Assembly (NCBI RefSeq): GCF_001578105.1
Contig: NZ_CP014275.1
Coordinates: 1,550,001-1,614,000 of the forward strand
Direction of reading: 5' to 3'
Source: Martelella sp. AD-3
GTDB lineage: Bacteria > Pseudomonadota > Alphaproteobacteria > Rhizobiales > Rhizobiaceae
DNA length: 64,000 nucleotides
Of this stretch, positions 1 to 64,000 are shown one piece after another; the first letter of the stretch is position 1; every line of letters starts with the position of its first letter. The notes beneath the pieces are model-generated. The model was not told where the DNA came from and made no database searches. It saw nothing but the letters and a program-made list of their open reading frames with translations. The position numbers and the translations under genes were made by a program.

Positions 1-926
1 TCTTTCCCGGCCTCTTCGGCATTGAAGGTCTCGTAGACATTTTCCGGCACTTCGAAGGGCGGCAGCGTCCAGCCGAGCGCTTCGCGCACGCGGGCGATTT
101 CAGCGTCACCAAGCACATTGCCGTGGCAATGGGCATCCCCGGCATAGGTCGGAGAGCCCTTGCCGATCGTGGTCTTGCAGCAGATCAGCGTCGGCTGTTT
201 CGTGTTCTTCTTGGCTTCGGCAATCGCGGCATCGATCGCCTCGACATCATGGCCATCGACATCGCGGATCACCTGCCAGCCATAGGCCTCGAAACGCTTT
301 GGCGTGTCATCGGTGAACCAGCCGCTGACATGGCCGTCGATGGAAATGCCGTTGTCGTCGTAAAGCGCGATCAGCTTGCCGAGGCCAAGCGTGCCGGCGA
401 GCGAGCAGGCTTCATGCGAAACGCCTTCCATCAGGCAGCCGTCACCGAGGAAAACGAAGGTGTTGTGGTCGACAATTCTGTGGCCGGGCTTGTTGAAGCT
501 TGCTGCCAGCATCTTTTCGGCAACGGCCATGCCGACGGCATTGGCAATGCCCTGGCCGAGCGGGCCGGTCGTGGTTTCGACACCGGGCGTCACGTCATGT
601 TCGGGATGGCCCGGCGTCTTGGAATGCAATTGCCGGAAGTTGCGGATATCGTCCATCGACAGGTCGTATCCGGTGAGGTGCAAGAGGCTGTAGAGCAACA
701 TCGAACCGTGGCCGTTCGACAGCACGAAGCGGTCGCGGTCATACCATTGGGGGTTCTTCGGGTTGTGCTTCAGGTGGCGGGTCCACAGCGCGACGGCGAT
801 TTCGGCCATGCCCATCGGCATGCCGGGATGGCCGGAAACGGCCTTCTGCACGGCATCCATGGACAGAACGCGGATGGTGTTTGCAAGCTCGGTGGACGAG
901 GCGGTGGCGGGAGATTTGTTCAGCAT
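1..926 (-). CDS. tkt: Transketolase, N-terminal part (cut by window edge)
   Basis: Thiamine-diphosphate enzyme moving two-carbon units between sugar phosphates in the non-oxidative pentose phosphate pathway; cytoplasmic. The reading frame starts at an ATG at 924-926 and stays open to position 1, about 308 codons of a family usually about 660 residues long. The N-terminus carries the expected block with SGHPGMPMG, then [18 protein letters not shown] and [16 protein letters not shown], all in the pyrimidine-diphosphate (PP) domain. The gene is transcribed out of the window; in rhizobia tkt is often followed by gap and pgk, which cannot be checked here. It is the only clearly housekeeping enzyme at the left edge. 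The frame is intact over the visible part, and no strong ribosome site is evident before the ATG. Confidence 0.96.
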
Positions 927-999
927 TTTCTTGTCTCGAAAGGCTGGGGAAAGCAGGAGGCGGCGCATTGGGGCGCGGGGCTCAGGGCTTCCCGGATCA

Positions 1000-1344
1000 T
1001 TACTTGTAGGCGATCAGGGTGACTTCGATCAGCACGCCAGGGCCAAGATCACCGGGGCAGATGGTGGCGCGCGCCGGCAGGCTTTCGGCCGGGATCCATT
1101 CGGCCCAGACATCGCTCATGGCCGGTTTCAGGCTGAGATCGGAGAGATAGATCGTCGCGAACAGCAGTTTGGACTTGTCGGAGCCCGCAGCCTCAAGATA
1201 GGTTTCGAGCTTGGCGATGGTCTGGCGGGTCTGTCCGGCAATATCGAGACTTGTGTCGTCGCATGCGGTGCCGCCGACAAAGACCAATCCGTCTTTTTCG
1301 ACGACACGGTTGAGGACAGGGGTTGGAAGATATCTGTTTGTCAC
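1000..1344 (-). CDS. RidA/YjgF family protein (enamine/imine deaminase type)
   Basis: Small 114-residue protein of the RidA (YjgF/YER057c/UK114) family, whose members hydrolyse reactive enamines/imines or act as pathway-specific deaminases. The start is a GTG preceded by AAGGAAAGG. The C-terminal half has the family pattern PARATI...[10 protein letters not shown], which contains the Arg and Glu that bind the substrate carboxylate and position water in RidA. It is the last gene of the operon that begins with the GntR regulator at 8300, following the Gfo/Idh oxidoreductase after a 125-bp gap. Its place suggests that a step of this catabolic route gives an unstable imine or enol, but no substrate can be read from the sequence. 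Confidence 0.88.
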
Positions 1345-1469
1345 GGTGTTTCCTTTCCTTGTGAGGGGCTTGCCGCAATGCTTGTGGAAGGGCGCGGCAA
1401 GCCCCGTCTTCGTCTTCCGGCAAAGGCGCGGATTGCGCGCATCCCGCCGGCATGTTTCTCCTCAGTCCG

Positions 1470-2489
1470 TCATTTCCGGCGTCTCCTGAGATCATCGTCG
1501 ATAAGGGCGGTCATGCGTTCAAGCGACTCCATGGCGCTCACTCCATCGGTGATATCGGGGGCGGTGTTTGCCTCGCCCCGGAAGGCTTTCGCCGCATCGG
1601 CCATCAGGGCGGCATAGCCCTTGTGGTCCTCATTGGCGGCGGCGGTGAAATTCGGCGTCCAGCTCAGCGTGTCGGCGCCGCCTGCGAGGCTCGCTGCCGG
1701 GTCCTCCGCCTTGAACGGCGGATTGCGGAAATAGCGGACATTGATGACATTCTCGATCTCGATACGGCGATGATCGCCCATGATCGTGATGTCCTCCGTC
1801 GGCGTCCCGCGCGACTGGATCGTGCCCATGACAACGGTGCCGATCGCGCCGTTCTCGCAGGTGAAATTGAGGTGCAGCAGCAGGTGGCCGGGCGCGGTCT
1901 CGACCGTGCGCACCGCCATGTCATCGAATGCCGAACCGGCAAACCACGGGATCAGGTCCATGTAGTGGACGCAGTGGTGCAGGTAGAAGCCGGAATAGTC
2001 CGGCACGCCGGCGAAATAGGCGGGACCGGACATATAGGAACCGGTGACCCCGAGCACCTTGCCGAAGCTTTCACCACGAAGGATGTTGCCGGCGATCCGG
2101 TTGCCGGTCGAATAACGTTTCATGAAACCGACTATGACGGGCTTGCCCGCTTTTTCCGCGGCGGCGGCGATCTCCCGTGCACCGGCGGCATCGCGCGCCG
2201 GCGGTTTTTCGAGAAACACCGGAAGGCCTCTTTCGAGTGCTGCGATTGACGCAATACGATGAAGGTCGGGGCCGACGGCCATGCAGACGGCATCAAGTCC
2301 CTGGTGGTCGATCAACTCCGCATAATCGCCGTAGACGGCCTCGGCGCCATATTGCCAGGCGGCAGAGACCGCCGCATCGCGGTTGAGATCGCAGACGGCG
2401 GCAATGCGCATGTCGTTGCGGCCAAGCTGCGGCATCAGCATATGGGTTGCATGGCGGCCGCAGCCGATCCAGCCGATATTCAGCGTCAT
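1470..2489 (-). CDS. Gfo/Idh/MocA family NAD(P)-dependent oxidoreductase
   Basis: 339-residue cytoplasmic dehydrogenase of the Gfo/Idh/MocA family, which oxidises or reduces sugars, inositols and related polyols. The N-terminal Rossmann motif is GWIGCGRHATH near residues 7-17, and the family signature VFLEKPPA is present near residue 90; the C-terminal alpha/beta domain carries the catalytic region. Its start overlaps the stop of the upstream sugar isomerase by four bases, so the two are translationally coupled. With a two-permease sugar importer upstream, it probably oxidises the imported sugar or a derivative; isomerase plus dehydrogenase pairs like this are common in inositol and rare-sugar pathways. 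Specificity is not predictable from the sequence alone. Confidence 0.92.
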   Translation of the reverse strand: MTLNIGWIGCGRHATHMLMPQLGRNDMRIAAVCDLNRDAAVSAAWQYGAEAVYGDYAELIDHQGLDAVCMAVGPDLHRIASIAALERGLPVFLEKPPARDAAGAREIAAAAEKAGKPVIVGFMKRYSTGNRIAGNILRGESFGKVLGVTGSYMSGPAYFAGVPDYSGFYLHHCVHYMDLIPWFAGSAFDDMAVRTVETAPGHLLLHLNFTCENGAIGTVVMGTIQSRGTPTEDITIMGDHRRIEIENVINVRYFRNPPFKAEDPAASLAGGADTLSWTPNFTAAANEDHKGYAALMADAAKAFRGEANTAPDITDGVSAMESLERMTALIDDDLRRRRK

Positions 2490-3376
2490 GCCCGACCTCC
2501 CGTCTTCGCGAGAAGGCCGCGGATGAAGGCGATGGCCGATTTCAGCTTCTCGCTCTCGTCTTCATGCGGAGGCCGCCACTGGGCAATCGGCAGGCCGATG
2601 CGCTCGTCATCGTCACGGCGGAACGGCTCCAGCGTCAGCGGGCCCAGATAACCGACATCGGCGAGCGCCTGCATGGTTCCGGTCCAGTCGATATGGCCGG
2701 TGCCCGGATAGCCGCGATTGTTCTCGTTCGCCTGGAAATAGAGAATACGATTCCCCGCAAGCCGGATCGCATCGGGAATGGACTTTTCCTCGATATTGGC
2801 GTGGAAGGTGTCGAAAAGGACGCCGAGGGCCGGGTGGTTGACGGCGTCGACGACGGTGATGGCCTGCGAGACCAGCGAGATGACGTCGGTCTCGTAGCGA
2901 TTGAGCGGTTCGAGCGCGAGTTTGCAGCCGGCCGACTGGGCTTCGGGCGCAAGAACGCCAAGCCCTTCGATCACCCGCGCAGCGCGGGCTTTCATTTCCT
3001 CTTCAGCGACAGGCGTTGGCGCGCGACCCGCAAAGACCATGGGTGCCCCGTAAAGAGGACCGCCGAGCGTTGAGGCGCCAAGCGCGTGGGCGACTTCGAG
3101 GCAATGGCGGAGATAGCCCATGCCCCCCTCGCGGATGCCCCGGTCGGCATCGGATATCGAGCGCTGCAGATTGACGCGGGCGGCCAGCGCCACGCCAAGT
3201 CCGGCCTCGTCCAGCGCTACCTTGAGCACCTTGAGGTCAAGACCATCTTCGGGCTCGGGGACAAGCAGTTCGACAAGGTCGAAGCCGAGCGTCCTCATGT
3301 GCCTGAAGAGGTGCATGTGCTCCCGGCCGAAGGGCCGGGCAAACTGCATCGATATGATACCGATCGGGTTGGTCAC
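2486..3376 (-). CDS. Sugar phosphate isomerase/epimerase-like TIM-barrel protein
   Basis: 296-residue protein of the xylose-isomerase-like TIM-barrel superfamily (AP endonuclease 2 fold), the family that includes inosose isomerases, hydroxypyruvate isomerase and ketose epimerases. Visible barrel motifs include KLALEPLNRYETD near the middle, where the Glu is a usual metal ligand, then VLFDTFHANIEE (Asp/His ligand strand) and GPLTLEPFRRDD near the C-terminus (second Glu). The start is a GTG with only a weak purine-rich sequence before it. It sits between the importer permeases and the Gfo/Idh oxidoreductase, with a four-base overlap into the latter. It probably isomerises the imported sugar or its oxidised form; the exact reaction is unknown. 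Confidence 0.9.
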   Translation of the reverse strand: MTNPIGIISMQFARPFGREHMHLFRHMRTLGFDLVELLVPEPEDGLDLKVLKVALDEAGLGVALAARVNLQRSISDADRGIREGGMGYLRHCLEVAHALGASTLGGPLYGAPMVFAGRAPTPVAEEEMKARAARVIEGLGVLAPEAQSAGCKLALEPLNRYETDVISLVSQAITVVDAVNHPALGVLFDTFHANIEEKSIPDAIRLAGNRILYFQANENNRGYPGTGHIDWTGTMQALADVGYLGPLTLEPFRRDDDERIGLPIAQWRPPHEDESEKLKSAIAFIRGLLAKTGGRA

Positions 3377-3417
3377 GTTATGCTTTCTTTCTCTTTGCTA
3401 TTTTCGGTTAAATGCCA

Positions 3418-4251
3418 TCAGCCCTTGACCGCGCCCTGGGTCATGCCGCTGATGAGACGTTTCTGGACAATCAGGAACAGCACCGTCGCCGGCAGCGCGC
3501 CGACAATGCCGCCCGCCGTCAGCAGGCCCCACTGCACCTCGTATTCGCCGATCAGCGTCTGGATGGCGACCGTGATGGTGCGCACATTCTGGCCGCCGAG
3601 GGTGAGGGCGTAGAGGTACTCGTTCCATGAGGTGATGAAGATATAGATGCCGGTCGCCACGATGCCGGGCGTGCACAGCGGCAGAACCACGCGGCGCAGC
3701 GCGCCCATGCGGGTGCAGCCATCGGTCATGGCGGCCTCGTCCAGCGATTTCGGGATGCCGTTGATATAGCTCGTCATCATCCAGGTGGAGAAGGGAATGG
3801 CGACCGTCGAGTTGGCGATGATCAGCGCCAGATGCGTATCCAGCAGACCGAGCACGCGCATCAGAACGAAGAGCGGCAGGATCAGCAGAACGATCGGGAA
3901 CATGTTGATGATCAGGAACTGGATCATCAGGTATTTCTTGCCGCGGAAGGAAAACCGCGAGAAGGCATAGGCCGCCGTGACGCTGAGCGACAGACCGACG
4001 ATGACCGTGCCGACGGCAACGATCAGCGAGGCGATCATATTGTTGAGGAAGCCGACCGTCTTGAACAGGCGGATATAGTTCTCGAAGGTGGCGCCGATAA
4101 TGCTTGGGCCCTGGGTGAAGAGCCTGTCTTCAGCCGTCAGCGAGGTCAGCAACATCCACAGATAGGGACCGAGCGTGAACAGCAGGATCAGCACCATCGG
4201 CAGTTCGACGAACAGGAGGGTTCTGGTTCTGGACTTCTTTCCGGCGATCAT
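3418..4251 (-). CDS. Carbohydrate ABC transporter permease (MalG type)
   Basis: 277-residue inner-membrane permease of the CUT1 carbohydrate importer class. About six hydrophobic segments are visible, and the cytoplasmic EAA loop reads LDEAAMTDGCTRMGALRRVVLPL near residue 180, the site that docks on the ATPase. Its ATG overlaps the TGA of the other permease (ATGA). It works with the permease at 4248-5159, the binding protein at 5299-6522 and probably the divergently transcribed ATPase at 8494-9594, because no ATPase gene lies within the operon itself. The downstream isomerase and oxidoreductase suggest a sugar or polyol substrate. Confidence 0.95.
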   Translation of the reverse strand: MIAGKKSRTRTLLFVELPMVLILLFTLGPYLWMLLTSLTAEDRLFTQGPSIIGATFENYIRLFKTVGFLNNMIASLIVAVGTVIVGLSLSVTAAYAFSRFSFRGKKYLMIQFLIINMFPIVLLILPLFVLMRVLGLLDTHLALIIANSTVAIPFSTWMMTSYINGIPKSLDEAAMTDGCTRMGALRRVVLPLCTPGIVATGIYIFITSWNEYLYALTLGGQNVRTITVAIQTLIGEYEVQWGLLTAGGIVGALPATVLFLIVQKRLISGMTQGAVKG

Positions 4252-5159
4252 TTGTTGTCACCTCCGACCTTGCGCAGATAAACAATGACAAGACCCAGAA
4301 GCATGATCGTGAAGAGCACGGCGAGTGCGGAGCCGTAGCCGAAGTCGAGATTGGTGCGGGCCTTGATGAAGGCATAAAGCGGCAGCGTGTAGGTGGAGTA
4401 TCCGGGGCCGCCGCCGGTCATGACGTAAATGACGTCGATCGAGTTCGCGACCCAGATGGTTCGCAGAAGCACAGCGGTGACGAGCACGCCGGAAATGCCG
4501 GGCAGGGTGATGTGCCAGAACTGGCGGAACTTGCTGGCGCCGTCGATGGAGGCCGCCTCGTAATAGCTCTTCGGGATCGACTGGAGGGCGGCGAGGATCA
4601 TCACGGCGAAGAAGGGGAAGCCCTGCCATGTCAGCGTCAGGATAATGGCGTAAAGCGCGGTGTCGGGATCGGCAAGCCATGGGATGGACTGCTTGATGAC
4701 GTCGATCCTGAGCAGGAAGTCGTTCAGGACGCCGTAATTGCTGTCATAGATCCACACCCACATCAGGCCGATGACGACGCTCGGCAGCGCCCAGGGAATG
4801 ATGATCAGCGCGCGCGCCAGGGGCCGCCAGGAAAATTCCTGGTTCAAGAGCATGGCGGTCGCCAGGCCGAGCAGCATCTGGGCGGGGATGGTGATGCCGA
4901 TCCAGATCACGGTATGTTTCAGGGAAATCCAGAAGACTTCATCCTGGAAGGCCGCGACGAAGTTCTTCAGACCGACAAAGCTGATGGCATTGGGTTTCCA
5001 CAGCACATAATCGTGCAGGCTCATCCAGGCCGCCTGGATCATCGGGAAGAAAACGATCGCCAGCGTCACCAGTACGGCGGGTGAGAGCAGGGCATAGGGC
5101 AAGACGCGCTTGGCTAGCGCCACGCGCCCCGCCGGCATATCGGGGGCAGTCATGGTCAT
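4248..5159 (-). CDS. Carbohydrate ABC transporter permease (MalF type)
   Basis: 303-residue inner-membrane permease of the CUT1 class. The N-terminus ends in a first membrane segment (YALLSPAVLVTLAIVFFP), and further helices follow. The EAA motif is YYEAASIDGASKFRQFWHITLPG near residue 200. It precedes the MalG-type partner with a four-base overlap and follows the binding-protein gene after 139 bp that hold a stem-loop. The two permeases form the heterodimeric channel. Family assignment is firm; the substrate is not determined. Confidence 0.95.
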   Translation of the reverse strand: MTMTAPDMPAGRVALAKRVLPYALLSPAVLVTLAIVFFPMIQAAWMSLHDYVLWKPNAISFVGLKNFVAAFQDEVFWISLKHTVIWIGITIPAQMLLGLATAMLLNQEFSWRPLARALIIIPWALPSVVIGLMWVWIYDSNYGVLNDFLLRIDVIKQSIPWLADPDTALYAIILTLTWQGFPFFAVMILAALQSIPKSYYEAASIDGASKFRQFWHITLPGISGVLVTAVLLRTIWVANSIDVIYVMTGGGPGYSTYTLPLYAFIKARTNLDFGYGSALAVLFTIMLLGLVIVYLRKVGGDNK

Positions 5160-5256
5160 GGTCCGTTTTCGCCGGTTGATCCGGCGTCCTTATCGCTCCA
5201 ACACCTCAGGGGCCGGCAAAAGGGTCAGTCTCGAAGGTGATACGGATGGGAGGAGC

Positions 5257-5279
5257 CCGGCCCGGGGAATTCGGGCCGG
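5257..5279 (-). promoter_or_regulatory. Stem-loop between binding-protein and permease genes
   Basis: Perfect 8-bp inverted repeat CCGGCCCG/CGGGCCGG with a 7-nt loop lies 20 bases after the stop of the binding-protein gene. In the direction of transcription no U-tract follows it, so it resembles the intercistronic hairpins that stabilise binding-protein mRNA rather than a full terminator. On the opposite strand it is followed by a run of six T. Confidence 0.55.
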
Positions 5280-5298
5280 ACGGTTTTTTACGCGGCTC

Positions 5299-6522
5299 TT
5301 ACGGATTGAAGAGCTCTTCGATGTTCTGGTTCATCTTCTCGGCCGTGATCTCGCCGGTCAGCGCCCGCTGCATGTTGACGGGCCAGACCGTGTTGACGAA
5401 GTCCGAGGTCTCCGGCGTGTTCGGCAGCGTCACCGCGAAGGGCAGCGAGGCAACCGTGGCGTCGACGAAGCGCTTGGGATGCAGTGTCCAGTTGGCCGAA
5501 TCCGACTTGGTGACGGGCAGTTGGCCGGTCGCCTCGTTGAATTCCTTGTTGTTCCCGGTCGTCGACAGGAAGGAGATCCACTTCCAGGCGGCATCCTTGT
5601 TTTCCGCGCTGGAGAAGATCGCCGTCGATTCATCGCCGAAGGTCGTCCAGTGACCGCCGCCGCATTCCGGCACGGTGGTCGCGGAGATCTTGTCGCCAAG
5701 GGCCGCCACCATGTCATTGGCCGAGCCGATATGGTGGATGGTCATGGCCGTCTTGCCGGCCTTCAGCGCGCCCGTGACTTCCTTGAACCCGTCATTGGGG
5801 GCGGATGGCGGGAAGACATGGTCCTTCTCGAACAGGTCAACCACCCATTGCGTGCCCTCGATCGCGGTCGGATTGGTCAGGCCGCCGGGCTGATCAAGGC
5901 TGACGCCGTCACGCGAAAGCACGAGGGATCCCCAGTGTTCCTGGCCGCCCTTGGCGCCCCGGAAGCCGAAGCCGTAGATGTCAGGATTGCCGTCGCCATT
6001 GGTATCCTGAGTGAGCGCCTTTGCCGCTTCGCGGAACTCTTCGCAGGTCTTCGGCACCTCCATGCCGAGTTCGTCCAGCATATCGGCGCGGTAGTAGAGA
6101 TAGAGCACCACATACTGGATCGGCAGGTAATACTGCTTTCCGTCGGGGCCCTTGGTGAGGTCCAGCAGGTCGTCCTGCAGGTCGGCCTTGGCGTCCCAGC
6201 CGGCGATATAGTCGTCGATCGGCACGAGCGCGCCCATTTCGACCAGACGCGGCTGGGCGTAAAGCTTGACCATGGCGGCATCCGGTGCGTTGCCGGCGAT
6301 GATCGAGGTGTAGAGATTGTCGTAATAACTGTTCCAGGGAACGTTTTCCGCTTCGATCGTGATGCCGGGGTTCTGCTCCTCGAATTTGGCGATCAGATCG
6401 GACATCGGATTGTCCGCATTATCGAAATGATACCAGAAACGCACGGTATCATCGGCATTCGCCGCTGCCCCATACGCGATGACCGACGCCGAAAGCGCCG
6501 CAATCGTCAGTAATTTCCTCAT
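5299..6522 (-). CDS. Carbohydrate ABC transporter substrate-binding protein (family 1)
   Basis: 407-residue periplasmic binding protein of the CUT1 importer. A signal peptide is clear: basic start MRKLLT, hydrophobic stretch, and a likely cleavage after AAANA near residue 23. The mature part begins DDTVRFWYHFDNADNP and follows the family pattern with DLIAKFEEQNPGITIE and a Trp-rich C-terminal lobe. It is followed by the two permeases, with a stem-loop in the gap that may raise its expression over that of the membrane parts. Upstream in the same direction lie the esterase and the GntR gene. Ligand unknown; the neighbouring isomerase and dehydrogenase point to a sugar. Confidence 0.95.
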   Translation of the reverse strand: MRKLLTIAALSASVIAYGAAANADDTVRFWYHFDNADNPMSDLIAKFEEQNPGITIEAENVPWNSYYDNLYTSIIAGNAPDAAMVKLYAQPRLVEMGALVPIDDYIAGWDAKADLQDDLLDLTKGPDGKQYYLPIQYVVLYLYYRADMLDELGMEVPKTCEEFREAAKALTQDTNGDGNPDIYGFGFRGAKGGQEHWGSLVLSRDGVSLDQPGGLTNPTAIEGTQWVVDLFEKDHVFPPSAPNDGFKEVTGALKAGKTAMTIHHIGSANDMVAALGDKISATTVPECGGGHWTTFGDESTAIFSSAENKDAAWKWISFLSTTGNNKEFNEATGQLPVTKSDSANWTLHPKRFVDATVASLPFAVTLPNTPETSDFVNTVWPVNMQRALTGEITAEKMNQNIEELFNP

Positions 6523-6556
6523 TTGCTCCTCCGCTATGTGCCGCCTTGTGAGCGGT

Positions 6557-7579
6557 TCAAGTGGTTTTCATTTTGCCCGCAACTTCCAAGAAGGCGCCTG
6601 CCGCCTCCTCTGCCGCCGTCCGGGCTTCGGCGAGAACGGGGTTCATCTGCATGAAGCCATGCACGACACCGGGATAGAGTCTGTAGGTGTCCCGCCGGCC
6701 GAGCGCTTCGAGCCGGCGGGCAAGGTCTGCCGTGTCAGAATGCAAGGGATCGATCGCCGCCGCATTCAGATAGAGCGGCGGCAGCTTCAAGAGCGCGGCG
6801 TCATCAGCCTTGAGCGGCGAGACGAACGGGCTTTTGCGAACGGATGTATCGGGCGTGTAGAAATCCCAGTAGCGCATCATCTTCGCGCGCGTCAGGCCGG
6901 GCCCCTCGGCGCTGTCGATATAGGAGCGGGAGGCGAAATCGTCGTCATAGACGCCGTAGAAAAGAAGGCCTGCATCCGGCAGCGCGGCGCCCTCATCGAT
7001 CTGGCGCAGCATCAGGGCGAGGGCGAGATTGGCGCCGGCGCTGTCGCCCGACAGCGCGCGCGGCCTGCCGAGGCCTGCAAGCGGCCCGTGCCCTTCGAGC
7101 ACGGCGTTCCATACCGCTGCGCAATCGTCCAGCCCGGCGGGATAGGGATGCTCGGGCGCCAGGCGGTAATTGAAGGTGAGGACGTGGGCGTTCGCCGCGA
7201 TTGCCAGGCGGCGGGCGGCATGTTCATGCGTTGCCATGCTGCAGAACGCCCAGCCGCCGCCGTGCACGAAGACGATCAGGCCATGGGCATCGCCCGATGG
7301 CGTCATGAGACGGCAGGCGACGGCGTTGCCGTCCGGTCCTTCGATTGCGAAATCGCTTGCGGCGAAAAGCGCAGGCATGTCCCGGTTCCAGCGGGCGTTG
7401 ACCGCTTCGGCCTGGGCGCGTCCGTCCCGGGGCTTCATCAGCGTCGGATCGCCGAGGGCCGCATCCTCTTCGGCAAGACGTGCCAGTATGGCTTCCATCT
7501 CCGGCGACAGGAGGCGATCCCGCGCGCGCGCCTCGAAGCGATCGCCGCCGATATCCTCCCGTGCACTTCCCCCGATCAT
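6557..7579 (-). CDS. Alpha/beta hydrolase, hormone-sensitive-lipase family esterase
   Basis: 340-residue cytoplasmic esterase/lactonase-like hydrolase. The oxyanion motif HGGGW is at residues 106-110, the YRLAPEHPYPAG block follows at about 138, and the nucleophile motif GDSAG has Ser180; the C-terminal Asp (DPLHSD) and His (VHGF) complete the triad. I chose the ATG at 7577-7579 because GGGGAG lies just before it and the longer in-frame start would overlap the GntR gene widely. It lies four bases after the GntR stop and is part of the sugar operon. It might remove acyl groups from the imported sugar or open a lactone made by the oxidoreductase; both are inferences from context. Confidence 0.9.
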   Translation of the reverse strand: MIGGSAREDIGGDRFEARARDRLLSPEMEAILARLAEEDAALGDPTLMKPRDGRAQAEAVNARWNRDMPALFAASDFAIEGPDGNAVACRLMTPSGDAHGLIVFVHGGGWAFCSMATHEHAARRLAIAANAHVLTFNYRLAPEHPYPAGLDDCAAVWNAVLEGHGPLAGLGRPRALSGDSAGANLALALMLRQIDEGAALPDAGLLFYGVYDDDFASRSYIDSAEGPGLTRAKMMRYWDFYTPDTSVRKSPFVSPLKADDAALLKLPPLYLNAAAIDPLHSDTADLARRLEALGRRDTYRLYPGVVHGFMQMNPVLAEARTAAEEAAGAFLEVAGKMKTT

Positions 7580-7583
7580 TGCC

Positions 7584-8300
7584 TCATCTCCCCTCGGGCG
7601 CGTCTTCCGGCAGAATGCTGGGACCGAATTCGACGATCGTGGTGATGTGGTGGGAGAGCGCCGCCCTTGCCGCGGCGACATCGCCGGTGTCGAGCGCCTC
7701 AATGATCGCCTCGTGTCGCTCGGCCGTCTCGACCAGGTCGCGTGCATCCTTCGAGTTGAGGATCTTGAAGCGGTGATTGTGGATGAGGCAGCGCCTGAGA
7801 ATCGGCTGAACGGAGGGCAGGTTGGCCGCCTCGTAGAGCTTCAGATGAAATTCACGGTCAAGCTGGGAGAGCAGGTAGGCATCTTCGGCCCGCGCGGCGC
7901 GAAGCATGGACATGATGATTTCAACCAGGCTGTTGCGCAGCAGCGAACCGTAGCGCTGCATGATGCGCGGCACGCCGCGGCATTCGATCTCGCGCCGGAT
8001 CATGATGAGTTCACGCGCATCCTCGGCCCGTGAATCGGCAACAAATGTGCCGCGGTGCGGCAGACGCTCGACCAGACCGTCATGATCAAGCGCGATCAGG
8101 GCCTCGCGTGCCGTGCTCTGGCTGCAGCCAAAGCGCTCGGCGATATCAAGTTCCAGAATGGCGGTGAGCGGTGGAATGTCGCCGAGCATGATGTCGCGCT
8201 GCAGGTCGCCATAGACGGTCAGGCTGCGCCGACCGGGGCGCCGGCCTGTTGACCCCGTCGCGGGCGTCCCCTGCTTTCCGAAATTTTCGATCGCCATCAT
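7584..8300 (-). CDS. GntR family transcriptional regulator (FCD domain)
   Basis: 238-residue DNA-binding regulator. The N-terminal winged helix includes AERFGCSQSTAREALIALDHDGLVERLPHRG at about residues 53-85; the C-terminal all-helical FCD effector domain carries the usual Arg, Asp and His residues (LDREFHLKLYEAANLP). It is the first gene of the minus-strand operon and faces the ATPase gene across a 193-bp spacer. It most likely represses both directions until the pathway substrate binds. A 20-bp palindrome at 8318-8337 lies directly upstream of its start codon and could be its operator, though that palindrome looks more like a LacI-family site. Confidence 0.92.
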   Translation of the reverse strand: MMAIENFGKQGTPATGSTGRRPGRRSLTVYGDLQRDIMLGDIPPLTAILELDIAERFGCSQSTAREALIALDHDGLVERLPHRGTFVADSRAEDARELIMIRREIECRGVPRIMQRYGSLLRNSLVEIIMSMLRAARAEDAYLLSQLDREFHLKLYEAANLPSVQPILRRCLIHNHRFKILNSKDARDLVETAERHEAIIEALDTGDVAAARAALSHHITTIVEFGPSILPEDAPEGR

Positions 8301-8317
8301 TCAATCCATTGCTTGCA

Positions 8318-8337
8318 TATCGATAACGTTATCGATA
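8318..8337. promoter_or_regulatory. 20-bp perfect palindromic operator candidate
   Basis: TATCGATAACGTTATCGATA is a perfect 20-bp palindrome centred on CG, 18 bases before the GntR start codon in the spacer shared with the divergent ATPase gene. A central CG within AACGTT is characteristic of LacI-family operators; FCD-type GntR sites are usually shorter. Either the local GntR protein or a LacI protein encoded elsewhere may bind it. Confidence 0.7.
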
Positions 8338-8493
8338 ATATAGCGATACCAACGGAGCTTGGCAAGACGGTTTTTTCGTCAGGTTCGCCACCAGCCACCG
8401 CAAGCCTGATGACCGGTGACGACCACGCAAAACTATGAATTTAAAGTAAAATCCGGGCGGAAAGTATAGAGCCCGGTCATCCGGGAGGTACTG

Positions 8494-9594
8494 ATGGCAA
8501 GCATCGAACTCGAGAAACTGGTCAAGGATTACGGCGCGTTTCGCGCGATTAAAGGTATCGACTTATCTATTGAGGATGGATCTTTTGTGACCTTTGTCGG
8601 TCCATCCGGCTGCGGTAAATCCACCCTTCTGCGCATGGTCGCAGGTCTGGAAGAAATCTCCGCCGGCAGGCTGAGGATCGATGGCAGGGTGGTCAACGAC
8701 CTCGAGCCGCGCGAGCGCGACATCGCCATGGTGTTTCAGGACTATGCGCTTTATCCGCACATGTCGATTGCGGAAAATATCGGCTTCGGGCTGAAGATGC
8801 GCGGCATCGCCAAGGCCGAGATCGAAAGGCAGGTTAGGGAGGCTGCCGATATTTTGCAGATCACCCAGTTGCTCGAGCGCAAGCCCGGCCAGCTTTCAGG
8901 CGGCCAGCGACAGCGCGTTGCCATGGGCCGCGCCATCGTGCGGCGCCCGCAGGTCTATCTGTTCGATGAGCCGCTTTCCAACCTCGATGCCAAGCTGCGT
9001 GTCGACATGCGCACCCAGATCAAGCGCCTTCACACCCTGCTCAAGACCACCACCATCTACGTGACCCACGACCAGGTGGAGGCGATGACGCTTGCCGATC
9101 ACATCGTCATCCTGAAAGACGGGGTGATTATGCAGCAGGGAAAGCCGGTCCATGTCTATGAGCGCCCGGTCAGCCGCTTCGTCGGCGAGTTCATCGGCTC
9201 ACCGAAGATGAACATCATCGAAAGCCGCCTTGTCTCGGAGAATGACCGCCCGGAACTGCGCTTCCACGAATTCTCCCTGCCGGTCGCTGCCAGCGACGGC
9301 GAGAACGGCAAGGCGGTCGAGATCGGCATCCGGCCGGAGCACCTCATTCCCTGCACACCGGAGGAAGCACTGTTTTCGGCCCGGATCGACGTTCTGGAAC
9401 CGCTCGGCTCCGACACGCACGCCATCTGCCTGCTCGGCGATACGGAAATCACCGCGCGCCTTGCGCCGGATCCGTCCTATCAGCCGGGCCAGATCCTGCA
9501 CTTCACCGCGGATGCCAACAAGATCCACTTCTTCGACGCCAAAAGCGGTGACCGTCTCGACATGTCGGCCATGCCGCTCGCGGCCACGGTCTGA
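8494..9594 (+). CDS. Sugar ABC transporter ATP-binding protein (UgpC/MalK type)
   Basis: 366-residue cytoplasmic ATPase of the CUT1 class. Walker [10 protein letters not shown] is near residue 36, the Q-loop is [10 protein letters not shown], the signature is LSGGQRQR, Walker B is [16 protein letters not shown], and the switch His is in [12 protein letters not shown]. The C-terminal third is the TOBE/regulatory domain (IGIRPEHL). GGGAGGT precedes the ATG. It is transcribed away from the GntR-led operon that has binding protein and permeases but no ATPase, so it probably powers that importer; UgpC-type ATPases can also serve several importers. A strong stem-loop follows the stop. Confidence 0.95.
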
Positions 9595-9602
9595 CGCGCA
9601 AG

Positions 9603-9645
9603 GCAACAGGCGGCGTCCGCCCGCGCGCGGGACGTCGCCTGTTGC
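9603..9645 (+). terminator. Stem-loop after the ATPase gene
   Basis: Sixteen-base arms beginning GCAACAGGCGGCGTCC pair with the stretch ending at 9645 with one mismatch, around an 11-base loop. It starts nine bases after the ATPase stop. No clear T-run follows, so terminator activity is likely but not certain. Confidence 0.55.
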
Positions 9646-9806
9646 TCCTATTCGCAAGAAAGGATCGTTCGCCGGGCGAGCCATGGATCGGGAAGGTTCC
9701 TAAAGACGTCGAGCGTACCGTCGATCACTGACGCCGGCAGGTCGCCGATCTTCCTGGTGATCTGCCGCCCGCGAAACACGATGGCAGCAAAGGCCCGCGC
9801 GGGTTT

Positions 9807-10457
9807 TCACGTTTCGTTTCCGGATCCGGCATCCCCTTCGGGCACCTTGTAGATCGCGCGGCTCCATATGCTGCTTGCTTCCTTCACGACCTTGTCGAAA
9901 TCGAAATCGCCGGATTTCGGCTGCCAATCGAAAGAAAGCCAGCTGTAGGATGTGAACTCGACCATGATGACCAGCAGGAAGGATGCAATGTCCGGGTCGA
10001 CATCATGGCATTTTCCGCTTTCGACGCCGCGTTCGATATGTTCGCGAACGCGGTTGATGAACTTCCCGCGCAGTTCGTTCAGCGTTTCCGCCACTTCGGT
10101 ATCGAAGGTGGCGACCTGAATGACGCTGCGCATGAAGGCCCGGTGGCGGTAGAACATCTCCATATAGGTGCGATTGGCATTTTCGACCCGTTGCTGCGGC
10201 GTACCCGACTGGCGCGAGGCAGACAGCATGAACATCTCCCCCACAACGGTCGCAAGAATCGCCGAGAACACTTCGTTGCGATTCTTGAAATAGAGGTAGA
10301 ACGCTCCCCTGCTCACGCCCGCCCGCTCGACGATGTCGGCGACCGTCGTGCCGAAGTAGCCCTTCTGCGAGAAGACCGCCTCCGCCGCCTGAAGGATGAG
10401 GGTTTCGGTGTCATGACCCGAGCTGCGCTCGGGCCTGGAGTGTGCTGGCTGTTTCAA
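9807..10457 (-). CDS. TetR/AcrR family transcriptional regulator
   Basis: 216-residue regulator. The N-terminal helix-turn-helix domain reads ILQAAEAVFSQKGYFGTTVADIVERAGVSRGAFYLYFKNRNEVF at about residues 21-64, typical TetR; the C-terminal ligand domain is not family-specific. It is divergent from the branched-chain-type ABC operon starting at 10745, and three copies of TGACA-N4-TGTCA in the shared 287-bp spacer are probable operators. It is therefore the likely repressor of that uptake and catabolic operon, with the imported acid or its CoA ester as a plausible inducer. After its TGA stop the same frame continues open for about 49 codons, probably without meaning. Confidence 0.92.
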   Translation of the reverse strand: MKQPAHSRPERSSGHDTETLILQAAEAVFSQKGYFGTTVADIVERAGVSRGAFYLYFKNRNEVFSAILATVVGEMFMLSASRQSGTPQQRVENANRTYMEMFYRHRAFMRSVIQVATFDTEVAETLNELRGKFINRVREHIERGVESGKCHDVDPDIASFLLVIMVEFTSYSWLSFDWQPKSGDFDFDKVVKEASSIWSRAIYKVPEGDAGSGNET

Positions 10458-10503
10458 TGGTGATTCCGCTGTTCGGTTTTGGTCGCGCGCTTGGTCACAA
10501 CAC

Positions 10504-10517
10504 TGACATTTATGTCA
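10504..10517. promoter_or_regulatory. TetR operator candidate 1 (TGACA-N4-TGTCA)
   Basis: TGACATTTATGTCA, a perfect 5-bp inverted repeat with 4-base spacer, 47 bases before the TetR gene start. Same core as the two sites closer to the ABC operon; its placement suggests autoregulation. Confidence 0.7.
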
Positions 10518-10632
10518 CCACGTTTCAATCGCAAATCCGGGCCGACGTCGGGAAATTTTCCCTTAATAATCCTGCCATTGACCAACGGACTGCGGGCCCC
10601 GGAAATCAATTTCCGCAGCTTTCAATTGACAC

Positions 10633-10646
10633 TGACATCAGTGTCA
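10633..10646. promoter_or_regulatory. TetR operator candidate 2 (TGACA-N4-TGTCA)
   Basis: TGACATCAGTGTCA at 10633-10646 lies inside a larger inverted repeat at 10627-10646 with nine-base arms (TGACACTGA/TCAGTGTCA). It lies about 100 bases before the ABC binding-protein start and may overlap its promoter. Confidence 0.75.
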
Positions 10647-10699
10647 GTTATCTATTTCTCACTCTTCGATATTTGCGTTTGTATAAGCGAATTTGTCGC

Positions 10700-10713
10700 T
10701 GACACTAATGTCA
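10700..10713. promoter_or_regulatory. TetR operator candidate 3 (TGACA-N4-TGTCA)
   Basis: TGACACTAATGTCA, third copy of the motif, 32 bases before the ATG of the binding-protein gene, a position suited to blocking transcription initiation or early elongation. Confidence 0.75.
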
Positions 10714-10744
10714 TATTTAACGAAGAGCAGGAGGAGATTGAAAC

Positions 10745-11998
10745 ATGAACGGTTTTCGGAAATTACTCGCATCGGCTGCGCTTTCTGCGCTCGGCGTTAT
10801 CGCCGGCGTTCTGCCGGCCGCCGCCGCAGAGCCCGTCAAGGTCGGCTATATCATTCCGCTTTCGGGCGGCGCTGCGGCCTCGATCGGCCAGGAGATGAGC
10901 AGGGCGACCCATATGGCGGTCGAGCAAATCAACGCCGCAGGCGGAATTACCTCGCTTGGCGGCGCTCCACTGGATCTGCTCGAAGTGGATTCGCGCGGCG
11001 ATCCCAAGGTTGCCCTCACCGAGGCCGAGAGGCTGATCACCGTCGAGGACGTCTCGGTCATGATCGGCGCCTTTCAGAGTTCGGTCACCTTCCCGGCCAC
11101 GGCCGTCGCGGAAAAATACGGCGTTCCGTGGATCGTCGATCTGGCAGCCAAGGCCGACATCACCGAGCGCGGCTACAAATATGTGTTCCGCCCCACGCAG
11201 GTTCCCTCTTCGGGCAATGCTGACAGCGTTGTCGATTTCGTGACCTGGGCAAACGAGAAGACCGGCGACCCGGCGAAGACCGCGGCGATCATCTACGAGA
11301 ACACCGACTGGGGCCAGGATCTGGCGCAGCGCCTGCGCCAGCGCTTCGACGAGGCCGGGATCGAGGTCGTGCTTGATGAATCCTATCCTGCCAATGCGCC
11401 GGACCTGAGGCCGCTGGTTCTGAAGGTAAAAGGCCGCAAGCCCGACGTGATTTCGGTCACCGCCTATGCCGCCGATGCCATCCAGCTTCACAAGCTGATC
11501 GCGCAGATGCAGATCGACGCCAAGGCGGTCATCGGCAGCGGCGCCGGCCAGGTCGATCCGTCCTTCATTCCCTCCGTCGGCGAGGCCGGAACGGAAGGCA
11601 TCGTCAGCACCAATGGCTGGGCCGGCTACGAGTCGACCATCAACACCCCCTTCGCCAGGGATTTCTGGGACAGCTATGTCGCGACATACGGCACTGAGCC
11701 GTCCGAGTTCTCGGTCGTCGCCTATTCCGTCGTCTGGATCCTCAAGGACGCCCTGGAACGCGCCGGCTCCGCCGAGCCGGACGCAATCCGCGATGCGCTC
11801 GCCGAAACCCGGTTCGAAGGCAATGACGTCGCCAAGCTGCTCGGCTACGACGTGGTGTTCGACGAGAAGGGCCAGAACACCAGGAAGCGCTTCGTCGTCC
11901 AGCAGATCTCCGATGGCGTCTACCGCACCGTCTGGCCCGAGCAGGTTGCAGCCCCCGGCTACGAAATGAAGTGGCGCGCCGGCAAGGCCGCCCACTGA
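10745..11998 (+). CDS. Branched-chain amino acid-type ABC transporter substrate-binding protein
   Basis: 417-residue periplasmic binding protein of the LivK (HAAT) family. The signal peptide spans about residues 1-27, ending at AAA before EPVKVGYIIPLSGG, which is the typical family start. The two Leu/Ile/Val-binding lobes follow (MAVEQINAAGGI, DSRGDPKVALTEAERLI). GGAG precedes the ATG. It is the first gene of an eight-gene operon, and a perfect hairpin follows it. HAAT importers also take up aromatic acids, amides and other carboxylates. The acyl-CoA ligase and aldehyde dehydrogenase downstream make such a substrate more likely than leucine. Confidence 0.94.
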   Translation: MNGFRKLLASAALSALGVIAGVLPAAAAEPVKVGYIIPLSGGAAASIGQEMSRATHMAVEQINAAGGITSLGGAPLDLLEVDSRGDPKVALTEAERLITVEDVSVMIGAFQSSVTFPATAVAEKYGVPWIVDLAAKADITERGYKYVFRPTQVPSSGNADSVVDFVTWANEKTGDPAKTAAIIYENTDWGQDLAQRLRQRFDEAGIEVVLDESYPANAPDLRPLVLKVKGRKPDVISVTAYAADAIQLHKLIAQMQIDAKAVIGSGAGQVDPSFIPSVGEAGTEGIVSTNGWAGYESTINTPFARDFWDSYVATYGTEPSEFSVVAYSVVWILKDALERAGSAEPDAIRDALAETRFEGNDVAKLLGYDVVFDEKGQNTRKRFVVQQISDGVYRTVWPEQVAAPGYEMKWRAGKAAH

Positions 11999-12023
11999 TC
12001 CCATCCGATCGAACGTCAGCATC

Positions 12024-12047
12024 GCCGCCCTTCGCGCGAAGGGCGGC
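12024..12047 (+). promoter_or_regulatory. Perfect hairpin between binding-protein and permease genes
   Basis: A 24-base perfect palindrome with arms GCCGCCCTTCGC, 25 bases after the binding-protein stop. No T-run follows. It probably protects the upstream message or partly attenuates transcription so that the binding protein is made in excess of the membrane parts. Confidence 0.65.
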
Positions 12048-12080
12048 TCCTGCACCAGACACTCATTCAAGGGCCGATCC

Positions 12081-12962
12081 ATGTCGACCATATTACTTCA
12101 GGCGCTCCTGAACGGGATCGCGAGCGGCGCGGTCTACGGGCTGATTGCCCTGGGCCTCAGCCTCCAGTTTGGCGTGATGAAAATCATCAATTTCGCCCAC
12201 GGCTCATTCCTGATGATCGCGATGTATATCGCGGTCTGGGCGACCCGGAGCCTCGGGCTGCATCCTCTCGCAGTCATCGTTCCCGTCGCGGCCATCCTGT
12301 TTGTCGCCGGCTATTACATCCAGCGCTTCATGATCGAGCCGATCTACGCCAAGGAAGCAACCCGGGAGCCGATCGGGGTGCTGATCTTCACCACCGGCCT
12401 CTGGATTTTCCTCGATCACCTGTTCCTGATGATTGCGGGGCCGGATTACCAGGTCATGTCCGGCAACTGGTCGAACGAGATCGTCCTGATCGGTGACCTG
12501 ATCTTCTCGCTGCCGCAGATCGCGGGCTTTGTCATCGCCACATTGGTGACGATCGGCGTGATCATCTATCTGGGGAAGACCCGCAGCGGCCGCATGATCC
12601 GCGCGACCGGCCAGGACCGGGAAGCCGCAAGCGTGCTCGGCATCGACAGCGCCCACGTCTACCAGATGTCCTTCGCGATCGGCCTCGCGGTCGTCGGCGT
12701 CGCCGGCTGTCTGCTGGTGCCGCTTTATCCGGTGAACCCGTTCGTGGGCGACATTTTCGGCCTGCGCGCCTTCATCATCGTCGTACTGGGCGGCATGGGT
12801 TCGATCGGCGGCGCTTTCTGGGGCGGGATCATCATCGGCATTCTCGAATCCGTCGGCGCGCAGTTCGTGCCCGTATCCTTCGCCGAAGCGCTGATCTTCA
12901 TCGTATTTCTCGCCGTGCTCTACGTCCGGCCGGCGGGTCTGTTTGGATTGGAGCGCGAATGA
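12081..12962 (+). CDS. Branched-chain amino acid-type ABC permease (LivH)
   Basis: 293-residue inner-membrane permease of the LivH family with about eight hydrophobic helices. Family marks are the start LQALLNGIASGAVYGLIALGLSL, the motif INFAHGSF near residue 35, and the late GGMGSIGGAFWGGIIIG. It follows the binding protein after a hairpin-bearing 82-bp gap and overlaps the LivM start by four bases (ATGA). It pairs with LivM to form the channel. Confidence 0.94.
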   Translation: MSTILLQALLNGIASGAVYGLIALGLSLQFGVMKIINFAHGSFLMIAMYIAVWATRSLGLHPLAVIVPVAAILFVAGYYIQRFMIEPIYAKEATREPIGVLIFTTGLWIFLDHLFLMIAGPDYQVMSGNWSNEIVLIGDLIFSLPQIAGFVIATLVTIGVIIYLGKTRSGRMIRATGQDREAASVLGIDSAHVYQMSFAIGLAVVGVAGCLLVPLYPVNPFVGDIFGLRAFIIVVLGGMGSIGGAFWGGIIIGILESVGAQFVPVSFAEALIFIVFLAVLYVRPAGLFGLERE

Positions 12963-13960
12963 CCATGCCATCGAAACTGCTTATCGGAGGCCTTGTCGCG
13001 GTTCTTGTCCTTGGCACTCCCTTCGTCTTTTCCAATCCCTACTCGCTCTCGATCGTCATTCTGGTTCTGCTCTACGCCTATCTTGCCTATGCCTGGAACC
13101 TGATCGGCGGGATCGGCGGTCAGCTCTCGCTCGGCCATGCGGCCTGGTTCGGCATCGGCGCCTATAGTTCCACCGTGCTGTTCATCGATTTCGGGCTCAC
13201 CCCATGGATCGGCATGCTCGCCGGCGCGGTGATCGCCGGCGCACTGGCCGCCCTCATCGGGCTGCCCTGCTTCCGGCTTCGGGGCGCGTATTTCGCGCTG
13301 GCGACGATTGCCGCCACCATGGTGCTGCGCATCATCGTGGAAAACACCCACGGTCTGCTCGGCGGACCGCGCGGACTGGAGGTAACGCTGCTGCGCGACG
13401 CGCCGGCGATGTTCCAGCACACCCGCAAGGAATTCTACTACGCCGTGGCGGTGGTGATGGTCGGCCTCGCCTTCTTCATCAACCGTGCTGTCCTGCGCTC
13501 GCGTTTCGGCGCCTATCTGACCGCGATCAGAAACGACCAGGAGGCAGCCCTCGCGCTCGGCGTCAATGTCAGGCGCTACAAGCTCATGGCCTATGTGCTG
13601 AGCGCCGCCATGACTGCGATCGGCGGAACCTTCTATGCCCAGTTCGTGCTGTTCATCAGCCCGGAAAAGGTCTTTGGCGTGGCGCTCAGCGTTCAGATCG
13701 CCGTCGTCTGCATCATCGGCGGGCGGGGCACGCTGTGGGGTCCGATGTTCGGCGCCATCCTGCTGCTTCTCGGCGAGGAAGCGGCCCGCCGTTTCACCGG
13801 CGGCATCGTCGGCGCCGACATGTTGCTCTACGGCCTGATCCTGATGCTCGTCATCGCCTTTGAACCTCGCGGCCTCGTCGCAATTTTCGGCCGCATCGCT
13901 GCGTCACTTTCCCGTTCAAAAACAAGACCCTCTCTGGAGAAGAATGATGGCGCTGCTTGA
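12959..13960 (+). CDS. Branched-chain amino acid-type ABC permease (LivM)
   Basis: 333-residue inner-membrane permease of the LivM family. Characteristic segments are YAYLAYAWNLIGGIGGQLSLGHAAWFGIGAY near residues 39-69 and the cytoplasmic coupling loop RSRFGAYLTAIRNDQEAALALGVNVRRYKL near residue 180. Translationally coupled to LivH by ATGA overlap; its 3' end overlaps the start of the LivG ATPase by about 14 bases. Confidence 0.94.
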   Translation: MTMPSKLLIGGLVAVLVLGTPFVFSNPYSLSIVILVLLYAYLAYAWNLIGGIGGQLSLGHAAWFGIGAYSSTVLFIDFGLTPWIGMLAGAVIAGALAALIGLPCFRLRGAYFALATIAATMVLRIIVENTHGLLGGPRGLEVTLLRDAPAMFQHTRKEFYYAVAVVMVGLAFFINRAVLRSRFGAYLTAIRNDQEAALALGVNVRRYKLMAYVLSAAMTAIGGTFYAQFVLFISPEKVFGVALSVQIAVVCIIGGRGTLWGPMFGAILLLLGEEAARRFTGGIVGADMLLYGLILMLVIAFEPRGLVAIFGRIAASLSRSKTRPSLEKNDGAA

Positions 13961-14666
13961 ATTTCGCAATGTTGCCAAAACCTTCGGCGGGATGACGGCC
14001 ATCAGGGACATGTCGTTCGAGGTCGAAAACGGCGAAATCGTCGGACTGATCGGCCCCAACGGCGCCGGCAAGACCACCCTGTTCTCGATCGCATCCGGCT
14101 TTCTGAAGCCGACCCGCGGCAGCGTCCATTTCGACGGCGAGTCGATCGACCGGCTTTCGCCGCCGGCGATCTGCCGGATGGGCCTGTGCCGGACATTCCA
14201 GATCGTCCGCCCCTTCGGCGACATGACTGTGCTGGAAAATGTCGCGATCGGCGCCTTTCTGCGCCATCCCGGTCGCCCTGAGGCCGAAAGGCTGGCGATG
14301 GCCGTGCTGGAGCGGGTCGGGCTTGCCAGCCGCGCCACCCAGCGCGCCCGAACGCTGACGCTTGCCGGGCGCAAGCGGCTGGAAGTGGCCAAGGCGCTGG
14401 CCACCGAACCGCGCATCCTGCTGCTTGACGAGGTCATGGCGGGACTGACCACGGTGGAGACGGGCGCAATGCTCGACCTGCTGCGCAATCTCGCGGCGGA
14501 CGGGCTTTCCGTGCTGCTGATCGAACACAACATGCATGCGGTGATGAGCGTTTCCGACCGCATCGTCGTGCTGCATCACGGCGTCAAGATCGGCGACGGC
14601 CTGCCTGCCGATGTCGCAGCCGACCCGGCGGTGATTGCGGCCTATCTGGGAGGGGACGATGACTGA
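13947..14666 (+). CDS. Branched-chain amino acid-type ABC ATPase (LivG)
   Basis: 239-residue cytoplasmic ATPase. Walker A GPNGAGKTT near residue 37, Walker B ILLLDEVMAGL, and switch His in LIEHNMHAVM. The signature is LAGRKRLE, one of the degenerate LSGGQ versions common in LivG. Two adjacent ATGs (13944 and 13947) are possible; the second has GGAG at a better 7-base spacing. Its 3' end overlaps the LivF start. Forms the ATPase pair with LivF. Confidence 0.93.
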   Translation: MALLEFRNVAKTFGGMTAIRDMSFEVENGEIVGLIGPNGAGKTTLFSIASGFLKPTRGSVHFDGESIDRLSPPAICRMGLCRTFQIVRPFGDMTVLENVAIGAFLRHPGRPEAERLAMAVLERVGLASRATQRARTLTLAGRKRLEVAKALATEPRILLLDEVMAGLTTVETGAMLDLLRNLAADGLSVLLIEHNMHAVMSVSDRIVVLHHGVKIGDGLPADVAADPAVIAAYLGGDDD

Positions 14667-15372
14667 TATCCTTGAAATTCGACAACTCCATTCCGGTTAT
14701 GGCGATATCCGCATTCTGGAAGAGATCTCGCTGTCGGTTGCAGCCGGCGAGATCGTCAGCATTCTCGGCGCCAACGGCGCGGGCAAGACCACGCTGATCC
14801 GCACGGTCATGGGCACCTTGCCCGCAACGTCCGGCGAGATACGGTTCATGGGCGAGGTCATATCCGGAAAGCCCGCCCACCAGATCGCCCGGCTCGGGAT
14901 CGCCCAGGTGATGGAGGGCCGCCGGCTGTTCCCGCACATGAATGTTGAGGAAAACCTGTTCGTCGGCGGCGACATCCTGAAAGACGGGAGCAAGACCCGC
15001 AGCAATCTCGAGTGGATCTATTCGCTGTTTCCGCGCCTGAAGGAAAGGCGGCGCCAGCTCGCGCGTTCCTTCAGCGGCGGCGAACAGCAGATGCTGGCAA
15101 TCGGCCGCGCGCTGATGACCTCGCCGAAACTGCTCCTGCTCGATGAGCCCTCCATCGGCCTTGCCCCGGTCATGGTCAAGGACATCTTCGCCAAACTGCC
15201 GGCGATCAATAGCGAGGGCGTGACGATCCTGCTGGTGGAACAGGACGTGAAACGATCGCTCAAGCTCGCATCGCGCGGCTATGTCATCGAGCACGGCCGG
15301 ATCGTGATGGCCGGCACCAGCGAACACCTTCTCGACGATGACGGCCTGCGCAAGGCCTATCTGGGACTTTGA
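14659..15372 (+). CDS. Branched-chain amino acid-type ABC ATPase (LivF)
   Basis: 237-residue cytoplasmic ATPase. Walker A GANGAGKTT, signature FSGGEQQML, Walker B LLLLDEPSIGLAPVMV, typical of LivF. The ATG at 14659 follows GGGAGGGG and overlaps the end of livG by eight bases. It is followed within eight bases by the acyl-CoA ligase, so transport and metabolism genes are one unit. Confidence 0.94.
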   Translation: MTDILEIRQLHSGYGDIRILEEISLSVAAGEIVSILGANGAGKTTLIRTVMGTLPATSGEIRFMGEVISGKPAHQIARLGIAQVMEGRRLFPHMNVEENLFVGGDILKDGSKTRSNLEWIYSLFPRLKERRRQLARSFSGGEQQMLAIGRALMTSPKLLLLDEPSIGLAPVMVKDIFAKLPAINSEGVTILLVEQDVKRSLKLASRGYVIEHGRIVMAGTSEHLLDDDGLRKAYLGL

Positions 15373-15380
15373 GGTAAACC

Positions 15381-16886
15381 ATGCTGACACTTTCCGACGC
15401 GCTTGCCGCCAATGCCGTCAAATGGCCGGACGCCGTCTGCCTTGCCGATGCGCACCGGCAGTTCACATTTGCAGAATTGCATGCGCGGACAAACCGGCTT
15501 GCCAACGGCCTTCTCGCCATGGGGGCCCGACCGGGCGACGCCATAGCCGTCTATGCGCGCAATTCGATCGAATATATGGAGCTCTTCCATGTCGCAGCCC
15601 TGCTCGGCATGCGCCTCGTCACGCTCAATTTCTGGCTCAGAACCACGGAAATGGCCGTGTTGCTGGAACACTCGGATGCCCGCTTCCTGGTGATCGGAGA
15701 AAGCGCGCAGAACGAGATCGCGGCCAACCGGGCCCTGTTTCCCAAGGTCGAGCGTGTTCTGGTGATCGGAGACCCGGTGATCGGCGATGCGCTTTCATGG
15801 GCAGGTCTCGCGGAAGGCTCGTCCGATGCCGAGCCGGCGATAACGGTCGCCCCGCAGGCGCCGTACTGGATGATGTACACCTCCGGCACGACCGGAAACC
15901 CGAAGGGTCTCCATCGCTCCTTCCAGCGCACGGCAATGTGCATCTGGGCCGGCATTATCGAGTTCGGCTACACACGCCATGACCGTTTTCTGGCGCTTTC
16001 GCCGTTCTTCCACGGGGTGCATTTCATGCCCCTGATGGTGCTGCAGGCCGGCGGCAGCATCTATATCGAACCGGAATTCAACGCAGCGCGCGTGCTCGAG
16101 ACCATCGAGACGCAAGGGATCACGGCCACCTTCATGGTGCCGACCATGCTGAACCTCTTGCTGCAGGAGCCGCGTTTCGGCGAAACCGATTTTTCCGCAT
16201 TGCGTTCGGTGGTCACGGGCGGGGCGGCGCTGTCGACTGCAACCAAGACCCGGATGCTGGAGGCGATGGGGCCGGTGCTCCATGAATTCTACGGCGCCAG
16301 CGAAAGCGGCTTCATTACGGTTCTGCACCCGCAAGACCAGTGGCGCAAGGAGCGCTGCTGCGGCCAACCCTGTTTCGGCGCCGAAGTCCAGATCCGCGAC
16401 GAGCAGGGCCGCCCCCTTCCAGCCGGCGAAATCGGCGAGGTGTTCTCGCGCTGCGAAGGCCGTTTCGACGCCTACTACAAGGACGAGGCCCGCACCGCCG
16501 CTGTTCTCGACAATGGCTGGTTCACCGCCGGCGATCTCGGCCGGATGGATAAGGAGGGCTTCGTCTATATCGTCGACCGCAAATCCGATCTGATCATCAG
16601 CGGCGGCGAAAATGTCTATCCGCGTGAAATCGAAGACGTGCTCTCAAGCCACCCCGGCATTCTGGAATGCGCGGTGGTCGGCATGCCGGATCCGGTCTGG
16701 GGCGAAATGGTCGTGGCTGTCATCGTGCGCGACGGCGAGCCGGGGCCGACCGCCGAGGAGGTGATCGCCCACTGTTCCAGGCGGCTCGCCGGCTTCAAGC
16801 GCCCCCGCCGGGTCGAATTCGTTTCCTCTCTCCCGAAAAATGCTTCCGGCAAGATCCTGAAGCGCGAACTGAAGAATAACCTTTAG
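15381..16886 (+). CDS. AMP-dependent acyl-CoA synthetase/ligase
   Basis: 501-residue cytoplasmic ligase of the ANL superfamily, which activates a carboxylic acid to an acyl-AMP and then an acyl-CoA. The P-loop-like motif YTSGTTGNPKG is near residue 165, GASESG near 302, the hinge region TAGDLGRMDKEGFVYIVDR near 395, and the catalytic Lys lies in PKNASGKILKREL at the C-terminus. It directly follows livF. Its presence argues that the importer carries a carboxylic acid that is trapped as a CoA thioester. Substrate (fatty, aromatic or other acid) cannot be told from the sequence. Confidence 0.92.
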   Translation: MLTLSDALAANAVKWPDAVCLADAHRQFTFAELHARTNRLANGLLAMGARPGDAIAVYARNSIEYMELFHVAALLGMRLVTLNFWLRTTEMAVLLEHSDARFLVIGESAQNEIAANRALFPKVERVLVIGDPVIGDALSWAGLAEGSSDAEPAITVAPQAPYWMMYTSGTTGNPKGLHRSFQRTAMCIWAGIIEFGYTRHDRFLALSPFFHGVHFMPLMVLQAGGSIYIEPEFNAARVLETIETQGITATFMVPTMLNLLLQEPRFGETDFSALRSVVTGGAALSTATKTRMLEAMGPVLHEFYGASESGFITVLHPQDQWRKERCCGQPCFGAEVQIRDEQGRPLPAGEIGEVFSRCEGRFDAYYKDEARTAAVLDNGWFTAGDLGRMDKEGFVYIVDRKSDLIISGGENVYPREIEDVLSSHPGILECAVVGMPDPVWGEMVVAVIVRDGEPGPTAEEVIAHCSRRLAGFKRPRRVEFVSSLPKNASGKILKRELKNNL

Positions 16887-16905
16887 CATACCAGGAGTTC
16901 AATCA

Positions 16906-18069
16906 ATGCAGGTTCATATCGATTTCCAGAAGCGTCTCGCGCGCTTCCAGTCCATGCTGCGCGAACAGGGCGTCGACGTCCTCGTCGGGACGCGTCTGAA
17001 AACCGTCACCCACATCTCCGGCGGCTTCGTGCCGTGGCGCAGCGTCGTGATCGTTCCGGCCCAAGGCGAGATCCAGCTGATCACGGTCAATATGGATGCG
17101 CCGCGCATTCTCGCCGAGGGCTGGCTCGAGAATGTCGTCGGCTATGGCCGCCATTCGATGATCGAGATGGCCGTGCGCCGTATCCGCGAACTCGGCCTGC
17201 ACACGGGCCGGGTTGCCGTCGAGGACGGTTATTCCTGGTATCTGCCCGAAGGCATGATCACCAGACATGAATACGCGACGCTCGAGGCCGCCTTGCCCGA
17301 GGCCGAACTGACCAACCTGACCAAGCCGATCGATCACCTGATGCTGATCAAGGAGCCCGAGCAGATTGCGCTGATGCGTCAGGCAACCGCCATTACCGAC
17401 GCCGCGCAGGAAGCGGTTCGCCGTTCCGCGCGCCCGGGCATGGCCGAGACGGAGATCGCCGGCATTGCCGAGCAGGCCGCCCGCGACCTCGGCAGCGAAT
17501 TCGCCTGGACATTCACCGGCGGCCAGGAGATTGCTTCCGGCCACCGTACGTGGACCGGGGCCTGCACGCCGTCCACCCGCAAGGTCGTCCAGCGCGGCGA
17601 GTTCCTGCTGGTCGACCTCCACGCCATGTACGAGATGATGCTCGGCGATGTCTCCCACAACGCGATCATGGGCAAGCCGACGGCGGAACAGCAGAAGCTG
17701 ATCGATGCCTATGTGGAAAGCTGCCACTATCTGACCGCGGCCCTGAAACCCGGCCGCACGATCGGCGATGTTGCCGGCGATGTCCGCCGCTTCACGGTCG
17801 AAAAGGGCTGGGGCGACATGATCCGCGGCTTCGGCCACGGCATCGGCGCCTTCGGCAACGAATGGTATCCCTCCTTCACCGACTTCGCGATGGAATATGT
17901 CAGCGAGCCCGACTACGTGATGCAGCCCGGCTTCATGGAAATCATAGCGCTCACCTGCAACCTGCCGGGCGTCGGCGGCCTGCGCTACGAGCGCGCCTGG
18001 GTGATCACCGAGGACGGCGCGGAATGCATGTCGAAAACGCCGATCGAGCCCTGGGTCTACGAAGGCTGA
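16906..18069 (+). CDS. M24 family peptidase homologue (Xaa-Pro aminopeptidase/creatinase fold)
   Basis: 387-residue protein with the creatinase-like N-terminal domain and the C-terminal pita-bread domain. Of the five usual metal ligands I can align Asp237 (LLVDLHA), Asp248 (LGDVSHN), His311 (GFGHGIG) and Glu362 (LRYERAW). The fourth, normally Glu in an EPG motif, appears to be Ala348 (IALTCNLPG). Creatinases work without metal, so this may be a metal-independent amide or C-N hydrolase rather than a peptidase. AGGAG precedes the ATG. It lies between an acyl-CoA ligase and an aldehyde dehydrogenase, which suggests that it cleaves an imported amide or amidine-like compound; this is inference. 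Confidence 0.85.
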   Translation: MQVHIDFQKRLARFQSMLREQGVDVLVGTRLKTVTHISGGFVPWRSVVIVPAQGEIQLITVNMDAPRILAEGWLENVVGYGRHSMIEMAVRRIRELGLHTGRVAVEDGYSWYLPEGMITRHEYATLEAALPEAELTNLTKPIDHLMLIKEPEQIALMRQATAITDAAQEAVRRSARPGMAETEIAGIAEQAARDLGSEFAWTFTGGQEIASGHRTWTGACTPSTRKVVQRGEFLLVDLHAMYEMMLGDVSHNAIMGKPTAEQQKLIDAYVESCHYLTAALKPGRTIGDVAGDVRRFTVEKGWGDMIRGFGHGIGAFGNEWYPSFTDFAMEYVSEPDYVMQPGFMEIIALTCNLPGVGGLRYERAWVITEDGAECMSKTPIEPWVYEG

Positions 18070-18098
18070 TCTGACGCTTTGTCGAGAAGGAGGACGAG

Positions 18099-19523
18099 AT
18101 GATGAATTATGACAGCTTCTACATCGGCGGCGCCTGGGTTCCGCCCGAAGGAACGGGCGAATTTGTCATCGCCAGTCCCTCGAACCTGGAGCCGGTGGGC
18201 AGGGTACCCGCCGGTTCTTCCGCCGACGTCGCCAGGGCCGTCAGCGCCGCGCGCGGCGCGTTTGCCGCGTGGTCGGCAACGTCAGGCCAAGAGCGCGGCG
18301 CCATCCTTGCGCGTGTCGCCGAACTGCTCGAGGGCCGCCGCGAGGACATCGCGCAGTTGATAACGAGTGAGGTCGGCATGCCGATCAAGATGAGCCGGGC
18401 GATCCAGGCAGGATTGCCGCTCGAGGCATGGAAACGCTATGCCGAGCGCGCCAAAACCCATGCCTTCGAGACCCGGCTTGCAAATTCGCGCATTCTTCAG
18501 GTTCCCGTCGGCGTCGTTGCCTGTATCACGCCCTGGAACTATCCGCTGCATCAGGTAACGGCAAAGGTCGCGGCCGCGCTCGCCGCCGGCTGCACGGTCG
18601 TCCTGAAACCCTCCGAGGTGGCGCCGCTCAGCGCCTTCCTGCTCGCCGAGGCGCTTGACCAGGCCGGCCTGCCCGCCGGCGTGTTCAATCTCGTCGTGGG
18701 GGATGGCGAAAGCGTCGGCGAGGCGCTGGTGACGAACCCGGAAGTCGACATGATTTCATTTACCGGATCCACTGCCGTCGGCAAGCGCATCGCTCGGCTG
18801 GCGGCGGAAAACCTGACGCGGGTGTCGCTGGAACTCGGCGGCAAGTCCGCCGCCGTCGTTCTCGAGGATGGCGACCTGGAGCGCGCCGTCAAGAACACCG
18901 TCAATGCTTGTTTTTTGAACGGCGGACAGACCTGTTCGGCGCTGACGCGCCTGCTGGTGCCGGAAAGCCGCTATGAAGAGGCGAGGGCGATTGCGGCAAA
19001 GGCGGCAAGCCGCTTCGTTCCCGGCGACCCGCTTGACGATCAGACCCGGCTTGGCCCGCTGGTTTCCGAACGCCAGAAAAACAGGGTGCTCGACTATATC
19101 GGCAAGGGGATCGATTGCGGCGCGGAACTGGTTGCAGGCGGACTCGAACCGGTTGACGGCCCCGGCCACTTCGTGCGCGCGACAGTGTTCGGAAGGGTCA
19201 ACCCCGCAAGCGCCATCGCCCAGGAGGAAATTTTCGGGCCCGTATTGTCGATCATCTGCTATCGCGACGAGGATGAAGCCCTGGCGATTGCCAACGGAAC
19301 GAAGTATGGGCTGGCCGGCGCGGTCTGGTCTCAGGATGAGGCAAGAGCGCAAGGCTTCGCCGCGCGTATGGAGACCGGACAGATCGATATCAATGGCGCC
19401 CCCTTTAACCTGGACGCCCCGTTCGGCGGCTTCAGGCACTCCGGCTATGGCCGTGAAAACGGCCCCTACGGATTGTCCGAATTCCTCGAGGAGCGTGCCC
19501 TGCAATTGCCGCAGGATGCCTGA
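18099..19523 (+). CDS. Aldehyde dehydrogenase (NAD(P)-dependent)
   Basis: 474-residue cytoplasmic enzyme oxidising an aldehyde to the acid. Motifs: PWNYPLHQ near residue 147, FTGSTAVGKRI (coenzyme binding), catalytic Glu in VSLELGGKS, catalytic Cys in NGGQTCSALTR near residue 275, and the late EEIFGPVLSI and PFGGFRHSGYGRE. AAGGAGG precedes an ATG pair. Last intact gene of the liv-type operon; a stem-loop follows the stop. It probably makes the acid used by the ligase, or finishes oxidation of a cleavage product of the M24 protein. Confidence 0.94.
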   Translation: MMNYDSFYIGGAWVPPEGTGEFVIASPSNLEPVGRVPAGSSADVARAVSAARGAFAAWSATSGQERGAILARVAELLEGRREDIAQLITSEVGMPIKMSRAIQAGLPLEAWKRYAERAKTHAFETRLANSRILQVPVGVVACITPWNYPLHQVTAKVAAALAAGCTVVLKPSEVAPLSAFLLAEALDQAGLPAGVFNLVVGDGESVGEALVTNPEVDMISFTGSTAVGKRIARLAAENLTRVSLELGGKSAAVVLEDGDLERAVKNTVNACFLNGGQTCSALTRLLVPESRYEEARAIAAKAASRFVPGDPLDDQTRLGPLVSERQKNRVLDYIGKGIDCGAELVAGGLEPVDGPGHFVRATVFGRVNPASAIAQEEIFGPVLSIICYRDEDEALAIANGTKYGLAGAVWSQDEARAQGFAARMETGQIDINGAPFNLDAPFGGFRHSGYGRENGPYGLSEFLEERALQLPQDA

Positions 19524-19530
19524 TCAGGAC

Positions 19531-19564
19531 CAGATGGACGGCTTCATGGCGGCCGTCCAATCTG
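19531..19564 (+). terminator. Stem-loop after the aldehyde dehydrogenase gene
   Basis: Near-perfect inverted repeat (CAGATGGACGGC against GCCGTCC-A-ATCTG) seven bases after the stop. No T-run, so termination may need Rho; it marks the probable end of the operon. Confidence 0.5.
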
Positions 19565-19715
19565 CCGAAGCCAACCTGTCGGCCGAAAAAACAGACCGAA
19601 CCATGCGGGCGGCGCGCATTAGCGCCTGCCCGCGCACGGCGTGGTGAACACGGCTGATTGCCCTTGAGGAAGGGATGACGATCGCCTTTTTGAAGTTCGC
19701 CTGGCGGCGGAACTG

Positions 19716-19955
19716 ATGACGGCGCCGCGCGCCATCAGGGGTATGGTCAAGTTTGCCGCCCTCGTGGTCGGCCTGACGACACCGCCGGTCAGCCCCTGTC
19801 TTTTTGCCGCAGTCAGCGGCAGCAAGCTCTGGATCGAAACCATAAGTCCTGCCATGCTGCCGTTCTATGCGATTCAGGTCGTTTTCCTGCTCATGCGTGT
19901 TCTTGTGCGGGAAATCTCGCTCGCCCCGCCGCGGATGGCTGGCTTCAACAATTGA
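19716..19955 (+). pseudogene. Remnant of a TRAP transporter large permease (DctM C-terminus)
   Basis: A 79-codon stretch reads like the last part of a DctM/SiaM-type TRAP permease: GLTTPPVSPCLFAAVSG followed by IETISPAMLPFYAIQVVFLLM. Family members end with a TTPPVG-CLF motif and one more membrane helix. The remaining approximately 350 residues are absent: upstream is only the aldehyde dehydrogenase, its stem-loop and non-coding sequence. The fragment stops 23 bases before the dihydroxyacetone kinase. It is best read as a deletion relic of a transporter operon that once ended with the kinase. Confidence 0.75.
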
Positions 19956-19977
19956 CATTTTACACAGGCAAAAGCCC

Positions 19978-21714
19978 ATGAAAAAACTCATCAACGATCC
20001 GCGCCATCTGGTTCGCGAAGTGCTCGAAGGGATTTTGGACACCACGCCCGGTCTAGCGCTTCTCGACACGGAAAACGTTCTTGTCCGCTGGGATGATCGT
20101 CCCGTGGATGAGCGACCGGTCGCCGTGCTTTCGGGCGGTGGCAGCGGCCATGAACCCGGACATGCCGGCTATGTCGGCATGGGCATGCTGGCCGGCGCGA
20201 TTGCCGGCGATGTCTTCACGTCTCCGAGCGTCGACGCCGTTCTCGCCGGCATCAAGGCCGTCGCTGGGCCGCGTGGCGCGGTGCTTATCGTCAAGAACTA
20301 TACTGGTGACCGCCTCAATTTCGGCCTGGCCGCGGAAATGGCCACGGCACAGGGTATTCCCACCGAAATCGTCGTTGTTGCCGATGACGTGGCGCTGAGG
20401 GACACCGTTGCGCCCGAGCGCCGCCGCGGCATTGCCGGTACAGTTCTTGTGCACAAGGTGGCAGGAAGCGCTGCCGAACGCGGCCTGCCGGTCGATGAGG
20501 TTGCGGCGCTGGCGCGCCAAGCCGCCGAGGCCGTCGGCACCATGGGCGTGGCGCTTGGCGCCTGCACTGTGCCCTCCATCGGCAAGCCGGGCTTCACACT
20601 CGGGGAAGAGGAGATTGAAATCGGTCTCGGCATTCATGGGGAGAAGGGCGTCGAGCGGGTCCCCATGCAATCTGCCGATGCCCTCGTTGATCGCATGGTT
20701 GACGCCATCGTCGCCGACAAGGCGCTTGTCCGCGATCAGCAGGTTGCCATTCTCGTCAACGGCCTTGGCGCAACACCGCCGATCGAGCTGACTGTCGTCG
20801 CGAGGCGTGCTCTGGCGCGCGCCCGCGAAGCGGGGCTGCGCGTCGAGCGCCTCTATTGCGGCGTCTATCTATCCGCCCTCGACATGCCGGGCTGCTCCAT
20901 CAGCATTCTGCCACTGACGGATGCGTTGCTTGCCGCGCTTGACGCGCCCACCGAAGTGCGCGTCTGGGGCGGTGACGGCAGGATCGCGCCCGAACGTCGC
21001 ATCCTTGCCGCGCCGGCAACAAGCACCGTGACGAGGGCGTATGCGAAGGGTGATCAGGCCGAACAGATCCGTGCCTGCGCGCTGGCGGTCGCGCGCGAAC
21101 TGATCGCCGCCGAAACCCATCTCGCCGATCTCGACAGCCAGGCCGGCGATGGCGATCTGGGCGCCAGCATGGTGCGTGGCGCCGAAGCAATCCGCGCCCT
21201 GTCCGAGACCGCCTTCAATACACCCGAATCCGCCTGCGCGGAGATCGGGGACGCGCTCCGGCGCGCCATCGCCGGGAGTTCGGGCCCATTTTATGCTGTA
21301 GGGCTTGTTCGCGCCGCCAGCGCCCTGCAGGGTAAGGCCGAAGCCTCGGCCCGGGACTGGTCCGCTGCCTTCTCTGCCGCGGTCGATGCTGTCGAGCAAC
21401 TCGGTGGCGCTCGGGTCGGAAACCGTACAATGATCGATGCCCTGCGTCCGGCTGCCGATGCCTTGGCGAAGGGCCTTGCTGACGGCGCCGAGCCTCTTCA
21501 CGCATTCCAAGCCGCTGTCACAGCCGCACAATCCGGCGCCGATGCAACCGCCGAGATGCAACCCTCGCTCGGACGTGCAGCGTATCTCGGCGATCGTGCC
21601 AAAGGCGTGAAGGACGGGGGTGCTGTCGCAGTCTCACTGTGGCTCAAGGCCATTTCGGACGAGATTGCCAGGTCTCGGGAACAGAAAGGAGGACCGGGGA
21701 ATCTGCCCGGTTGA
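19978..21714 (+). CDS. Dihydroxyacetone kinase, ATP-dependent (DhaK-DhaL fusion)
   Basis: 578-residue single-chain kinase that phosphorylates dihydroxyacetone (or a related triose or tetrulose) with ATP. Residues 1-330 are the DhaK domain: GGGSGHEPGHAGYVG at 52-66 and His220 in GLGIHGEKG, the residue that holds the substrate covalently. The C-terminal DhaL domain has LDSQAGDGDLG (Mg-ATP Asp residues) and GSSGPFYAVGL. The ATG at 19978 begins with the family start MKKLINDP. Fused proteins of this kind use ATP, not the PTS. On both sides lie gene relics (TRAP permease tail, SDR), so the kinase is the survivor of a larger polyol or ketose locus. Confidence 0.93.
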   Translation: MKKLINDPRHLVREVLEGILDTTPGLALLDTENVLVRWDDRPVDERPVAVLSGGGSGHEPGHAGYVGMGMLAGAIAGDVFTSPSVDAVLAGIKAVAGPRGAVLIVKNYTGDRLNFGLAAEMATAQGIPTEIVVVADDVALRDTVAPERRRGIAGTVLVHKVAGSAAERGLPVDEVAALARQAAEAVGTMGVALGACTVPSIGKPGFTLGEEEIEIGLGIHGEKGVERVPMQSADALVDRMVDAIVADKALVRDQQVAILVNGLGATPPIELTVVARRALARAREAGLRVERLYCGVYLSALDMPGCSISILPLTDALLAALDAPTEVRVWGGDGRIAPERRILAAPATSTVTRAYAKGDQAEQIRACALAVARELIAAETHLADLDSQAGDGDLGASMVRGAEAIRALSETAFNTPESACAEIGDALRRAIAGSSGPFYAVGLVRAASALQGKAEASARDWSAAFSAAVDAVEQLGGARVGNRTMIDALRPAADALAKGLADGAEPLHAFQAAVTAAQSGADATAEMQPSLGRAAYLGDRAKGVKDGGAVAVSLWLKAISDEIARSREQKGGPGNLPG

Positions 21715-21734
21715 GTAAAGTCCGGGACCGGCGG

Positions 21735-22037
21735 TGCACAGGTGGTCAACGGCAGGAATGCGATCCGGCTTGCCGTCGCCGCGAACGAGAAGCGCGCTGT
21801 CGGCACACGATGCATGAGGCCTGGTTCGACGTCACGGCCGAGGATACCGTCATTGCCGCTTTCGAACACATGGGTGCCGAGGGGGTCGATATCCTGATCA
21901 ACATGCCGGCATCCAGGCGGTGCGCGCCACGTTCGCGCTCCATCCGGGCAGCCAAGGGCGGCATCAATCTCCTGACGCGTTCGATGGCAGCCAGATCATC
22001 CGCGTCGACGGCGGAATGCTCCCCGTTCTTGAGAGGC
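21735..22037 (+). pseudogene. Decayed short-chain dehydrogenase/reductase (SDR)
   Basis: Pieces of one SDR can be read in order but in different frames. First GAQVVNGRNAIRLAVAANEK, then after a frameshift near 21800 WFDVTAEDTV and GVDILINMPA, then directly KGGINLLTRSMA (the part following the catalytic Tyr/Lys), then after another shift QIIRVDGGMLPVLE. About 100 residues between the NNAG-like motif and the Lys are missing, including the catalytic Tyr. The VNGRN and FDVT pattern is like gluconate 5-dehydrogenases. It lies directly after the dihydroxyacetone kinase stop, so the two probably once formed an operon. Confidence 0.75.
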
Positions 22038-22315
22038 GTCGAAGGAGCGACCTTGAGCGCGCGCCGCTGCTTTCCGATCTCGGGCTTCAGTTCAGGTCCA
22101 TCGCAGGTCTGCTTCTCCCGCGTTCGCCGGAACAGCAGACCTACCGCAATTGCACCGCGTTTTTGTCATATCCCGCGGTGCAGGGACGGCGGCTTGGCAT
22201 ACTTGCTATATACGGGAAATATATAGGACAGTTTGCCCTGCTATAAGTTCTCAATAGCGGATCTGGTTTTGAATCCGCAAAACGGACGGCGTCACATTTG
22301 TCGGAGGAAGCAGAG

Positions 22316-24718
22316 ATGAGCGACATGATCGATTTTGCCGCAGGCGCGCCGGGTATCGGTTCCAGGTGGACGTCGAGCGCCAAGAGCGGGGTTGGCACCG
22401 CGCTTTCGACGGCTTCGCCGGTCTGGTTTACGCTGAGCCACGGCATTCTCAACGAGATATATTATCCGCGCGTCGACAGCGCCTGCACCCGCGATTTCGG
22501 TTTCCTCGTGACCGGCCCGGATGGCTATTTTTCCGAGGAAAAGCGCGATTGCGAGCAGGAGACAACGCCGCTCGAGGATGGCGTTCCGGCCTTTTCGATC
22601 GTCAACACCGCCCTTGACGGCGCCTACCGGATCAGAAAGCAGATCATCAGCGATCCGGCGCGGGCTGTCGTCCTCCAGCGCATTTCGTTCAGCGCGCTCA
22701 AGGGCAGGACCCGCGATTACCGGGTGACCGCGCTTCTAGCGCCGCATCTGGTCAATGCCGGTGCGTCGAACTCCGCCTGGATCGGCGAATTCGAGGGCGC
22801 GCCGGCGCTGTTTGCCAGCGGCCGCTCCCGCTATCTGGCGCTGGTATCAAGCGCGCCGTGGCGGGCAATGTCCGCCGGTTTCGTCGGAACGTCGGATGGC
22901 TGGCAGCAATTGTCCCGGCATGGGCGGCTCGTCGACCAGTACCAGCGCGCCGATGACGGCAATGTGGCGCTGGCCGGCGAGATCGATTTTTCCGGCGGCG
23001 ATGGTTCCGTGGTACTGGCGCTCGGTTTCGGCCAGACCGAACACGAAGCGGCGGCCGCAGCCACGCGGAGCCTGAAGGACGGCTTCGACCACGCTCTGGA
23101 TAAATTCATAACCGGCTGGCGGAAATGGCAGGACGGTCTGGTCCCGCTCGATCGCAAGGCGGAAGACGGGATCAACGCCTATCGCGTCTCGACGGCGGTG
23201 CTTGCGACCCACCGGGCCTCGGACCGGCCCGGCGCCGCGGTTGCCAGCCTGTCGATCCCCTGGGGCTATTCGAAAGGCGATGACGATCTTGGCGGCTACC
23301 ATCTTGTGTGGCCGCGCGACCTGGTCGAGACGGCCGGCGGCTTTCTGGCCGCAGGCGACGCGAAAGAGGCGCTGGCGATCCTCGATTATCTGCGCGAGTT
23401 GCAGCAGCCCTCCGGCCGCTGGGCGCAGAACTTCTGGCTCGACGGCAAGCCCTACTGGCATGGCGTCCAGATGGACGAGTGCGCCTTTCCGATCCTGCTT
23501 ACCGACATGTTGCGGCGTCAGGGCCATCTGAACAGCAAGACGATCCGCCGCTTTCTGCCGATGATCAAGAGCGCCGCCGGCTATATCCTCGCCAATGGTC
23601 CGTCCACCGGAGAAGACCGCTGGGAAGAGGACGGCGGATACAGCCCGTTCACGCTCGCGGTCGAAATCACGGCCCTGCTGGCCGCTGCCGATATTCTGGA
23701 AGCCGAGGGCGAAACGAAAGCGGCCCATCATCTGCGCGAGACGGCCGATTGCTGGAACGAGCAGATCGAGAAATGGACCTTCGAGGGCGATCCGGACCTC
23801 TGCCGGGCACTGGATATCGCGGGCTATTACGTCCGCATTGCCGCGCCCGGGGCAACGGATGCCGCCGGACCGGCTGGCGAAACGCCGATCCGCAACCAGA
23901 CGCCCGACCGTTCGATCATGGCGAGCGATGCCGTGATCAGTCCGGACGCGCTGGCGCTGGTGCGCTTCGGGCTGCGCGCGGCGGACGATCCGCATATCGT
24001 CGATACCGTCAAGGCGATCGACCACACGCTGCGGAGGGAACTGCCGCAAGGCCCGCTCTGGTACCGCTACACCGGCGACGGCTATGGCGAGCATGAAGAC
24101 GGTCGGGCATTCGACGGTATCGGTCAGGGGCGGCCCTGGCCCTTGCTGGCCGGCGAGCGCGCCCACTACGAGCTTGCCGCCGGCCGAACCGATGCGGCCA
24201 AGGCCCTGCTTCAAACGCTTGAAAAATCCGCCAATGCCGGCGGGCTGCTCCCGGAGCAAAGCTGGGATGGCCCCGACATGCCGGACCGCGAGCTCTATTT
24301 CGGGCGGCCTTCGGGCAGCGCGATGCCGCTGGTCTGGGCGCATTCGGAGCATATCAAACTGTTGCGCTCGCTCGCCGATGGCGCCGTGTTCGACATGCCG
24401 CCGCAGGGCCGGAGCCGGTATATCGAGAGGCAGACAACGTCAAAAATACGGATCTGGCGGTTCGACAACAGGCTGGCCACGATCCCGGTCGGCAAGAATC
24501 TCAGGATCGAACTGGCGGATGCGGCCACCATTCACTGGAGCGCCGATGGCTGGTCGACCGTCAAGGACATCAAGACGAGGCCATCGGGGCTCGGGACCCA
24601 TTTCGCGGATCTGCCATTGAAGGGCGTGGAACCCGGACATGCCGTGGTCTTCACTTTCTTCTGGCCGGAAAGCGGAGAGTGGGAGAATGTAGATTTCACC
24701 GTTCGCGTCGGCGAGTAG
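22316..24718 (+). CDS. GH15 glucoamylase-type glucan 1,4-alpha-glucosidase
   Basis: 800-residue glycoside hydrolase family 15 protein, releasing glucose from alpha-glucans or dextrans. The N-terminal beta-sandwich starts GAPGIGSRWTSSAKSGVGTAL; the (alpha/alpha)6 barrel follows with VWPRDLVETAGG, the general acid region DRWEEDGGYSP near residue 440 and the general base in LLPEQSWDG near residue 647; a C-terminal sandwich resembles glucodextranase. I chose the ATG at 22316 over an upstream TTG because GGAGG lies 8 bases before it. No signal peptide is evident, so it may act on intracellular glucan such as glycogen. The next genes encode oxidative pentose phosphate enzymes, which suits glucose feeding NADPH production. 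The 275 bp upstream hold an AT-rich promoter-like stretch near 22200. Confidence 0.93.
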   Translation: MSDMIDFAAGAPGIGSRWTSSAKSGVGTALSTASPVWFTLSHGILNEIYYPRVDSACTRDFGFLVTGPDGYFSEEKRDCEQETTPLEDGVPAFSIVNTALDGAYRIRKQIISDPARAVVLQRISFSALKGRTRDYRVTALLAPHLVNAGASNSAWIGEFEGAPALFASGRSRYLALVSSAPWRAMSAGFVGTSDGWQQLSRHGRLVDQYQRADDGNVALAGEIDFSGGDGSVVLALGFGQTEHEAAAAATRSLKDGFDHALDKFITGWRKWQDGLVPLDRKAEDGINAYRVSTAVLATHRASDRPGAAVASLSIPWGYSKGDDDLGGYHLVWPRDLVETAGGFLAAGDAKEALAILDYLRELQQPSGRWAQNFWLDGKPYWHGVQMDECAFPILLTDMLRRQGHLNSKTIRRFLPMIKSAAGYILANGPSTGEDRWEEDGGYSPFTLAVEITALLAAADILEAEGETKAAHHLRETADCWNEQIEKWTFEGDPDLCRALDIAGYYVRIAAPGATDAAGPAGETPIRNQTPDRSIMASDAVISPDALALVRFGLRAADDPHIVDTVKAIDHTLRRELPQGPLWYRYTGDGYGEHEDGRAFDGIGQGRPWPLLAGERAHYELAAGRTDAAKALLQTLEKSANAGGLLPEQSWDGPDMPDRELYFGRPSGSAMPLVWAHSEHIKLLRSLADGAVFDMPPQGRSRYIERQTTSKIRIWRFDNRLATIPVGKNLRIELADAATIHWSADGWSTVKDIKTRPSGLGTHFADLPLKGVEPGHAVVFTFFWPESGEWENVDFTVRVGE

Positions 24719-24749
24719 AGCGAACCAGCACAGGAGGCGGAGTTTGGAC

Positions 24750-25751
24750 ATGCAGATTGGAATGATGGGGCTCGGGCGGATGGGCGCCAACATGGTGCGG
24801 CGTCTCATGAAGGACGGCCATGAATGCGTCGTCTACGACGTCAACGCCGACAATGTCGCCGCACTGGTGAAGGAAGGCGCGGTCGGCGCCAGTTCCGTCG
24901 AGGACCTTGTCGACAGGCTGGAAAAGCCCCGCGCGGTGTGGATGATGCTGCCGGCGGCGATCACGCCGCGGATTGCCCGCGACCTTGCGGGCAAGCTCGA
25001 AAAGGGTGATGCCATCATCAATGGCGGCAATTCGCACTATCGCGACGCAATCGACCTCGCCGCGGAATTTTCGCCCGCCGGCATCGACTTCATCGACGCC
25101 GGCACGTCGGGCGGCGTGTGGGGTCTCGAGCGCGGCTATTCGCTGATGATCGGGGGCCCGAAGGCTGCGGTAGAGCGGCTCGACCCGATCTTCGCCTCGC
25201 TCGCGCCGGGCGCCGATGCGGGGGCAGCGCCGGACGCATCCACGGGCACGGCATCGCGGGGCTATCTCCATTGCGGGCCCACCGGGGCGGGCCATTTCGT
25301 CAAGATGGTGCATAACGGCATCGAATACGGCGTGATGGCGGCCTATGCGGAAGGGCTGAACGTGCTGAAGGCGGCCAATGCCGGCAAGGCAGAACGCGAA
25401 GTCGACGCCGAAACCACGCCGCTCTCGAACCCGGAATACTACCAGTTCGACATCGATCTCGCGGCCGTGACCGAGGTCTGGCGTCATGGCTCGGTGATCG
25501 GCTCCTGGCTTCTGGACCTGACCGCGGCGGCGCTGAAGGAGAACCCGCATCTGGAAGGCTTCGACGGCAGGGTGTCGGATTCGGGCGAAGGCCGCTGGAC
25601 ATTGCAGGCGGCAATCGACACCGGCGTTCCCGCGCCGATCCTGTCATCGGCGCTGTTCGAGCGGTTCTCCTCGCGCGGCGAGGCGGAATTTGCTGGCAAG
25701 ATTCTCTCGGCGATGCGCTACGCCTTCGGCGGCCATCTGGAAAAATCGTGA
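24750..25751 (+). CDS. gnd: 6-phosphogluconate dehydrogenase, decarboxylating (short GndA/YqeC type)
   Basis: Cytoplasmic enzyme turning 6-phosphogluconate into ribulose 5-phosphate and CO2. The N-terminal Rossmann motif is [14 protein letters not shown]; the substrate-binding motifs are [20 protein letters not shown] and the catalytic Lys/Asn stretch [16 protein letters not shown]. At 333 residues it is the short bacterial type, usually NAD-preferring, not the 470-residue form. GGAG lies 7 bases before the ATG at 24750; a TTG at 24744 has an AGGAGG 6 bases before it and could be used instead. Located between the GH15 gene and zwf in one operon. Confidence 0.93.
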
Positions 25752-25770
25752 CGGGGCGGAGGTCGAGACG

Positions 25771-27147
25771 ATGACGGAGCAAAAATCCGACGCCCTGGTC
25801 GTGTTCGGCGTGACCGGCGATCTGGCCCACAAGATGATCTTCCCCTCGCTTTACGCCATGGTAAAGCGGGGAGCGCTGGTGACGCCGGTGATCGGCGTCG
25901 CCTTCGACGACTGGACCCTCGACCAGCTGATTGCCCGCGCCCGGGACGCGGTGGAGACCCATGTCGAGGCGATCGACGAGGCGGTGTTCGCGAAATTCAC
26001 CGGGCTTCTATCCTATGTTTCCGGCGATTATCGCAGCCAGTCGACCTTCGACACATTGCGCGAGACGCTCGGCAAGGCCAAAAACCCGCTCTATTATCTC
26101 GCCATCCCGCCCTCGCTGTTTGAGACGGTCGCAGGCGGGCTCGACAAGGCGGGCATCGCCAGCGGCGCCCGGCTGATGGTGGAAAAGCCGTTCGGGCGCG
26201 ATCTGGAATCGGCCGAGGCGCTCAACGCCGTGCTGCATGCTGTGTTCGAGGAGGATGCGATCTTCCGCATCGACCATTTCCTCGGCAAGGAAGCGATCCA
26301 GAACCTGCTCTATTTCCGCTTCGCCAATGCCTTTCTGGAGCCGGTGTGGAACCGCGACCATATCGACAGCGTCCAGATCACCATGGCCGAAGATTTCGGC
26401 GTGGCGGGTCGCGGCAAGTTTTATGACGAGGTCGGCTGCATCCGCGACGTGATCCAGAACCATCTGGTCAACGTGCTGCTGCTTCTGGCGATGGAGCCGC
26501 CGGTGACCGGTTCGTCCGACGATCTGGTGGACGAAAAGGTGCAGATCCTGAAGGCAATCCCGCCGCTGACCCACGAGGATGTGGTGCGCGGCCAGTTCGA
26601 CGGCTATCTTGACGAGCCGGGCGTCGCCGCCGGCTCGACGACGGAGACCTTTGCCGCCGTGCGGTTTCACCTCAACACCTGGCGCTGGAGCGGCGTGCCC
26701 TTCTTCATCCGCGCCGGCAAGAACCTGCCCGTTCACGCGACCGAGGTCGTGGTCCGGTTCAAGCGCCCGCCGATCGCGCTTTTCGACACGGTGGAGCATT
26801 CCAGCGCCAATTATGTCCGCTTCCGGCTGGGCCCGGAAATCGCGATCGGCCTTGGCGCGCGGCGCAAGTCGCCGGGCGAGGACATGCGCGGCGAGGCGGT
26901 GGAGCTTGCCGCCGTCGATGACGGCGTCGGTGATCTGGCGCCCTATGACCGGCTGATCGGCGATGCCATGGCCGGCCGGCGCGAACTCTTCACGCGCGAG
27001 GACGCCGCCGAACTCGCATGGACGATCTTCGAGCCGATCCTCGACGACAAGGCGCAGCCGGAAAAATACAAGCCCGGCACCTGGGGCACGGAGAAGATGA
27101 TACGCTTTGCCCCGCCCGGCGGATGGTTCGATCCAGCGAAATCCTGA
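25771..27147 (+). CDS. zwf: Glucose-6-phosphate 1-dehydrogenase
   Basis: 458-residue cytoplasmic enzyme for the first step of the oxidative pentose phosphate and Entner-Doudoroff routes. The coenzyme motif [20 protein letters not shown] is at the N-terminus, and the active-site signature [14 protein letters not shown] contains the catalytic His. GGAGGT precedes the ATG at 25771, 20 bases after the gnd stop. Rhizobia usually have zwf-pgl-edd together; here the partner is a short gnd and no pgl follows, so this is probably a second, accessory copy tied to glucan breakdown. Confidence 0.95.
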
Positions 27148-27158
27148 AGGAGCAAGAT

Positions 27159-27263
27159 ATGGACCAGACCAATCAGAAAGGCGGCGAGCGCCGCGCTCTC
27201 GCCATCGGCGGCAGCCCGGCTAGAGCGCCGTGCGTCCATTCGGACGCACAAAGGACGCTCTAA
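27159..27263 (+). pseudogene. Small ORF cut by a repeat element
   Basis: An ATG with GGAG about 8 bases upstream starts 12 bases after zwf and encodes MDQTNQKGGERRALAIGGSPA before the frame runs into the repeat beginning at 27221. The ribosome site and spacing look like a genuine third gene of the operon that lost everything after about 20 codons. I cannot identify the original protein; 6-phosphogluconolactonase would be expected by pathway logic, but the residues do not show it. Confidence 0.4.
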
Positions 27264-27330
27264 CCTATTGAATCTACGCATCGTGCTTTCCGAAAATCGA
27301 TTCCGATTTTCGGAAAGCACGATGCGCTAA
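27221..27330 (+). repeat. Two-hairpin intergenic repeat, copy A (RIME-like)
   Basis: Begins TAGAGCGCCGTGC. The first hairpin holds GTGCGTCC/GGACGCAC around ATTC; the linker contains TTGAATCTACGCA; the second hairpin is perfect with 22-bp arms (27278-27299 and 27304-27325) around ATTC. The same sequence recurs inverted at 63303-63413 and in part at 56841, 61092 and 62092. Likely a rhizobial palindromic mosaic element. Similarity to the 62140-62175 region suggests that it may extend to about 27360. Confidence 0.85.
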
Positions 27331-27408
27331 ATGGTTATCCGCGGCGGCTTCCGCCTTTGGCAGAAGAATAGCCTGATTGTCTGCCGCCTTCCGGAGTGGA
27401 TTGATATA

Positions 27409-27993
27409 TTGATACTCTATGCAACACTCCGGCGCTTTCGTTTTACGCTGGCGTTTCTGGCGGTCATGCTGGTCGCCAATGCCTTGGCCGGCACCTTTTC
27501 CGGCGAATTGCCGGCAAGCGCTCTGGCAGACTGGGGCATCGGCAAGGATGCCGTATGGTCGGGAGAAATCTGGCGGTTCGTGACGGCCACTTTTCTCTCC
27601 CACGACCGGGGCATGCTGATCCGCCAGTTTTTCTTCGCGGCCGCCATTCTGGGTTATACGGAATGGAAGCGGGGCAGTGTCTCGACCCTTGTCCTGTTCT
27701 TCTCCCTCGATCTTGCGGCATCGTGCCTGCTGCTGCTGGGGATCACCCTGTGGCCGGACACCACGGGCCTGTCGGCGGCGCATGATGTCGGCATGTCGCT
27801 GGGCGGGTTCGGGCTTGTCGGACTTGCCCTGTCCGGCATGCGCTGGCGGTTTCCGCTTTTGGCGGTCGTGCTCCTGATGATCGGGCTGAAGATTGCGTTT
27901 GCTTTTGATCCGCTTGCCGACATCGGCCACATCATCGCGCTGTGGCTTGGATTTCTGCTGGGATTGGCGCAGCTCAGAAGGTCGGCGAGGTAG
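27409..27993 (+). CDS. Rhomboid-like (rhombosortase-type) membrane protein
   Basis: 194 residues from a TTG at 27409; the frame stays open upstream to an ATG at 27331, but that part derives from the repeat, so the start is uncertain. Five or six hydrophobic helices are visible. The pattern GEIWRFVTATFLSHD matches the rhomboid L1 region (GEWWRLVTA-FLH). GMSLGGFGLVG aligns with the catalytic GASGAIFGLLG (Ser at the same place), and ADIGHIIALWLGFLLG aligns with the helix bearing the catalytic His. It may therefore be an intramembrane serine protease, although the Gly after Ser is replaced by Leu. No clear operon partner; a strong terminator follows 98 bases downstream. Confidence 0.7.
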   Translation: MILYATLRRFRFTLAFLAVMLVANALAGTFSGELPASALADWGIGKDAVWSGEIWRFVTATFLSHDRGMLIRQFFFAAAILGYTEWKRGSVSTLVLFFSLDLAASCLLLLGITLWPDTTGLSAAHDVGMSLGGFGLVGLALSGMRWRFPLLAVVLLMIGLKIAFAFDPLADIGHIIALWLGFLLGLAQLRRSAR

Positions 27994-28012
27994 GACCGGT
28001 CAGGTAACATGA

Positions 28013-28063
28013 TGCCTGTGTTCAGGCACGATGACGCGGTCATGGCAAATTGACCATTTGCCA
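28013..28063 (+). promoter_or_regulatory. Two tandem hairpins in the mprF leader
   Basis: Hairpin 1: TGCCTG (28013-28018)/CAGGCA (28023-28028), loop TGTT. Hairpin 2: TGGCAAAT (28043-28050)/ATTTGCCA (28056-28063), loop TGACC. Both are perfect. With the terminator at 28091-28119 they form a three-hairpin array before mprF. Confidence 0.55.
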
Positions 28064-28090
28064 ACTGCACGTTACGATTCCGAACGGTTA

Positions 28091-28119
28091 GGCGGCCGGT
28101 TCTTCGGGCCGCCCTTTTT
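28091..28119 (+). terminator. Intrinsic terminator directly before mprF
   Basis: GGCGGCC (28091-28097) pairs with GGCCGCC (28107-28113), followed by CTTTTT. It is the clearest Rho-independent terminator in the window. The next start codon is only 12 bases after the T-run, so it is either the end of the rhomboid-like gene or an attenuator of mprF. Confidence 0.85.
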
Positions 28120-28131
28120 GTCGGGTCATCC

Positions 28132-30783
28132 ATGGTTTCTGAAGGCGATCAACCCATACCGGCCAAGCGCCGAGCAGTCTCATTCGTCCGGAAGTTCGGA
28201 CCTGTGCTGGCCACGTTCATTCTGTTCGGCCTCGGCGCATTCGCCGTCTACGAGGCGTTGCACGGGATCACGATTTCCGAGGTCATCAGCCGGATAAAAC
28301 TGACGCCGACCCATTCATTGCTTGTTGCCCTGCTGGCCACCGCCGGCGGATATGCGGCGCTGATCGGTTATGACTGGTCGGCGCTGCGCTATGTCGGCAA
28401 GGGGGTGCCCCTTCCGACCCTGTCACTGGGCTCCTTTACCGCCTATGCGCTGAGCAATTCAATCGGGCTTGCCGTCCTGTCCGGAGGAGCCGTCCGGTAT
28501 CGGTTCTATCGCGGCCTTGGTCTCTCCATTGCCGATATCACCGTGGTCTCGACCTATTGCGCAATGGCCTTCGGCATCGGCGTCACCGTGATCGGGTTTG
28601 CGGCGATTGCCTGGCATCCGGCGGCAATGGAGCACTTCGTTCCGTTGTCGACCGAAACGATCAGGGTCGCGGCGCTTGCGGCCTTCGCCGTGGTGACGAT
28701 TGGCGTCGCCTGGAGTTCAATCGCCCGGCATCCGATCGGGTTCGGCCGTTTCAGATTTGTCATGCCGCCGCCCCGCGATGCGGCGCTTCAGATTCTGTTC
28801 TCGCTCCTCGACATCATCTTCGCAGCGGCAACGCTCTATATCCTGTTGCCGTCCGGCGCATCGGCGGTTGTTACCTTCCCGACCTTCGTTGCGGTTTTTG
28901 CCGCAGCTGCCGTCGCGGCGGTGCTCAGTCACGTTCCGGGCGGCGTCGGCGTTTTCGAAGCCGTCATCCTTGGCGCGTTCGCAACCGTGTCGGATCAGGC
29001 GGCCGGCATCGCCGCGGCGCTGCTCGTCTACCGGATCATCTACTATCTTCTGCCGCTTCTGGCCGGCGTCCTCATCCTTGTCGGCGTGGAGATCCGCGAA
29101 AGAATAGCGCCGCTTGCCAAGCCGACGGGAAAGGCGCTCAGCGCGCTTTCTGTGCTTTCTTCCCTGACCGCTCTGATGCCGACCGCCGCCGCCGGTCTGA
29201 CCTTTCTCGCAGGACTCTTGCTCATTCTGGATGGCATCGTGCCGATCCCGAAGGCCATTCTGGAGGAGCTGCAGCCGGCGGTTCCGCTCGGCCTCTTCGA
29301 GCTCTCAAACGTGATCATGGGCGTGACTGGCGGCATTCTCATCGTGCTTGCCAATGGTTTGCGGGCGCGCTCGCGCAGCGCCTTCTACATGGCGATTGTG
29401 ATCTTGGGTCTCGCCGTGATTTCCCTGCTCCTTCAGCGGCTCGATTTCGGTCTCGCTTTCGCGCTTGCCTTTCTGGCGGCGGTGCTTTGGGTCTCACGGG
29501 ATCGTTTCGATCGCAGGACGCCGCTTTCGGCCGGCCAGCACTCCATGACATCGCTTGCGCTTTGGGCCGGGTTTGCCATTTGCGTCGTCCTGTTTTTCCT
29601 GTTCGCCCAGCAGGATGCCGAATATTCCCATTCCCGCTGGTGGCAGTTCGCATTCGACGCAAACATGCCGCGGGCGCTGCGGACGGCCGGCATCAGCGTT
29701 TCGGTGTCGCTCATCGTGCTGTTGTTCCTCGCGCTGAGGCCAAGGGCAGGGGCCTCGCCATCAGGCTCCGAAGCCGATATCGCTCTCCTGCGTTCGCTGA
29801 TTGCCGGTCAGGATGATCCCGATGCGAATTTTGCGCTGTCGAGAGACAAGCTGTTTCTGTTTTCGGATGATCAGAGTGCCTTCGTGATGTATGGCCGCCA
29901 TGGCCGCAGCTTCGCGGCTCTCGGGCGTCCTGTCGGACAAAGAAACGCGACGGCGGAACTGATCGATGCCTTCGTCTCCGAAGCGAAGCGGGCCAATTGC
30001 CGGCCGGCCTTCTACCAGATCGCGGCCGACGATCTGGCTACCTTTGTCGATGCCGGTTTCATACCGAGCAAGCTCGGCGAGGAGGCCGTGGTGGATCTCG
30101 GAACCTTTGCCCTGGAGGGGCCGGAACGGCGCAAGCTCCGGCAGGCCTATAACCGCGCGACGCGCGAAGGCCTGAGGATGGAGATTGCCGCGCCGCCCCA
30201 TTCGGCGGCTTTGATGGCCGAACTGAAAGCGATTTCGGACGAATGGCTCGGCGAGAAACATGTGCGGGAAAAGCGGTTCTCCCTTGGCCGTTTCGACGAG
30301 GACTATCTCCAGAACTTCCGGCTGGCGCTGGTGCGCAAGGAAAGCCGGATCGTCGCCTTCGCCAACATCTTCGAGACCGCGACACGAAAAGTCGGCACCA
30401 TCGATCTGATGCGTCACGCCTCCAGCGCGCCTTCGGGCACCATGGATTTTCTTTTCGTCGCGCTGATGCTCGCCCTCAGGCAGGAAGGCTTTCAGCAATT
30501 CTCGCTGGGAATGGCGCCGTTGACCGGACTGGAATCCTCTCGTCACCCGAGGATCTGGGACCATGTTGCGGGGTCCGTCTCCCGGCTTGGCGGCCATTTC
30601 TACAATTTCGCGGGCCTGCGCGACTACAAGGACAAGTTCGCGCCGGACTGGCGCTCGCGCTATCTCATGACCTGGGGCGGCATCGATCCGCTGCTCGTTG
30701 CCAACGATGTGAACGCGCTCGTCAGCGGCGGGCTTCGCGGCGCGATAACGCGCGGCGCCAAAGGCAGGGAAGACGAGGAATGA
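28132..30783 (+). CDS. mprF: Bifunctional lysylphosphatidylglycerol synthetase/flippase (LpiA/MprF)
   Basis: 883-residue membrane protein that transfers lysine from Lys-tRNA to phosphatidylglycerol and flips the product outward, lowering surface negative charge and giving acid and cationic-peptide tolerance. The N-terminal two-thirds hold about 14 hydrophobic helices of the flippase (residues 20-550, including ALSNSIGLAVLSGGAVRYRFY). The soluble C-terminal synthase domain (DUF2156, about 560-870) has VMYGRHGRSFAALGRPVG and FYNFAGLRDYKDKFAPDWRSRYL, both typical. No Shine-Dalgarno sequence is seen before the ATG, which lies 12 bases after a terminator. In rhizobia lpiA is normally followed by the acvB/atvA hydrolase gene; here a potassium transporter follows instead. 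Confidence 0.95.
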   Translation: MVSEGDQPIPAKRRAVSFVRKFGPVLATFILFGLGAFAVYEALHGITISEVISRIKLTPTHSLLVALLATAGGYAALIGYDWSALRYVGKGVPLPTLSLGSFTAYALSNSIGLAVLSGGAVRYRFYRGLGLSIADITVVSTYCAMAFGIGVTVIGFAAIAWHPAAMEHFVPLSTETIRVAALAAFAVVTIGVAWSSIARHPIGFGRFRFVMPPPRDAALQILFSLLDIIFAAATLYILLPSGASAVVTFPTFVAVFAAAAVAAVLSHVPGGVGVFEAVILGAFATVSDQAAGIAAALLVYRIIYYLLPLLAGVLILVGVEIRERIAPLAKPTGKALSALSVLSSLTALMPTAAAGLTFLAGLLLILDGIVPIPKAILEELQPAVPLGLFELSNVIMGVTGGILIVLANGLRARSRSAFYMAIVILGLAVISLLLQRLDFGLAFALAFLAAVLWVSRDRFDRRTPLSAGQHSMTSLALWAGFAICVVLFFLFAQQDAEYSHSRWWQFAFDANMPRALRTAGISVSVSLIVLLFLALRPRAGASPSGSEADIALLRSLIAGQDDPDANFALSRDKLFLFSDDQSAFVMYGRHGRSFAALGRPVGQRNATAELIDAFVSEAKRANCRPAFYQIAADDLATFVDAGFIPSKLGEEAVVDLGTFALEGPERRKLRQAYNRATREGLRMEIAAPPHSAALMAELKAISDEWLGEKHVREKRFSLGRFDEDYLQNFRLALVRKESRIVAFANIFETATRKVGTIDLMRHASSAPSGTMDFLFVALMLALRQEGFQQFSLGMAPLTGLESSRHPRIWDHVAGSVSRLGGHFYNFAGLRDYKDKFAPDWRSRYLMTWGGIDPLLVANDVNALVSGGLRGAITRGAKGREDEE

Positions 30784-30918
30784 TCAGCCGGCGCGAAGAC
30801 CGGGCGGTTTAGGCGTGCGGCGTGTTTGCATCGTGTGCCCTTGGATATTCGCGGAAAATCTGAAACCATCACGAAATCGCGCTGGCTGGGTCGCGCGTAT
30901 TTCTCGGGAGGCGGGACG

Positions 30919-32799
30919 TTGACGACCGGGCAGGACGAAAAACAGCCGGCAGGGCTGGCGGCTTTGTCGGTTTCGGCGCTTGGCATCGTCTATGGCGATA
31001 TCGGCACCAGCCCGCTCTATGCCTTCCGCACGGCGCTCGGGAAGGCGACGCCGGACGAGACCTCCGTGCTCGGCATTCTGTCGATGATCGTCTGGTCGCT
31101 GGTGATCGTCGTTTCGCTCAAATACCTGTTGCTGGTCATGCGCGCCGACAATAACGGGGAGGGCGGGGTTCTGGCGCTTCTTGCCCTTCTCCAGCCCTGG
31201 CGCGGCGCTTCGCGCAGGGGCAAGGGCGCCCTGCTGGTGGTCGGCCTGTTCGGCGCGGCCCTTCTTTATGGCGACGGCATGATCACGCCGGCGATCTCCG
31301 TGCTCAGCGCGATAGAAGGCGTCGAGACGGTCGAGCCGACGATCGCCGGCTATATCATCCCGATCACCATCGTCATTCTGCTCGGGCTTTTTTCGGTCCA
31401 ATGGCGCGGTACGGCGCGTGTCGCCGTCTTTTTCGGGCCGATCATGCTCGTCTGGTTCCTGACCATCGCGCTGCTCGGCCTTGCGCAAATCATTCATCAC
31501 CCGGTTGTGCTGAAGGCCCTCAGCCCGGTCCATGCAGTCGAATTCGGCCTTGCAAGACCGGGCATGACCGCCATCGTGATGGGCGCGGTGTTTCTTGCCG
31601 TCACCGGTTGCGAGGCGCTTTATGCCGATATGGGGCATTTCGGACGCCCGCCGATCAGGCTTGCCTGGTTTGTCTGCGTCTTTCCCTGCCTCGTCCTCAA
31701 TTATTTCGGGCAGGGTGCTCTGGTGCTGTCCGACAGCGCCCATGCGGGCGAGCCCTTTTATGGCCTGGCCCCCGGCTTCCTGCGCATTCCGCTGGTCCTG
31801 CTGGCAACGGCGGCCACCATCATCGCGTCCCAGGCCGTCATCTCCGGGGCCTTTTCCCTGACACGGCAGGCCGTGCAGCTCGGGCAGTTTCCCCGCGTCG
31901 AGATCCGCCAGACATCCGCGGAAGAAACCGGGCAGATCTATGTCCCCTCGATCAATCTGTTTCTGGCCGTTTCCACCGTGGCGCTGGTGCTGGCCTTCCG
32001 CAGTTCGGAAAATCTGGCGGCGGCCTATGGCATCGCCGTCAGCACGACCATGGTGATTACCACGATCCTGCTCTATTTCGTGATGGTTTACCGGTGGAAG
32101 TGGAAAGCCCGTTTCGTCCTGCCGCTCATAATCTGTCTTGCCCTGATCGACCTGACCTTCCTGGTGTCCAACAGCCTGAAGATCATGGAGGGCGGCTGGC
32201 TACCGCTGGCGGTCGGGGCAGGGGTCTTCATTGTCATGCGCACCTGGGCGGCCGGTCGCGGCCGGCTCATCACCTATCTGAACCGGAAGGGGCAATATCT
32301 GGATGCGTTTCTGGAAGAATTGCGCCACAAGGATGTCCCGCGGGTTCCGGGAACAGCGGTTTTCCTGACCGCGTCACTGCCGCACGTGCCGCCGGCGCTC
32401 CAGCATCAGTTCTGGCATCTGCCGGTGCTGCACGAGCGGATCATTCTCCTGCATGTCGAGAGCGAGGAGATGCCGAAGGTGAACGCCCGCCAGCGGCTTG
32501 AGGTCCGGGATCTCGGGCAGAATTTCTCGGTGGTGCATGTGCATTACGGGTTCATGCAGTCGCCGAACATCCCGGTCGCGCTCAGGCTTCTCGGCGAGAC
32601 CGACGACAGCATCGATCTCGAGCATGTCACCTATTTCGTCGGCCATGAAACGATCGTTCCGTCTCAGGATGCCTTCTTCCTGCGCCGCTGGCGGGAGAAG
32701 CTGTTTGCCGTGCTGAACCGCAACGCACTCAGGGCAACGGCTTTCTACAAACTGCCGCCTGAAAAGGTGGTCGAACTCGGCATGCAGATCGAAATCTGA
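30919..32799 (+). CDS. kup: KUP system potassium uptake protein
   Basis: 626-residue inner-membrane K+/H+ symporter of the Kup/HAK family. Family start GIVYGDIGTSPLYAFRTALG lies near residue 20, then ADNNGEGGVLALLALL, GDGMITPAISVLSAIEGVE, and a soluble C-terminal domain with VVHVHYGFMQSPNIPVAL. About 12 hydrophobic helices. I chose TTG at 30919 because GGGAGG lies 7 bases before it; an earlier TTG at 30826 is in frame but lacks such a site. It follows mprF in the same direction after 135 bp. Confidence 0.94.
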   Translation: MTTGQDEKQPAGLAALSVSALGIVYGDIGTSPLYAFRTALGKATPDETSVLGILSMIVWSLVIVVSLKYLLLVMRADNNGEGGVLALLALLQPWRGASRRGKGALLVVGLFGAALLYGDGMITPAISVLSAIEGVETVEPTIAGYIIPITIVILLGLFSVQWRGTARVAVFFGPIMLVWFLTIALLGLAQIIHHPVVLKALSPVHAVEFGLARPGMTAIVMGAVFLAVTGCEALYADMGHFGRPPIRLAWFVCVFPCLVLNYFGQGALVLSDSAHAGEPFYGLAPGFLRIPLVLLATAATIIASQAVISGAFSLTRQAVQLGQFPRVEIRQTSAEETGQIYVPSINLFLAVSTVALVLAFRSSENLAAAYGIAVSTTMVITTILLYFVMVYRWKWKARFVLPLIICLALIDLTFLVSNSLKIMEGGWLPLAVGAGVFIVMRTWAAGRGRLITYLNRKGQYLDAFLEELRHKDVPRVPGTAVFLTASLPHVPPALQHQFWHLPVLHERIILLHVESEEMPKVNARQRLEVRDLGQNFSVVHVHYGFMQSPNIPVALRLLGETDDSIDLEHVTYFVGHETIVPSQDAFFLRRWREKLFAVLNRNALRATAFYKLPPEKVVELGMQIEI

Positions 32800-32875
32800 T
32801 CACGCAACGCCGCTGCCTCGCCTTCCGCTTGACCTTCTTTCGCGCTGCGGATCGCATCGTGCCCATGCGTTGCAA

Positions 32876-32912
32876 CAGTCCCCCGAAAGGCAAGAGAACC
32901 ACCGGGGGACTG
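32876..32912 (-). terminator. Stem-loop after the TRAP operon
   Basis: Perfect 10-bp arms CAGTCCCCCG/CGGGGGACTG with a 17-base loop, 11 bases beyond the DctM stop. No T-run on either side; probable convergent-gene boundary between kup and dctM. Confidence 0.5.
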
Positions 32913-32923
32913 GTCGCGAGAGG

Positions 32924-34549
32924 TTATCGCGTCACGATTTCCGGCCCCATAAGCCAGTAGGGCAGCGCCGTGGAAATCGACGGCACGTAGGTGACCAGGA
33001 TGAGGAACACGAACAGCACCGCCACGAAGGGCGCTGCGGCCTTCACCACCTTGATTAGACTCATGCCCGTTATCCCCGATGTGACGAACAGATTGAGCCC
33101 GATCGGCGGGGTGATCATGCCGATTTCCATGTTGACCACCATGATGATGCCGAGATGGATCGGGTCGACGCCGAGTTCCATTGCGATCGGGAACACCACC
33201 GGCGCGACGATCAGGAGAAGGCCGGACGGTTCCATGAACTGACCGCCGATCAGAAGCAGAATGTTGACCGCGATCAGGAAGGTGAACCAGTTGAAGCCGG
33301 CATCGACCATGACCGATGTAATCGCCTGCGGAATGCGTTCCGCCGTCAGCACATGGGCGAAGAGCAGCGCGTTGACGATGATGAACATCAGCATCACCGT
33401 GGTCTTTGCTGCCCCTACGGTCGTGTGACGGGTATCCTCATGCGAGATGCAGAACGGCGTCTTGAGGATATTGGCCTTCAGGTTTCGGTACCAGATCGGC
33501 ACGCCGGCGACGAGATAGGCCGGCACCTGGCTCGCCTTCGCATTTTCGCCGCGCCAGAGCGTATAGGCAATGACGACGCCGATGGCGAGGACGACGCCGG
33601 CAATGACCCTTGATGTCAGGCTCGCCCAGGTGGCTTCGATGCCATCGGTGGCAAAGAAGGCGAGGATCAGGAACACAAACAGGAAGGAAATGCCGTAAAC
33701 CGAGGCGAGAAAGCCCGTCTTCGCGCGCCGGCTGTCGGTGTCCTCGACCCAGCGCATGCCCTTGAGCGGGCCCATGTCGCGATAGATGTAGATCGACACC
33801 AGGAAGGCATAGACGGCTGCGACGGCGGCTGCTTCCGTGGGCGTGAAGACGCCGCCATAAATGCCGCCGAGAATGATGACGATCAGAAACAGGCCCCAGC
33901 CGGCATCCTTTCCGGCCTCGACGATCTCCAGAAAGCCCTTCCAGGGTTCGGCGGGCAGTTTCCTGATCCGCGCCATGACATAAATGGCCGCCATCAGCAT
34001 GAAGCCGGCGATCAGGCCCGGAATGATGCCCGCGAGGAACATGCGCCCGACGGACACATCGGTCGCCGCCGCGTAGACGACCATGACGATGGATGGCGGG
34101 ATGAGAATGCCGAGCGTACCGGCATTGGCGATGATGCCGGCGGCAAACTCCTTGGAGTAGCCGACCTGCCGCATGCCGGCGATCGCGATCGTGCCGATGG
34201 CGACGACGGTGGCCGGCGACGACCCGGAAAGCGCCGCAAACAGCATGCACGACAGGACCGAGGCCATGGCGAGACCGCCGCGAAAATGCCCGACGCTGGC
34301 AATTGCAAACCGCACCAGCCGCTGTGCCACCCCGCCGGTTGACATGAATGCGGAGGCGAGCACGAAGAAGGGGATGGCCAGAAGCGTATAGTTCTGTGAG
34401 GCGGTGAAAAGCTGCAGCGCCACCGAGGACATGGAATCGCGCGAGAAAAACGCGATGAACAGAACCGATGACAGGCCGAGCGAAATGGCAACCGGCGCGC
34501 CGGCGAAGAGTAGGCCGAAGACCAGCAGAAACAGAATGGCGATTTCCAT
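32924..34549 (-). CDS. dctM: TRAP transporter large permease (DctM), with insertion
   Basis: 541-residue inner-membrane subunit of a TRAP importer, the part coupling solute uptake to the sodium or proton gradient. It starts with the usual FLLVFGLLFAGAPVAISLGL; SGSSPATVVAIGTIAI and GTLGILIPPSIVMVVYA follow, and GMITPPIGLNLFV lies near the C-terminus. Typical DctM proteins are about 430 residues. The extra 110 residues fall at about 265-375, between the two halves, and include two hydrophobic segments (284-300, 314-332), so topology may be changed. It is the last gene after dctP and dctQ. Substrate is probably a C4-dicarboxylate, from the DctBD regulators next door. Confidence 0.94.
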   Translation of the reverse strand: MEIAILFLLVFGLLFAGAPVAISLGLSSVLFIAFFSRDSMSSVALQLFTASQNYTLLAIPFFVLASAFMSTGGVAQRLVRFAIASVGHFRGGLAMASVLSCMLFAALSGSSPATVVAIGTIAIAGMRQVGYSKEFAAGIIANAGTLGILIPPSIVMVVYAAATDVSVGRMFLAGIIPGLIAGFMLMAAIYVMARIRKLPAEPWKGFLEIVEAGKDAGWGLFLIVIILGGIYGGVFTPTEAAAVAAVYAFLVSIYIYRDMGPLKGMRWVEDTDSRRAKTGFLASVYGISFLFVFLILAFFATDGIEATWASLTSRVIAGVVLAIGVVIAYTLWRGENAKASQVPAYLVAGVPIWYRNLKANILKTPFCISHEDTRHTTVGAAKTTVMLMFIIVNALLFAHVLTAERIPQAITSVMVDAGFNWFTFLIAVNILLLIGGQFMEPSGLLLIVAPVVFPIAMELGVDPIHLGIIMVVNMEIGMITPPIGLNLFVTSGITGMSLIKVVKAAAPFVAVLFVFLILVTYVPSISTALPYWLMGPEIVTR

Positions 34550-34553
34550 GGGT

Positions 34554-35234
34554 CTAATCCTTCAGCACGTCTTTGTTTTCGGCCACCAGCTCTTCGGCCT
34601 CGTGACCGGCGATGACGAGTTCGCGCTCTCCGGTCCATATCTGGATGAAGGCCTCGACTGAACGATAGGCGAGAAGGGCCAGTCCCACGGGCAGGATGAT
34701 GTAGGCAATCCAGCGCTGAACGCGCTCCTGCAAACCAAACCAGTCCTGCATGAAAACGGGATAGCGCAGATCGTCGAGGCCGATTCCGGCCTTGAAAAAG
34801 CGGTTCCAGTAGAAGACCGCGCCGCCCTTGGAATGGGCGCCGAATATCTGCAGCCAGTCGGAGGACAAGAGGATGACCGCGTAAAGAAGCGCGGCAAGCG
34901 CTCCGAAAAGCGCAAAAACACGGAAGGCCCGGTGCGGCAGCGTGCGGATCAGCGCATCGACGCCGAGATGCAGGCCGGTCTTCAGGCCATAGCTCATGCC
35001 GAACAGGATCATCCAGGCAAACAGGATGCGCGTCAGCTCGAGCGCGCCGCCCCAGCCGCTGTTGAAGCCGTAACGCATGACGACCTGCGCAAACGAGATC
35101 ACGGTGATCGCCGCAAGCAGCGTCGCCAGCACGTTTTCCTCCAGCCGGGTGACGAGGGCGCGGTGGCGCCGTTCGGCCAGATAAAGCAGGACAAGGATCA
35201 AAATCAGAGCAAAGTAAGGCCAATAGGCGGCCAT
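34554..35234 (-). CDS. dctQ: TRAP transporter small permease (DctQ)
   Basis: 226-residue inner-membrane protein with four hydrophobic helices, the small subunit that pairs with DctM. Recognisable segments are YGFNSGWGGALELTRILFAWMILFGMSYGLKTGLHLGVDAL near residues 57-97, which carry the RILFAWMIFLG-like DctQ signature. A long C-terminal part (residues 130-226) exceeds the usual 170-residue size. It lies four bases upstream of dctM. Confidence 0.92.
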   Translation of the reverse strand: MAAYWPYFALILILVLLYLAERRHRALVTRLEENVLATLLAAITVISFAQVVMRYGFNSGWGGALELTRILFAWMILFGMSYGLKTGLHLGVDALIRTLPHRAFRVFALFGALAALLYAVILLSSDWLQIFGAHSKGGAVFYWNRFFKAGIGLDDLRYPVFMQDWFGLQERVQRWIAYIILPVGLALLAYRSVEAFIQIWTGERELVIAGHEAEELVAENKDVLKD

Positions 35235-35360
35235 GGCAGGTCCCCTCTCGATGGATCAGGTGAACTGCGGGCAGCGCGGTCGTGCCCGCACTGCCCGCCT
35301 GTCCGCCGCGGGTGGCTTTCAGCCCATTCCCGACGGCGAACCGGCGCACCCGGAATTGTT

Positions 35361-36368
35361 CTAGTTATTGGATTCGACTGCCGCCTGGATGAGGTCGGCG
35401 CCGATGTCGCCTTCAAACTCGGCCCAGACCGGCTTCATCACATCCACCCAGGCCTGGCGCTGCTCGGGCGAGAGCACCCGCACCTCGCTGCCGGCGGCGA
35501 TGATGTTGGCGCGGTTCTCCTCTTCCGTCGCCGCGACCGAAGCGTTGGCCTCCGCCGTGACTTCCTCGACAATCGTGAGAAAGCGGTCGCGGAAGTCCGG
35601 ATCGAGACCATCGAGCCAGTCGGTGGAGGTCACCAGCAGATAGGCCAGAAGCTGATGGTTGGTCTCGGTGATGCCGTCCTGAACCTCGAAGAACTTCTGG
35701 GTGTAGATGTTTGACCAGGTATTTTCCTGCCCGTCGACAACGCCGGTCTGCAGCGCGCCATAGACCTCCTTGAAGGCGAGCTTCTGGGCGGAGGCATCGA
35801 GCGCATTGATCATCGCCACCGCCACATCCGAGGTCTGAACCCGGAATTTCAGCCCGGCCGCATCGCTCGGCATGATCAGCGGCTTGTTGGCCGAAAACTG
35901 CTTCAGGCCCGAGGACCAGTAGCCAAGGCCCATATAGCCCTTGTCTTCCATCGCCGAGAGCATGCCCTTGCCGGCATCGCTGGTGGTGAATTTCTCCACC
36001 GCATCGAGGCTGGAGAACAGGAAAGGCAGGTCATAGAGGCGGTATTTCAGCGTATAGGCCTCGAACTTGGCAAGCGAGGGGGCCGCGAGCTGGACGTCGC
36101 CGAGAAGCAGCGCCTCAAGCACCTTGTCGTCGTCGAACAGCGTCGAGTTCGGGAAAACCTCCATGCAGGCTTCGCCGTCGAGTTCCTTGTTGACGCGGTC
36201 GGCCAGCATGCGCGCGGCGTCGCCCTTCGGGTGGCCCTGATCGGCGACCACATGGCTGAACTTGATCACCATCTCGTCATCGCTGCAGGCCGGATCGGCG
36301 GCGGAGACGGCGGAAGCCGCGGCAAAAAGCGCTGCGGCGGAAACGGCGGCAGTCAGAAATGTCTTCAT
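35361..36368 (-). CDS. dctP: TRAP transporter solute-binding protein (DctP)
   Basis: 335-residue periplasmic binding protein. The signal peptide covers about residues 1-23 (cleavage after AVSA). Conserved features are VIKFSHVVADQGHPKG, the carboxylate-binding Arg in GLKFRVQTSDV near residue 174, and GALQTGVVDGQENTWSNI near 205. It leads the dctPQM operon, followed by 126 bp and then dctQ. A sigma-54 promoter at 36552-36567 and palindromic sites further upstream suggest control by the adjacent DctD. Ligand is most likely succinate, malate or fumarate. Confidence 0.94.
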   Translation of the reverse strand: MKTFLTAAVSAAALFAAASAVSAADPACSDDEMVIKFSHVVADQGHPKGDAARMLADRVNKELDGEACMEVFPNSTLFDDDKVLEALLLGDVQLAAPSLAKFEAYTLKYRLYDLPFLFSSLDAVEKFTTSDAGKGMLSAMEDKGYMGLGYWSSGLKQFSANKPLIMPSDAAGLKFRVQTSDVAVAMINALDASAQKLAFKEVYGALQTGVVDGQENTWSNIYTQKFFEVQDGITETNHQLLAYLLVTSTDWLDGLDPDFRDRFLTIVEEVTAEANASVAATEEENRANIIAAGSEVRVLSPEQRQAWVDVMKPVWAEFEGDIGADLIQAAVESNN

Positions 36369-36551
36369 GGTTTACGTCCTCCCGTTAAACCCAAATCGAG
36401 TCGGATGGGGCTTTCGCCCCGGCAGGCCGCTATCGTATTGGTCGAACGCGGCCAGCACTGGTTTCACGGCAGCGGCAATCTCAAGCGCCGGCTGGGTCTG
36501 ATCCGAAAATCCTCCCGCGACGTCCCTCTCCGCCGCTGCCGATATTTTCAT

Positions 36552-36567
36552 TGCAAACAGCGTGCCA
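36552..36567 (-). promoter_or_regulatory. Sigma-54 promoter of dctPQM
   Basis: Read on the minus strand: TGGCACGCTGTTTGCA, which matches the -24/-12 consensus (TGGCAC-N5-TTGCA) with GG and GC ten bases apart. It points to dctP, whose start is about 180 bases downstream. Confidence 0.88.
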
Positions 36568-36650
36568 GTTCTTGCCAAACGTCAATAGTGACTTTGAAAC
36601 AGTGGCTTAACGATTTTCATATATTCGGGAAAAGAGCATTGCGGCGCAAA

Positions 36651-36668
36651 TGTGTCAGCAATGACACA
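36651..36668. promoter_or_regulatory. DctD upstream activator site candidate 1
   Basis: Perfect inverted repeat TGTGTCA-GCAA-TGACACA, about 85-100 bases upstream of the sigma-54 promoter: the usual distance for an enhancer site. Confidence 0.72.
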
Positions 36669-36697
36669 TCGTCTTGCGGCCAAACGGGTAGGTAACG

Positions 36698-36710
36698 ACA
36701 CATTGCGTGT
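36698..36710. promoter_or_regulatory. DctD upstream activator site candidate 2
   Basis: ACAC-ATTGC-GTGT, sharing the GACACA half of site 1, 30 bases further upstream and just beyond the dctD stop. Tandem sites are usual for DctD. Confidence 0.5.
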
Positions 36711-36712
36711 GA

Positions 36713-38083
36713 TCACGCGTCATCATCATCGATATAGTCGATCCTGAGCCGCTTCATCTTGTCATAGAGCCCCTTCCGGGAGATCTGCAGCGCCTCATAG
36801 GTGGGCTTCAGCGCGCCGTCGTGGCGGGCAAGCTCGGCCGCGATCACCTGTCGCTCGAAAGCCTGCATCTGGTCGGCAAGCGGCAGGCCTGCCGAAGGCG
36901 TCATCGCGGCTTCGTTCTGTTCGCTATTGTCGAATCCGCGCCAGAGGCCAAGCACGAAACGGTCGGCATAGTTTCTCAGTTCGCGGACATTGCCGGGCCA
37001 GTCATGCGCCATCAGCCCGGCCTGCAGCAGCGGCGAGATCTCCGGTATCTCCCGGCGAAACCGCGCCCGCGCATCCCGCGCCAGAAAGAAGAACAGCAGC
37101 GGAATGTCGTCCCTGCGCTCCCTGAGAGACGGAATATCGAGGGTGACGACGTTCAGCCGATAGTAGAGATCGGCCCGGAAACGCCCGGCATCGCTTTCGA
37201 GCTTGAGATCCGATTTCGACGCCGCGACGATCCGGATATCGAGCGCGATCTGCTTGTTGGAGCCAAGCCGCTCGACGGTCCGGGTTTCGATGGCGCGCAG
37301 GATCTTGGCCTGAAGGTCGAGCGGCATGGACTCGATCTCGTCCAGAAACACGGTGCCGCCATCGGCATGTTCGAGCTTGCCGATCCGCTGTTTGCTCGCG
37401 CCGGTGAAAGCGCCCGCCTCATGGCCGAAGAGCTCCGCCTCGATCATATCGGCCGGCACGGCCGCGCAGTTGATCGCAACGAAATTGCCTTTCGCTCTCG
37501 CGCCGGTTTCGTGCAGTGCGCGGGCGACGACTTCCTTGCCGGCGCCGGTTTCGCCGCGCACCAGCACATCGACATCGGTGTCGGCAAGCATGGCAATCTG
37601 CTCGCGCAGCCTGACGATTCCCTCCGTCCGCCCCACCAGCCGGAGCGACAGCGCGTCATGGCCGTCGAGTTCCGAGCGTAGTGTCCGGTTTTCCAGAACA
37701 AGCCGCCGTTTTTCCAGAGCGCGGTCGATGACGGTGTAGAGGCGGGAGGCCTGGAATGGCTTCTCGATGAAATCATAAGCGCCCGCCCGCATCGCATCGA
37801 CGGCCATCTGCACATCGCCATGCCCGGTAATCAGGATCACCGGAAAGGTCGGATCGATCGAAAGCGCCGATTTCAGGAGCGCCATGCCGTCCATGCCCGG
37901 CATGCGGATATCGGTAACGAGCACGGCATAGGCCTCATGGGTAATGCGCTCCAGCGCGGGTGCGGCACTGTCATGCACGGCGACATTGACGCCCTCGAGC
38001 TCCAGCCCCTGCGCCAGCGCGTGGCGAAGATCATCGTCATCATCGACCAGATGAACGAGCGGTGTTGCCGTCTGCATTGCCAT
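36713..38083 (-). CDS. dctD: Sigma-54-dependent response regulator DctD
   Basis: 456-residue cytoplasmic activator. Receiver domain at residues 8-120 with the acidic pocket VDDDDD and phospho-acceptor Asp58 (VLVTDIRMPGMDG). AAA+ domain from about 150 with Walker A GETGAGKE (178-185) and the sigma-54 contact loop GAFTGA (224-229). A Fis-type helix-turn-helix lies at the C-terminus (ALKPTYEALQISRKGLYDKMKRL). It lies 17 bases after dctB and immediately upstream of the palindromic sites and sigma-54 promoter of dctPQM. It should turn that operon on when DctB senses dicarboxylate. Confidence 0.95.
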   Translation of the reverse strand: MAMQTATPLVHLVDDDDDLRHALAQGLELEGVNVAVHDSAAPALERITHEAYAVLVTDIRMPGMDGMALLKSALSIDPTFPVILITGHGDVQMAVDAMRAGAYDFIEKPFQASRLYTVIDRALEKRRLVLENRTLRSELDGHDALSLRLVGRTEGIVRLREQIAMLADTDVDVLVRGETGAGKEVVARALHETGARAKGNFVAINCAAVPADMIEAELFGHEAGAFTGASKQRIGKLEHADGGTVFLDEIESMPLDLQAKILRAIETRTVERLGSNKQIALDIRIVAASKSDLKLESDAGRFRADLYYRLNVVTLDIPSLRERRDDIPLLFFFLARDARARFRREIPEISPLLQAGLMAHDWPGNVRELRNYADRFVLGLWRGFDNSEQNEAAMTPSAGLPLADQMQAFERQVIAAELARHDGALKPTYEALQISRKGLYDKMKRLRIDYIDDDDA

Positions 38084-38100
38084 GACCTGTCGAAATCTCC

Positions 38101-39837
38101 CTATTCCGCCTTCGCCGCTTTCGCCGCCTTCAGCCGCAATTCGAAGACCGCGCCGCCCTCGGCCCGCAAAAGCGTAACACTGCCACCGAAATCCTGCATG
38201 ATGTTATAGACGATAGATAGTCCCAGGCCGCTTCCCTGTCCGGTGCGGGTGGTGAAGAACGGCTCGAACACCTCGCCCGCCAGCTCCGGCGCGATCCCCG
38301 GCCCGTTGTCGCGGACATGCAGGCAGACCTCGTCGCCGGCGCTTTTCAGCTCCACGGCAATGCGCCCGTCCGCGCGCCCCGCAAGCGCGTCGATCGCATT
38401 GCCGAAGAGGTTGACGAACACCTGCGACAGCCGGATCCGCCCAGCCTCCACCATGACGCCGTCAAGCGCCGGATCGACGTCGATCTTCACGCCCGCGCGA
38501 TCCGCCCTGGCCCGGATCAGGATCAGCGCTTCGTCGAGCGCCGCCTTTACCCGCACGGCCTCCGTCTTTGTTCCCGGCTTTCGTGAAAATGCCAGCAGGG
38601 TTCCCGAAAGCTCGGAAATGCGCGTGACCATGGCGGTGATGCGGTTGAGATTGCTGTCCGCGATTTCCTGCCTGCCGAGGGCAAGCGCGCGTGTTGTATT
38701 GGCGGCATAGGTCTCGATCGCGGCCAGCGGCTGATTGATCTCATGGGCAAGCGTTGCTGCCATTTGCCCGACACCGGCCAGTTTCGCCGTCTGAATCAGT
38801 TCGCGCTGAACTCGCTTCAGTTCCCGTTCGGCCTCGATCCGCTCATCGATCTCGTGCGACAGGCTGCGGTTTGCCAGGCTGAGTTCTTTCGTCCGGTCGC
38901 GCACGGCCCGTTCGAGGCGCAACGCCTGCGCCCGCTCCCGCCGCCTGCGCATGACGCTGCTTTCGATACGGCCAATCTGGAAAAAGGCGATCACGCTGAC
39001 AAGCAGAAAGATCAGCAGCGAGAAACCGATGGCCGCCGATTGCGCGGACACGATACGGCTGCGATTGCCCAGGACATGAAGCTGCCAGCCCATCAGCGGC
39101 AGGTCACGCATGACATCGATATGCGTGGTGTGGCCGACCGTGCCGAACTTGGCATCGATCTCCGACACAGGTTTCAGCAGCCAGTCCTGGCGGTTGGAGA
39201 GGAAGACGATGCCATCGCTGTCCGTCACGAAAATCGGATCGGCAGAAAGGGCCCAGGTGCGTTCCACTGCATCGAACCCGACATAGACGGCGACCACGCC
39301 GCGCAACTGACCGTTCCGGCGGACGCCCGCCCCGAAGGCATAAACGCGGCTTCTGCCCTTGATCAGGGCAGTGGTGCGGCCGAGCCGGTTTTCGTTCGCC
39401 GCCCTTAAAAGCTCTTCGCGGCCGGCCGGCTCGTCCCCGAAAATATCCCGCGCCGCAGCCAGCAGCTTGCCGTCGGCAGCAAAGAAGGCCACGTCCCGCG
39501 CGCCGGAAAGGCCGGCGATTTCTTCCGCCAGCGAACGCGCCCTTTTCTGGATCGAGACCTCGGAGGCGAGGCTTGAAAACAGCAGCGCGACTTCATCCTG
39601 CCGCGCAAGAAGGGGCGGAATGAGCCGGTATTTTTCCAGCACGCCGTTGAGGACCTCCGCCTGAACGGCCAGCGTTTCGGCGGCCTGGCGCTGGACATAG
39701 CCGCGAGAACGATCGGTGGCCAGCTTCCACGCGGCAGCGGTCCCGGCCAATGTCAGCAAGAGCAAAACGAAGGCCGCGCCTGCGCGCAACCTGAAGAAAC
39801 GCGACCGAACCGCACTGCCGGTATGCCAGCTATCCAT
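38101..39837 (-). CDS. dctB: C4-dicarboxylate sensor histidine kinase DctB
   Basis: 578-residue inner-membrane kinase. A first membrane helix lies at about residues 18-37, a periplasmic double-PAS sensing domain runs to about 265 (with YAFGAGVRRNGQLRGVVAVYV), and a second helix at about 268-288 is followed by a coiled-coil linker. The H-box is TLAHEINQPLAAIETYA, the N-box is VNLFGNAIDAL, and the G-boxes are VRDNGPGIA and GSGLGLSIVYNIM. The domain order matches rhizobial DctB. It heads the dctBD operon and governs the nearby TRAP transporter instead of the classical DctA permease. Confidence 0.94.
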   Translation of the reverse strand: MDSWHTGSAVRSRFFRLRAGAAFVLLLLTLAGTAAAWKLATDRSRGYVQRQAAETLAVQAEVLNGVLEKYRLIPPLLARQDEVALLFSSLASEVSIQKRARSLAEEIAGLSGARDVAFFAADGKLLAAARDIFGDEPAGREELLRAANENRLGRTTALIKGRSRVYAFGAGVRRNGQLRGVVAVYVGFDAVERTWALSADPIFVTDSDGIVFLSNRQDWLLKPVSEIDAKFGTVGHTTHIDVMRDLPLMGWQLHVLGNRSRIVSAQSAAIGFSLLIFLLVSVIAFFQIGRIESSVMRRRRERAQALRLERAVRDRTKELSLANRSLSHEIDERIEAERELKRVQRELIQTAKLAGVGQMAATLAHEINQPLAAIETYAANTTRALALGRQEIADSNLNRITAMVTRISELSGTLLAFSRKPGTKTEAVRVKAALDEALILIRARADRAGVKIDVDPALDGVMVEAGRIRLSQVFVNLFGNAIDALAGRADGRIAVELKSAGDEVCLHVRDNGPGIAPELAGEVFEPFFTTRTGQGSGLGLSIVYNIMQDFGGSVTLLRAEGGAVFELRLKAAKAAKAE

Positions 39838-40305
39838 TCCACTCCCTCACGAGAAATGCCCGGCCGGATCGGCACGAGGAACATCTCGCACGCTCACCAT
39901 AGCCGCAACGGGTGTCGCTCTCCAACCGATTTGGCAGATCGCAAAAGGCCATCCGGCCTGGCGCCCGAGCATCGGACTATTCCGGACAAAGAGGCGCGTG
40001 GATCCATCTTTGACGAGCGGCCACTATCCCGGCTTCGCGGAAAGAGGCTGACCGTCCGGAAACGGCCGCATTCGTGTTGCTCCACCGGGCCAGGCTTGTG
40101 TCCGGGCAGTGGAATGCTCATGCTGATGAGCGACATCACGACGGAGCCCTTGGTGCGAATGCCCTAAAGCCAAGGCGGCGCCTGCAGCACTCCATCTGTT
40201 GTCCGGCGTCCTTGAAGTGCCCGGGGACCGCAAACAAGACCGGTCCGAGACACGTTGCCCATGGCTCCTGGCCCTCGTCTCGTCGAAGTCATAGCGGGCG
40301 GTTCG
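39838..40305. other. Non-coding stretch of 468 bp
   Basis: Between the dctB start and the end of the kinase gene at 40306. Short open frames exist on both strands, but none has a ribosome site or recognisable protein. It probably holds the dctB promoter and possibly unrecognisable gene debris. Confidence 0.5.
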
Positions 40306-40938
40306 TCATCCGTTCACCACCCGATAGTCGGCCGGGCGGCTTTTTGACAGAACAAGGCGCATGTTCGGGAGGTCATTGCCGTCCAACTTTCGCATGCGCT
40401 CTTCCGGGGCCAGATGCGCCCAGCGGGCTTCCAGCCGGTCGCGAAGCACCGTTTCCGGCACGTCGATGAAGGCCGTCCTGTCGAACATTGCCGTCACCGG
40501 ATGCCAGCGTTCGTCGTCCAGGAGCAGATAGTTGCCTTCGACAATGATCAGTCGCGCTTCCGGCCCGATGATGCGCGCGCCCGCGCGGGCGATCTCGATC
40601 GACCGGTCGAAGACCGGTACGGCCACTTCCTCTCCGTCATCTGCCCGGATGCGTCTGAGGGCCGACAGCAGGCCGCCGGCATCGAAGGTGTGGGGCGCGC
40701 CCTTGCGCGCCAGATGGCCGCGCGCCGTCAGCACCATGTCGTCAAAGTGGAAGCCGTCCATCGGCAGGACCTGAACCTTTTCCGGTAACCGGCTGTTCAG
40801 ACGGGAGAAAAGAGTGTCTGCCAGATGGCTTTTCCCGGCGCCGGGAGGGCCTGCCAGAGCGACAATCCGGCGTCGGTCGCCGGAGGCGATCTTCTCCAGC
40901 TCCTCAGCGAGCTGATCCGGTCCTACCTGTTTGTCCAT
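40306..40938 (-). CDS. FrcK-like P-loop kinase (uridine kinase/PanK-related)
   Basis: 210-residue cytoplasmic NTP-dependent kinase. Walker A is AGPPGAGKSHLAD near residue 30, followed by PMDGFHFDD (phosphate-acceptor region as in uridine and pantothenate kinases) and IVEGNYLLLDD. The ATG at 40936-40938 follows GGGAG, so the longer in-frame TTG start is rejected. It lies 42 bases after the LacI gene in the same direction. Rhizobial sugar operons frcBCAK contain a kinase of this type. Here it would phosphorylate the sugar brought in by the divergent importer, possibly after epimerisation. Confidence 0.85.
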   Translation of the reverse strand: MDKQVGPDQLAEELEKIASGDRRRIVALAGPPGAGKSHLADTLFSRLNSRLPEKVQVLPMDGFHFDDMVLTARGHLARKGAPHTFDAGGLLSALRRIRADDGEEVAVPVFDRSIEIARAGARIIGPEARLIIVEGNYLLLDDERWHPVTAMFDRTAFIDVPETVLRDRLEARWAHLAPEERMRKLDGNDLPNMRLVLSKSRPADYRVVNG

Positions 40939-40980
40939 GTGCGTTCTCCCAGTCAAAAAGCGGTTGGTTGCCGAACACGG

Positions 40981-42000
40981 CTATTCATATTCGGGGCCGA
41001 GATCGTCGATGATCAGGCGCGGCGGGACGACCGAGATTTCTCCCGCCCGGTCCTCTTCGCCGTCGAAGCAGGAAAAGCAGACCTTGATCAGGTTTTCGAC
41101 ATCCTGTCTGAGCATGATGGTCTTTACCGGCAGGCAGGCGGCAAACGGGTCCCAGTCGAAGCAGGCCACGCGCACATTGCCGGCAAGGTCCGGCCGGTCG
41201 CGCCAGAATGTCGCAAAACCCTCGAAGGCCGTGATCGAGTTGACCAGCATGGCGAGCGGCGGACTGCCTGCGTCGTTGAACAGCTTTGAAAGCGCGTCGT
41301 GCGCCGCGACGGGGCTGTAGCCGCAACGAACGATGTCCGCCTCGCCGGCGGTCCGGCCGGCTTCGCGCATGCCCGCCAGAAAGCCCTCGATACGACGATC
41401 GGTCGCATATTCGTGCTCCCGTCCGCCGAGGAAAATAGCGCGGGCCGAGGGCTCGAGCGCTTCGAGCAGGCGGCGTGTGAGGTCTCGCGCGCCGCCGAAA
41501 TTGTCGGTGACAACCGAAAACGCATCCGGCCCGGGAAGGTCGACATTGACGCAGCGCACGCCCTTGTTGTGGCAAAGACGGTTGATGTCCGACGGATTCT
41601 CGACGCCGGCAACGACGAGAAGCTCAACCTCCTGCATCACAAGCTTGGCGGCAACCTGTCGCTCGATTTCGGGGTTGCGTTGCGTGCTCACGACGATCGG
41701 CACGAGCCCGCGGGCGCGGGCCTCGCTCTCGAAATTCTCGACCAGCCCGGCGAAAAAGCGGTTGCGATGGTGCGGAATGATCATGCCGGCAAGGGAAGAG
41801 CGACCGAGCCGCAGGGCACGCGCGCGCTGATTGGCCTGATAGCCCAGCTTGGCGGCAAGCGCGAGAACGCGCTCGGCCGTTTCCGGGTTGGTTCGATGTT
41901 TCTGCCAGGTCCCGTTGAGGACAAAACTGACCGTCGAAACTGAGGTGCCGGCGGCCTCCGCAAGGTCGCGAATCGTCGGTCTTTTCCTCGGTTTTGGCAT
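40981..42000 (-). CDS. LacI family transcriptional regulator
   Basis: 339-residue repressor. The N-terminal headpiece TIRDLAEAAGTSVSTVSFVLNG covers residues 9-30 and the hinge helix is at about 58-64; the periplasmic-binding-like effector domain follows. It is divergent from the ribose-type ABC operon, and a near-perfect palindrome with LacI character overlaps the promoter facing that operon. It thus probably represses the importer, the epimerase and perhaps the kinase downstream of itself, until the imported sugar or its phosphate binds. Confidence 0.93.
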   Translation of the reverse strand: MPKPRKRPTIRDLAEAAGTSVSTVSFVLNGTWQKHRTNPETAERVLALAAKLGYQANQRARALRLGRSSLAGMIIPHHRNRFFAGLVENFESEARARGLVPIVVSTQRNPEIERQVAAKLVMQEVELLVVAGVENPSDINRLCHNKGVRCVNVDLPGPDAFSVVTDNFGGARDLTRRLLEALEPSARAIFLGGREHEYATDRRIEGFLAGMREAGRTAGEADIVRCGYSPVAAHDALSKLFNDAGSPPLAMLVNSITAFEGFATFWRDRPDLAGNVRVACFDWDPFAACLPVKTIMLRQDVENLIKVCFSCFDGEEDRAGEISVVPPRLIIDDLGPEYE

Positions 42001-42066
42001 GTCTTCATCCGGTTTCGATCATTCCGATTAGCGTTCCCAACGCAGATTTACAATCGCAAAACCGGG

Positions 42067-42095
42067 TTGACAGTGCAAGCTAAAAGGTTTTAGCT
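42067..42095 (+). promoter_or_regulatory. Promoter and LacI operator of the sugar ABC operon
   Basis: A consensus -35 TTGACA lies at 42067-42072. It is followed by an inverted repeat AGCTAAAA-GG-TTTTAGCT (42078-42095) that covers the spacer and a weak -10 (TTAGCT or TAGCTA). Eight-base perfect arms and a two-base centre fit a LacI-family site. Confidence 0.75.
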
Positions 42096-42167
42096 AAACA
42101 TATTCGGTGGAGCGCGGCAGTAGGAGGCCGTCACCGGATCTGGAGATTTCAACAGGAGGAGAGCCCA

Positions 42168-43175
42168 ATGGCCTTTACGACCATGACCCGTCGCACGCTG
42201 CTAGCAGGGGCGGCGGCAGTGATGACGGCCTTTGCCGGAACAGCAGTCCATGCACAGGATCAGACCACCATCGGCGTTGTTGCCAAGATCGGCGGCATTC
42301 CGTGGTTCAACGCCATGGAAGCGGGTATTGAAGAGAAGGCCGCGGAGCTCGGCGTCAACGGTTTCATGATCGGGCCGACCAGCGCCGATCCGGCGCTTCA
42401 GGTCCGCGCGATCGAGGACCTGATTGCCCAGGGCGTCGATGTCATCGGCGTCGTGCCGAACGACGCGGCAGTGCTCGAGCCGGTGCTGAAGCGCGCGCGC
42501 GACCAGGGCATCATCGTGCTGACCCATGAATCACCCGACCAGCAGAATGTCGACTGGGATTTCGAGCTGGCTTCAGCCGTCGGTTTCGGAGAAGCCTACG
42601 GCAAGCAACTGGGCGAAATGATGGACGGGCAAGGCAAATATGCCGTCTTCGTCGGCGGGCTCACGGTGCCCCTGCACAATGCATGGGCTGATGCTGCCAT
42701 TGCCTATATTCAGGAAAACTACCCGGACATGGAACTCGTCGGCGACCGCTATGGCGTGGCGGAAGACGTTGATGCCTCGCGCAAGACCGCCCTTGACCTG
42801 ATGCGGGCCAACCCGGATCTCGGCGGCTTTCTGGGCTTCGGCAGCCAGGGGCCGATCGGTGCGGCGCGCGCTGTCGAGGAGCGCCGCAAGTCGGGCGAAG
42901 TCGTCGTGCTTGGACCCTTCTCGCCGGGACAGGGCAGAAAGCTCGTGCATGACGGTGTGCTCTCCGGCGGATTCATGTGGAACCCGAAACAGGCCGGCGA
43001 GGTGTTCGTGACGCTCGGCACGATGCTTGTCAATGGCGAGAAAATCGAGGCCGGCATGGACATCGAGGGGCTCGGCGTCATCGATCCCGATTTCGAGGGC
43101 CGCGACATCATCGTTGATCAGCTTGTGCAGATCAACAAGGATACCGTGGACGATCTGGCCGCGCTCGGCCTGTAG
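42168..43175 (+). CDS. Sugar ABC transporter substrate-binding protein (RbsB/LsrB type)
   Basis: 335-residue periplasmic binding protein of the CUT2 class. The N-terminus has a twin-Arg-like MTRRTLLAG followed by a hydrophobic stretch, with a likely cleavage after AVHA near residue 29. Mature start DQTTIGVVAKIGGIPWFNAME, then GPTSADPALQVRAIEDLIAQGVDVIGVVPND, resembles rhamnose, autoinducer-2 and erythritol binding proteins. AGGAGG precedes the ATG. First gene of the operon under the LacI-type operator. The ligand is probably a ketose or sugar alcohol, judged from the epimerase at the operon end. Confidence 0.93.
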   Translation: MAFTTMTRRTLLAGAAAVMTAFAGTAVHAQDQTTIGVVAKIGGIPWFNAMEAGIEEKAAELGVNGFMIGPTSADPALQVRAIEDLIAQGVDVIGVVPNDAAVLEPVLKRARDQGIIVLTHESPDQQNVDWDFELASAVGFGEAYGKQLGEMMDGQGKYAVFVGGLTVPLHNAWADAAIAYIQENYPDMELVGDRYGVAEDVDASRKTALDLMRANPDLGGFLGFGSQGPIGAARAVEERRKSGEVVVLGPFSPGQGRKLVHDGVLSGGFMWNPKQAGEVFVTLGTMLVNGEKIEAGMDIEGLGVIDPDFEGRDIIVDQLVQINKDTVDDLAALGL

Positions 43176-43186
43176 CGAAAATGTCT

Positions 43187-43225
43187 GCGCCCGGCCGCTG
43201 GCGGCTTTTCCGTCGTGCCGGGCGC
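43187..43225 (+). promoter_or_regulatory. Stem-loop between binding-protein and ATPase genes
   Basis: Perfect 9-bp arms GCGCCCGGC/GCCGGGCGC, 11 bases after the binding-protein stop, loop of 21 bases, no U-tract. Same position as the stem-loops after the binding-protein genes at 5257 and 12024. Confidence 0.6.
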
Positions 43226-43262
43226 GGCGATAACCGACCCTTTCAACATACCAGGTGGATCC

Positions 43263-44789
43263 ATGACGGACGAGCGAATGCCCCTTGAGGCGTCGGCCGG
43301 CGACGGCCCGTGCCTGCTGCGCCTCGAGCATGTCTCCAAACGCTTCGGCGGCGTGCAGGCGCTCGACGATGTCGCATTCAATGTCTGGCCCGGCGAAGTG
43401 CTTTGCCTTGCCGGCGAGAACGGTTGCGGAAAGTCGACGCTGATCAAGACGGTCAGCGGCGTCCACAAGCCGGAGTCGGGCGCGGTGATGGAATGGGACG
43501 GCCGGGACATGAGCGATCTCGACCCGGCCAGGGCCCGCGAAATGGGCATTCAGGTGATCTGGCAGGATCTCGCGCTGTTTCCCGAGATGAGCGTCGCGGA
43601 GAACATCGCGTTCGAGCGCAATCTCGGCGGCAAGCCCAGGCTCGTCAATCACAAGGCCATGCGCAGCGAGGCCGCGGCCATTCTGGAGCGTCTTGGCGTC
43701 TCGATCGATCTGGAAGCGAAGGTCTCGTCCCTGTCGATCGCCAACCGGCAACTGGTCGCCGTCGCCCGCGCCCTGATTGCCGACGCCAGGCTGGTCTTCA
43801 TGGATGAGCCGACGGCGTCCCTGTCGCGGCATGAAACGGAGGCGCTGGTCGCAATCGTCCGGCGACTTTCGGAGCAGGGGGTCGCCGTCGTCTTCGTCAG
43901 CCACCGGCTTGCGGAGGTTCTCGATGTCTGCTCCAGGGTGACGGTCCTCCGCGACGGCTGTTACGTGGGCACCTATCCGACCGAGGGCATGACCCAGGCG
44001 CGCCTGACCGAGCTGATGACCGGGCGCAGCTTCGATTATGAAGTGCGCGCGCCCCAACCGCGCAGCTCGGCGCCGCTGATTTCCGTGCGCGGTCTGACGC
44101 GCCACGGGGAATACCGGGATATCGATCTGGACATCGCCCCGGGCGAAATCGTCGGTCTGACAGGGCGCCTCGGCGCTGGCCGGACCGAGCTCGCCCTGAC
44201 ATTGTTCGGCATGAACTACCCCGACGACGGCGAGATCGTCATGGAGGGCAAGCCGCTTCGGATGATGTCGAACCGGGACGCGATCCGGGCCGGTATCGCC
44301 TATGTCTCGGAAGACCGGTTGTCGCTTGGGCTGGTTCAGCCGCAGTCGATTGCCGACAACACCGTCATATCCGTTCTCGATCGCCTGCTCAGCAACGGTT
44401 TGCTGTCAGCGGCGAAGAAGTACAGGCTGGTCGACGACTGGATCGGCCGCCTGCGGGTGAAGATCGGCGAGACGACGGACCCGGTTTCCAGCCTGTCCGG
44501 CGGCAATCAGCAACGTATTGTGCTTGCAAAGTGGCTCGCCACCAATCCCAAACTGCTGATCCTCGACAGCCCGACGGTGGGTGTCGATGTGGGCGCACGC
44601 GCGGGCATTTTCGACATCGTCAGCGATCTGGCGGCCAAGGGGATGGCGATCCTTCTGATTTCCGATGAAACGCCGGAGGTCTATTTCAATGCCGACCGCG
44701 TCCTGCATATGCGCGACGGACGGATCGTCGAGACCTTTGAGCCGGCCAAAACCGATATCGAACGCATCGAGGAGGCGGTCCATGCGTAG
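43263..44789 (+). CDS. Sugar ABC transporter ATP-binding protein (RbsA type, two ATPase domains)
   Basis: 508-residue cytoplasmic ATPase with two nucleotide-binding domains. Domain 1 (about 15-250) has Walker A GENGCGKST and a signature shifted to LSIANRQL. Domain 2 (about 265-500) has a degenerate P-loop GRLGAGRTE, usual for RbsA C-halves, and signature LSGGNQQR. The ATG at 43263 follows AGGTGG; the longer in-frame start would include the stem-loop region. Its end overlaps the first permease by eight bases. Confidence 0.94.
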   Translation: MTDERMPLEASAGDGPCLLRLEHVSKRFGGVQALDDVAFNVWPGEVLCLAGENGCGKSTLIKTVSGVHKPESGAVMEWDGRDMSDLDPARAREMGIQVIWQDLALFPEMSVAENIAFERNLGGKPRLVNHKAMRSEAAAILERLGVSIDLEAKVSSLSIANRQLVAVARALIADARLVFMDEPTASLSRHETEALVAIVRRLSEQGVAVVFVSHRLAEVLDVCSRVTVLRDGCYVGTYPTEGMTQARLTELMTGRSFDYEVRAPQPRSSAPLISVRGLTRHGEYRDIDLDIAPGEIVGLTGRLGAGRTELALTLFGMNYPDDGEIVMEGKPLRMMSNRDAIRAGIAYVSEDRLSLGLVQPQSIADNTVISVLDRLLSNGLLSAAKKYRLVDDWIGRLRVKIGETTDPVSSLSGGNQQRIVLAKWLATNPKLLILDSPTVGVDVGARAGIFDIVSDLAAKGMAILLISDETPEVYFNADRVLHMRDGRIVETFEPAKTDIERIEEAVHA

Positions 44790-45804
44790 ATTCCTTCCAA
44801 GACTGACCGGGACGGAGCTGTGGCTTTCCGCCGTCATCGCGCTGATCGTGGTCGGCCTTTCCGCCACGACGGATACGTTCTTCACGCTCGTCAACCTGTT
44901 CGATATTCTGAACTATTCGGCGGTGAACATCATCTTCGCCGCGGGCCTTCTGGTCGTGCTGATCGCAGGCGGCATCGACATATCCTTCGCCGTTGCCGCA
45001 TCGGTCGTTCAGTATCTTCTGGCGACGACGCTGATGCAGTTCGGCGGCGGCAACTGGGCTTCCGGCTTTGCCCTGGCGATCGGGTTCGGAGCCATGCTGG
45101 GCGCCGTCAATGCGGCGATGATCTATCATTTCCGGATCATATCGATCGTCGTGACGATTGCCACGTTCAACCTCTTTTTTGGTCTTCTGATGTTCGCGAC
45201 AGGTGGCGTTTCGATCTACCTGCTGCCGGACTGGATGGTGGATCGCGTGGTTCTCTTCGAGCATGAAACCGCGATGGGATGGGCGGAAATCACCCTGCCT
45301 GTCGCCGTCATGGCCGTGGTCGTATTCGCGACCTGGCTGCTTCTGCGCCGGCTGAGTTTCGGCCGCCAGCTGTTCGCCATGGGCGACAACACCGAAGGCG
45401 CGCGACGCCTCGGCATCAATATCGGCGCGATGCACTATCTGGCCTATTGTTGGCTCGGCGCCTGCGCCGGCATTGCCGGGCTGATGCAGGCCCACTACGC
45501 GCAGGAAGTGGTGCCGAACGCCCTCTACGGGCGAGAACTGGAAGTGCTGGCCGCAGTCGTCCTGGGCGGCGCGCGCCTTGGCGGCGGCCGCGGCACGCTG
45601 CTCGGCGCGGTCCTGGGGCTTGCCCTGATCGCCATCACGCAGAACGGTCTCAACCTGCTCGGCATCTCGCCCTATGCCTTCCGCATGATTGTCGGCGCGA
45701 TCATCCTGATCGCCATTGCGATGTCAGCCGAGACGCTGGGGCTCGTGAACGAAAAGCTGCGCCGCTTCAAGGCAAGCGCCGGCCAGACAGGAGTCGCCAA
45801 ATGA
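44782..45804 (+). CDS. Sugar ABC transporter permease (RbsC type), first
   Basis: 340-residue inner-membrane permease with about nine helices. The AGLLVVLIAGGIDISFA motif near residue 54 is the RbsC family signature. GDNTEGARRLGI and VLGGARLGGGRGTLLGAVLG follow in the second half. GAGGAGG precedes the ATG at 44782. It overlaps the second permease by four bases. Two different permeases in a row suggest a heterodimeric channel, as in autoinducer-2 (LsrCD) and rhamnose importers. Confidence 0.93.
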   Translation: MRRFLPRLTGTELWLSAVIALIVVGLSATTDTFFTLVNLFDILNYSAVNIIFAAGLLVVLIAGGIDISFAVAASVVQYLLATTLMQFGGGNWASGFALAIGFGAMLGAVNAAMIYHFRIISIVVTIATFNLFFGLLMFATGGVSIYLLPDWMVDRVVLFEHETAMGWAEITLPVAVMAVVVFATWLLLRRLSFGRQLFAMGDNTEGARRLGINIGAMHYLAYCWLGACAGIAGLMQAHYAQEVVPNALYGRELEVLAAVVLGGARLGGGRGTLLGAVLGLALIAITQNGLNLLGISPYAFRMIVGAIILIAIAMSAETLGLVNEKLRRFKASAGQTGVAK

Positions 45805-46841
45805 CGCGAGCCTTGACAAACCTTTTCCCCAGAACCGCCGCCGCCAGCGAAATCGTCGGCCTCGTTGTCGTGCTGCTTGCCCTGATGGCGCTTTTCGGTT
45901 CGCTTTCGGACCGGTTTCTGACGGGGGCGACCTTCTCGTCAATCGCCTTCCAGCTTCCCGAGCTCGGACTTCTGACGCTGGCGATGTTCATCCCGATCCT
46001 GTCGGGCGGGCTCAATCTGGCCATCACCTTTTCAGCCAATATCTCGGGGCTCGTTCTGGCCTGGGTCATTACCTGGGGCGGCGGCGCGGATGCCGGTCTG
46101 GGGGTGATCGTGCTGGCTGTCGTGGCCGCTCTTGCCAGCGGCGTCGTCATCGGATGGGGGCTCGGGGCGATTATTGCCTATACCGGGGCGCATCCCATTC
46201 TGGCTTCGCTTGCGATGATGATCTTCCTGCGCGGACTGGGAGAGTTTCTGACCCGCGGCGGCAGCATCTCCGGCTTTCCGCCCGCGATTTCGGCGCTGGG
46301 GCAGGGGACCGTACTGGGCATTCCCGCGCCCTTGATCGTCTTCGCCGTCTGCGTCGGGCTCTGGGCGCTGCTTCTCAATCGCACGCGGCTCGGATTCTCC
46401 ATCTTCATGCTTGGTTCCAATCCGGAGGCAACGCGCTATTCCGGCATCGATACGCGGTTCACCCTGACCATGATCTACGCGCTGTCGGGCTTCATGTGCG
46501 CGGTTGCCGGCATCATCATGGCGAGCCGTTTCAACTCGGTGCGCGTCGGCCACGGCGAAGCTTATCTTCTGATCACGGTTCTGGCCTGCTTTCTTGGCCG
46601 GGTCGATCCATTCGGCGGGTTCGGACGCGTCTCCAACGTCGTGCTTGCGCTGGTCATCCTGCAGATCATCGGCTCGGGGCTGAACCTGCTCGGCACCAAC
46701 CAGCATCTGGCAACGGCACTCTGGGGCGGCATCCTGCTCTCCGTCATGGTGGCGCGCTACCTCTGGTCCCGTCGCGGCAGCGTCGGCAGCGTCAGGACCA
46801 AACCTTCCCCTTCAACATCGCAGCAAGGAAATCAACAATGA
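45801..46841 (+). CDS. Sugar ABC transporter permease (RbsC type), second
   Basis: 346-residue inner-membrane permease. The motif AMFIPILSGGLNLAITFSANISG near residue 60 corresponds to the GGIDLSV signature of RbsC, with Asp replaced by Asn. Later come LGSNPEATRYSGI and CFLGRVDPFGGFGRVSNVVLALVILQ. It is start-coupled to the first permease (ATGA) and overlaps the epimerase gene by four bases. The compact packing shows one transcript for import and epimerisation. Confidence 0.93.
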   Translation: MTRALTNLFPRTAAASEIVGLVVVLLALMALFGSLSDRFLTGATFSSIAFQLPELGLLTLAMFIPILSGGLNLAITFSANISGLVLAWVITWGGGADAGLGVIVLAVVAALASGVVIGWGLGAIIAYTGAHPILASLAMMIFLRGLGEFLTRGGSISGFPPAISALGQGTVLGIPAPLIVFAVCVGLWALLLNRTRLGFSIFMLGSNPEATRYSGIDTRFTLTMIYALSGFMCAVAGIIMASRFNSVRVGHGEAYLLITVLACFLGRVDPFGGFGRVSNVVLALVILQIIGSGLNLLGTNQHLATALWGGILLSVMVARYLWSRRGSVGSVRTKPSPSTSQQGNQQ

Positions 46842-47692
46842 GTATCAGTGGGTTCGGCGTTCACACCGCGATGTGGGCGATGGAATGGAACCGTGCGGCG
46901 GCCGAGTTTGCCATTCCCGAGGCCGTCAAGTACGACATCGACTTCCTCGAGATCACCATGCTTGATCCGGAAAGCGTCGATGCGGCCCATACCCGCGGTT
47001 TGCTGGAAAAGAACGAAGTCGAGTGCGTCTGCTCACTCGGGCTTCCGCTCGACCGGCTGCCGACGAACAATCCGGAGGGCGCTCTGGAGTTTCTGTATAT
47101 GGCGATCGACAAGTCCTCCGCGATCGGCGCGAAAGCCATGAGCGGCGTGATTTATGGCGGCCTTGGCCAGCGCACCGGCAAGAGGCCGACCGAGGCCGAA
47201 TACGACGCCACCGCCCGCGTGGTGGAGAAGGCGGCGGCCTATGCCAAGACAAAGGGCATGGATTACGGACTGGAAGCGGTCAACCGCTATGAAAACCACC
47301 TGCTGAACACCTCGGACCAGGCCGTGATGCTGTGCGAGAAAATCGGAGCGGACAATGTCTTCGTGCATCTCGATACCTACCATATGAATATCGAGGAAAA
47401 AGGCATCGCCCAAGGCATCCTCAAGGCGCGCGAACACCTCAGATACATTCACCTTTCGGCATCGGACCGGGGCACGCCGGGGCGCGATACCATCGCCTGG
47501 GACGAAGTCTTCACCGCGCTGGCGGCCATCGACTACAAGGGCGGCATGGCGATGGAAAGCTTCATCACGGTTCCTCCGCAGGTCGCCGAAGCGCTTTCGG
47601 TGTGGCGGGATGTCGCGCCTGCCCGGGAAGAAGTGCTGACGGACGGGCTTGGCTTCCTCAGGATGAAAGCCAGTCAGTATGGTCTGATCTGA
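46838..47692 (+). CDS. D-tagatose/D-psicose 3-epimerase-like isomerase
   Basis: 284-residue TIM-barrel enzyme of the ketose 3-epimerase group. Metal-ligand motifs are in order: GLEAVNRYENHLL (Glu), VFVHLDTYHMNIEE (Asp, His), YIHLSASDRG (His) and GMAMESF (Glu), the arrangement of the Mn-dependent D-psicose and D-tagatose 3-epimerases. The ATG at 46838 overlaps the permease stop (ATGA). As the last gene of the importer operon it would interconvert the imported ketose before phosphorylation by the kinase at 40306. L-ribulose or erythrulose epimerisation are alternatives. Confidence 0.9.
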   Translation: MSISGFGVHTAMWAMEWNRAAAEFAIPEAVKYDIDFLEITMLDPESVDAAHTRGLLEKNEVECVCSLGLPLDRLPTNNPEGALEFLYMAIDKSSAIGAKAMSGVIYGGLGQRTGKRPTEAEYDATARVVEKAAAYAKTKGMDYGLEAVNRYENHLLNTSDQAVMLCEKIGADNVFVHLDTYHMNIEEKGIAQGILKAREHLRYIHLSASDRGTPGRDTIAWDEVFTALAAIDYKGGMAMESFITVPPQVAEALSVWRDVAPAREEVLTDGLGFLRMKASQYGLI

Positions 47693-47725
47693 CGGGTTCA
47701 GGGCGGCTGGCGCGATCTGCCGTTT

Positions 47726-47745
47726 AAGCCCTTCCGTGAGGGCTT
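47726..47745. terminator. Hairpin between convergent operons
   Basis: AAGCCCT/AGGGCTT with a 6-base loop, 34 bases after the epimerase stop and 48 bases beyond the DUF1989 stop on the other strand. Weak, without T-runs. Confidence 0.4.
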
Positions 47746-47792
47746 CGACATGCATTGTCTCGCGCCGGACGGCGCCGGCGCGCTCGTCCTGG

Positions 47793-48437
47793 TTAGGTCA
47801 CAAGCTTTCCCGGTCTCCGCCGGATATGCAGCGCGACGTCGCGCGGCACGCCGTCTTCGCCGTTGATGACGATCAGGTCCTGCGGGCAGGCGGAGACGGC
47901 GAAGTAGCAATCCATTTCGGCGCGCAGCCGCACATAGTGCCCGGTCCCGGTCGTGCTCGGCATGTCCTTCATGTCGTTGCTGTTCTCGACAATCGTTTCC
48001 ATGAAAAGGTTCCACGGCGTCGGCACGCGGTGAAACGGCACGCCGAGGGCTTCGAACTGTCCCTTCAGATTGTCGCTGCAATTGTCGTGGTAGCCTTCAT
48101 GGCCATAGAAGATAGTGTAGCTCGGCGCGCAGCAGGCCGGGCAAAGCGTATCGTGGATGCCCGGCGAGGTATCCTCGACAAAGGTCATGATGGTGCGCCA
48201 CTGATCGGTGCAAAGCGCGTCGCCCGGCCTGAAATTCAGCCGGTAATGCAGGACGTGGCTGTGCTCCATCGACATGTACTCCGCCGGGTTGTCGCGGGCG
48301 AAAGCCCATGTGTCGACCACCTGGCCGCCATGGATATTGACGACGTCAACGGTGTCTCCGGCGTTCAGCGCCACCATGCGGCCCCTGCGCGCGGGCACCT
48401 TTATCACTTCAAGCGCGTCGTTCATCTCTTCTCTCAT
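47793..48437 (-). CDS. DUF1989 / urea carboxylase-associated family protein
   Basis: 214-residue cytoplasmic protein of the DUF1989 family, known near urea carboxylase and guanidine or urea-related genes. Family marks are GDTVDVVNIHGGQVVDTWAF near residue 27, a Cys-rich motif DTLCPACCAPSYTIFYG near 96, HDNCSDNL near 117, and P(W)NLFMETIVENSNDM near 140. The Cys and His residues suggest metal binding. Its ATG overlaps the stop of the CocE-like hydrolase, so it is the last gene of the peptide-type ABC operon. No urea carboxylase is in the window, which makes a role in the uptake pathway for a nitrogen compound likely but unproven. Confidence 0.88.
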   Translation of the reverse strand: MREEMNDALEVIKVPARRGRMVALNAGDTVDVVNIHGGQVVDTWAFARDNPAEYMSMEHSHVLHYRLNFRPGDALCTDQWRTIMTFVEDTSPGIHDTLCPACCAPSYTIFYGHEGYHDNCSDNLKGQFEALGVPFHRVPTPWNLFMETIVENSNDMKDMPSTTGTGHYVRLRAEMDCYFAVSACPQDLIVINGEDGVPRDVALHIRRRPGKLVT

Positions 48438-50473
48438 TCATCAAAGCTGTGGGTCCAGAGGCGTTCGAAGATCTGGCGATCCGCCTCATACGCGGCAAAG
48501 CGCGACGTGAGCACGAGCCTGCCGTCCTCGCGGAAAACCTGCGTGTCCGTCTCGATCGAAACCTTCCAGCTGTCGCGCTCATAGGTTTGGGCAAACTGGA
48601 AGCCGGCGCGCGCCGACCCGCCGTCGCGGGGCAGAATGGAATAGTCGTGATCATAGCGGGACGTGATCGACAGACCGTCGATTTCCCATGTCGATGGCGT
48701 GTCCTCGGAAAAAAGGGCGACCCTGCCGGTCGCCTGGTCGGTAACCGTGGTGCGCCTGTATTCAGGGGCCACGACGGTCTCGCAGGAAACGGGCATCGCG
48801 TGCAGCGCCGCGCCGAACGCCGGCTGGTCGTGGATGGCCCCGGGCGGCATGCCGGGCAGGCTCAGTTGCAGGCTCTCGGGCTGGATGCGAATGGCATTGC
48901 CTTCCGCTTCCGGCCAGATCATCGGCCAGTAGCTGGTCGACAGCGCAAGCCGCAGCCTGCTGCCGGGCGAGAACCGGTGCGCGACGGCATTGACGGGGAT
49001 TGCGATATCGAAGGCTTCGCCCGGCGCGACGCCTTCCGGTCGCCTCAGACGCCGCGCCGTGAAGGTCACCCGCGCGGATGTGCCGTCGGCCTTGACCTCG
49101 TTCAGGCGGACGACAAGCAGCGCCCGCTCGCCCGCAAACGCGAGCCTGAGCTTCAGGGCGGCATGGCCGACGAGATGCAGCGGGTGATCGAGCGGCCCGG
49201 TGTCGAAGCAGAGCGACTGCCCGTCGTCAGGGCGCTGATCGGAAGCGAATTCCGGCCCGTTGCCGCCGGCGTCGAGCGGGCACCATTCGCCCCCGGTCGC
49301 GCCCAGCGTCAGCGGACTGTCGAGAATGATCGCGCCCGCGGTCCCGCCGGGCGTTTCGGAAAGGCAACGGTCATCGGCATAAAGCGTCTTTGCGGGCGCT
49401 TCCGGCGGCCAGCTTTCAAGCCCGATCCAGCTGCCGCCGATCTCCGGCGATGCCGCATCCGGCTTCGGATCGTCGCCGACCCAGAGCCGCAGCATCGGCT
49501 CGTCCATGATCCCCGTGTCGTCTTCGAGTAGCCAGTGGCGCCACCAGCGCATGCATTCCTGCAGGAAGCCGATCCGCGGTCCGGGCTGGCCCCATGTCGG
49601 ATACATATGCGTCCACGGCCCGATGAGCCCCTTGCGCGGAACATTCAGCTTCCGCATCAACCGGAGGATGGGATCGGAGTAGCCATCGACCCAGCCGCCG
49701 ACGGCGAAGACGGCGCAGTCGATATCGCCATAATTCTCGCAGACGGAGCCGTGCTTCCAGAATGCGTCGCGCTCCATGTGCGACAGCCAGCCGGCAAGCG
49801 GGGGCTCGATATTTTCCAGCCGGTGCATCCAGATGTCGCGCCAGTTCTGTCCGGCATGTTTCGGGTCCGCCGGACGTCCAAGCTGGGTGAAGAGCCCTGC
49901 GCCCCATTGCAGACCGTCGTTCAAGAGCGCGCCGCCCATGAAATGAACGTCGTCACTGTAGCGGTCGTCGGTCGAACAGGCTGTGATGATCGCCTTGAGG
50001 GCTGGGGGGCGGCGCGCGGCGATCTGCAGGCCGGCGAAGCCGCCCCATGAAATGCCGATCATGCCGACATTGCCGTTGCACCACGCCTGCGCCGCAAGCC
50101 AGGCAATCACCTCGAGGGTATCGTCCTGCTCCTGTTTCAGATATTCGTCGTGCAGCAGGCCTTCGGAATTGCCCGAGCCGCGAATATCGACGCGGCAGGC
50201 GGCAATGCCGCATTCGGCGAAGTAGCCGTGCATCATGGCATCGGCAAGCGCCGTGCCGTCCGACTGACGATAGGGGATCCATTCGAGAACGACCGGGACC
50301 CGGGAAGCAGCCGGCGCCTCAGGCAGCCACAGGCGCGCCGTCAGCCGCGTGCCGTCGGAAAGGGGAATGACGATCTGTTGAAAGGGCGCCGGCCTGTCGC
50401 CAGTCGCGCGCACGGTGAAATTCTGCAAGAGACTGCTCGCTTGTCGCTCTGTTGCGGTTCGGGCGGCGGACAC
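48434..50473 (-). CDS. CocE/NonD family hydrolase (S15-type acyl esterase)
   Basis: 679-residue hydrolase related to cocaine esterase and X-Pro dipeptidyl peptidases. The alpha/beta-hydrolase domain has nucleophile Ser142 in GMIGISWGGFAG and DIRGSGNSEG at about 96-105; the C-terminal beta-sandwich (PepX_C) starts near residue 330. No signal peptide. It starts with GTG and has no strong ribosome site; translation may depend on the preceding gene, 27 bases upstream. It probably hydrolyses an ester or amide compound imported by the ABC system in the same operon. Cocaine itself is not implied. Confidence 0.9.
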   Translation of the reverse strand: MSAARTATERQASSLLQNFTVRATGDRPAPFQQIVIPLSDGTRLTARLWLPEAPAASRVPVVLEWIPYRQSDGTALADAMMHGYFAECGIAACRVDIRGSGNSEGLLHDEYLKQEQDDTLEVIAWLAAQAWCNGNVGMIGISWGGFAGLQIAARRPPALKAIITACSTDDRYSDDVHFMGGALLNDGLQWGAGLFTQLGRPADPKHAGQNWRDIWMHRLENIEPPLAGWLSHMERDAFWKHGSVCENYGDIDCAVFAVGGWVDGYSDPILRLMRKLNVPRKGLIGPWTHMYPTWGQPGPRIGFLQECMRWWRHWLLEDDTGIMDEPMLRLWVGDDPKPDAASPEIGGSWIGLESWPPEAPAKTLYADDRCLSETPGGTAGAIILDSPLTLGATGGEWCPLDAGGNGPEFASDQRPDDGQSLCFDTGPLDHPLHLVGHAALKLRLAFAGERALLVVRLNEVKADGTSARVTFTARRLRRPEGVAPGEAFDIAIPVNAVAHRFSPGSRLRLALSTSYWPMIWPEAEGNAIRIQPESLQLSLPGMPPGAIHDQPAFGAALHAMPVSCETVVAPEYRRTTVTDQATGRVALFSEDTPSTWEIDGLSITSRYDHDYSILPRDGGSARAGFQFAQTYERDSWKVSIETDTQVFREDGRLVLTSRFAAYEADRQIFERLWTHSFDE

Positions 50474-50500
50474 GGGCGGCCCGCCGCCTTCGTTTCAGGA

Positions 50501-52069
50501 TCAGGAGGCCTTGAAGTCGCGCAGGAAGGCGATCTGCGCATCCGGCTTGAAGGCGGGCTCGATACCCGGCTTCGTCACCCAGGCGTTGACGCCGTGATAG
50601 AGGAAGATATAGGCGCCGGTTTCCTCCAGCTCGTTCTGCAGCTCGACATACATCCGCTCGCGCTTCTCCGGATCGGTTTCCTTCACGGCGGCGGCATTCT
50701 TCGCATCCCACCCGGGCGAGCAGGTGCGCTGGAAGTTCCACACGCCGACCTGCTCGCAGGTGAACCATTCCGTCACCCAGCTCGGGTCCGGCGTGGTCGT
50801 GAACGGCTCGATGATCAGGTCGATATTCTTGTAGCCGCCGCCCTCGTTGTCCTGCGCCTCGGCAATCATCGTGGCGCTGTCCATCTGGCGGATCGAGAGG
50901 TTGATGCCGATCTGTGCGAGCTGCGCCTGCAGCACCTGTGCGACAATCATGATGTCAGGATCCGTGCCGAAGGTCAGAGAAAGATCCAGGCCCTCCGCGC
51001 CGGCTTCCTGCAGCAGGGCCTTGGCCTTTTGCGGGTCATACCCGTAAAGAACGCTGTCGCGCGCGCCAAGCAAGGGCGGCGGAACCAGGCCGTATGCGGG
51101 GTCGACCGCGCCGCCGAAGGTCGCATCGACGATTTCCTGAACGTTGACGGCATGCTGGATCGCGCGGCGAACCTTGATGTCGGCAAGCTTCGGATTTTCG
51201 ACATTCATGCCGATCCAGGCATAGCCGAGCGCCGGCTTGACCGTCAGCGTGTTGTCGGTGCCCTCATAGGCCGGGATCGAGTTGACGGCGATCTGCGTGC
51301 AGTCGAGGTCGCCCGCGGCAAAGGCCGTTTCGGCGGAGGTCACGTCGGCGATCGGGTAGAGCTCGATCTCGTCGTAATAGGGCCTGGGACCGACCCAGCC
51401 GGGATTGCGCGTCAGCCGGATGATCTCGCGCGGTCGCCATTCGGCAAGCTGGTAGGGACCGGAGCAGGCCAGCGGATCGGTGGCAATATCGGCATTGCCG
51501 GAAGCCTCGACAGCCTTTTTCGAGATGATCAGGCCGGAGGCATTCGGCAGTGTTGACGTGAAGAGCGGCGCGAAGGGCTCCTTCAGGCGGATGACGCCGG
51601 TGTATTTTCCGGTCACTTCGACGGTGTCGAGCGCGGCCCAGTCGGAGCCGTAGACGGCGTTGACGGCCGGATCGGCGAAACGCTCGAAGGAAAACTTCAC
51701 GTCCTCCGCCGTCATCTCGCCGAAGCCGTTGGTGAACTGGATGCCGGGCCGCAACTCGAACCTGATGTTCATCGGGTCGCTGTCGTCAAGCAGGGTAGCC
51801 GCATCCAGCTCCCAGTCCCAGTTGTCGCCGTCTCCGTAGCGCACCAGCCCGGAGAAGATCGCGAACATCACGGTTTCGTCGTACCAGCCGCCACGGCTTG
51901 CCGGATCAAGGCGTTCCATGTCGCCGTCATTGCGGATCTTGAGAACCTTGTTCTCCTGCGCAAAAACGGCCTGCGTCCCGGCCAGATTGGCCACGGCCAC
52001 CGCCAGTCCGCCGGCGCCCAGTCTCTGCATCGCCTGGCGTCGGGTGATCTTGAATTCACTCATGGTCAT
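50501..52069 (-). CDS. Peptide-type ABC transporter substrate-binding protein (family 5)
   Basis: 522-residue periplasmic binding protein of the DppA/OppA class. A twin-arginine signal is visible: FKITRRQAMQRLGAGGLAVAVANLAG, cleavage likely after VFA near residue 37. Mature start NKVLKIRNDGDMERLDPAS, then the family pattern with FELRPGIQFTNGFGEMTAEDVKFSFER. Two ATGs (52069, 52063) are close; AGGA precedes the first. It overlaps the end of the upstream ATPase gene and sits after, not before, the membrane and ATPase genes. Tat export suggests a protein that folds in the cytoplasm, unusual for this class though seen in rhizobia. Confidence 0.93.
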   Translation of the reverse strand: MTMSEFKITRRQAMQRLGAGGLAVAVANLAGTQAVFAQENKVLKIRNDGDMERLDPASRGGWYDETVMFAIFSGLVRYGDGDNWDWELDAATLLDDSDPMNIRFELRPGIQFTNGFGEMTAEDVKFSFERFADPAVNAVYGSDWAALDTVEVTGKYTGVIRLKEPFAPLFTSTLPNASGLIISKKAVEASGNADIATDPLACSGPYQLAEWRPREIIRLTRNPGWVGPRPYYDEIELYPIADVTSAETAFAAGDLDCTQIAVNSIPAYEGTDNTLTVKPALGYAWIGMNVENPKLADIKVRRAIQHAVNVQEIVDATFGGAVDPAYGLVPPPLLGARDSVLYGYDPQKAKALLQEAGAEGLDLSLTFGTDPDIMIVAQVLQAQLAQIGINLSIRQMDSATMIAEAQDNEGGGYKNIDLIIEPFTTTPDPSWVTEWFTCEQVGVWNFQRTCSPGWDAKNAAAVKETDPEKRERMYVELQNELEETGAYIFLYHGVNAWVTKPGIEPAFKPDAQIAFLRDFKAS

Positions 52070-53099
52070 TGTCTTCCTTCGTTTGGCTTTCAGGTGGGTT
52101 GAGCGTGTCGCGCGGAGAGGGAGCCGACCCTTGCGCGGTCGCGGCAAAATGGCAGGCCGCGCTGTGGCCGTTTTCCAGGCGCTGCGGGCGCGGCGCCTTC
52201 TTCGCGCAGAGGGCGCGGGCAATGGGACAGCGCGTGCGGAACTCGCAGCCCGCCGGGCGCTGCTTCAGGCTCGGAACCTCGCCGGAAATCAGCCGGTCGA
52301 CATCGACCGTTTCCTTGGCCGCCAGCAGCGCGCGCGTATAGGGATGCGCCGGTGCGCGGAAGACCGTCTCGGACGGCCCTTCCTCGATGATGCGGCCGAG
52401 ATACATGATCGCGATGCGGTCCGTGACATGGCGCGCGACGGCGAGGTTGTGCGTGATCAGCAGAAAGGAAACATGAAGTCGCTCCTGCAAATCATTGAGA
52501 AGGTTCAGCAACTCTCCCTGCACGGAAAGATCGAGGCCGGCTGTGGGCTCGTCCGCCACGACCAGTTCCGGTTCCAGCGCCAGCGCGCGGGCAACCGTCA
52601 CCCGTCGCGCCTGGCCGCCCGAAATCTCGTGCGGGTAGCGGTCGGCGAAATCGGGCGAGAGGCCGACGAGACCCAGGAGCGCGATCGCCTTTTCCCGGCG
52701 GTCGCCTTCCAGCATGCGATGCACCACAAGCGGCTCCGTCACCGACAGGCCGAGGCGCATGCGCGGATCGAGCGAGGCGACGGCATCCTGAAACATGAAG
52801 GCAGTCTTGCGGCGCATGCCCGGCCAGAGCCTGTCACGTCGAGAGGTCACCGTATCGCGGTCGAGGCGGATCCGGCCGCCGGAGATCGGCGCGAGACCCA
52901 TGACCGCGCGGCCGAGCGTGGTCTTGCCGCTGCCGCTTTCGCCGATCAGGCCGACCGTCGTTCCGCGTTCGATGGCAAGCGACGTGCCAGGCAGCACGGT
53001 CACGAAGCCTTCCGCCCCGCGCAGCCGCGCGAAAAGGCCCGCCGCGGGATAGCGGACCTCGAGCTCGTCGATTTCGAGGAGATGGTCCTTCTTGCTCAT
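52056..53099 (-). CDS. Peptide-type ABC transporter ATP-binding protein (DppF type)
   Basis: 347-residue cytoplasmic ATPase. Walker A GESGSGKTT near residue 50, signature ISGGQARRV, Walker B LVVADEPTAGLDLSVQ, and the C-terminal oligopeptide extension with Cys residues (CEFRTRCPIARALCA) that binds an iron-sulfur cluster in some relatives. The ATG at 53099 overlaps the stop of the DppD-type gene by four bases. Forms the ATPase pair with DppD. Confidence 0.94.
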   Translation of the reverse strand: MSKKDHLLEIDELEVRYPAAGLFARLRGAEGFVTVLPGTSLAIERGTTVGLIGESGSGKTTLGRAVMGLAPISGGRIRLDRDTVTSRRDRLWPGMRRKTAFMFQDAVASLDPRMRLGLSVTEPLVVHRMLEGDRREKAIALLGLVGLSPDFADRYPHEISGGQARRVTVARALALEPELVVADEPTAGLDLSVQGELLNLLNDLQERLHVSFLLITHNLAVARHVTDRIAIMYLGRIIEEGPSETVFRAPAHPYTRALLAAKETVDVDRLISGEVPSLKQRPAGCEFRTRCPIARALCAKKAPRPQRLENGHSAACHFAATAQGSAPSPRDTLNPPESQTKEDNDHE

Positions 53100-54064
53100 G
53101 CGGTCACCAGATGGCAGGCGCTGTTCCAGTCGCGGCCGCAGGCGGCAAGCGGCGGACGCTCCGTGGCGCAGGGACCGAAGGCCGAGCGGCAGCGCGGGGC
53201 AAAGCTGCAGCCGTTGCGCGGTTCCGTCGGCGCGGGAACGGTTCCGGGAATGATCGGCAGCGTGCGGGTCGGCCTGTCGATGCGGGCGGGATCGCATTCC
53301 AGCAGAGCCTTCGTATAGGGGTGTTGCGGATTGGCGAGAACCGCGCTGACCGGCCCTGTTTCCAGCAATTCGCCGGCATAGAGCACGGCAACCCGGTCGC
53401 AGACGCGCGATACGACGCTGATATCATGCGTGATGAACACCGTCGCGCCGGTGAAGCCGGCCTTGGCATCGCGCATGATGGCGAGTATCTGCGCCTCGGT
53501 CGTCGCATCGAGAGCCGTCGTCGGTTCATCGGCAATGAGAAGGCGCGGCTCGGCCAGCAGCGCCGCGCCGATGGCGACGCGCTGCCGGCTGCCGCCGGAA
53601 AGCTGGTGCGGGAACTGGCGCATGCGGGTTTCGGGGTCGGAAAGGCCGACCTTCTCGAGCATGTCGATCGCGCGCCTCCAGCGTTGGGCCTTGCTCATTT
53701 CCCTGTGGCAATGCTGGAAGGCGACCATCTGCCGGCCGATCCGCAGGACGGGATTGAGCGCCGTGAACGGATCCTGCGCGATGGCCGCGATGGCGGAGCC
53801 GCGCAACCGCCTGCGTTCGTCCTCGCCGAGAGCCGTCAGCTCGCGATCCTCGAAATGAACCGAACCCTCGATCCTGGCGCCGGCCGGCAAAAGACCGAGC
53901 ATGGCGGATGCGAGGCTCGACTTTCCCGAGCCGCTTTCGCCCACGAGGCCGAGCGTTTCGCCCGGCGCGACGTCGAGCGAGACATTGCGCACGGCGCAGA
54001 CATCCCCCCTTTCGCCGGGATAGATGATGCTGACATTCTTCATGGACAGGAGTGGTTTCGTCAC
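53096..54064 (-). CDS. Peptide-type ABC transporter ATP-binding protein (DppD type)
   Basis: 322-residue cytoplasmic ATPase. Walker A GESGSGKSS near residue 40, signature LSGGSRQRV (a slight variant), Walker B LLIADEPTTALDATTEAQIL, and the C-terminal Cys-containing extension NGCSFAPRCRSAFGPC. Starts with GTG two bases after the DppC stop. Confidence 0.94.
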   Translation of the reverse strand: MTKPLLSMKNVSIIYPGERGDVCAVRNVSLDVAPGETLGLVGESGSGKSSLASAMLGLLPAGARIEGSVHFEDRELTALGEDERRRLRGSAIAAIAQDPFTALNPVLRIGRQMVAFQHCHREMSKAQRWRRAIDMLEKVGLSDPETRMRQFPHQLSGGSRQRVAIGAALLAEPRLLIADEPTTALDATTEAQILAIMRDAKAGFTGATVFITHDISVVSRVCDRVAVLYAGELLETGPVSAVLANPQHPYTKALLECDPARIDRPTRTLPIIPGTVPAPTEPRNGCSFAPRCRSAFGPCATERPPLAACGRDWNSACHLVTA

Positions 54065-54066
54065 GG

Positions 54067-54951
54067 TCAGCGCCTCGCGATCTTGCGGGGGTCGAGAACA
54101 TCGCGCAGCGCTTCGCCGAGGAAGGTGAATGCGATGGTGGCGATGATGATCGGAAGCCCGGCCGCGACCGCGATGTGCGGCGCCTGGCGGACATAGGTAT
54201 AGCCCTCGGCCAGCATGTTGCCCCAGCTCGATTGCGGCGGCTGGACGCCCTGGCCGAGAAAGCTCAGACCGGATTCGATGCCGATGACGGCCGGAATATC
54301 CATGGCCACCAGCACGAAGATCGGGCCGATCAGGTTTGGAAGAAGGTGGGCGAGGGCGAGACGGGTTCGCGAGCTTCCGATCGACTCGGCCGCCACCACG
54401 AAATCCGCATTGCGCAGCACCAGTACCTGGTTGCGCACGACGCGGAAATAGCCCGGCGCCATGGACGCCGAGATCACGAAGATCAGCGTCGTCATGGACG
54501 GGCCGTAGATCGAGACGAGCACCAGCGCGAACAGGACGAGGGGCAGCGATTTCACGGAATCGTTGACGAGCACCAGCAGGCTGTCGACGAGCTTCGAACC
54601 GAGGCCGGCGACCATGCCCATGGCCATGCCGGCGATCAGCGCGCCGCCGGTTCCGAGCAGGGCGACCTTGAAGGCGGTGCGCGTGCCGAAGATAACGCGG
54701 CTGAGGAGATCGCGCCCCAGCTGGTCGGTTCCCAGCCAGTGGGCAAGGGAGGGACCCTGCATTCTGACCCTGGGGGCGATCGCATTCGGGTCATAGGGCG
54801 CGACGAGCGGGGCGGCGAGGGCGGCGGCGAGGAAGAGAAGGATGACGATCGTCGCGATCGCGCCCGTCGGGTTGCGCATCAGTCGTCCGAGCGTTGCGAA
54901 ACGCCGCGGAGCGGCGGCCGAAGGGGTGATGTTCGCTGTGGCGTCGGTCAA
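54067..54951 (-). CDS. Peptide-type ABC transporter permease (DppC type)
   Basis: 294-residue inner-membrane permease, five to six helices. Typical DppC pattern: PNAIAPRVRMQGPSLAHWLGTDQLGRDLLSRVIFGTR near residues 55-91 and EAA-like loop VVAAESIGSSRTRLALAHLLPN near 190. TTG start three bases after the DppB stop. Pairs with DppB. Confidence 0.93.
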   Translation of the reverse strand: MTDATANITPSAAAPRRFATLGRLMRNPTGAIATIVILLFLAAALAAPLVAPYDPNAIAPRVRMQGPSLAHWLGTDQLGRDLLSRVIFGTRTAFKVALLGTGGALIAGMAMGMVAGLGSKLVDSLLVLVNDSVKSLPLVLFALVLVSIYGPSMTTLIFVISASMAPGYFRVVRNQVLVLRNADFVVAAESIGSSRTRLALAHLLPNLIGPIFVLVAMDIPAVIGIESGLSFLGQGVQPPQSSWGNMLAEGYTYVRQAPHIAVAAGLPIIIATIAFTFLGEALRDVLDPRKIARR

Positions 54952-54954
54952 GGG

Positions 54955-55899
54955 TCAACCTTTCTCCGCAAGGCGGGGATCGAGCATGGCGATGGCGATA
55001 TCGGCGAGGAAATTGGCAACCACATAGAGCGCCGTGGTGACCACGACCGAGCCCAGAACGACCGGAAAATTGCGGCTGATCACCGCGTCATAGGCCATCG
55101 AGCCGAGGCCGGGGCGCGAGAACACGACCTCGACCAGCACCGCGCCGGATAGGAGATTGCCCATGCCGACGCCGAGGACGGAAATCACCGGTATGATCGC
55201 GATCGGCAGGACGCAGCGCAGCACGATGTGCGCCTTGCCGACGCCGAAGGCCTCATAGGTGCGCACATGCGGCTCGGCCAGCGTCTCCAGCATGGCGACG
55301 CGCACCAGCCGCGCGATATAACCGACCCAGGCGACGCCGACGGCAAAGGCGGGAAGGACAAGGTGATGGATCTGGTCGCCGAAATCGCCCGGCTCTCCCG
55401 CGCCGATGGAGGGAAACCAGCGCAGCTGCACGGAAAACAGGATCAGCGCGTAGATCGCCATCAGGAAGGCCGGAAGCGCGACGACGCTGGTGGAAATCAA
55501 ACCGATGATGCGGTCGGTCCAGCTGTCGGGCCTCAGCGCCGCCCAGATGCCGAGCGGGATGCCGATGAGCGCTGCCCAGCCAAGGCCCGTGACGGCGAGC
55601 AGGACGGTCTTGGGAAGCGCTGCGAGCACCATTTGCGTGACCGGGCGCTGGTTGAGGATGTCCGTGCCCAGATCACCGTGCAGCAGCGACCAGAGAAAGT
55701 TCAGCGCCTGCACCGCAAGCGGCTGATCGAGCCCCATGCGCAGCCGGAATGCCTCCTTCTGCAATTCGCTGGCGCGCGGGCCAAGCGCGATCGTCGCCGG
55801 GTCGCCGGGCACCGTGTAGATCAGAAGGAAGAGAATGGTCATGGCGACAAGCAGCACTGCTACGCCGAGCACGAATCGTCTTGCGATATAGCTAGCCAT
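54955..55899 (-). CDS. Peptide-type ABC transporter permease (DppB type)
   Basis: 314-residue inner-membrane permease, six helices. Starts IARRFVLGVAVLLVAMTILFLLIY; has DQPLAVQALNFLWSLLHGDLGTDI near residue 58 and the EAA loop HVRTYEAFGVGKAHIVLRCVLPIAIIP near 215. It is the first gene of the seven-gene operon and is divergent from the GntR regulator, with 178 bp between the starts. Confidence 0.93.
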   Translation of the reverse strand: MASYIARRFVLGVAVLLVAMTILFLLIYTVPGDPATIALGPRASELQKEAFRLRMGLDQPLAVQALNFLWSLLHGDLGTDILNQRPVTQMVLAALPKTVLLAVTGLGWAALIGIPLGIWAALRPDSWTDRIIGLISTSVVALPAFLMAIYALILFSVQLRWFPSIGAGEPGDFGDQIHHLVLPAFAVGVAWVGYIARLVRVAMLETLAEPHVRTYEAFGVGKAHIVLRCVLPIAIIPVISVLGVGMGNLLSGAVLVEVVFSRPGLGSMAYDAVISRNFPVVLGSVVVTTALYVVANFLADIAIAMLDPRLAEKG

Positions 55900-56077
55900 T
55901 GGCTCCGTTTCGGTCAGTGACGGCGCGCCGAAGTGTGGTGGACGGTGCCGCCTGAGCTTCTGCCTTGAAAAAGGCTTTTCTGGAAATACACACCATAATA
56001 TATTACGGTATACATTGCAAATAAGGTATCAACCTTTTAGAGTCAACGCATGCAATCAGGAGCAGGGTGGAGCCGAA
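55900..56077. promoter_or_regulatory. Divergent promoter region of the peptide-type operon and gntR
   Basis: The 178-bp spacer has a markedly AT-rich core at about 55980-56040, unlike the surrounding GC-rich DNA. It contains a perfect 10-bp palindrome TAATATATTA (55996-56005) and GTATAC (56008-56013), a hexamer found in many FCD-type GntR operators. Exact promoter elements are not clear. Confidence 0.5.
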
Positions 56078-56821
56078 ATGGCAGCAGAGCGCGTTTTCAA
56101 ATGGCGGGACGATATCGTCGACGGACGCGGCAGGACGCCGTCCCTGACCGACAAGGCCTATGAGCGCATACGCGAGCGCATCGTCGAGCGCAGTCTGGAG
56201 CCGGGACACGCTTTCACCGAAGCGGAACTGGCGCGCCATCTCGAAATGAGCAAGACGCCGGTGCGCGAGGCTCTCGCCCGTCTTCAGATGGAGGGGTTCG
56301 TCCAGGCAATTCCGCGGCGCGGCTACATGGTGACGCCGTTGCACATGTCCGCCATCAGGGATCTCTTCGCCTTCCGGGCGCTGGTCGACGGCGAGGCGGC
56401 GGCGCTTGCGGCCGCGCATATCTCGGCGCGGCAGTCAGGCGAGCTTGAGGAACTGCTCGAAGCCAGCGCCCTTACGCCCCCGCAGATGAAGCCCGACGCC
56501 TGCGAAATCGCCCGCATGATCCGCATCGACAATGCCTTTCACGAAGTCATCGCCATCGCCTCGGGCAATGAAAGGCTCCACCGCTGCATCGTCGGCGTTC
56601 TCCGCGAATTCGAGCGCTTCTATCACATCGAAGCCAGCCACCCGGAGTTTTACGGGCCCGATTTCATCGGCCACGCGGACGTCTACCGGTCGATTGTCGA
56701 GGGATCCGCTGAGGCTGCGCGCAAGACCATGCATGCCCATCTGGAGAGTTCGCGGCGCGTGCTGATCAAGGGCATCACCGAAGGGCCCTCGGATACGAGC
56801 GGGCAATCGGCCTGGCTTTAG
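56078..56821 (+). CDS. GntR family transcriptional regulator (FCD domain)
   Basis: 247-residue regulator. The winged helix spans about residues 18-85, with LTDKAYERIRERIVERSLEPGHAF and ARHLEMSKTPVREALARLQMEGFVQAIPRRGYMV. The FCD domain follows (DLFAFRALVDGEAAALAA, IDNAFHEVIAIASGN). The ATG at 56078 has GGAG 6 bases before it, so the longer start at 56015 is unlikely. It probably controls the divergent transporter and hydrolase operon. Confidence 0.93.
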   Translation: MAAERVFKWRDDIVDGRGRTPSLTDKAYERIRERIVERSLEPGHAFTEAELARHLEMSKTPVREALARLQMEGFVQAIPRRGYMVTPLHMSAIRDLFAFRALVDGEAAALAAAHISARQSGELEELLEASALTPPQMKPDACEIARMIRIDNAFHEVIAIASGNERLHRCIVGVLREFERFYHIEASHPEFYGPDFIGHADVYRSIVEGSAEAARKTMHAHLESSRRVLIKGITEGPSDTSGQSAWL

Positions 56822-56840
56822 CAACGACCGTTCAGCGAGG

Positions 56841-56893
56841 CGTAGATTCAACAGCATAGAGCGCCGTGCGTCCGAATGGTCGCACGGCGCTCT
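56841..56893 (-). repeat. Intergenic repeat, partial copy C
   Basis: CGTAGATTCAACAGCAT linker followed by a perfect 13-bp hairpin (AGAGCGCCGTGCG at 56858-56870, complement at 56881-56893). Same as the first hairpin and linker of copies A and B; the second hairpin is missing. Lies between gntR and the serine hydrolase gene and could act as a transcription stop for both. Confidence 0.75.
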
Positions 56894-57047
56894 CGTAACG
56901 GCCGGCCCTCTTGGGCCGGCGCAGCGGGGGCCGGCGAAATTGCTCTGCCTGCCGCTGGATAGCGGGACCGTAAGGCGAGGGCGCCCTTGGCCGCCGCCAT
57001 CCATGATCGCCTGGCGGCCCGGAGGCGGCAGGCCGGCGCGACGCCGG

Positions 57048-58151
57048 TCAGCGCGGCGCGAGCGACGCGATCAGACCATTGACGACCTGCGCCATTTCCG
57101 TGCCGGCCGAGAAGTTGAACTGGTTGATGGCCATGAAAACCCCGACGCCGCGCGACGGCGCGAAGGCGAGATAGCTGAAGACGCCGTTGGTGCCTCCGGC
57201 TTTCTGGATGATCAGCGGCCGGTCGCCTTCGGGCATCATGATGACCCATCCGAGCCCCATCGCGTTCATGTGGCCGGACTCATCCATCCCGGAGACCGGA
57301 TCCAGACCGTCACGGATCAACCACGCCGCGTGGCTCAGGGCGCGCACTTCCGCATCCTTCTCGCCGAAGCGGTCAAGGTTCCAGCGCAGATACTGCAGCA
57401 TGTCGTTTGCGGTCGTATAAAGGCCGGACGCGCCCTCGCGGTTTTCGATAGGGTCGCCCGGATCGATTTCATTGCCGTTCCAGTCGTAGCCGGCCATGGC
57501 GTTTGCGCCCTGGGGGCGTTCATAGCTGGTGGATATCAGGCCGATGCGATCGAGAACGTCGGATTTCAGCAGGTCCGCATAGGGCGCGCCGGCGATGTCG
57601 GAAAGCGACATGGCGAGGACATCGAAGCCGACATTCGAGTAAAGGACGCCGCTTGCCGGGGCGAAGAGCAAGGGGCCATCGGAAAGGTTGGCCGCGAAAG
57701 AGGCATCGCTGTATTTTTCGACGCCCTCGACAGGCTCGAGTTCGCGCGGCAGGCCGCTTGAATGCGTGGCAAGATCGATCAGACGGATCTGCCGTCCGTC
57801 TTCTTCGGGCAGGGCGTCGACCACCCCGGCATGCGGCCCGACGGGATCGGTGAGGGAAACGACGCCCTGTGCTGCGAGCGATGCAAGCGACAGTCCCGTG
57901 AAGGTCTTGGTCACGGACCCGACCCCGATCACCGTGTCGGCATCCGGCTCCAGGCCGCTGCCCCTGGCAACTTCGCCGAAGCCAAAAACGGCGCTCTCGT
58001 CACCCCGCACGGCGGCGATGACGAGACCCGGGACGCCGGTGTCGAGGTGGAAAATCTGCCCTGTGAATTCGATCGCGTCTTCCAGAAGCGGGTCGTTGGC
58101 AGAGGCTGACGTTGCGGCCAGAATGGCGATTGCTGCAAGAGCGTATTTCAT
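57048..58151 (-). CDS. Serine hydrolase, beta-lactamase class C/esterase family (S12)
   Basis: 367-residue exported hydrolase. The signal peptide MKYALAAIAILAATSASA ends near residue 18. Active-site motifs: SVTK at 79-82 (nucleophile Ser79, Lys82), YSN in GVLYSNVGF as the second motif, and QKAGGTNG as the KTG-like third motif (here KAG). ATG at 58151 is chosen because GGGAG lies just before it and the signal peptide starts there. It could be an esterase, D-aminopeptidase or penicillin-binding-like protein; the sequence does not prove beta-lactam hydrolysis. Stands alone. Confidence 0.9.
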   Translation of the reverse strand: MKYALAAIAILAATSASANDPLLEDAIEFTGQIFHLDTGVPGLVIAAVRGDESAVFGFGEVARGSGLEPDADTVIGVGSVTKTFTGLSLASLAAQGVVSLTDPVGPHAGVVDALPEEDGRQIRLIDLATHSSGLPRELEPVEGVEKYSDASFAANLSDGPLLFAPASGVLYSNVGFDVLAMSLSDIAGAPYADLLKSDVLDRIGLISTSYERPQGANAMAGYDWNGNEIDPGDPIENREGASGLYTTANDMLQYLRWNLDRFGEKDAEVRALSHAAWLIRDGLDPVSGMDESGHMNAMGLGWVIMMPEGDRPLIIQKAGGTNGVFSYLAFAPSRGVGVFMAINQFNFSAGTEMAQVVNGLIASLAPR

Positions 58152-58637
58152 CGGATCTCCCATTTTCTTTTCCGAGGACTTGGAACCTGGGCCGACGTGC
58201 AATGCTCTCCTCCAGCCCCCTTTGTTTCGCCGCAAACAGTAGACGATCAGCTTCACCAAGGAAACACATCAAGAAACGAGCATGTGTCTCACAACACACC
58301 CTGCGGCAGGCTACCGTCGGCCCTGGTGCGGCAATGGCGGGACAAGAGCTTGACCCGCGGCGTGTTGCTCCTGCTGTGCGCCCCGTGAAGTGGATGGCAA
58401 CGGGTTCGCCGGACCCGACAGACATGCCGATGGACGCGGCCATGCCGAGCGCGTCCGGTATCGGGCCGTCCAGAGTTTCTACGCCGCTGCGGGTCTCGTC
58501 GGGAGCGGCGTTGGCGGACAGGATGAATATCTTCCCGTCCGACGTCACGCTCTTAGACGACAACGGTTTTTCCTGAAGGCGTAAAGATACTCAATATGTT
58601 ACGGCTGTTTTTTGGCGTCCGAAAGAATGCGAAGCGC
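58152..58637. other. Non-coding stretch of 486 bp
   Basis: Upstream of the serine hydrolase and downstream of rnk. Open frames overlap on both strands but none resembles a known protein or has a ribosome site; probably promoter DNA and gene debris. Confidence 0.45.
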
Positions 58638-59057
58638 CTAACCGTCTGTCCGGGCGCGCGGCTGGCTCACGGCTTCCACCGTCAGGCGGCATATCCGGCC
58701 GTCCCGGGTGGTCCAGTCGATCGCGTGTCCGACCTTCAGGCCGATCAGCGCCGCGCCGATCGGCGTCAGGATGGAAACCCGGCCCTCCGCGATATCGGCC
58801 TTTCCCGGGTAGACGAGCGTTACCTGTCGGTCCTCTCCGAGGTCGGTGGTGAAGCGAACGGTCGTTCCCATGCGCACGACATCGTCGGCTATGCGTTCGT
58901 CCGCCACGATGCGGGCGCGCTCGAGTTCGGTAAACAGGACGTCGGCCAGATCGGCATGTTTGTCGTCAAACTGTTCGGCGAGAAGCGAAAGCCGCTTGTG
59001 GTCGGTTTGCGTCAGGACAATCGCGGGTTTGCGTTGTTTCTTGTGGTTGGAAGGCAT
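58638..59057 (-). CDS. rnk: Nucleoside diphosphate kinase regulator (Rnk, GreA-like)
   Basis: 139-residue cytoplasmic protein with a short N-terminal helix region (KPAIVLTQTDHKRLSLLAEQ) and a GreA/GreB C-terminal domain (VRMGTTVRFTTDLGEDRQVTLVYPGKADIAEGRVSILTPIGAALIGLKVG). It binds RNA polymerase without the long coiled-coil of GreA and influences nucleotide pools. The ATG at 59057 has AAGGAG 7 bases before it. It lies divergent from the flavocytochrome pair, 486 bp away. Confidence 0.92.
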   Translation of the reverse strand: MPSNHKKQRKPAIVLTQTDHKRLSLLAEQFDDKHADLADVLFTELERARIVADERIADDVVRMGTTVRFTTDLGEDRQVTLVYPGKADIAEGRVSILTPIGAALIGLKVGHAIDWTTRDGRICRLTVEAVSQPRARTDG

Positions 59058-59269
59058 AGTCCGTCTCCTTGCTGGGATGAGCAGCACAATGAACGCCGTG
59101 CGGGCGTTGTTTTCTCTGTATGGGGATTTTCGTGTCGCTTGACAGGCGCCGTCTCAAACGCCCGGTGGCAAACTGCCTATGCCCCGCGGCCGGGGCGCGA
59201 CGCGACCAGGCCGGGGGCTATCTGCCTGCGATGAGGCACACCCGATGAGAGCGGAGATGGAGACGCGTG

Positions 59270-59283
59270 TTGATCATGAGCAA
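59270..59283. promoter_or_regulatory. FNR/FixK-like box 1
   Basis: TTGATCATGAGCAA matches the TTGAT-N4-ATCAA consensus at nine of ten positions. It lies 261 bases before the flavoprotein ATG and 213 bases before rnk on the other strand. Confidence 0.55.
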
Positions 59284-59419
59284 GGATGTGTCCCCGAACT
59301 GTCCGCAAGTCAAGCCGTCCCCGTTGCCGCAAGATGCGTCCAGTTGTCCAATGTCCTGCCCGGTCGGGCCTCCGCCCGTGCTGAAGCCGGCGGCCATGAG
59401 ACGGCTTTGACATGGTCCG

Positions 59420-59433
59420 TTGACAGGGATCAA
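59420..59433. promoter_or_regulatory. FNR/FixK-like box 2
   Basis: TTGACAGGGATCAA matches TTGAT-N4-ATCAA at nine of ten positions and has the full TTGA-N6-TCAA core. Centre is 117 bases before the flavoprotein ATG, a plausible activator position (about -41) for a start site near 59467. Confidence 0.68.
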
Positions 59434-59543
59434 TGCGGCCCGCGATTGGCCTGCGGAGAATGGCTCTGTTGAATGGCCGTCGCCCGACTGCCCGACCTGC
59501 GGTCTCTGCGACGCGTGTTCAGCGGATGACAGAGGAGGTCACC

Positions 59544-61091
59544 ATGGAGAAGTCCAGAGACGATCCCCGCGGGCTGAGCCGCAGGCAGATGCTCGGCGCC
59601 GGTGCATCGACCGTTCTCGGCGGTCTTGCGCTTTCCGCTTCCGGAGCATTTGCGCAAACAGGCGAACTTCCCGCCGAATGGGATGAGACTGTCGATGTCG
59701 TTGTGGTGGGGACCGGATTTGCCGGATTGGCCGCCGCCTATGAGGCCGCCAAGGCGGGGGCATCCGTCGCACTGCTCGAGAAAATGCGCACGCCCGGCGG
59801 CAACTCGATCATCAGCGGCGGCGTGATCGCCGCGGCGGGATCGCCGCTCCAGGCAGAGCGGGGGATCGAAGATTCGCCGCAGAGCCTTTACGAGGACATG
59901 CTCAGAGCCGGCTTGCGGCTCAACCAGCCCGAACTTGCCAGAACCGTCGCCGAAAAATCGATGGAAACGGTGCAGTGGACGATCGATGAGCTGGGCGTCC
60001 GGTATGCCGGGCTTGTGCACATGGGCGGCCACTCGGTGCCGCGTTCCTACGGACTGGAGGCGGAAAGCGGCTCGGGCATCATCGTGCCGCAGCTGCAAAA
60101 GCTGAAGGAACTGGGCGTCGAGCCGCGCATGCGTATGCTTCTCAAGCGCATCATCCGCGATGAAGACGGGCGTGTAAAAGGCGTTCTGGTGCACCGCAAT
60201 TTCAGGCATCCCGATCTTGAAAGCGGAACGCCGATGACCATCAGGGCCAGCCGCGCCGTCGTTCTGGCAACGGGCGGGTTCGGCGCCGATCCGGCTTTCC
60301 GGGCGCTGCAGGATCCCCGTCTCGGCGGAGATCTCGATACGACCAACCAGCCGGGCGCAACCGCAGAAGCGCTGCGCGAGGCGCTCAGCATCGGTTGCAT
60401 CCTGGTGCAGCCGTCGTGGATCCAGCTTGGCCCCTGGGCCAGTCCCGACGAGCGCGGTTTCGGCCGAGCGCCGCACTTCGTGCAGGAGGTCACTGCCTCC
60501 TACGGGCTTTGGATCGACACGCTGACCGGCAAGCGGTTCGTCAACGAGAACGCCGACCGCAAGACGCGCGCCGACGCCATTCTCGCGGCGGGCAACAAGG
60601 CGATCGCCATCGCCGATGCTGCGGGCTATGCCAGGGCAACCGGCGGTGACACGGAAGATCTTGCGAGCATGATGAGCGCCGGCGTCGTCAGGGAATATGC
60701 CAGCCTCGAGGCGATCGCAGACGCGCATCAGATCCCGCTGGAGCCCTTGCTGAAGACGATCGGCGCCTTCAACCGCGATCTCGATGCCGGCGCCGACAGG
60801 GCGTTCGGGCGCTACCTGCCGGCCGATATCGGAACGGTGGCCACGCCGCCCTTCTATGTGGTCAGGCTGTCGCCGAAAATTCACCACACGATGGGCGGCT
60901 GCGCGATCAATGCCGATGCGCAGGCGCTCGACATCCGTTCGGGCGCGCCGATTGCCGGTCTTTATGCCGCCGGGGAGGTTGCCGGCGGCGTGCACGGGGC
61001 CTCGCGCCTCGGCTCCTGCGCCTATGCGGACTGCCTCGTGTTCGGCCGGATTGCCGGGCGCAATGCCGCGGCTGCACCGCGCTGGGATTAG
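59544..61091 (+). CDS. Flavocytochrome c-type FAD reductase subunit (fumarate reductase family), Tat-exported
   Basis: 515-residue flavoprotein. A twin-arginine signal LSRRQMLGAG (11-20) leads to a cleavage after AFA near residue 37, so it acts in the periplasm. FAD-binding VVVVGTGFAGLAAAYEA at 52-68, then LATGGFGADP. Active-site comparison with Shewanella fumarate reductase: His448 in KIHHTMGG and Arg488 in GASRLG are present, and Arg339 (NADRKT) fits the catalytic acid. The TE-x-x-R proton-relay motif reads QEVTA instead, and the HP motif is QPS, so the substrate may not be fumarate. The heme domain found fused in FccA is absent; a separate hexaheme gene follows. AGAGGAGG precedes the ATG. 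Confidence 0.88.
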   Translation: MEKSRDDPRGLSRRQMLGAGASTVLGGLALSASGAFAQTGELPAEWDETVDVVVVGTGFAGLAAAYEAAKAGASVALLEKMRTPGGNSIISGGVIAAAGSPLQAERGIEDSPQSLYEDMLRAGLRLNQPELARTVAEKSMETVQWTIDELGVRYAGLVHMGGHSVPRSYGLEAESGSGIIVPQLQKLKELGVEPRMRMLLKRIIRDEDGRVKGVLVHRNFRHPDLESGTPMTIRASRAVVLATGGFGADPAFRALQDPRLGGDLDTTNQPGATAEALREALSIGCILVQPSWIQLGPWASPDERGFGRAPHFVQEVTASYGLWIDTLTGKRFVNENADRKTRADAILAAGNKAIAIADAAGYARATGGDTEDLASMMSAGVVREYASLEAIADAHQIPLEPLLKTIGAFNRDLDAGADRAFGRYLPADIGTVATPPFYVVRLSPKIHHTMGGCAINADAQALDIRSGAPIAGLYAAGEVAGGVHGASRLGSCAYADCLVFGRIAGRNAAAAPRWD

Positions 61092-61160
61092 CGCATCGGC
61101 CCGAAGATCGGAATCGATTTTCGCAAAGCGCGATGTGTCGATTCAACAGCTTGGCGCTCT
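61092..61160 (+). repeat. Intergenic repeat, diverged copy D
   Basis: GCATCGGCCCGAAGATCGGAATCG... through GATTCAACAGCTTGGCGCTC corresponds to the second hairpin, linker and start of the first hairpin of copies A and B, with several changes. It sits between the two flavocytochrome genes. Confidence 0.65.
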
Positions 61161-61176
61161 GGCGCCGCTCCTTCCG

Positions 61177-61244
61177 GCGCCTCCGGTTTTCGGATGGAGG
61201 CGCGGTGCCCAAACGCGATGCGGCGCAGGGTTGCGCGCCGCATC
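61177..61244 (+). promoter_or_regulatory. Two hairpins before the hexaheme gene
   Basis: GCGCCTCC (61177-61184)/GGAGGCGC (61196-61203) and GATGCGGCGC (61217-61226)/GCGCCGCATC (61235-61244), both perfect, the second ending 26 bases before the cytochrome start. They may set the ratio of flavoprotein to cytochrome or mark mRNA processing. Confidence 0.55.
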
Positions 61245-61269
61245 GGTATTTCAAAGGGAGCTTCGCGTG

Positions 61270-61995
61270 ATGAAACAGGCAAGCATAGGCCAAGTGGCTG
61301 CCCTTGTGTTTTGGGCAGCGGCGGCTATCTGGGCGTCCGCAGCAGCGCCGCCGGCATCCGGCGCGCAGGATATCGCGTGTTCGACCCTTGAAACGGCGGT
61401 CTCCCAGGATCCGGCGTCGGAGAATATGTCCTCGGTCGAGCGGAGCATCTGCCAGTTGCAGGCGCTGAATGCCGCCTTCGGGGAGGACCGGCGACACGCC
61501 CTTCTGTTTCAGTCTTCAGGGTATTTGCGTGATGTGGGGCGCGCCGCCGGCATCAAGACGAGCGCGACCGTCGCCGATGCCGTGACGCCTTCCGCCTGCG
61601 GCGCCTGCCATGTCGACGGAGCCGTTCTTCCCGATGCCCACCCTCCTGTCGAAGGGATGACGATGAACGGGTGCCGGGACTGCCATGTTCCGGGAACGCC
61701 GCTTGCCCTGGAGGGAAGGCTCCACCTTGACCACACCCATTACCTTTCGGGGCTGGAATGCGCGACATGCCATGAGAATGCCGAGGCGCCGGAGGAGCCG
61801 GAAACACGGGTCTGTCTCGACTGTCACGGGCCGCTGGAAGCGCTTGGCGCAAGATCCGCCGACGCGTCCCCGACCAACCCGCACAGCTCGCCGCACGGCG
61901 CTCCCTTCGCCGAATGTTCCTTGTGCCATCTGCAGCACGCGCCGCAGGAAAACTACTGCGCGTCCTGCCACAATTTCAAATTCACCTTTCCATGA
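61270..61995 (+). CDS. Hexaheme c-type cytochrome, electron-transfer partner of the flavoprotein
   Basis: 241-residue exported cytochrome. A signal peptide spans about 1-32 (cleavage near ASGA-QD). Six CxxCH sites start at residues 110, 135, 164, 182, 216 and 230. The last four, with NPHSSPHG, LQHAPQ and the end YCASCHNFKFTFP, closely resemble the tetraheme domain of soluble flavocytochrome c3 (FccA), which ends with YCxxCHxFxFxMP. The first two hemes and a helical region at 35-100 are an extra N-terminal part. GGGAG precedes the ATG. It should carry electrons from a quinol dehydrogenase (CymA/NapC type, not in the window) to the FAD subunit. Confidence 0.9.
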   Translation: MKQASIGQVAALVFWAAAAIWASAAAPPASGAQDIACSTLETAVSQDPASENMSSVERSICQLQALNAAFGEDRRHALLFQSSGYLRDVGRAAGIKTSATVADAVTPSACGACHVDGAVLPDAHPPVEGMTMNGCRDCHVPGTPLALEGRLHLDHTHYLSGLECATCHENAEAPEEPETRVCLDCHGPLEALGARSADASPTNPHSSPHGAPFAECSLCHLQHAPQENYCASCHNFKFTFP

Positions 61996-62091
61996 GGAGC
62001 GCTGAGGGGCATTGATGGTTCCGGAAGCCCGCCCGGCGTCAGGATCATCGAGAAACGATGAGACGATGCCGGGCCGGTCCGGCGCTTGTAA

Positions 62092-62175
62092 GCTATTGAA
62101 TTGACGAATCGGCTTTCCGAAAGTCGACTCCGATCTTCGGGCCGATGCGCTTGCGCGGTTCCGCCTTTGGTGGAA
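62092..62175 (-). repeat. Intergenic repeat, diverged copy E
   Basis: TTGAATTGACGAATCGGCTTTCCGAAAGTCG...CTTCGGGCCGATGCGC is a decayed second hairpin of the family, followed by GCGGTTCCGCCTTTGG, which is also found after copy A near 27345. Confidence 0.6.
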
Positions 62176-62204
62176 ACGCGAATCCGCTCTATCTATTTGT
62201 TTTG

Positions 62205-62254
62205 ACGCATTTTCGCGAACGTCAGATGTTTCCATCTGACTGCGAAATGCTCTA
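62205..62254 (-). repeat. Second class of palindromic repeat, ending in TAGAGC
   Basis: Nested hairpin: outer arms GCATTTTCGC/GCGAAATGC (one bulged T), inner perfect arms GTCAGATG/CATCTGAC, loop TTTC. On the minus strand it begins TAGAGCATTTCGC; its first three bases are the stop codon of the YdeI-like gene. Confidence 0.7.
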
Positions 62255-62872
62255 GCGCTCCATCGCGCCTTTTCCGGCGATGATCCTGTCGCGGAACTTC
62301 TCGATACGGGCGACGCGGGTCGTCGATTGTCTGGCTTGGTTGAGGTTGAACATATAGCTTCTCTGTCGCCCGGGGGTCAGCGCGTGAAACGCTTCGGCCA
62401 GTTCCGGATCGGCATCCAGCGCATCGGCCAGCTCATCGGGCATGTCGATCTCGGCGTGCGCCTTCGGCGGTTTCGTACCCGCCTCGGCATGATCCATCAA
62501 TTGCCGCAGATAAGCCCGGATCACCGGTTCCACCCCGCCGACCCGCGCCGCATCGGTGAAGCGGATCACGCCCGGCGTGCGGCTGTTCGGCCCTTGCGGC
62601 TCAAGCACACCTTCTGTGTCGTTCAGGAGGCTTGCGTTCATGAAGCTCAGCCGGAAGTCGCCACGGAACGCGCCGAAGATCGCGATGTTGCGACCTGCAT
62701 GCATGTAGGTGGGGTGGGCCCACTTCACGGTCTCTTCCAGCCCCATGTCGCGGCAGATGCGACGCAGGTTATTGAGGCCGTCGATCCATTGACGGGTCGA
62801 GCAGTCCGGTGTGTCGAAGCGCGCGCATCGACCGCAGCCCTTGGTGAAGAAATCATCGGCGTCGGTAATCAT
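62252..62872 (-). CDS. YdeI/OmpD-associated family protein (DUF1801-like)
   Basis: 206-residue protein of the YdeI family. N-terminal DUF1801-like fold has LEETVKWAHPTYMHAGRNIAIFGAFRGDFRLSFMNASLL at about 49-87; the C-terminal YdeI part has IDMPDELADALDADPELAEAFHALTPGRQRSYMFNLNQARQSTTRVARIEKF, the usual end. Function in bacteria is unclear; relatives are linked to stress and peptide resistance. The ATG at 62872 starts the conserved region; the in-frame upstream 112 codons look non-native. The TAG stop is given by the adjoining repeat. Confidence 0.85.
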   Translation of the reverse strand: MITDADDFFTKGCGRCARFDTPDCSTRQWIDGLNNLRRICRDMGLEETVKWAHPTYMHAGRNIAIFGAFRGDFRLSFMNASLLNDTEGVLEPQGPNSRTPGVIRFTDAARVGGVEPVIRAYLRQLMDHAEAGTKPPKAHAEIDMPDELADALDADPELAEAFHALTPGRQRSYMFNLNQARQSTTRVARIEKFRDRIIAGKGAMER

Positions 62873-63264
62873 CGTCTGCAACGTTTCGCGTGTCCCCCGC
62901 CCAAAATAGCAGTGCCCGAACAGGTGTAAAGCCTTGAGCGACAACACCGCCGGGCCCCGTGGAACCCAGAGGTCTCGGGGAACCGCAGCGGAACAGGTCC
63001 CCGCGCTTACCGAAGAACTGACCCGCCTCGGCGCCTCGACGAAACCGGGGAGTTCGTCGCCGAAGACCAGAAGATCAGGCGGATCGATCGAGGCTGCATG
63101 CCGGGCGCGGTCATGGCCGGGACCGGGTTCGCAGTGTCTCTCCGATGGGCCGATGCAGGTTCTGAAGACGGTGAAGGACGGGTGAGAGGAACCGCCGGGA
63201 AGCGCCATTGGCCTTTGGTTCTCGCCTGGACGACAACATGCCGGTTACGGAGCGCGGTTGGGGG
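62873..63264. other. Non-coding stretch of 392 bp
   Basis: Upstream of the YdeI-like gene. The frame of that gene is open through it, but no start with ribosome site or known domain is seen; other frames carry no recognisable protein. Confidence 0.45.
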
Positions 63265-63299
63265 CATGCCGGGCCGGCCGAAGGGATCGGCCCGGCATG
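63265..63299 (-). terminator. Strong hairpin downstream of carbonic anhydrase
   Basis: Perfect 12-bp arms CATGCCGGGCCG/CGGCCCGGCATG with an 11-base loop, just beyond the repeat that follows the carbonic anhydrase stop. No T-run; possible transcription end. Confidence 0.5.
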
Positions 63300-63302
63300 T
63301 CG

Positions 63303-63413
63303 AACGCCTACAGCATCGGCCCGAAAATCGGAATCGATTTTCGGAAAGCACGATGCGTAGATTCAATAGGTTAGAGCGTCCTTTGTGCATCCGAATGGAT
63401 GCACGGCGCTCTA
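63303..63413 (-). repeat. Two-hairpin intergenic repeat, copy B (RIME-like)
   Basis: Inverse orientation of copy A (27221-27330) and nearly identical over about 95 bases. The first hairpin reads GTGCATCC/GGATGCAC where copy A has GTGCGTCC/GGACGCAC, a paired change that keeps the stem. The outer arm of the second hairpin differs (GGCCGATGC). Its terminal TAG is the stop codon of the carbonic anhydrase gene. Confidence 0.85.
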
Positions 63414-64000
63414 AAGGAAGGTCACGACGCCCGTAGCGATGTCGTAAACGCCGGCGGAGGATTTGATCTTTCCATTGGCCGCAAAATCGGACAGGATCGG
63501 GCCGGTTGCGACTGCTTTCTCCGCATTGATTATCGCATTTTGCGCGGTAGCGGCTTCAAGCATGTTTTCCGGATTGTTTCCGATCACGTCATAGACCGCC
63601 GGGCGGATCGCGTTCACGAGGCTCGGCAGGTGGCCGGGCGGCAGTTCATTGTCCTCAATCGACGTGATCGTGGCGCTGATGGCGCCGCAACTGGTGTGAC
63701 CGAGCACCAGAACGGCCTGAATGCCGAGCACGGCGGTGGCAAATTCCAGGCTTGCTATGCCGTCTTCATTGAGGAAATTCCCGGCGACTCTGACGACAAA
63801 CAGATCACCGGGAGCCTGATCGAAAATCAATTCCGGAATGACGCGGGAGTCAGAACAGGCAACGACAGCGGCAAAGGGCTGCTGACCCTGTGAGCGACTG
63901 TAGCGACCGGCCGAGTGGTCGGTATTATTCGGCGTTCCATCCACGTAGCGCTTGTTGCCATCCACAAGGCGCTGCAGCGCCTCGTCGGGCGAGGCCGGCG
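63411..64000 (-). CDS. Beta-class carbonic anhydrase (5' end beyond window)
   Basis: Zinc enzyme interconverting CO2 and bicarbonate. The frame is open from the right edge (PDEALQRLVDGNKRY) to the TAG at 63411, giving at least 196 residues; the N-terminus, perhaps with a signal sequence, lies outside the window. Zinc-ligand motifs are VVACSDSRVIPELIF (Cys, Asp-Arg dyad) and LGHTSCGAI (His, Cys). VVRVAGNFLNEDGIASLEFA is typical of the beta class. The stop codon belongs to repeat copy B, so the C-terminus (GVYDIATGVVTFL) may have been set by the insertion of that element. Confidence 0.94.
   Translation of the reverse strand, partial: PASPDEALQRLVDGNKRYVDGTPNNTDHSAGRYSRSQGQQPFAAVVACSDSRVIPELIFDQAPGDLFVVRVAGNFLNEDGIASLEFATAVLGIQAVLVLGHTSCGAISATITSIEDNELPPGHLPSLVNAIRPAVYDVIGNNPENMLEAATAQNAIINAEKAVATGPILSDFAANGKIKSSAGVYDIATGVVTFL

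Follow-up and report, generated by a model that had tools for sequence, protein, structure and literature searches.

With periplasmic reductases of the flavocytochrome c family, bacteria can respire small unsaturated acids. In the methacrylate/acrylate-type system Mrd/Mcc of Geobacter sulfurreducens AM-1, a FAD subunit with a Tat signal and a multiheme cytochrome with a Sec signal are encoded in one transcription unit. The active-site His and two Arg are kept in this system, the fumarate-binding His and Ser/Thr are lost, and the genes have moved by horizontal transfer (PMC4427408).

In the window, i.e. the whole stretch of 64,000 nucleotides of Martelella sp. AD-3 DNA that was analysed, the original prediction had recognised a FAD protein with a Tat signal followed by a separate exported cytochrome with six CxxCH motifs. 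The two reading frames and their profile matches bear this out (Table 1). At the level of sequence, there is good support for the view that the pair would act as a periplasmic reductase induced when oxygen is low; its electrons may come from an unusual complex resembling a sodium pump, in place of the customary quinol enzyme. Other split pairs are known (Mrd/Mcc, Wolinella FccAB), and the hexaheme form and the link to NQR look new; a limited literature search, outside subscription journals, retrieved no description of the pair or of the truncated NQR.

Table 1. Features of the reductase locus (positions in the window).
Feature	Position	Strand	Basis
Weaker FNR-like 14-mer TTGATCATGAGCAA, doubtful function	59270..59283	no strand	9/10 match
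FNR/FixK-type box TTGACAGGGATCAA, 124 bp upstream of ATG 59544	59420..59433	no strand	exact TTGAY-N4-RTCAA
Tat-exported FAD subunit (515 aa) of the flavocytochrome c family	59544..61091	+	family profiles, catalytic residues
Interspersed repeat between FAD and cytochrome genes	61093..61157	no strand	copies elsewhere in window
Exported hexaheme c-type cytochrome, 241 aa	61270..61995	+	CxxCH at residues 110, 135, 164, 182, 216, 230
Heme motifs CGACH and CRDCH, two N-terminal additions lying outside the FccA-like domain	61597..61686	+	sequence, alignment
FccA-like tetraheme domain, ends in CHNFKFTFP	61735..61992	+	FccA alignment, PF14537

The FAD subunit and its active site

Translation of the FAD subunit starts at the ATG at 59544, the ATG at 59526 being a possible alternative, and the Tat motif reads RRQMLG. 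The protein belongs to the flavocytochrome c family by TIGR01813 (423.7 bits, for a cut-off of 285.45) and also matches PF00890 (222.8 bits). Its best matches by score are the flavocytochrome c fumarate reductases 1d4c (241 bits) and 1qo8 (229 bits); the urocanate reductase 6t85 reaches 212 bits, and the next match below these reductases, Fumarate reductase 2 (5glg), only 135 bits. By score, the subunit thus groups with periplasmic respiratory reductases, and the clustering with cytoplasmic or non-respiratory oxidoreductases that would have refuted the original prediction is not seen at this level. Among the homologues listed, the stretch SWIQLGPWxSPDE is near-invariant.

For FccA, we take the relevant residues to be numbered His365, Thr377, Met375, His504 and Arg544. 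The catalytic Arg/His/Arg of FccA correspond to Arg339, His448 and Arg488, which are all in place and are kept in 120/120 of the homologues listed. As had been noticed from the sequence, the fumarate-reductase motifs are altered: Gly296 and Gln314 occupy the positions of FccA His365 and Thr377, and the site for the second carboxylate is lost. The protein therefore departs from an FccA-type fumarate reductase, and the suggestion of another acceptor gains support. Fumarate is probably not the substrate, and an alpha,beta-unsaturated monocarboxylic acid would be the likely substrate class. Gly296 also stands at the position of Tyr373 of urocanate reductase, which the protein does not match in this respect; the role of Tyr373 is treated in PMC7921117.

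The hexaheme cytochrome

It had been proposed that the last four hemes correspond to the tetraheme domain of FccA and that two are extra. Both the match to PF14537 (residues 157-235, 55.4 bits) and the alignment of residues 178-241 with the FccA heme domain agree with this view. In an alignment of 18 rows, the six motif His and exactly six other His are invariant; the resulting 12 His are the number that six bis-His hemes would need. An AlphaFold model of the cytochrome was discarded (pLDDT 55.8). The repeat lying between the two genes has a second copy at 63313-63377 (86%) and an inverted copy at 62112-62151.

FNR/FixK-type boxes

Two FNR/FixK-like boxes had been pointed out upstream of the pair. 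TTGATCATGAGCAA and TTGACAGGGATCAA each score 9/10 against TTGAT-N4-ATCAA; in first-order simulations of 400 bp upstream, one 9/10 site arose in 10/3000 cases and two in 0/3000. The exact pattern TTGAY-N4-RTCAA occurs at 30 sites in the 5.04 Mb genome, including that at 59420, for 4 sites with the reversed-pattern control. Some of the exact boxes of the genome fall inside reading frames. Pfam was run on 10 proteins neighbouring the 29 other exact boxes.

In 10/14 loci, the pair is preceded at a distance of 91-163 bp by a perfect box, as would be seen in an FNR/FixK regulon, for a background of 103/6131 windows, or 1.7% (binomial 1.7e-15, computed over related loci). Judged by this conserved position, the box at 59420 is a real FNR-type box, and the idea of low-oxygen control is strengthened. 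The site at 59270 recurs only in the congener G011 and is not established as a regulatory site. A small ORF (59276-59410), whose start overlaps this site, is conserved in G011 except for one change; it has no family match in Pfam and TIGRFAM-type profile searches. Sites beginning with TTAAC in the loci L003, L010 and L046 score 8-9/10 and were noticed post hoc.

Occurrence of the pair and search for a quinol donor

The pair had been thought to be uncommon in Rhizobiales, and it was indeed found in 1/397 genomes of the order, the three best candidates per genome being scored in the order and phylum searches. Outside the genus, it was met in 13 further loci. A genome scan showed the pair conserved in 12 loci, and it is also present on a Tropicibacter plasmid. 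In four loci (L005, L007, L012 and L020), a third gene with two CxxCH motifs stands beside the pair; the three products tested with Pfam, those of L005, L012 and L020, end in a SlipAM-type barrel. This barrel protein has no match in the Martelella sp. AD-3 genome or in G011. In the tree of the FAD subunit, loci with an adjacent NQR are scattered over more than one group, among loci that have the barrel gene.

A quinol route through CymA/NapC had also been envisaged, and the genomes do not favour it. PF03264 (NapC/NirT-type quinol dehydrogenase) gave 0 matches in the Martelella sp. AD-3 genome, with a positive E. coli control. Such a protein was not found in 12/14 pair-bearing genomes, this one included, and is present in the other two (G069 and G072). 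As the searches gave no quinol dehydrogenase of the NapC/CymA type, NADH, by way of an NQR-like complex, would be the most likely electron source.

The truncated NQR and its multiheme cytochrome

The NQR operon of the genome (G000:C1, about 4418900-4425300) encodes NqrA-F and ApbE. On the contig, 2.8 Mb separate it from the pair, and a pentaheme cytochrome of its own accompanies it. Its NqrB has 258 aa, compared with 399-429, and lacks the quinone helices and the loop with the FMN-threonine; with 64.7 bits for TIGR01937, below the cut-off of 349.9, it is not a canonical Na+-NQR subunit. An NQR with such a truncated NqrB is found in 8/14 pair genomes, and in L003, L010 and L013, which represent three genera, it neighbours the pair, each time in a different arrangement. 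No NqrA match was obtained in 6/14 pair genomes, three of these six being small, probably incomplete assemblies. In one genome without NqrA match, Rhodosalinus (G066), the neighbour of the pentaheme gene instead encodes a membrane protein of the NAD(P)H ferric-reductase type; this suggests that the electrons come from cytosolic NAD(P)H.

Among the Rhodobacterales loci fetched, the truncated NQR adjoins a pentaheme cytochrome gene in 23/23 cases and the canonical NQR in 0/17. Truncated NQR was seen in 25/196 Rhodobacterales genomes sampled; since its frequency in pair genomes of this order (3/9, against 23/194 of the other sampled genomes) shows no clear enrichment, the idea that the pair is linked to NQRs in general was set aside, and the connection relies on adjacency and on exchange with the pentaheme gene. 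At E <= 1e-20, no pentaheme homologue was found in four truncated-NQR pair genomes (G061, G067, G068 and G071), three of which have the truncated NQR adjacent to the pair. The pentaheme gene is absent beside NQR in 4/8 pair genomes and in 0/30 others (Fisher 0.00095, assuming that 23 Rhodobacterales genomes are pair-free, as checked within 15.5 kb around their NQR). On the other hand, 7/11 congeners without the pair keep NQR and pentaheme; hence this module must serve a further function.

All 9/9 pentaheme/nqr regions of the genus retain a perfect FNR-type box; as it overlaps the codons for LT[FI]VN, part of this conservation could be at the protein level. Near nqrA, perfect boxes are not significantly more frequent with truncated than with canonical NQR (9/23 vs 2/17, p 0.079), whereas boxes of at least 9/10 are (15/23 vs 2/17, p 0.001). 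In a flavinylation-motif scan, [ST]GA[ST] was present in NqrC of 9/9 truncated sets and in 0/2 canonical NqrC reading frames; its unexpected lack in both canonical frames means that the scan does not discriminate.

Proposed mechanism and alternatives

The direct basis for a mechanism consists of the gene content, the residues, the conserved box, the failure to find NapC, the way the NQR is built and its association with genes for multiheme cytochromes. From these we infer the direction of electron flow, the substrate class and the NQR-to-hexaheme step. The pair would be a split periplasmic respiratory reductase with an unsaturated acid as acceptor, induced through FNR/FixK and fed from NADH by the truncated NQR, a reading whose chances we judge evenly balanced. 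When oxygen is low, an FNR/FixK-type regulator bound at 59420 would raise transcription. Electrons would pass from NADH to the truncated NQR, then to a multiheme cytochrome, to FAD and to the acid. In a complex whose NqrB has neither quinone helices nor FMN-threonine loop, they should leave from the FMN of NqrC, on the periplasmic side, towards multiheme cytochromes. The exported hexaheme cytochrome would hand them to the FAD subunit, its C-terminal four hemes sitting where the FccA heme domain does and its two N-terminal hemes reaching the donor. The Tat-exported subunit would then saturate the C=C bond of its substrate, an alpha,beta-unsaturated monocarboxylic acid: FAD N5 would supply the hydride and Arg339 the proton, while His448 and Arg488 would hold the carboxylate.

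The pair might instead be an ordinary methacrylate/acrylate-type system (Mrd/Mcc or Wolinella FccAB) in which a membrane protein that escaped recognition supplies electrons from the quinol pool, and the truncated NQR would be unrelated. We consider this less likely, in spite of the NapC of G069 and G072 and of a Citrobacter plasmid that carries a FAD protein, a tetraheme cytochrome and NapC. Mrd/Mcc shares the split layout and the Tat and Sec signals, it too has lost the His and Thr that bind fumarate, and its carrier from menaquinone to Mcc is likewise stated to be unknown (PMC4427408). Against such a system stand the 12/14 pair genomes where NapC was not found and the residue spacing, which is 41/109/40 in 70/120 of the homologues listed, compared with 42/108/40 in the description of Mrd and assuming that Trp311 of Mrd corresponds to Trp298 here. 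Besides, ubiquinone donates electrons poorly to acceptors of the fumarate type, which also counts against feeding by quinol.

Reversed electron flow may be imagined as well, the FAD subunit being a periplasmic dehydrogenase that introduces a double bond into an acid and delivers electrons through the hexaheme cytochrome and cytochrome c to an oxidase. The names of several hosts denote marine alphaproteobacteria, no NapC was found, and the superfamily includes TcuA and ketosteroid dehydrogenases, with weaker profile matches. Such a direction nevertheless appears quite improbable in view of the nearest characterised relatives, which are reductases, of the conserved FNR-type box, of the proton-donor Arg invariant among the matches listed, and of the truncated NQR adjoining the pair in three genera. 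It is very improbable that the hexaheme cytochrome connects the cell surface with the FAD subunit for electron exchange with the outside via an outer-membrane diheme barrel: in favour, the four genomes with the two-CxxCH third gene are among the six without NqrA match, but the barrel protein is unmatched in the Martelella sp. AD-3 genome and in G011.

Returning to the NADH-fed reductase, one may tentatively go further, at somewhat less than even odds, and view the six-subunit NQR variant as a quinone-free NADH:periplasmic-cytochrome oxidoreductase, for which the pair would be one terminal reductase, replacing the pentaheme cytochrome in some hosts. If so, an NQR variant frequent in Rhodobacterales would send low-potential electrons to multiheme cytochromes, possibly with ion pumping, and alphaproteobacteria would possess a quinone-free anaerobic respiratory branch. 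Ubiquinone is the usual quinone of these bacterial orders. The proposed NQR route would avoid quinones and explain the use of low-potential acceptors without NapC, perhaps with ubiquinone only.

Comparison with known systems

The split arrangement, the retained catalytic residues and the horizontal transfer all liken the pair to Mrd/Mcc. Mcc is given as having 4-7 CxxCH motifs (PMC4427408), for 6 in the present cytochrome, and the residue spacing, compared with Mrd by description only, is near and apparently slightly different. Wolinella FccA with its heme subunit, as listed in the tables of that source (PMC4427408), and a Citrobacter plasmid operon (L047) also combine a split FAD subunit with a tetraheme cytochrome; the present cytochrome has two hemes more than these partners, and the NapC-type gene that follows in Citrobacter has no counterpart found in the Martelella sp. 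AD-3 genome.

With Shewanella FccA and UrdA, the FAD domain is shared (about 240 and 212 bits), as are the proton donor and the carboxylate clamp. FccA is one polypeptide, whereas heme and FAD parts are here encoded by separate genes, the last four hemes of the cytochrome matching the FccA heme domain. UrdA carries FMN in place of hemes (PMC8238504), unlike the present pair with its hexaheme cytochrome, and both FccA His365 and UrdA Tyr373 are replaced by Gly296. As for the putative donor, two-subunit Nqr/Rnf-like complexes have a membrane subunit without the flavinylation threonine (PMC11334425), like the present NqrB, although the present NQR keeps six subunits. Finally, the Methanosarcina RNF is associated with a multiheme cytochrome (PMC12174285), and the truncated NQR likewise adjoins a multiheme cytochrome gene.

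The flavoprotein and its cytochrome partner

The flavoprotein belongs, as originally predicted, to the fumarate reductase family. It scores 423.7 bits against the flavocytochrome c model TIGR01813 (cut-off 285.45). Its best matches among solved proteins are, at 241 and 229 bits, the flavocytochrome c fumarate reductases 1d4c and 1qo8 and, at 212 bits, urocanate reductase 6t85; Fumarate reductase 2 (5glg, 135 bits), a ketosteroid dehydrogenase (98 bits) and a succinate dehydrogenase (69 bits) score far lower. Alignment with FccA and UrdA places Arg339, His448 and Arg488, the residues singled out in the original prediction, as the putative proton donor and carboxylate clamp, and all three are conserved in the 120 homologues listed of 5926. 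These homologues share a near-invariant stretch, SWIQLGPWxSPDE; Trp292, Trp298, Asp302 and Glu303 are conserved in 120/120. Glu315, which takes the position of FccA Glu378, is peculiar to the window protein among these 120. In the alignment, Gly296 occupies the position of FccA His365 and UrdA Tyr373, and Gln314 that of FccA Thr377. Such a site would fit a monocarboxylate with a tail larger or less polar than that of fumarate.

The partner cytochrome carries six CxxCH motifs, the last four of which are FccA-like, as anticipated: PF14537 spans these four, and the protein and the FccA heme domain can be aligned up to their ends. When the window protein is aligned with the 17 other homologues that came out of a search of 5.8 billion proteins, the invariant histidines are the six of the motifs and exactly six more.

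Coordinates of the pair, its surroundings and related loci
Feature	Locus	Position	Strand	Remarks
FAD subunit gene	Window	59544-61091	+	515 aa; Tat motif
Cytochrome gene	Window	61270-61995	+	241 aa; six CxxCH; separate from FAD gene
Interspersed repeat	Window	61093-61157, 62089-62151, 63313-63377		Three copies in 2.3 kb; first copy between FAD and cytochrome genes
Pro/Cys-rich ORF	Window	59276-59410		44 aa; between two FNR-like 14-mers; one change in congener G011; no family match
Rnk/GreA-GreB-type protein	Window	58638-59087	opposite to pair	Upstream of pair
Partner cytochrome	L007	3693-4700		Eight CxxCH; both additional motifs N-terminal
Third gene	L005	3698-5038		Downstream of cytochrome; two CxxCH
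Third gene	L007	4756-6039		As above
Third gene	L012	10453-11859		As above
Third gene	L020	8169-9593		As above
apbE-nqrFEDCBA, own genome	L063	1373-9030 (G000:C1:4418872-4426529)		NqrB 258 aa; includes divergent pentaheme cytochrome gene
Pentaheme cytochrome with divergent NAD(P)H membrane protein, Rhodosalinus G066	L169	8153-10858		Membrane protein of ferric-reductase type
Operon of FAD protein, tetraheme cytochrome and NapC	L047	3779-6427		Citrobacter IncF plasmid

Distribution and regulation

The pair is indeed uncommon in Rhizobiales. At E <= 1e-140 the FAD protein is matched in 1/397 genomes of the order and 1/398 of the phylum, the own genome both times; within the genus it is present in 2/13 genomes. 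In a scan of genome contigs, the cytochrome was found at 18 loci, 16 of them with an FAD gene directly upstream; this gene is absent at L015 and on the other strand at L019. Twelve of the 16 (L003-L013, L020) are close relatives and four (L014, L016-L018, in Duodenibacillus and Sutterella) are tetraheme forms. Among the close loci, CxxCH motifs number six in ten cases, eight in L007 and four in Alloalcanivorax (L013). A pair with a six-CxxCH cytochrome is also present on a Tropicibacter plasmid. An additional partial FAD gene is found at L012 and L020, and L010 has a full tandem copy, whose first member groups with other homologues. In the FAD-subunit tree, the window protein pairs with L013 (support 96/93), and loci with an adjacent NQR, a distant NQR or a barrel gene are intermixed.

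The third gene of L005, L007, L012 and L020 is apparently a cytochrome-barrel fusion. Its product has two N-terminal CxxCH followed by a His/Gly-rich linker. All three products tested (L005, L012 and L020) end in an outer-membrane barrel of the SlipAM type (PF04575, 31-43 bits).

The FNR/FixK-like box proposed upstream of the pair recurs among its relatives. With gene starts placed at the Tat motif and the 300 bp ahead of the first FAD gene considered, 10 of the 14 pair loci (the window, the 12 close loci and the plasmid) have a perfect TTGAY-N4-RTCAA, positioned between -91 and -163. Among background windows 103/6131 have one, the actual sites counted in; the binomial value is 1.7e-15, which needs discounting for the relatedness of the loci. 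Imperfect sites beginning TTAAC occur at -111 to -137 in L003, L010 and L046, and no FNR-type box was found within these 300 bp at L008. The whole own genome has 30 exact sites versus 4 for the reversed pattern. Further exact sites are found close to Crp/Fnr-type regulators, a radical-SAM protein and MFS transporters, and a number of them fall within reading frames.

Source of the electrons

A CymA/NapC donor elsewhere in the genome did not materialize: a PF03264 (NapC/NirT) search of the own genome found none, its control being positive. The family occurs in 2/14 pair genomes. NqrA is found in 8/14, and each of these eight has one NQR with an NqrB of about 256-289 aa, compared with 399-429 aa in five canonical proteins. 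Four truncated NqrB tested score 65-113 bits against TIGR01937 (nqrB, cut-off 349.9) and one canonical NqrB 537.5. Judged from alignment, the own NqrB lacks the quinone helices and the FMN loop: it can be aligned with solved NqrB from residue 135 onward only, and the whole SGAT loop is missing from it and from ten other truncated NqrB. An Asp is retained at the position corresponding to residue 346 in the riboflavin-site mutant. Published structures place ubiquinone against Leu26, Ala29 and Leu33 of an N-terminal helix (PMC10643135). According to a review, the N-terminal helices form the quinone pocket, RnfD is without them, and electrons pass FMN-NqrB ahead of riboflavin (PMC12174285).

The truncated NQR is found beside multiheme cytochromes. 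A profile of nine truncated NqrB was searched against 196 Rhodobacterales genomes; in 25 the match was single and continuous (E <= 2.4e-52), and in 41 it was split, in frames at least about 400 aa long that were counted as canonical. A pentaheme cytochrome homologue stands next to all 23 truncated NQRs whose surroundings were fetched (G061 and G062, both pair genomes, make up the 25); one of these genes is broken, at a locus where nqrB also has a stop. For the 17 canonical NQRs fetched of 41, the neighbourhood contained no reading frame carrying at least three CxxCH. In the 9/9 NQR-bearing genomes of the genus, own included, the pentaheme gene is divergent from the NQR and has a perfect FNR-type box within its signal-peptide codons. 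At L003, L010 and L013, in three arrangements, the truncated NQR lies beside the FAD/heme pair and not the pentaheme; no pentaheme homologue (E <= 1e-20) was found in these genomes or in G067. In the own genome, 2.8 Mb of the contig separate pair and NQR. Neither NQR nor pentaheme is present in five pair genomes (the hosts of L005, L007, L012 and L020, and G064, whose contig stops just past the cytochrome). In Rhodosalinus, where NqrA has no match, the ferric-reductase-type protein stands beside the pentaheme gene as if replacing the NQR. The inference is that the hexaheme-type and pentaheme cytochromes are both supplied with exported electrons whose source is cytosolic NAD(P)H. For the direction of electron flow, the proposal relies on protein family, on regulation and on the partners that use NAD(P)H.

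Comparison with known systems

The split design, in which a Tat flavoprotein has a separate multiheme partner, is already known from the methacrylate redox system Mrd/Mcc of Geobacter sulfurreducens AM-1 and from the Wolinella subunits appearing in the tables of the same article (PMC4427408). The Citrobacter plasmid locus has a Wolinella-like arrangement. The nearest published idea found concerns the two-subunit Nqr/Rnf-like complex, for which electron export has been proposed (PMC11334425). Beside these systems, what looks new is a partner with six hemes, the signature shared by the family, the box conserved upstream and the link to an NQR variant.
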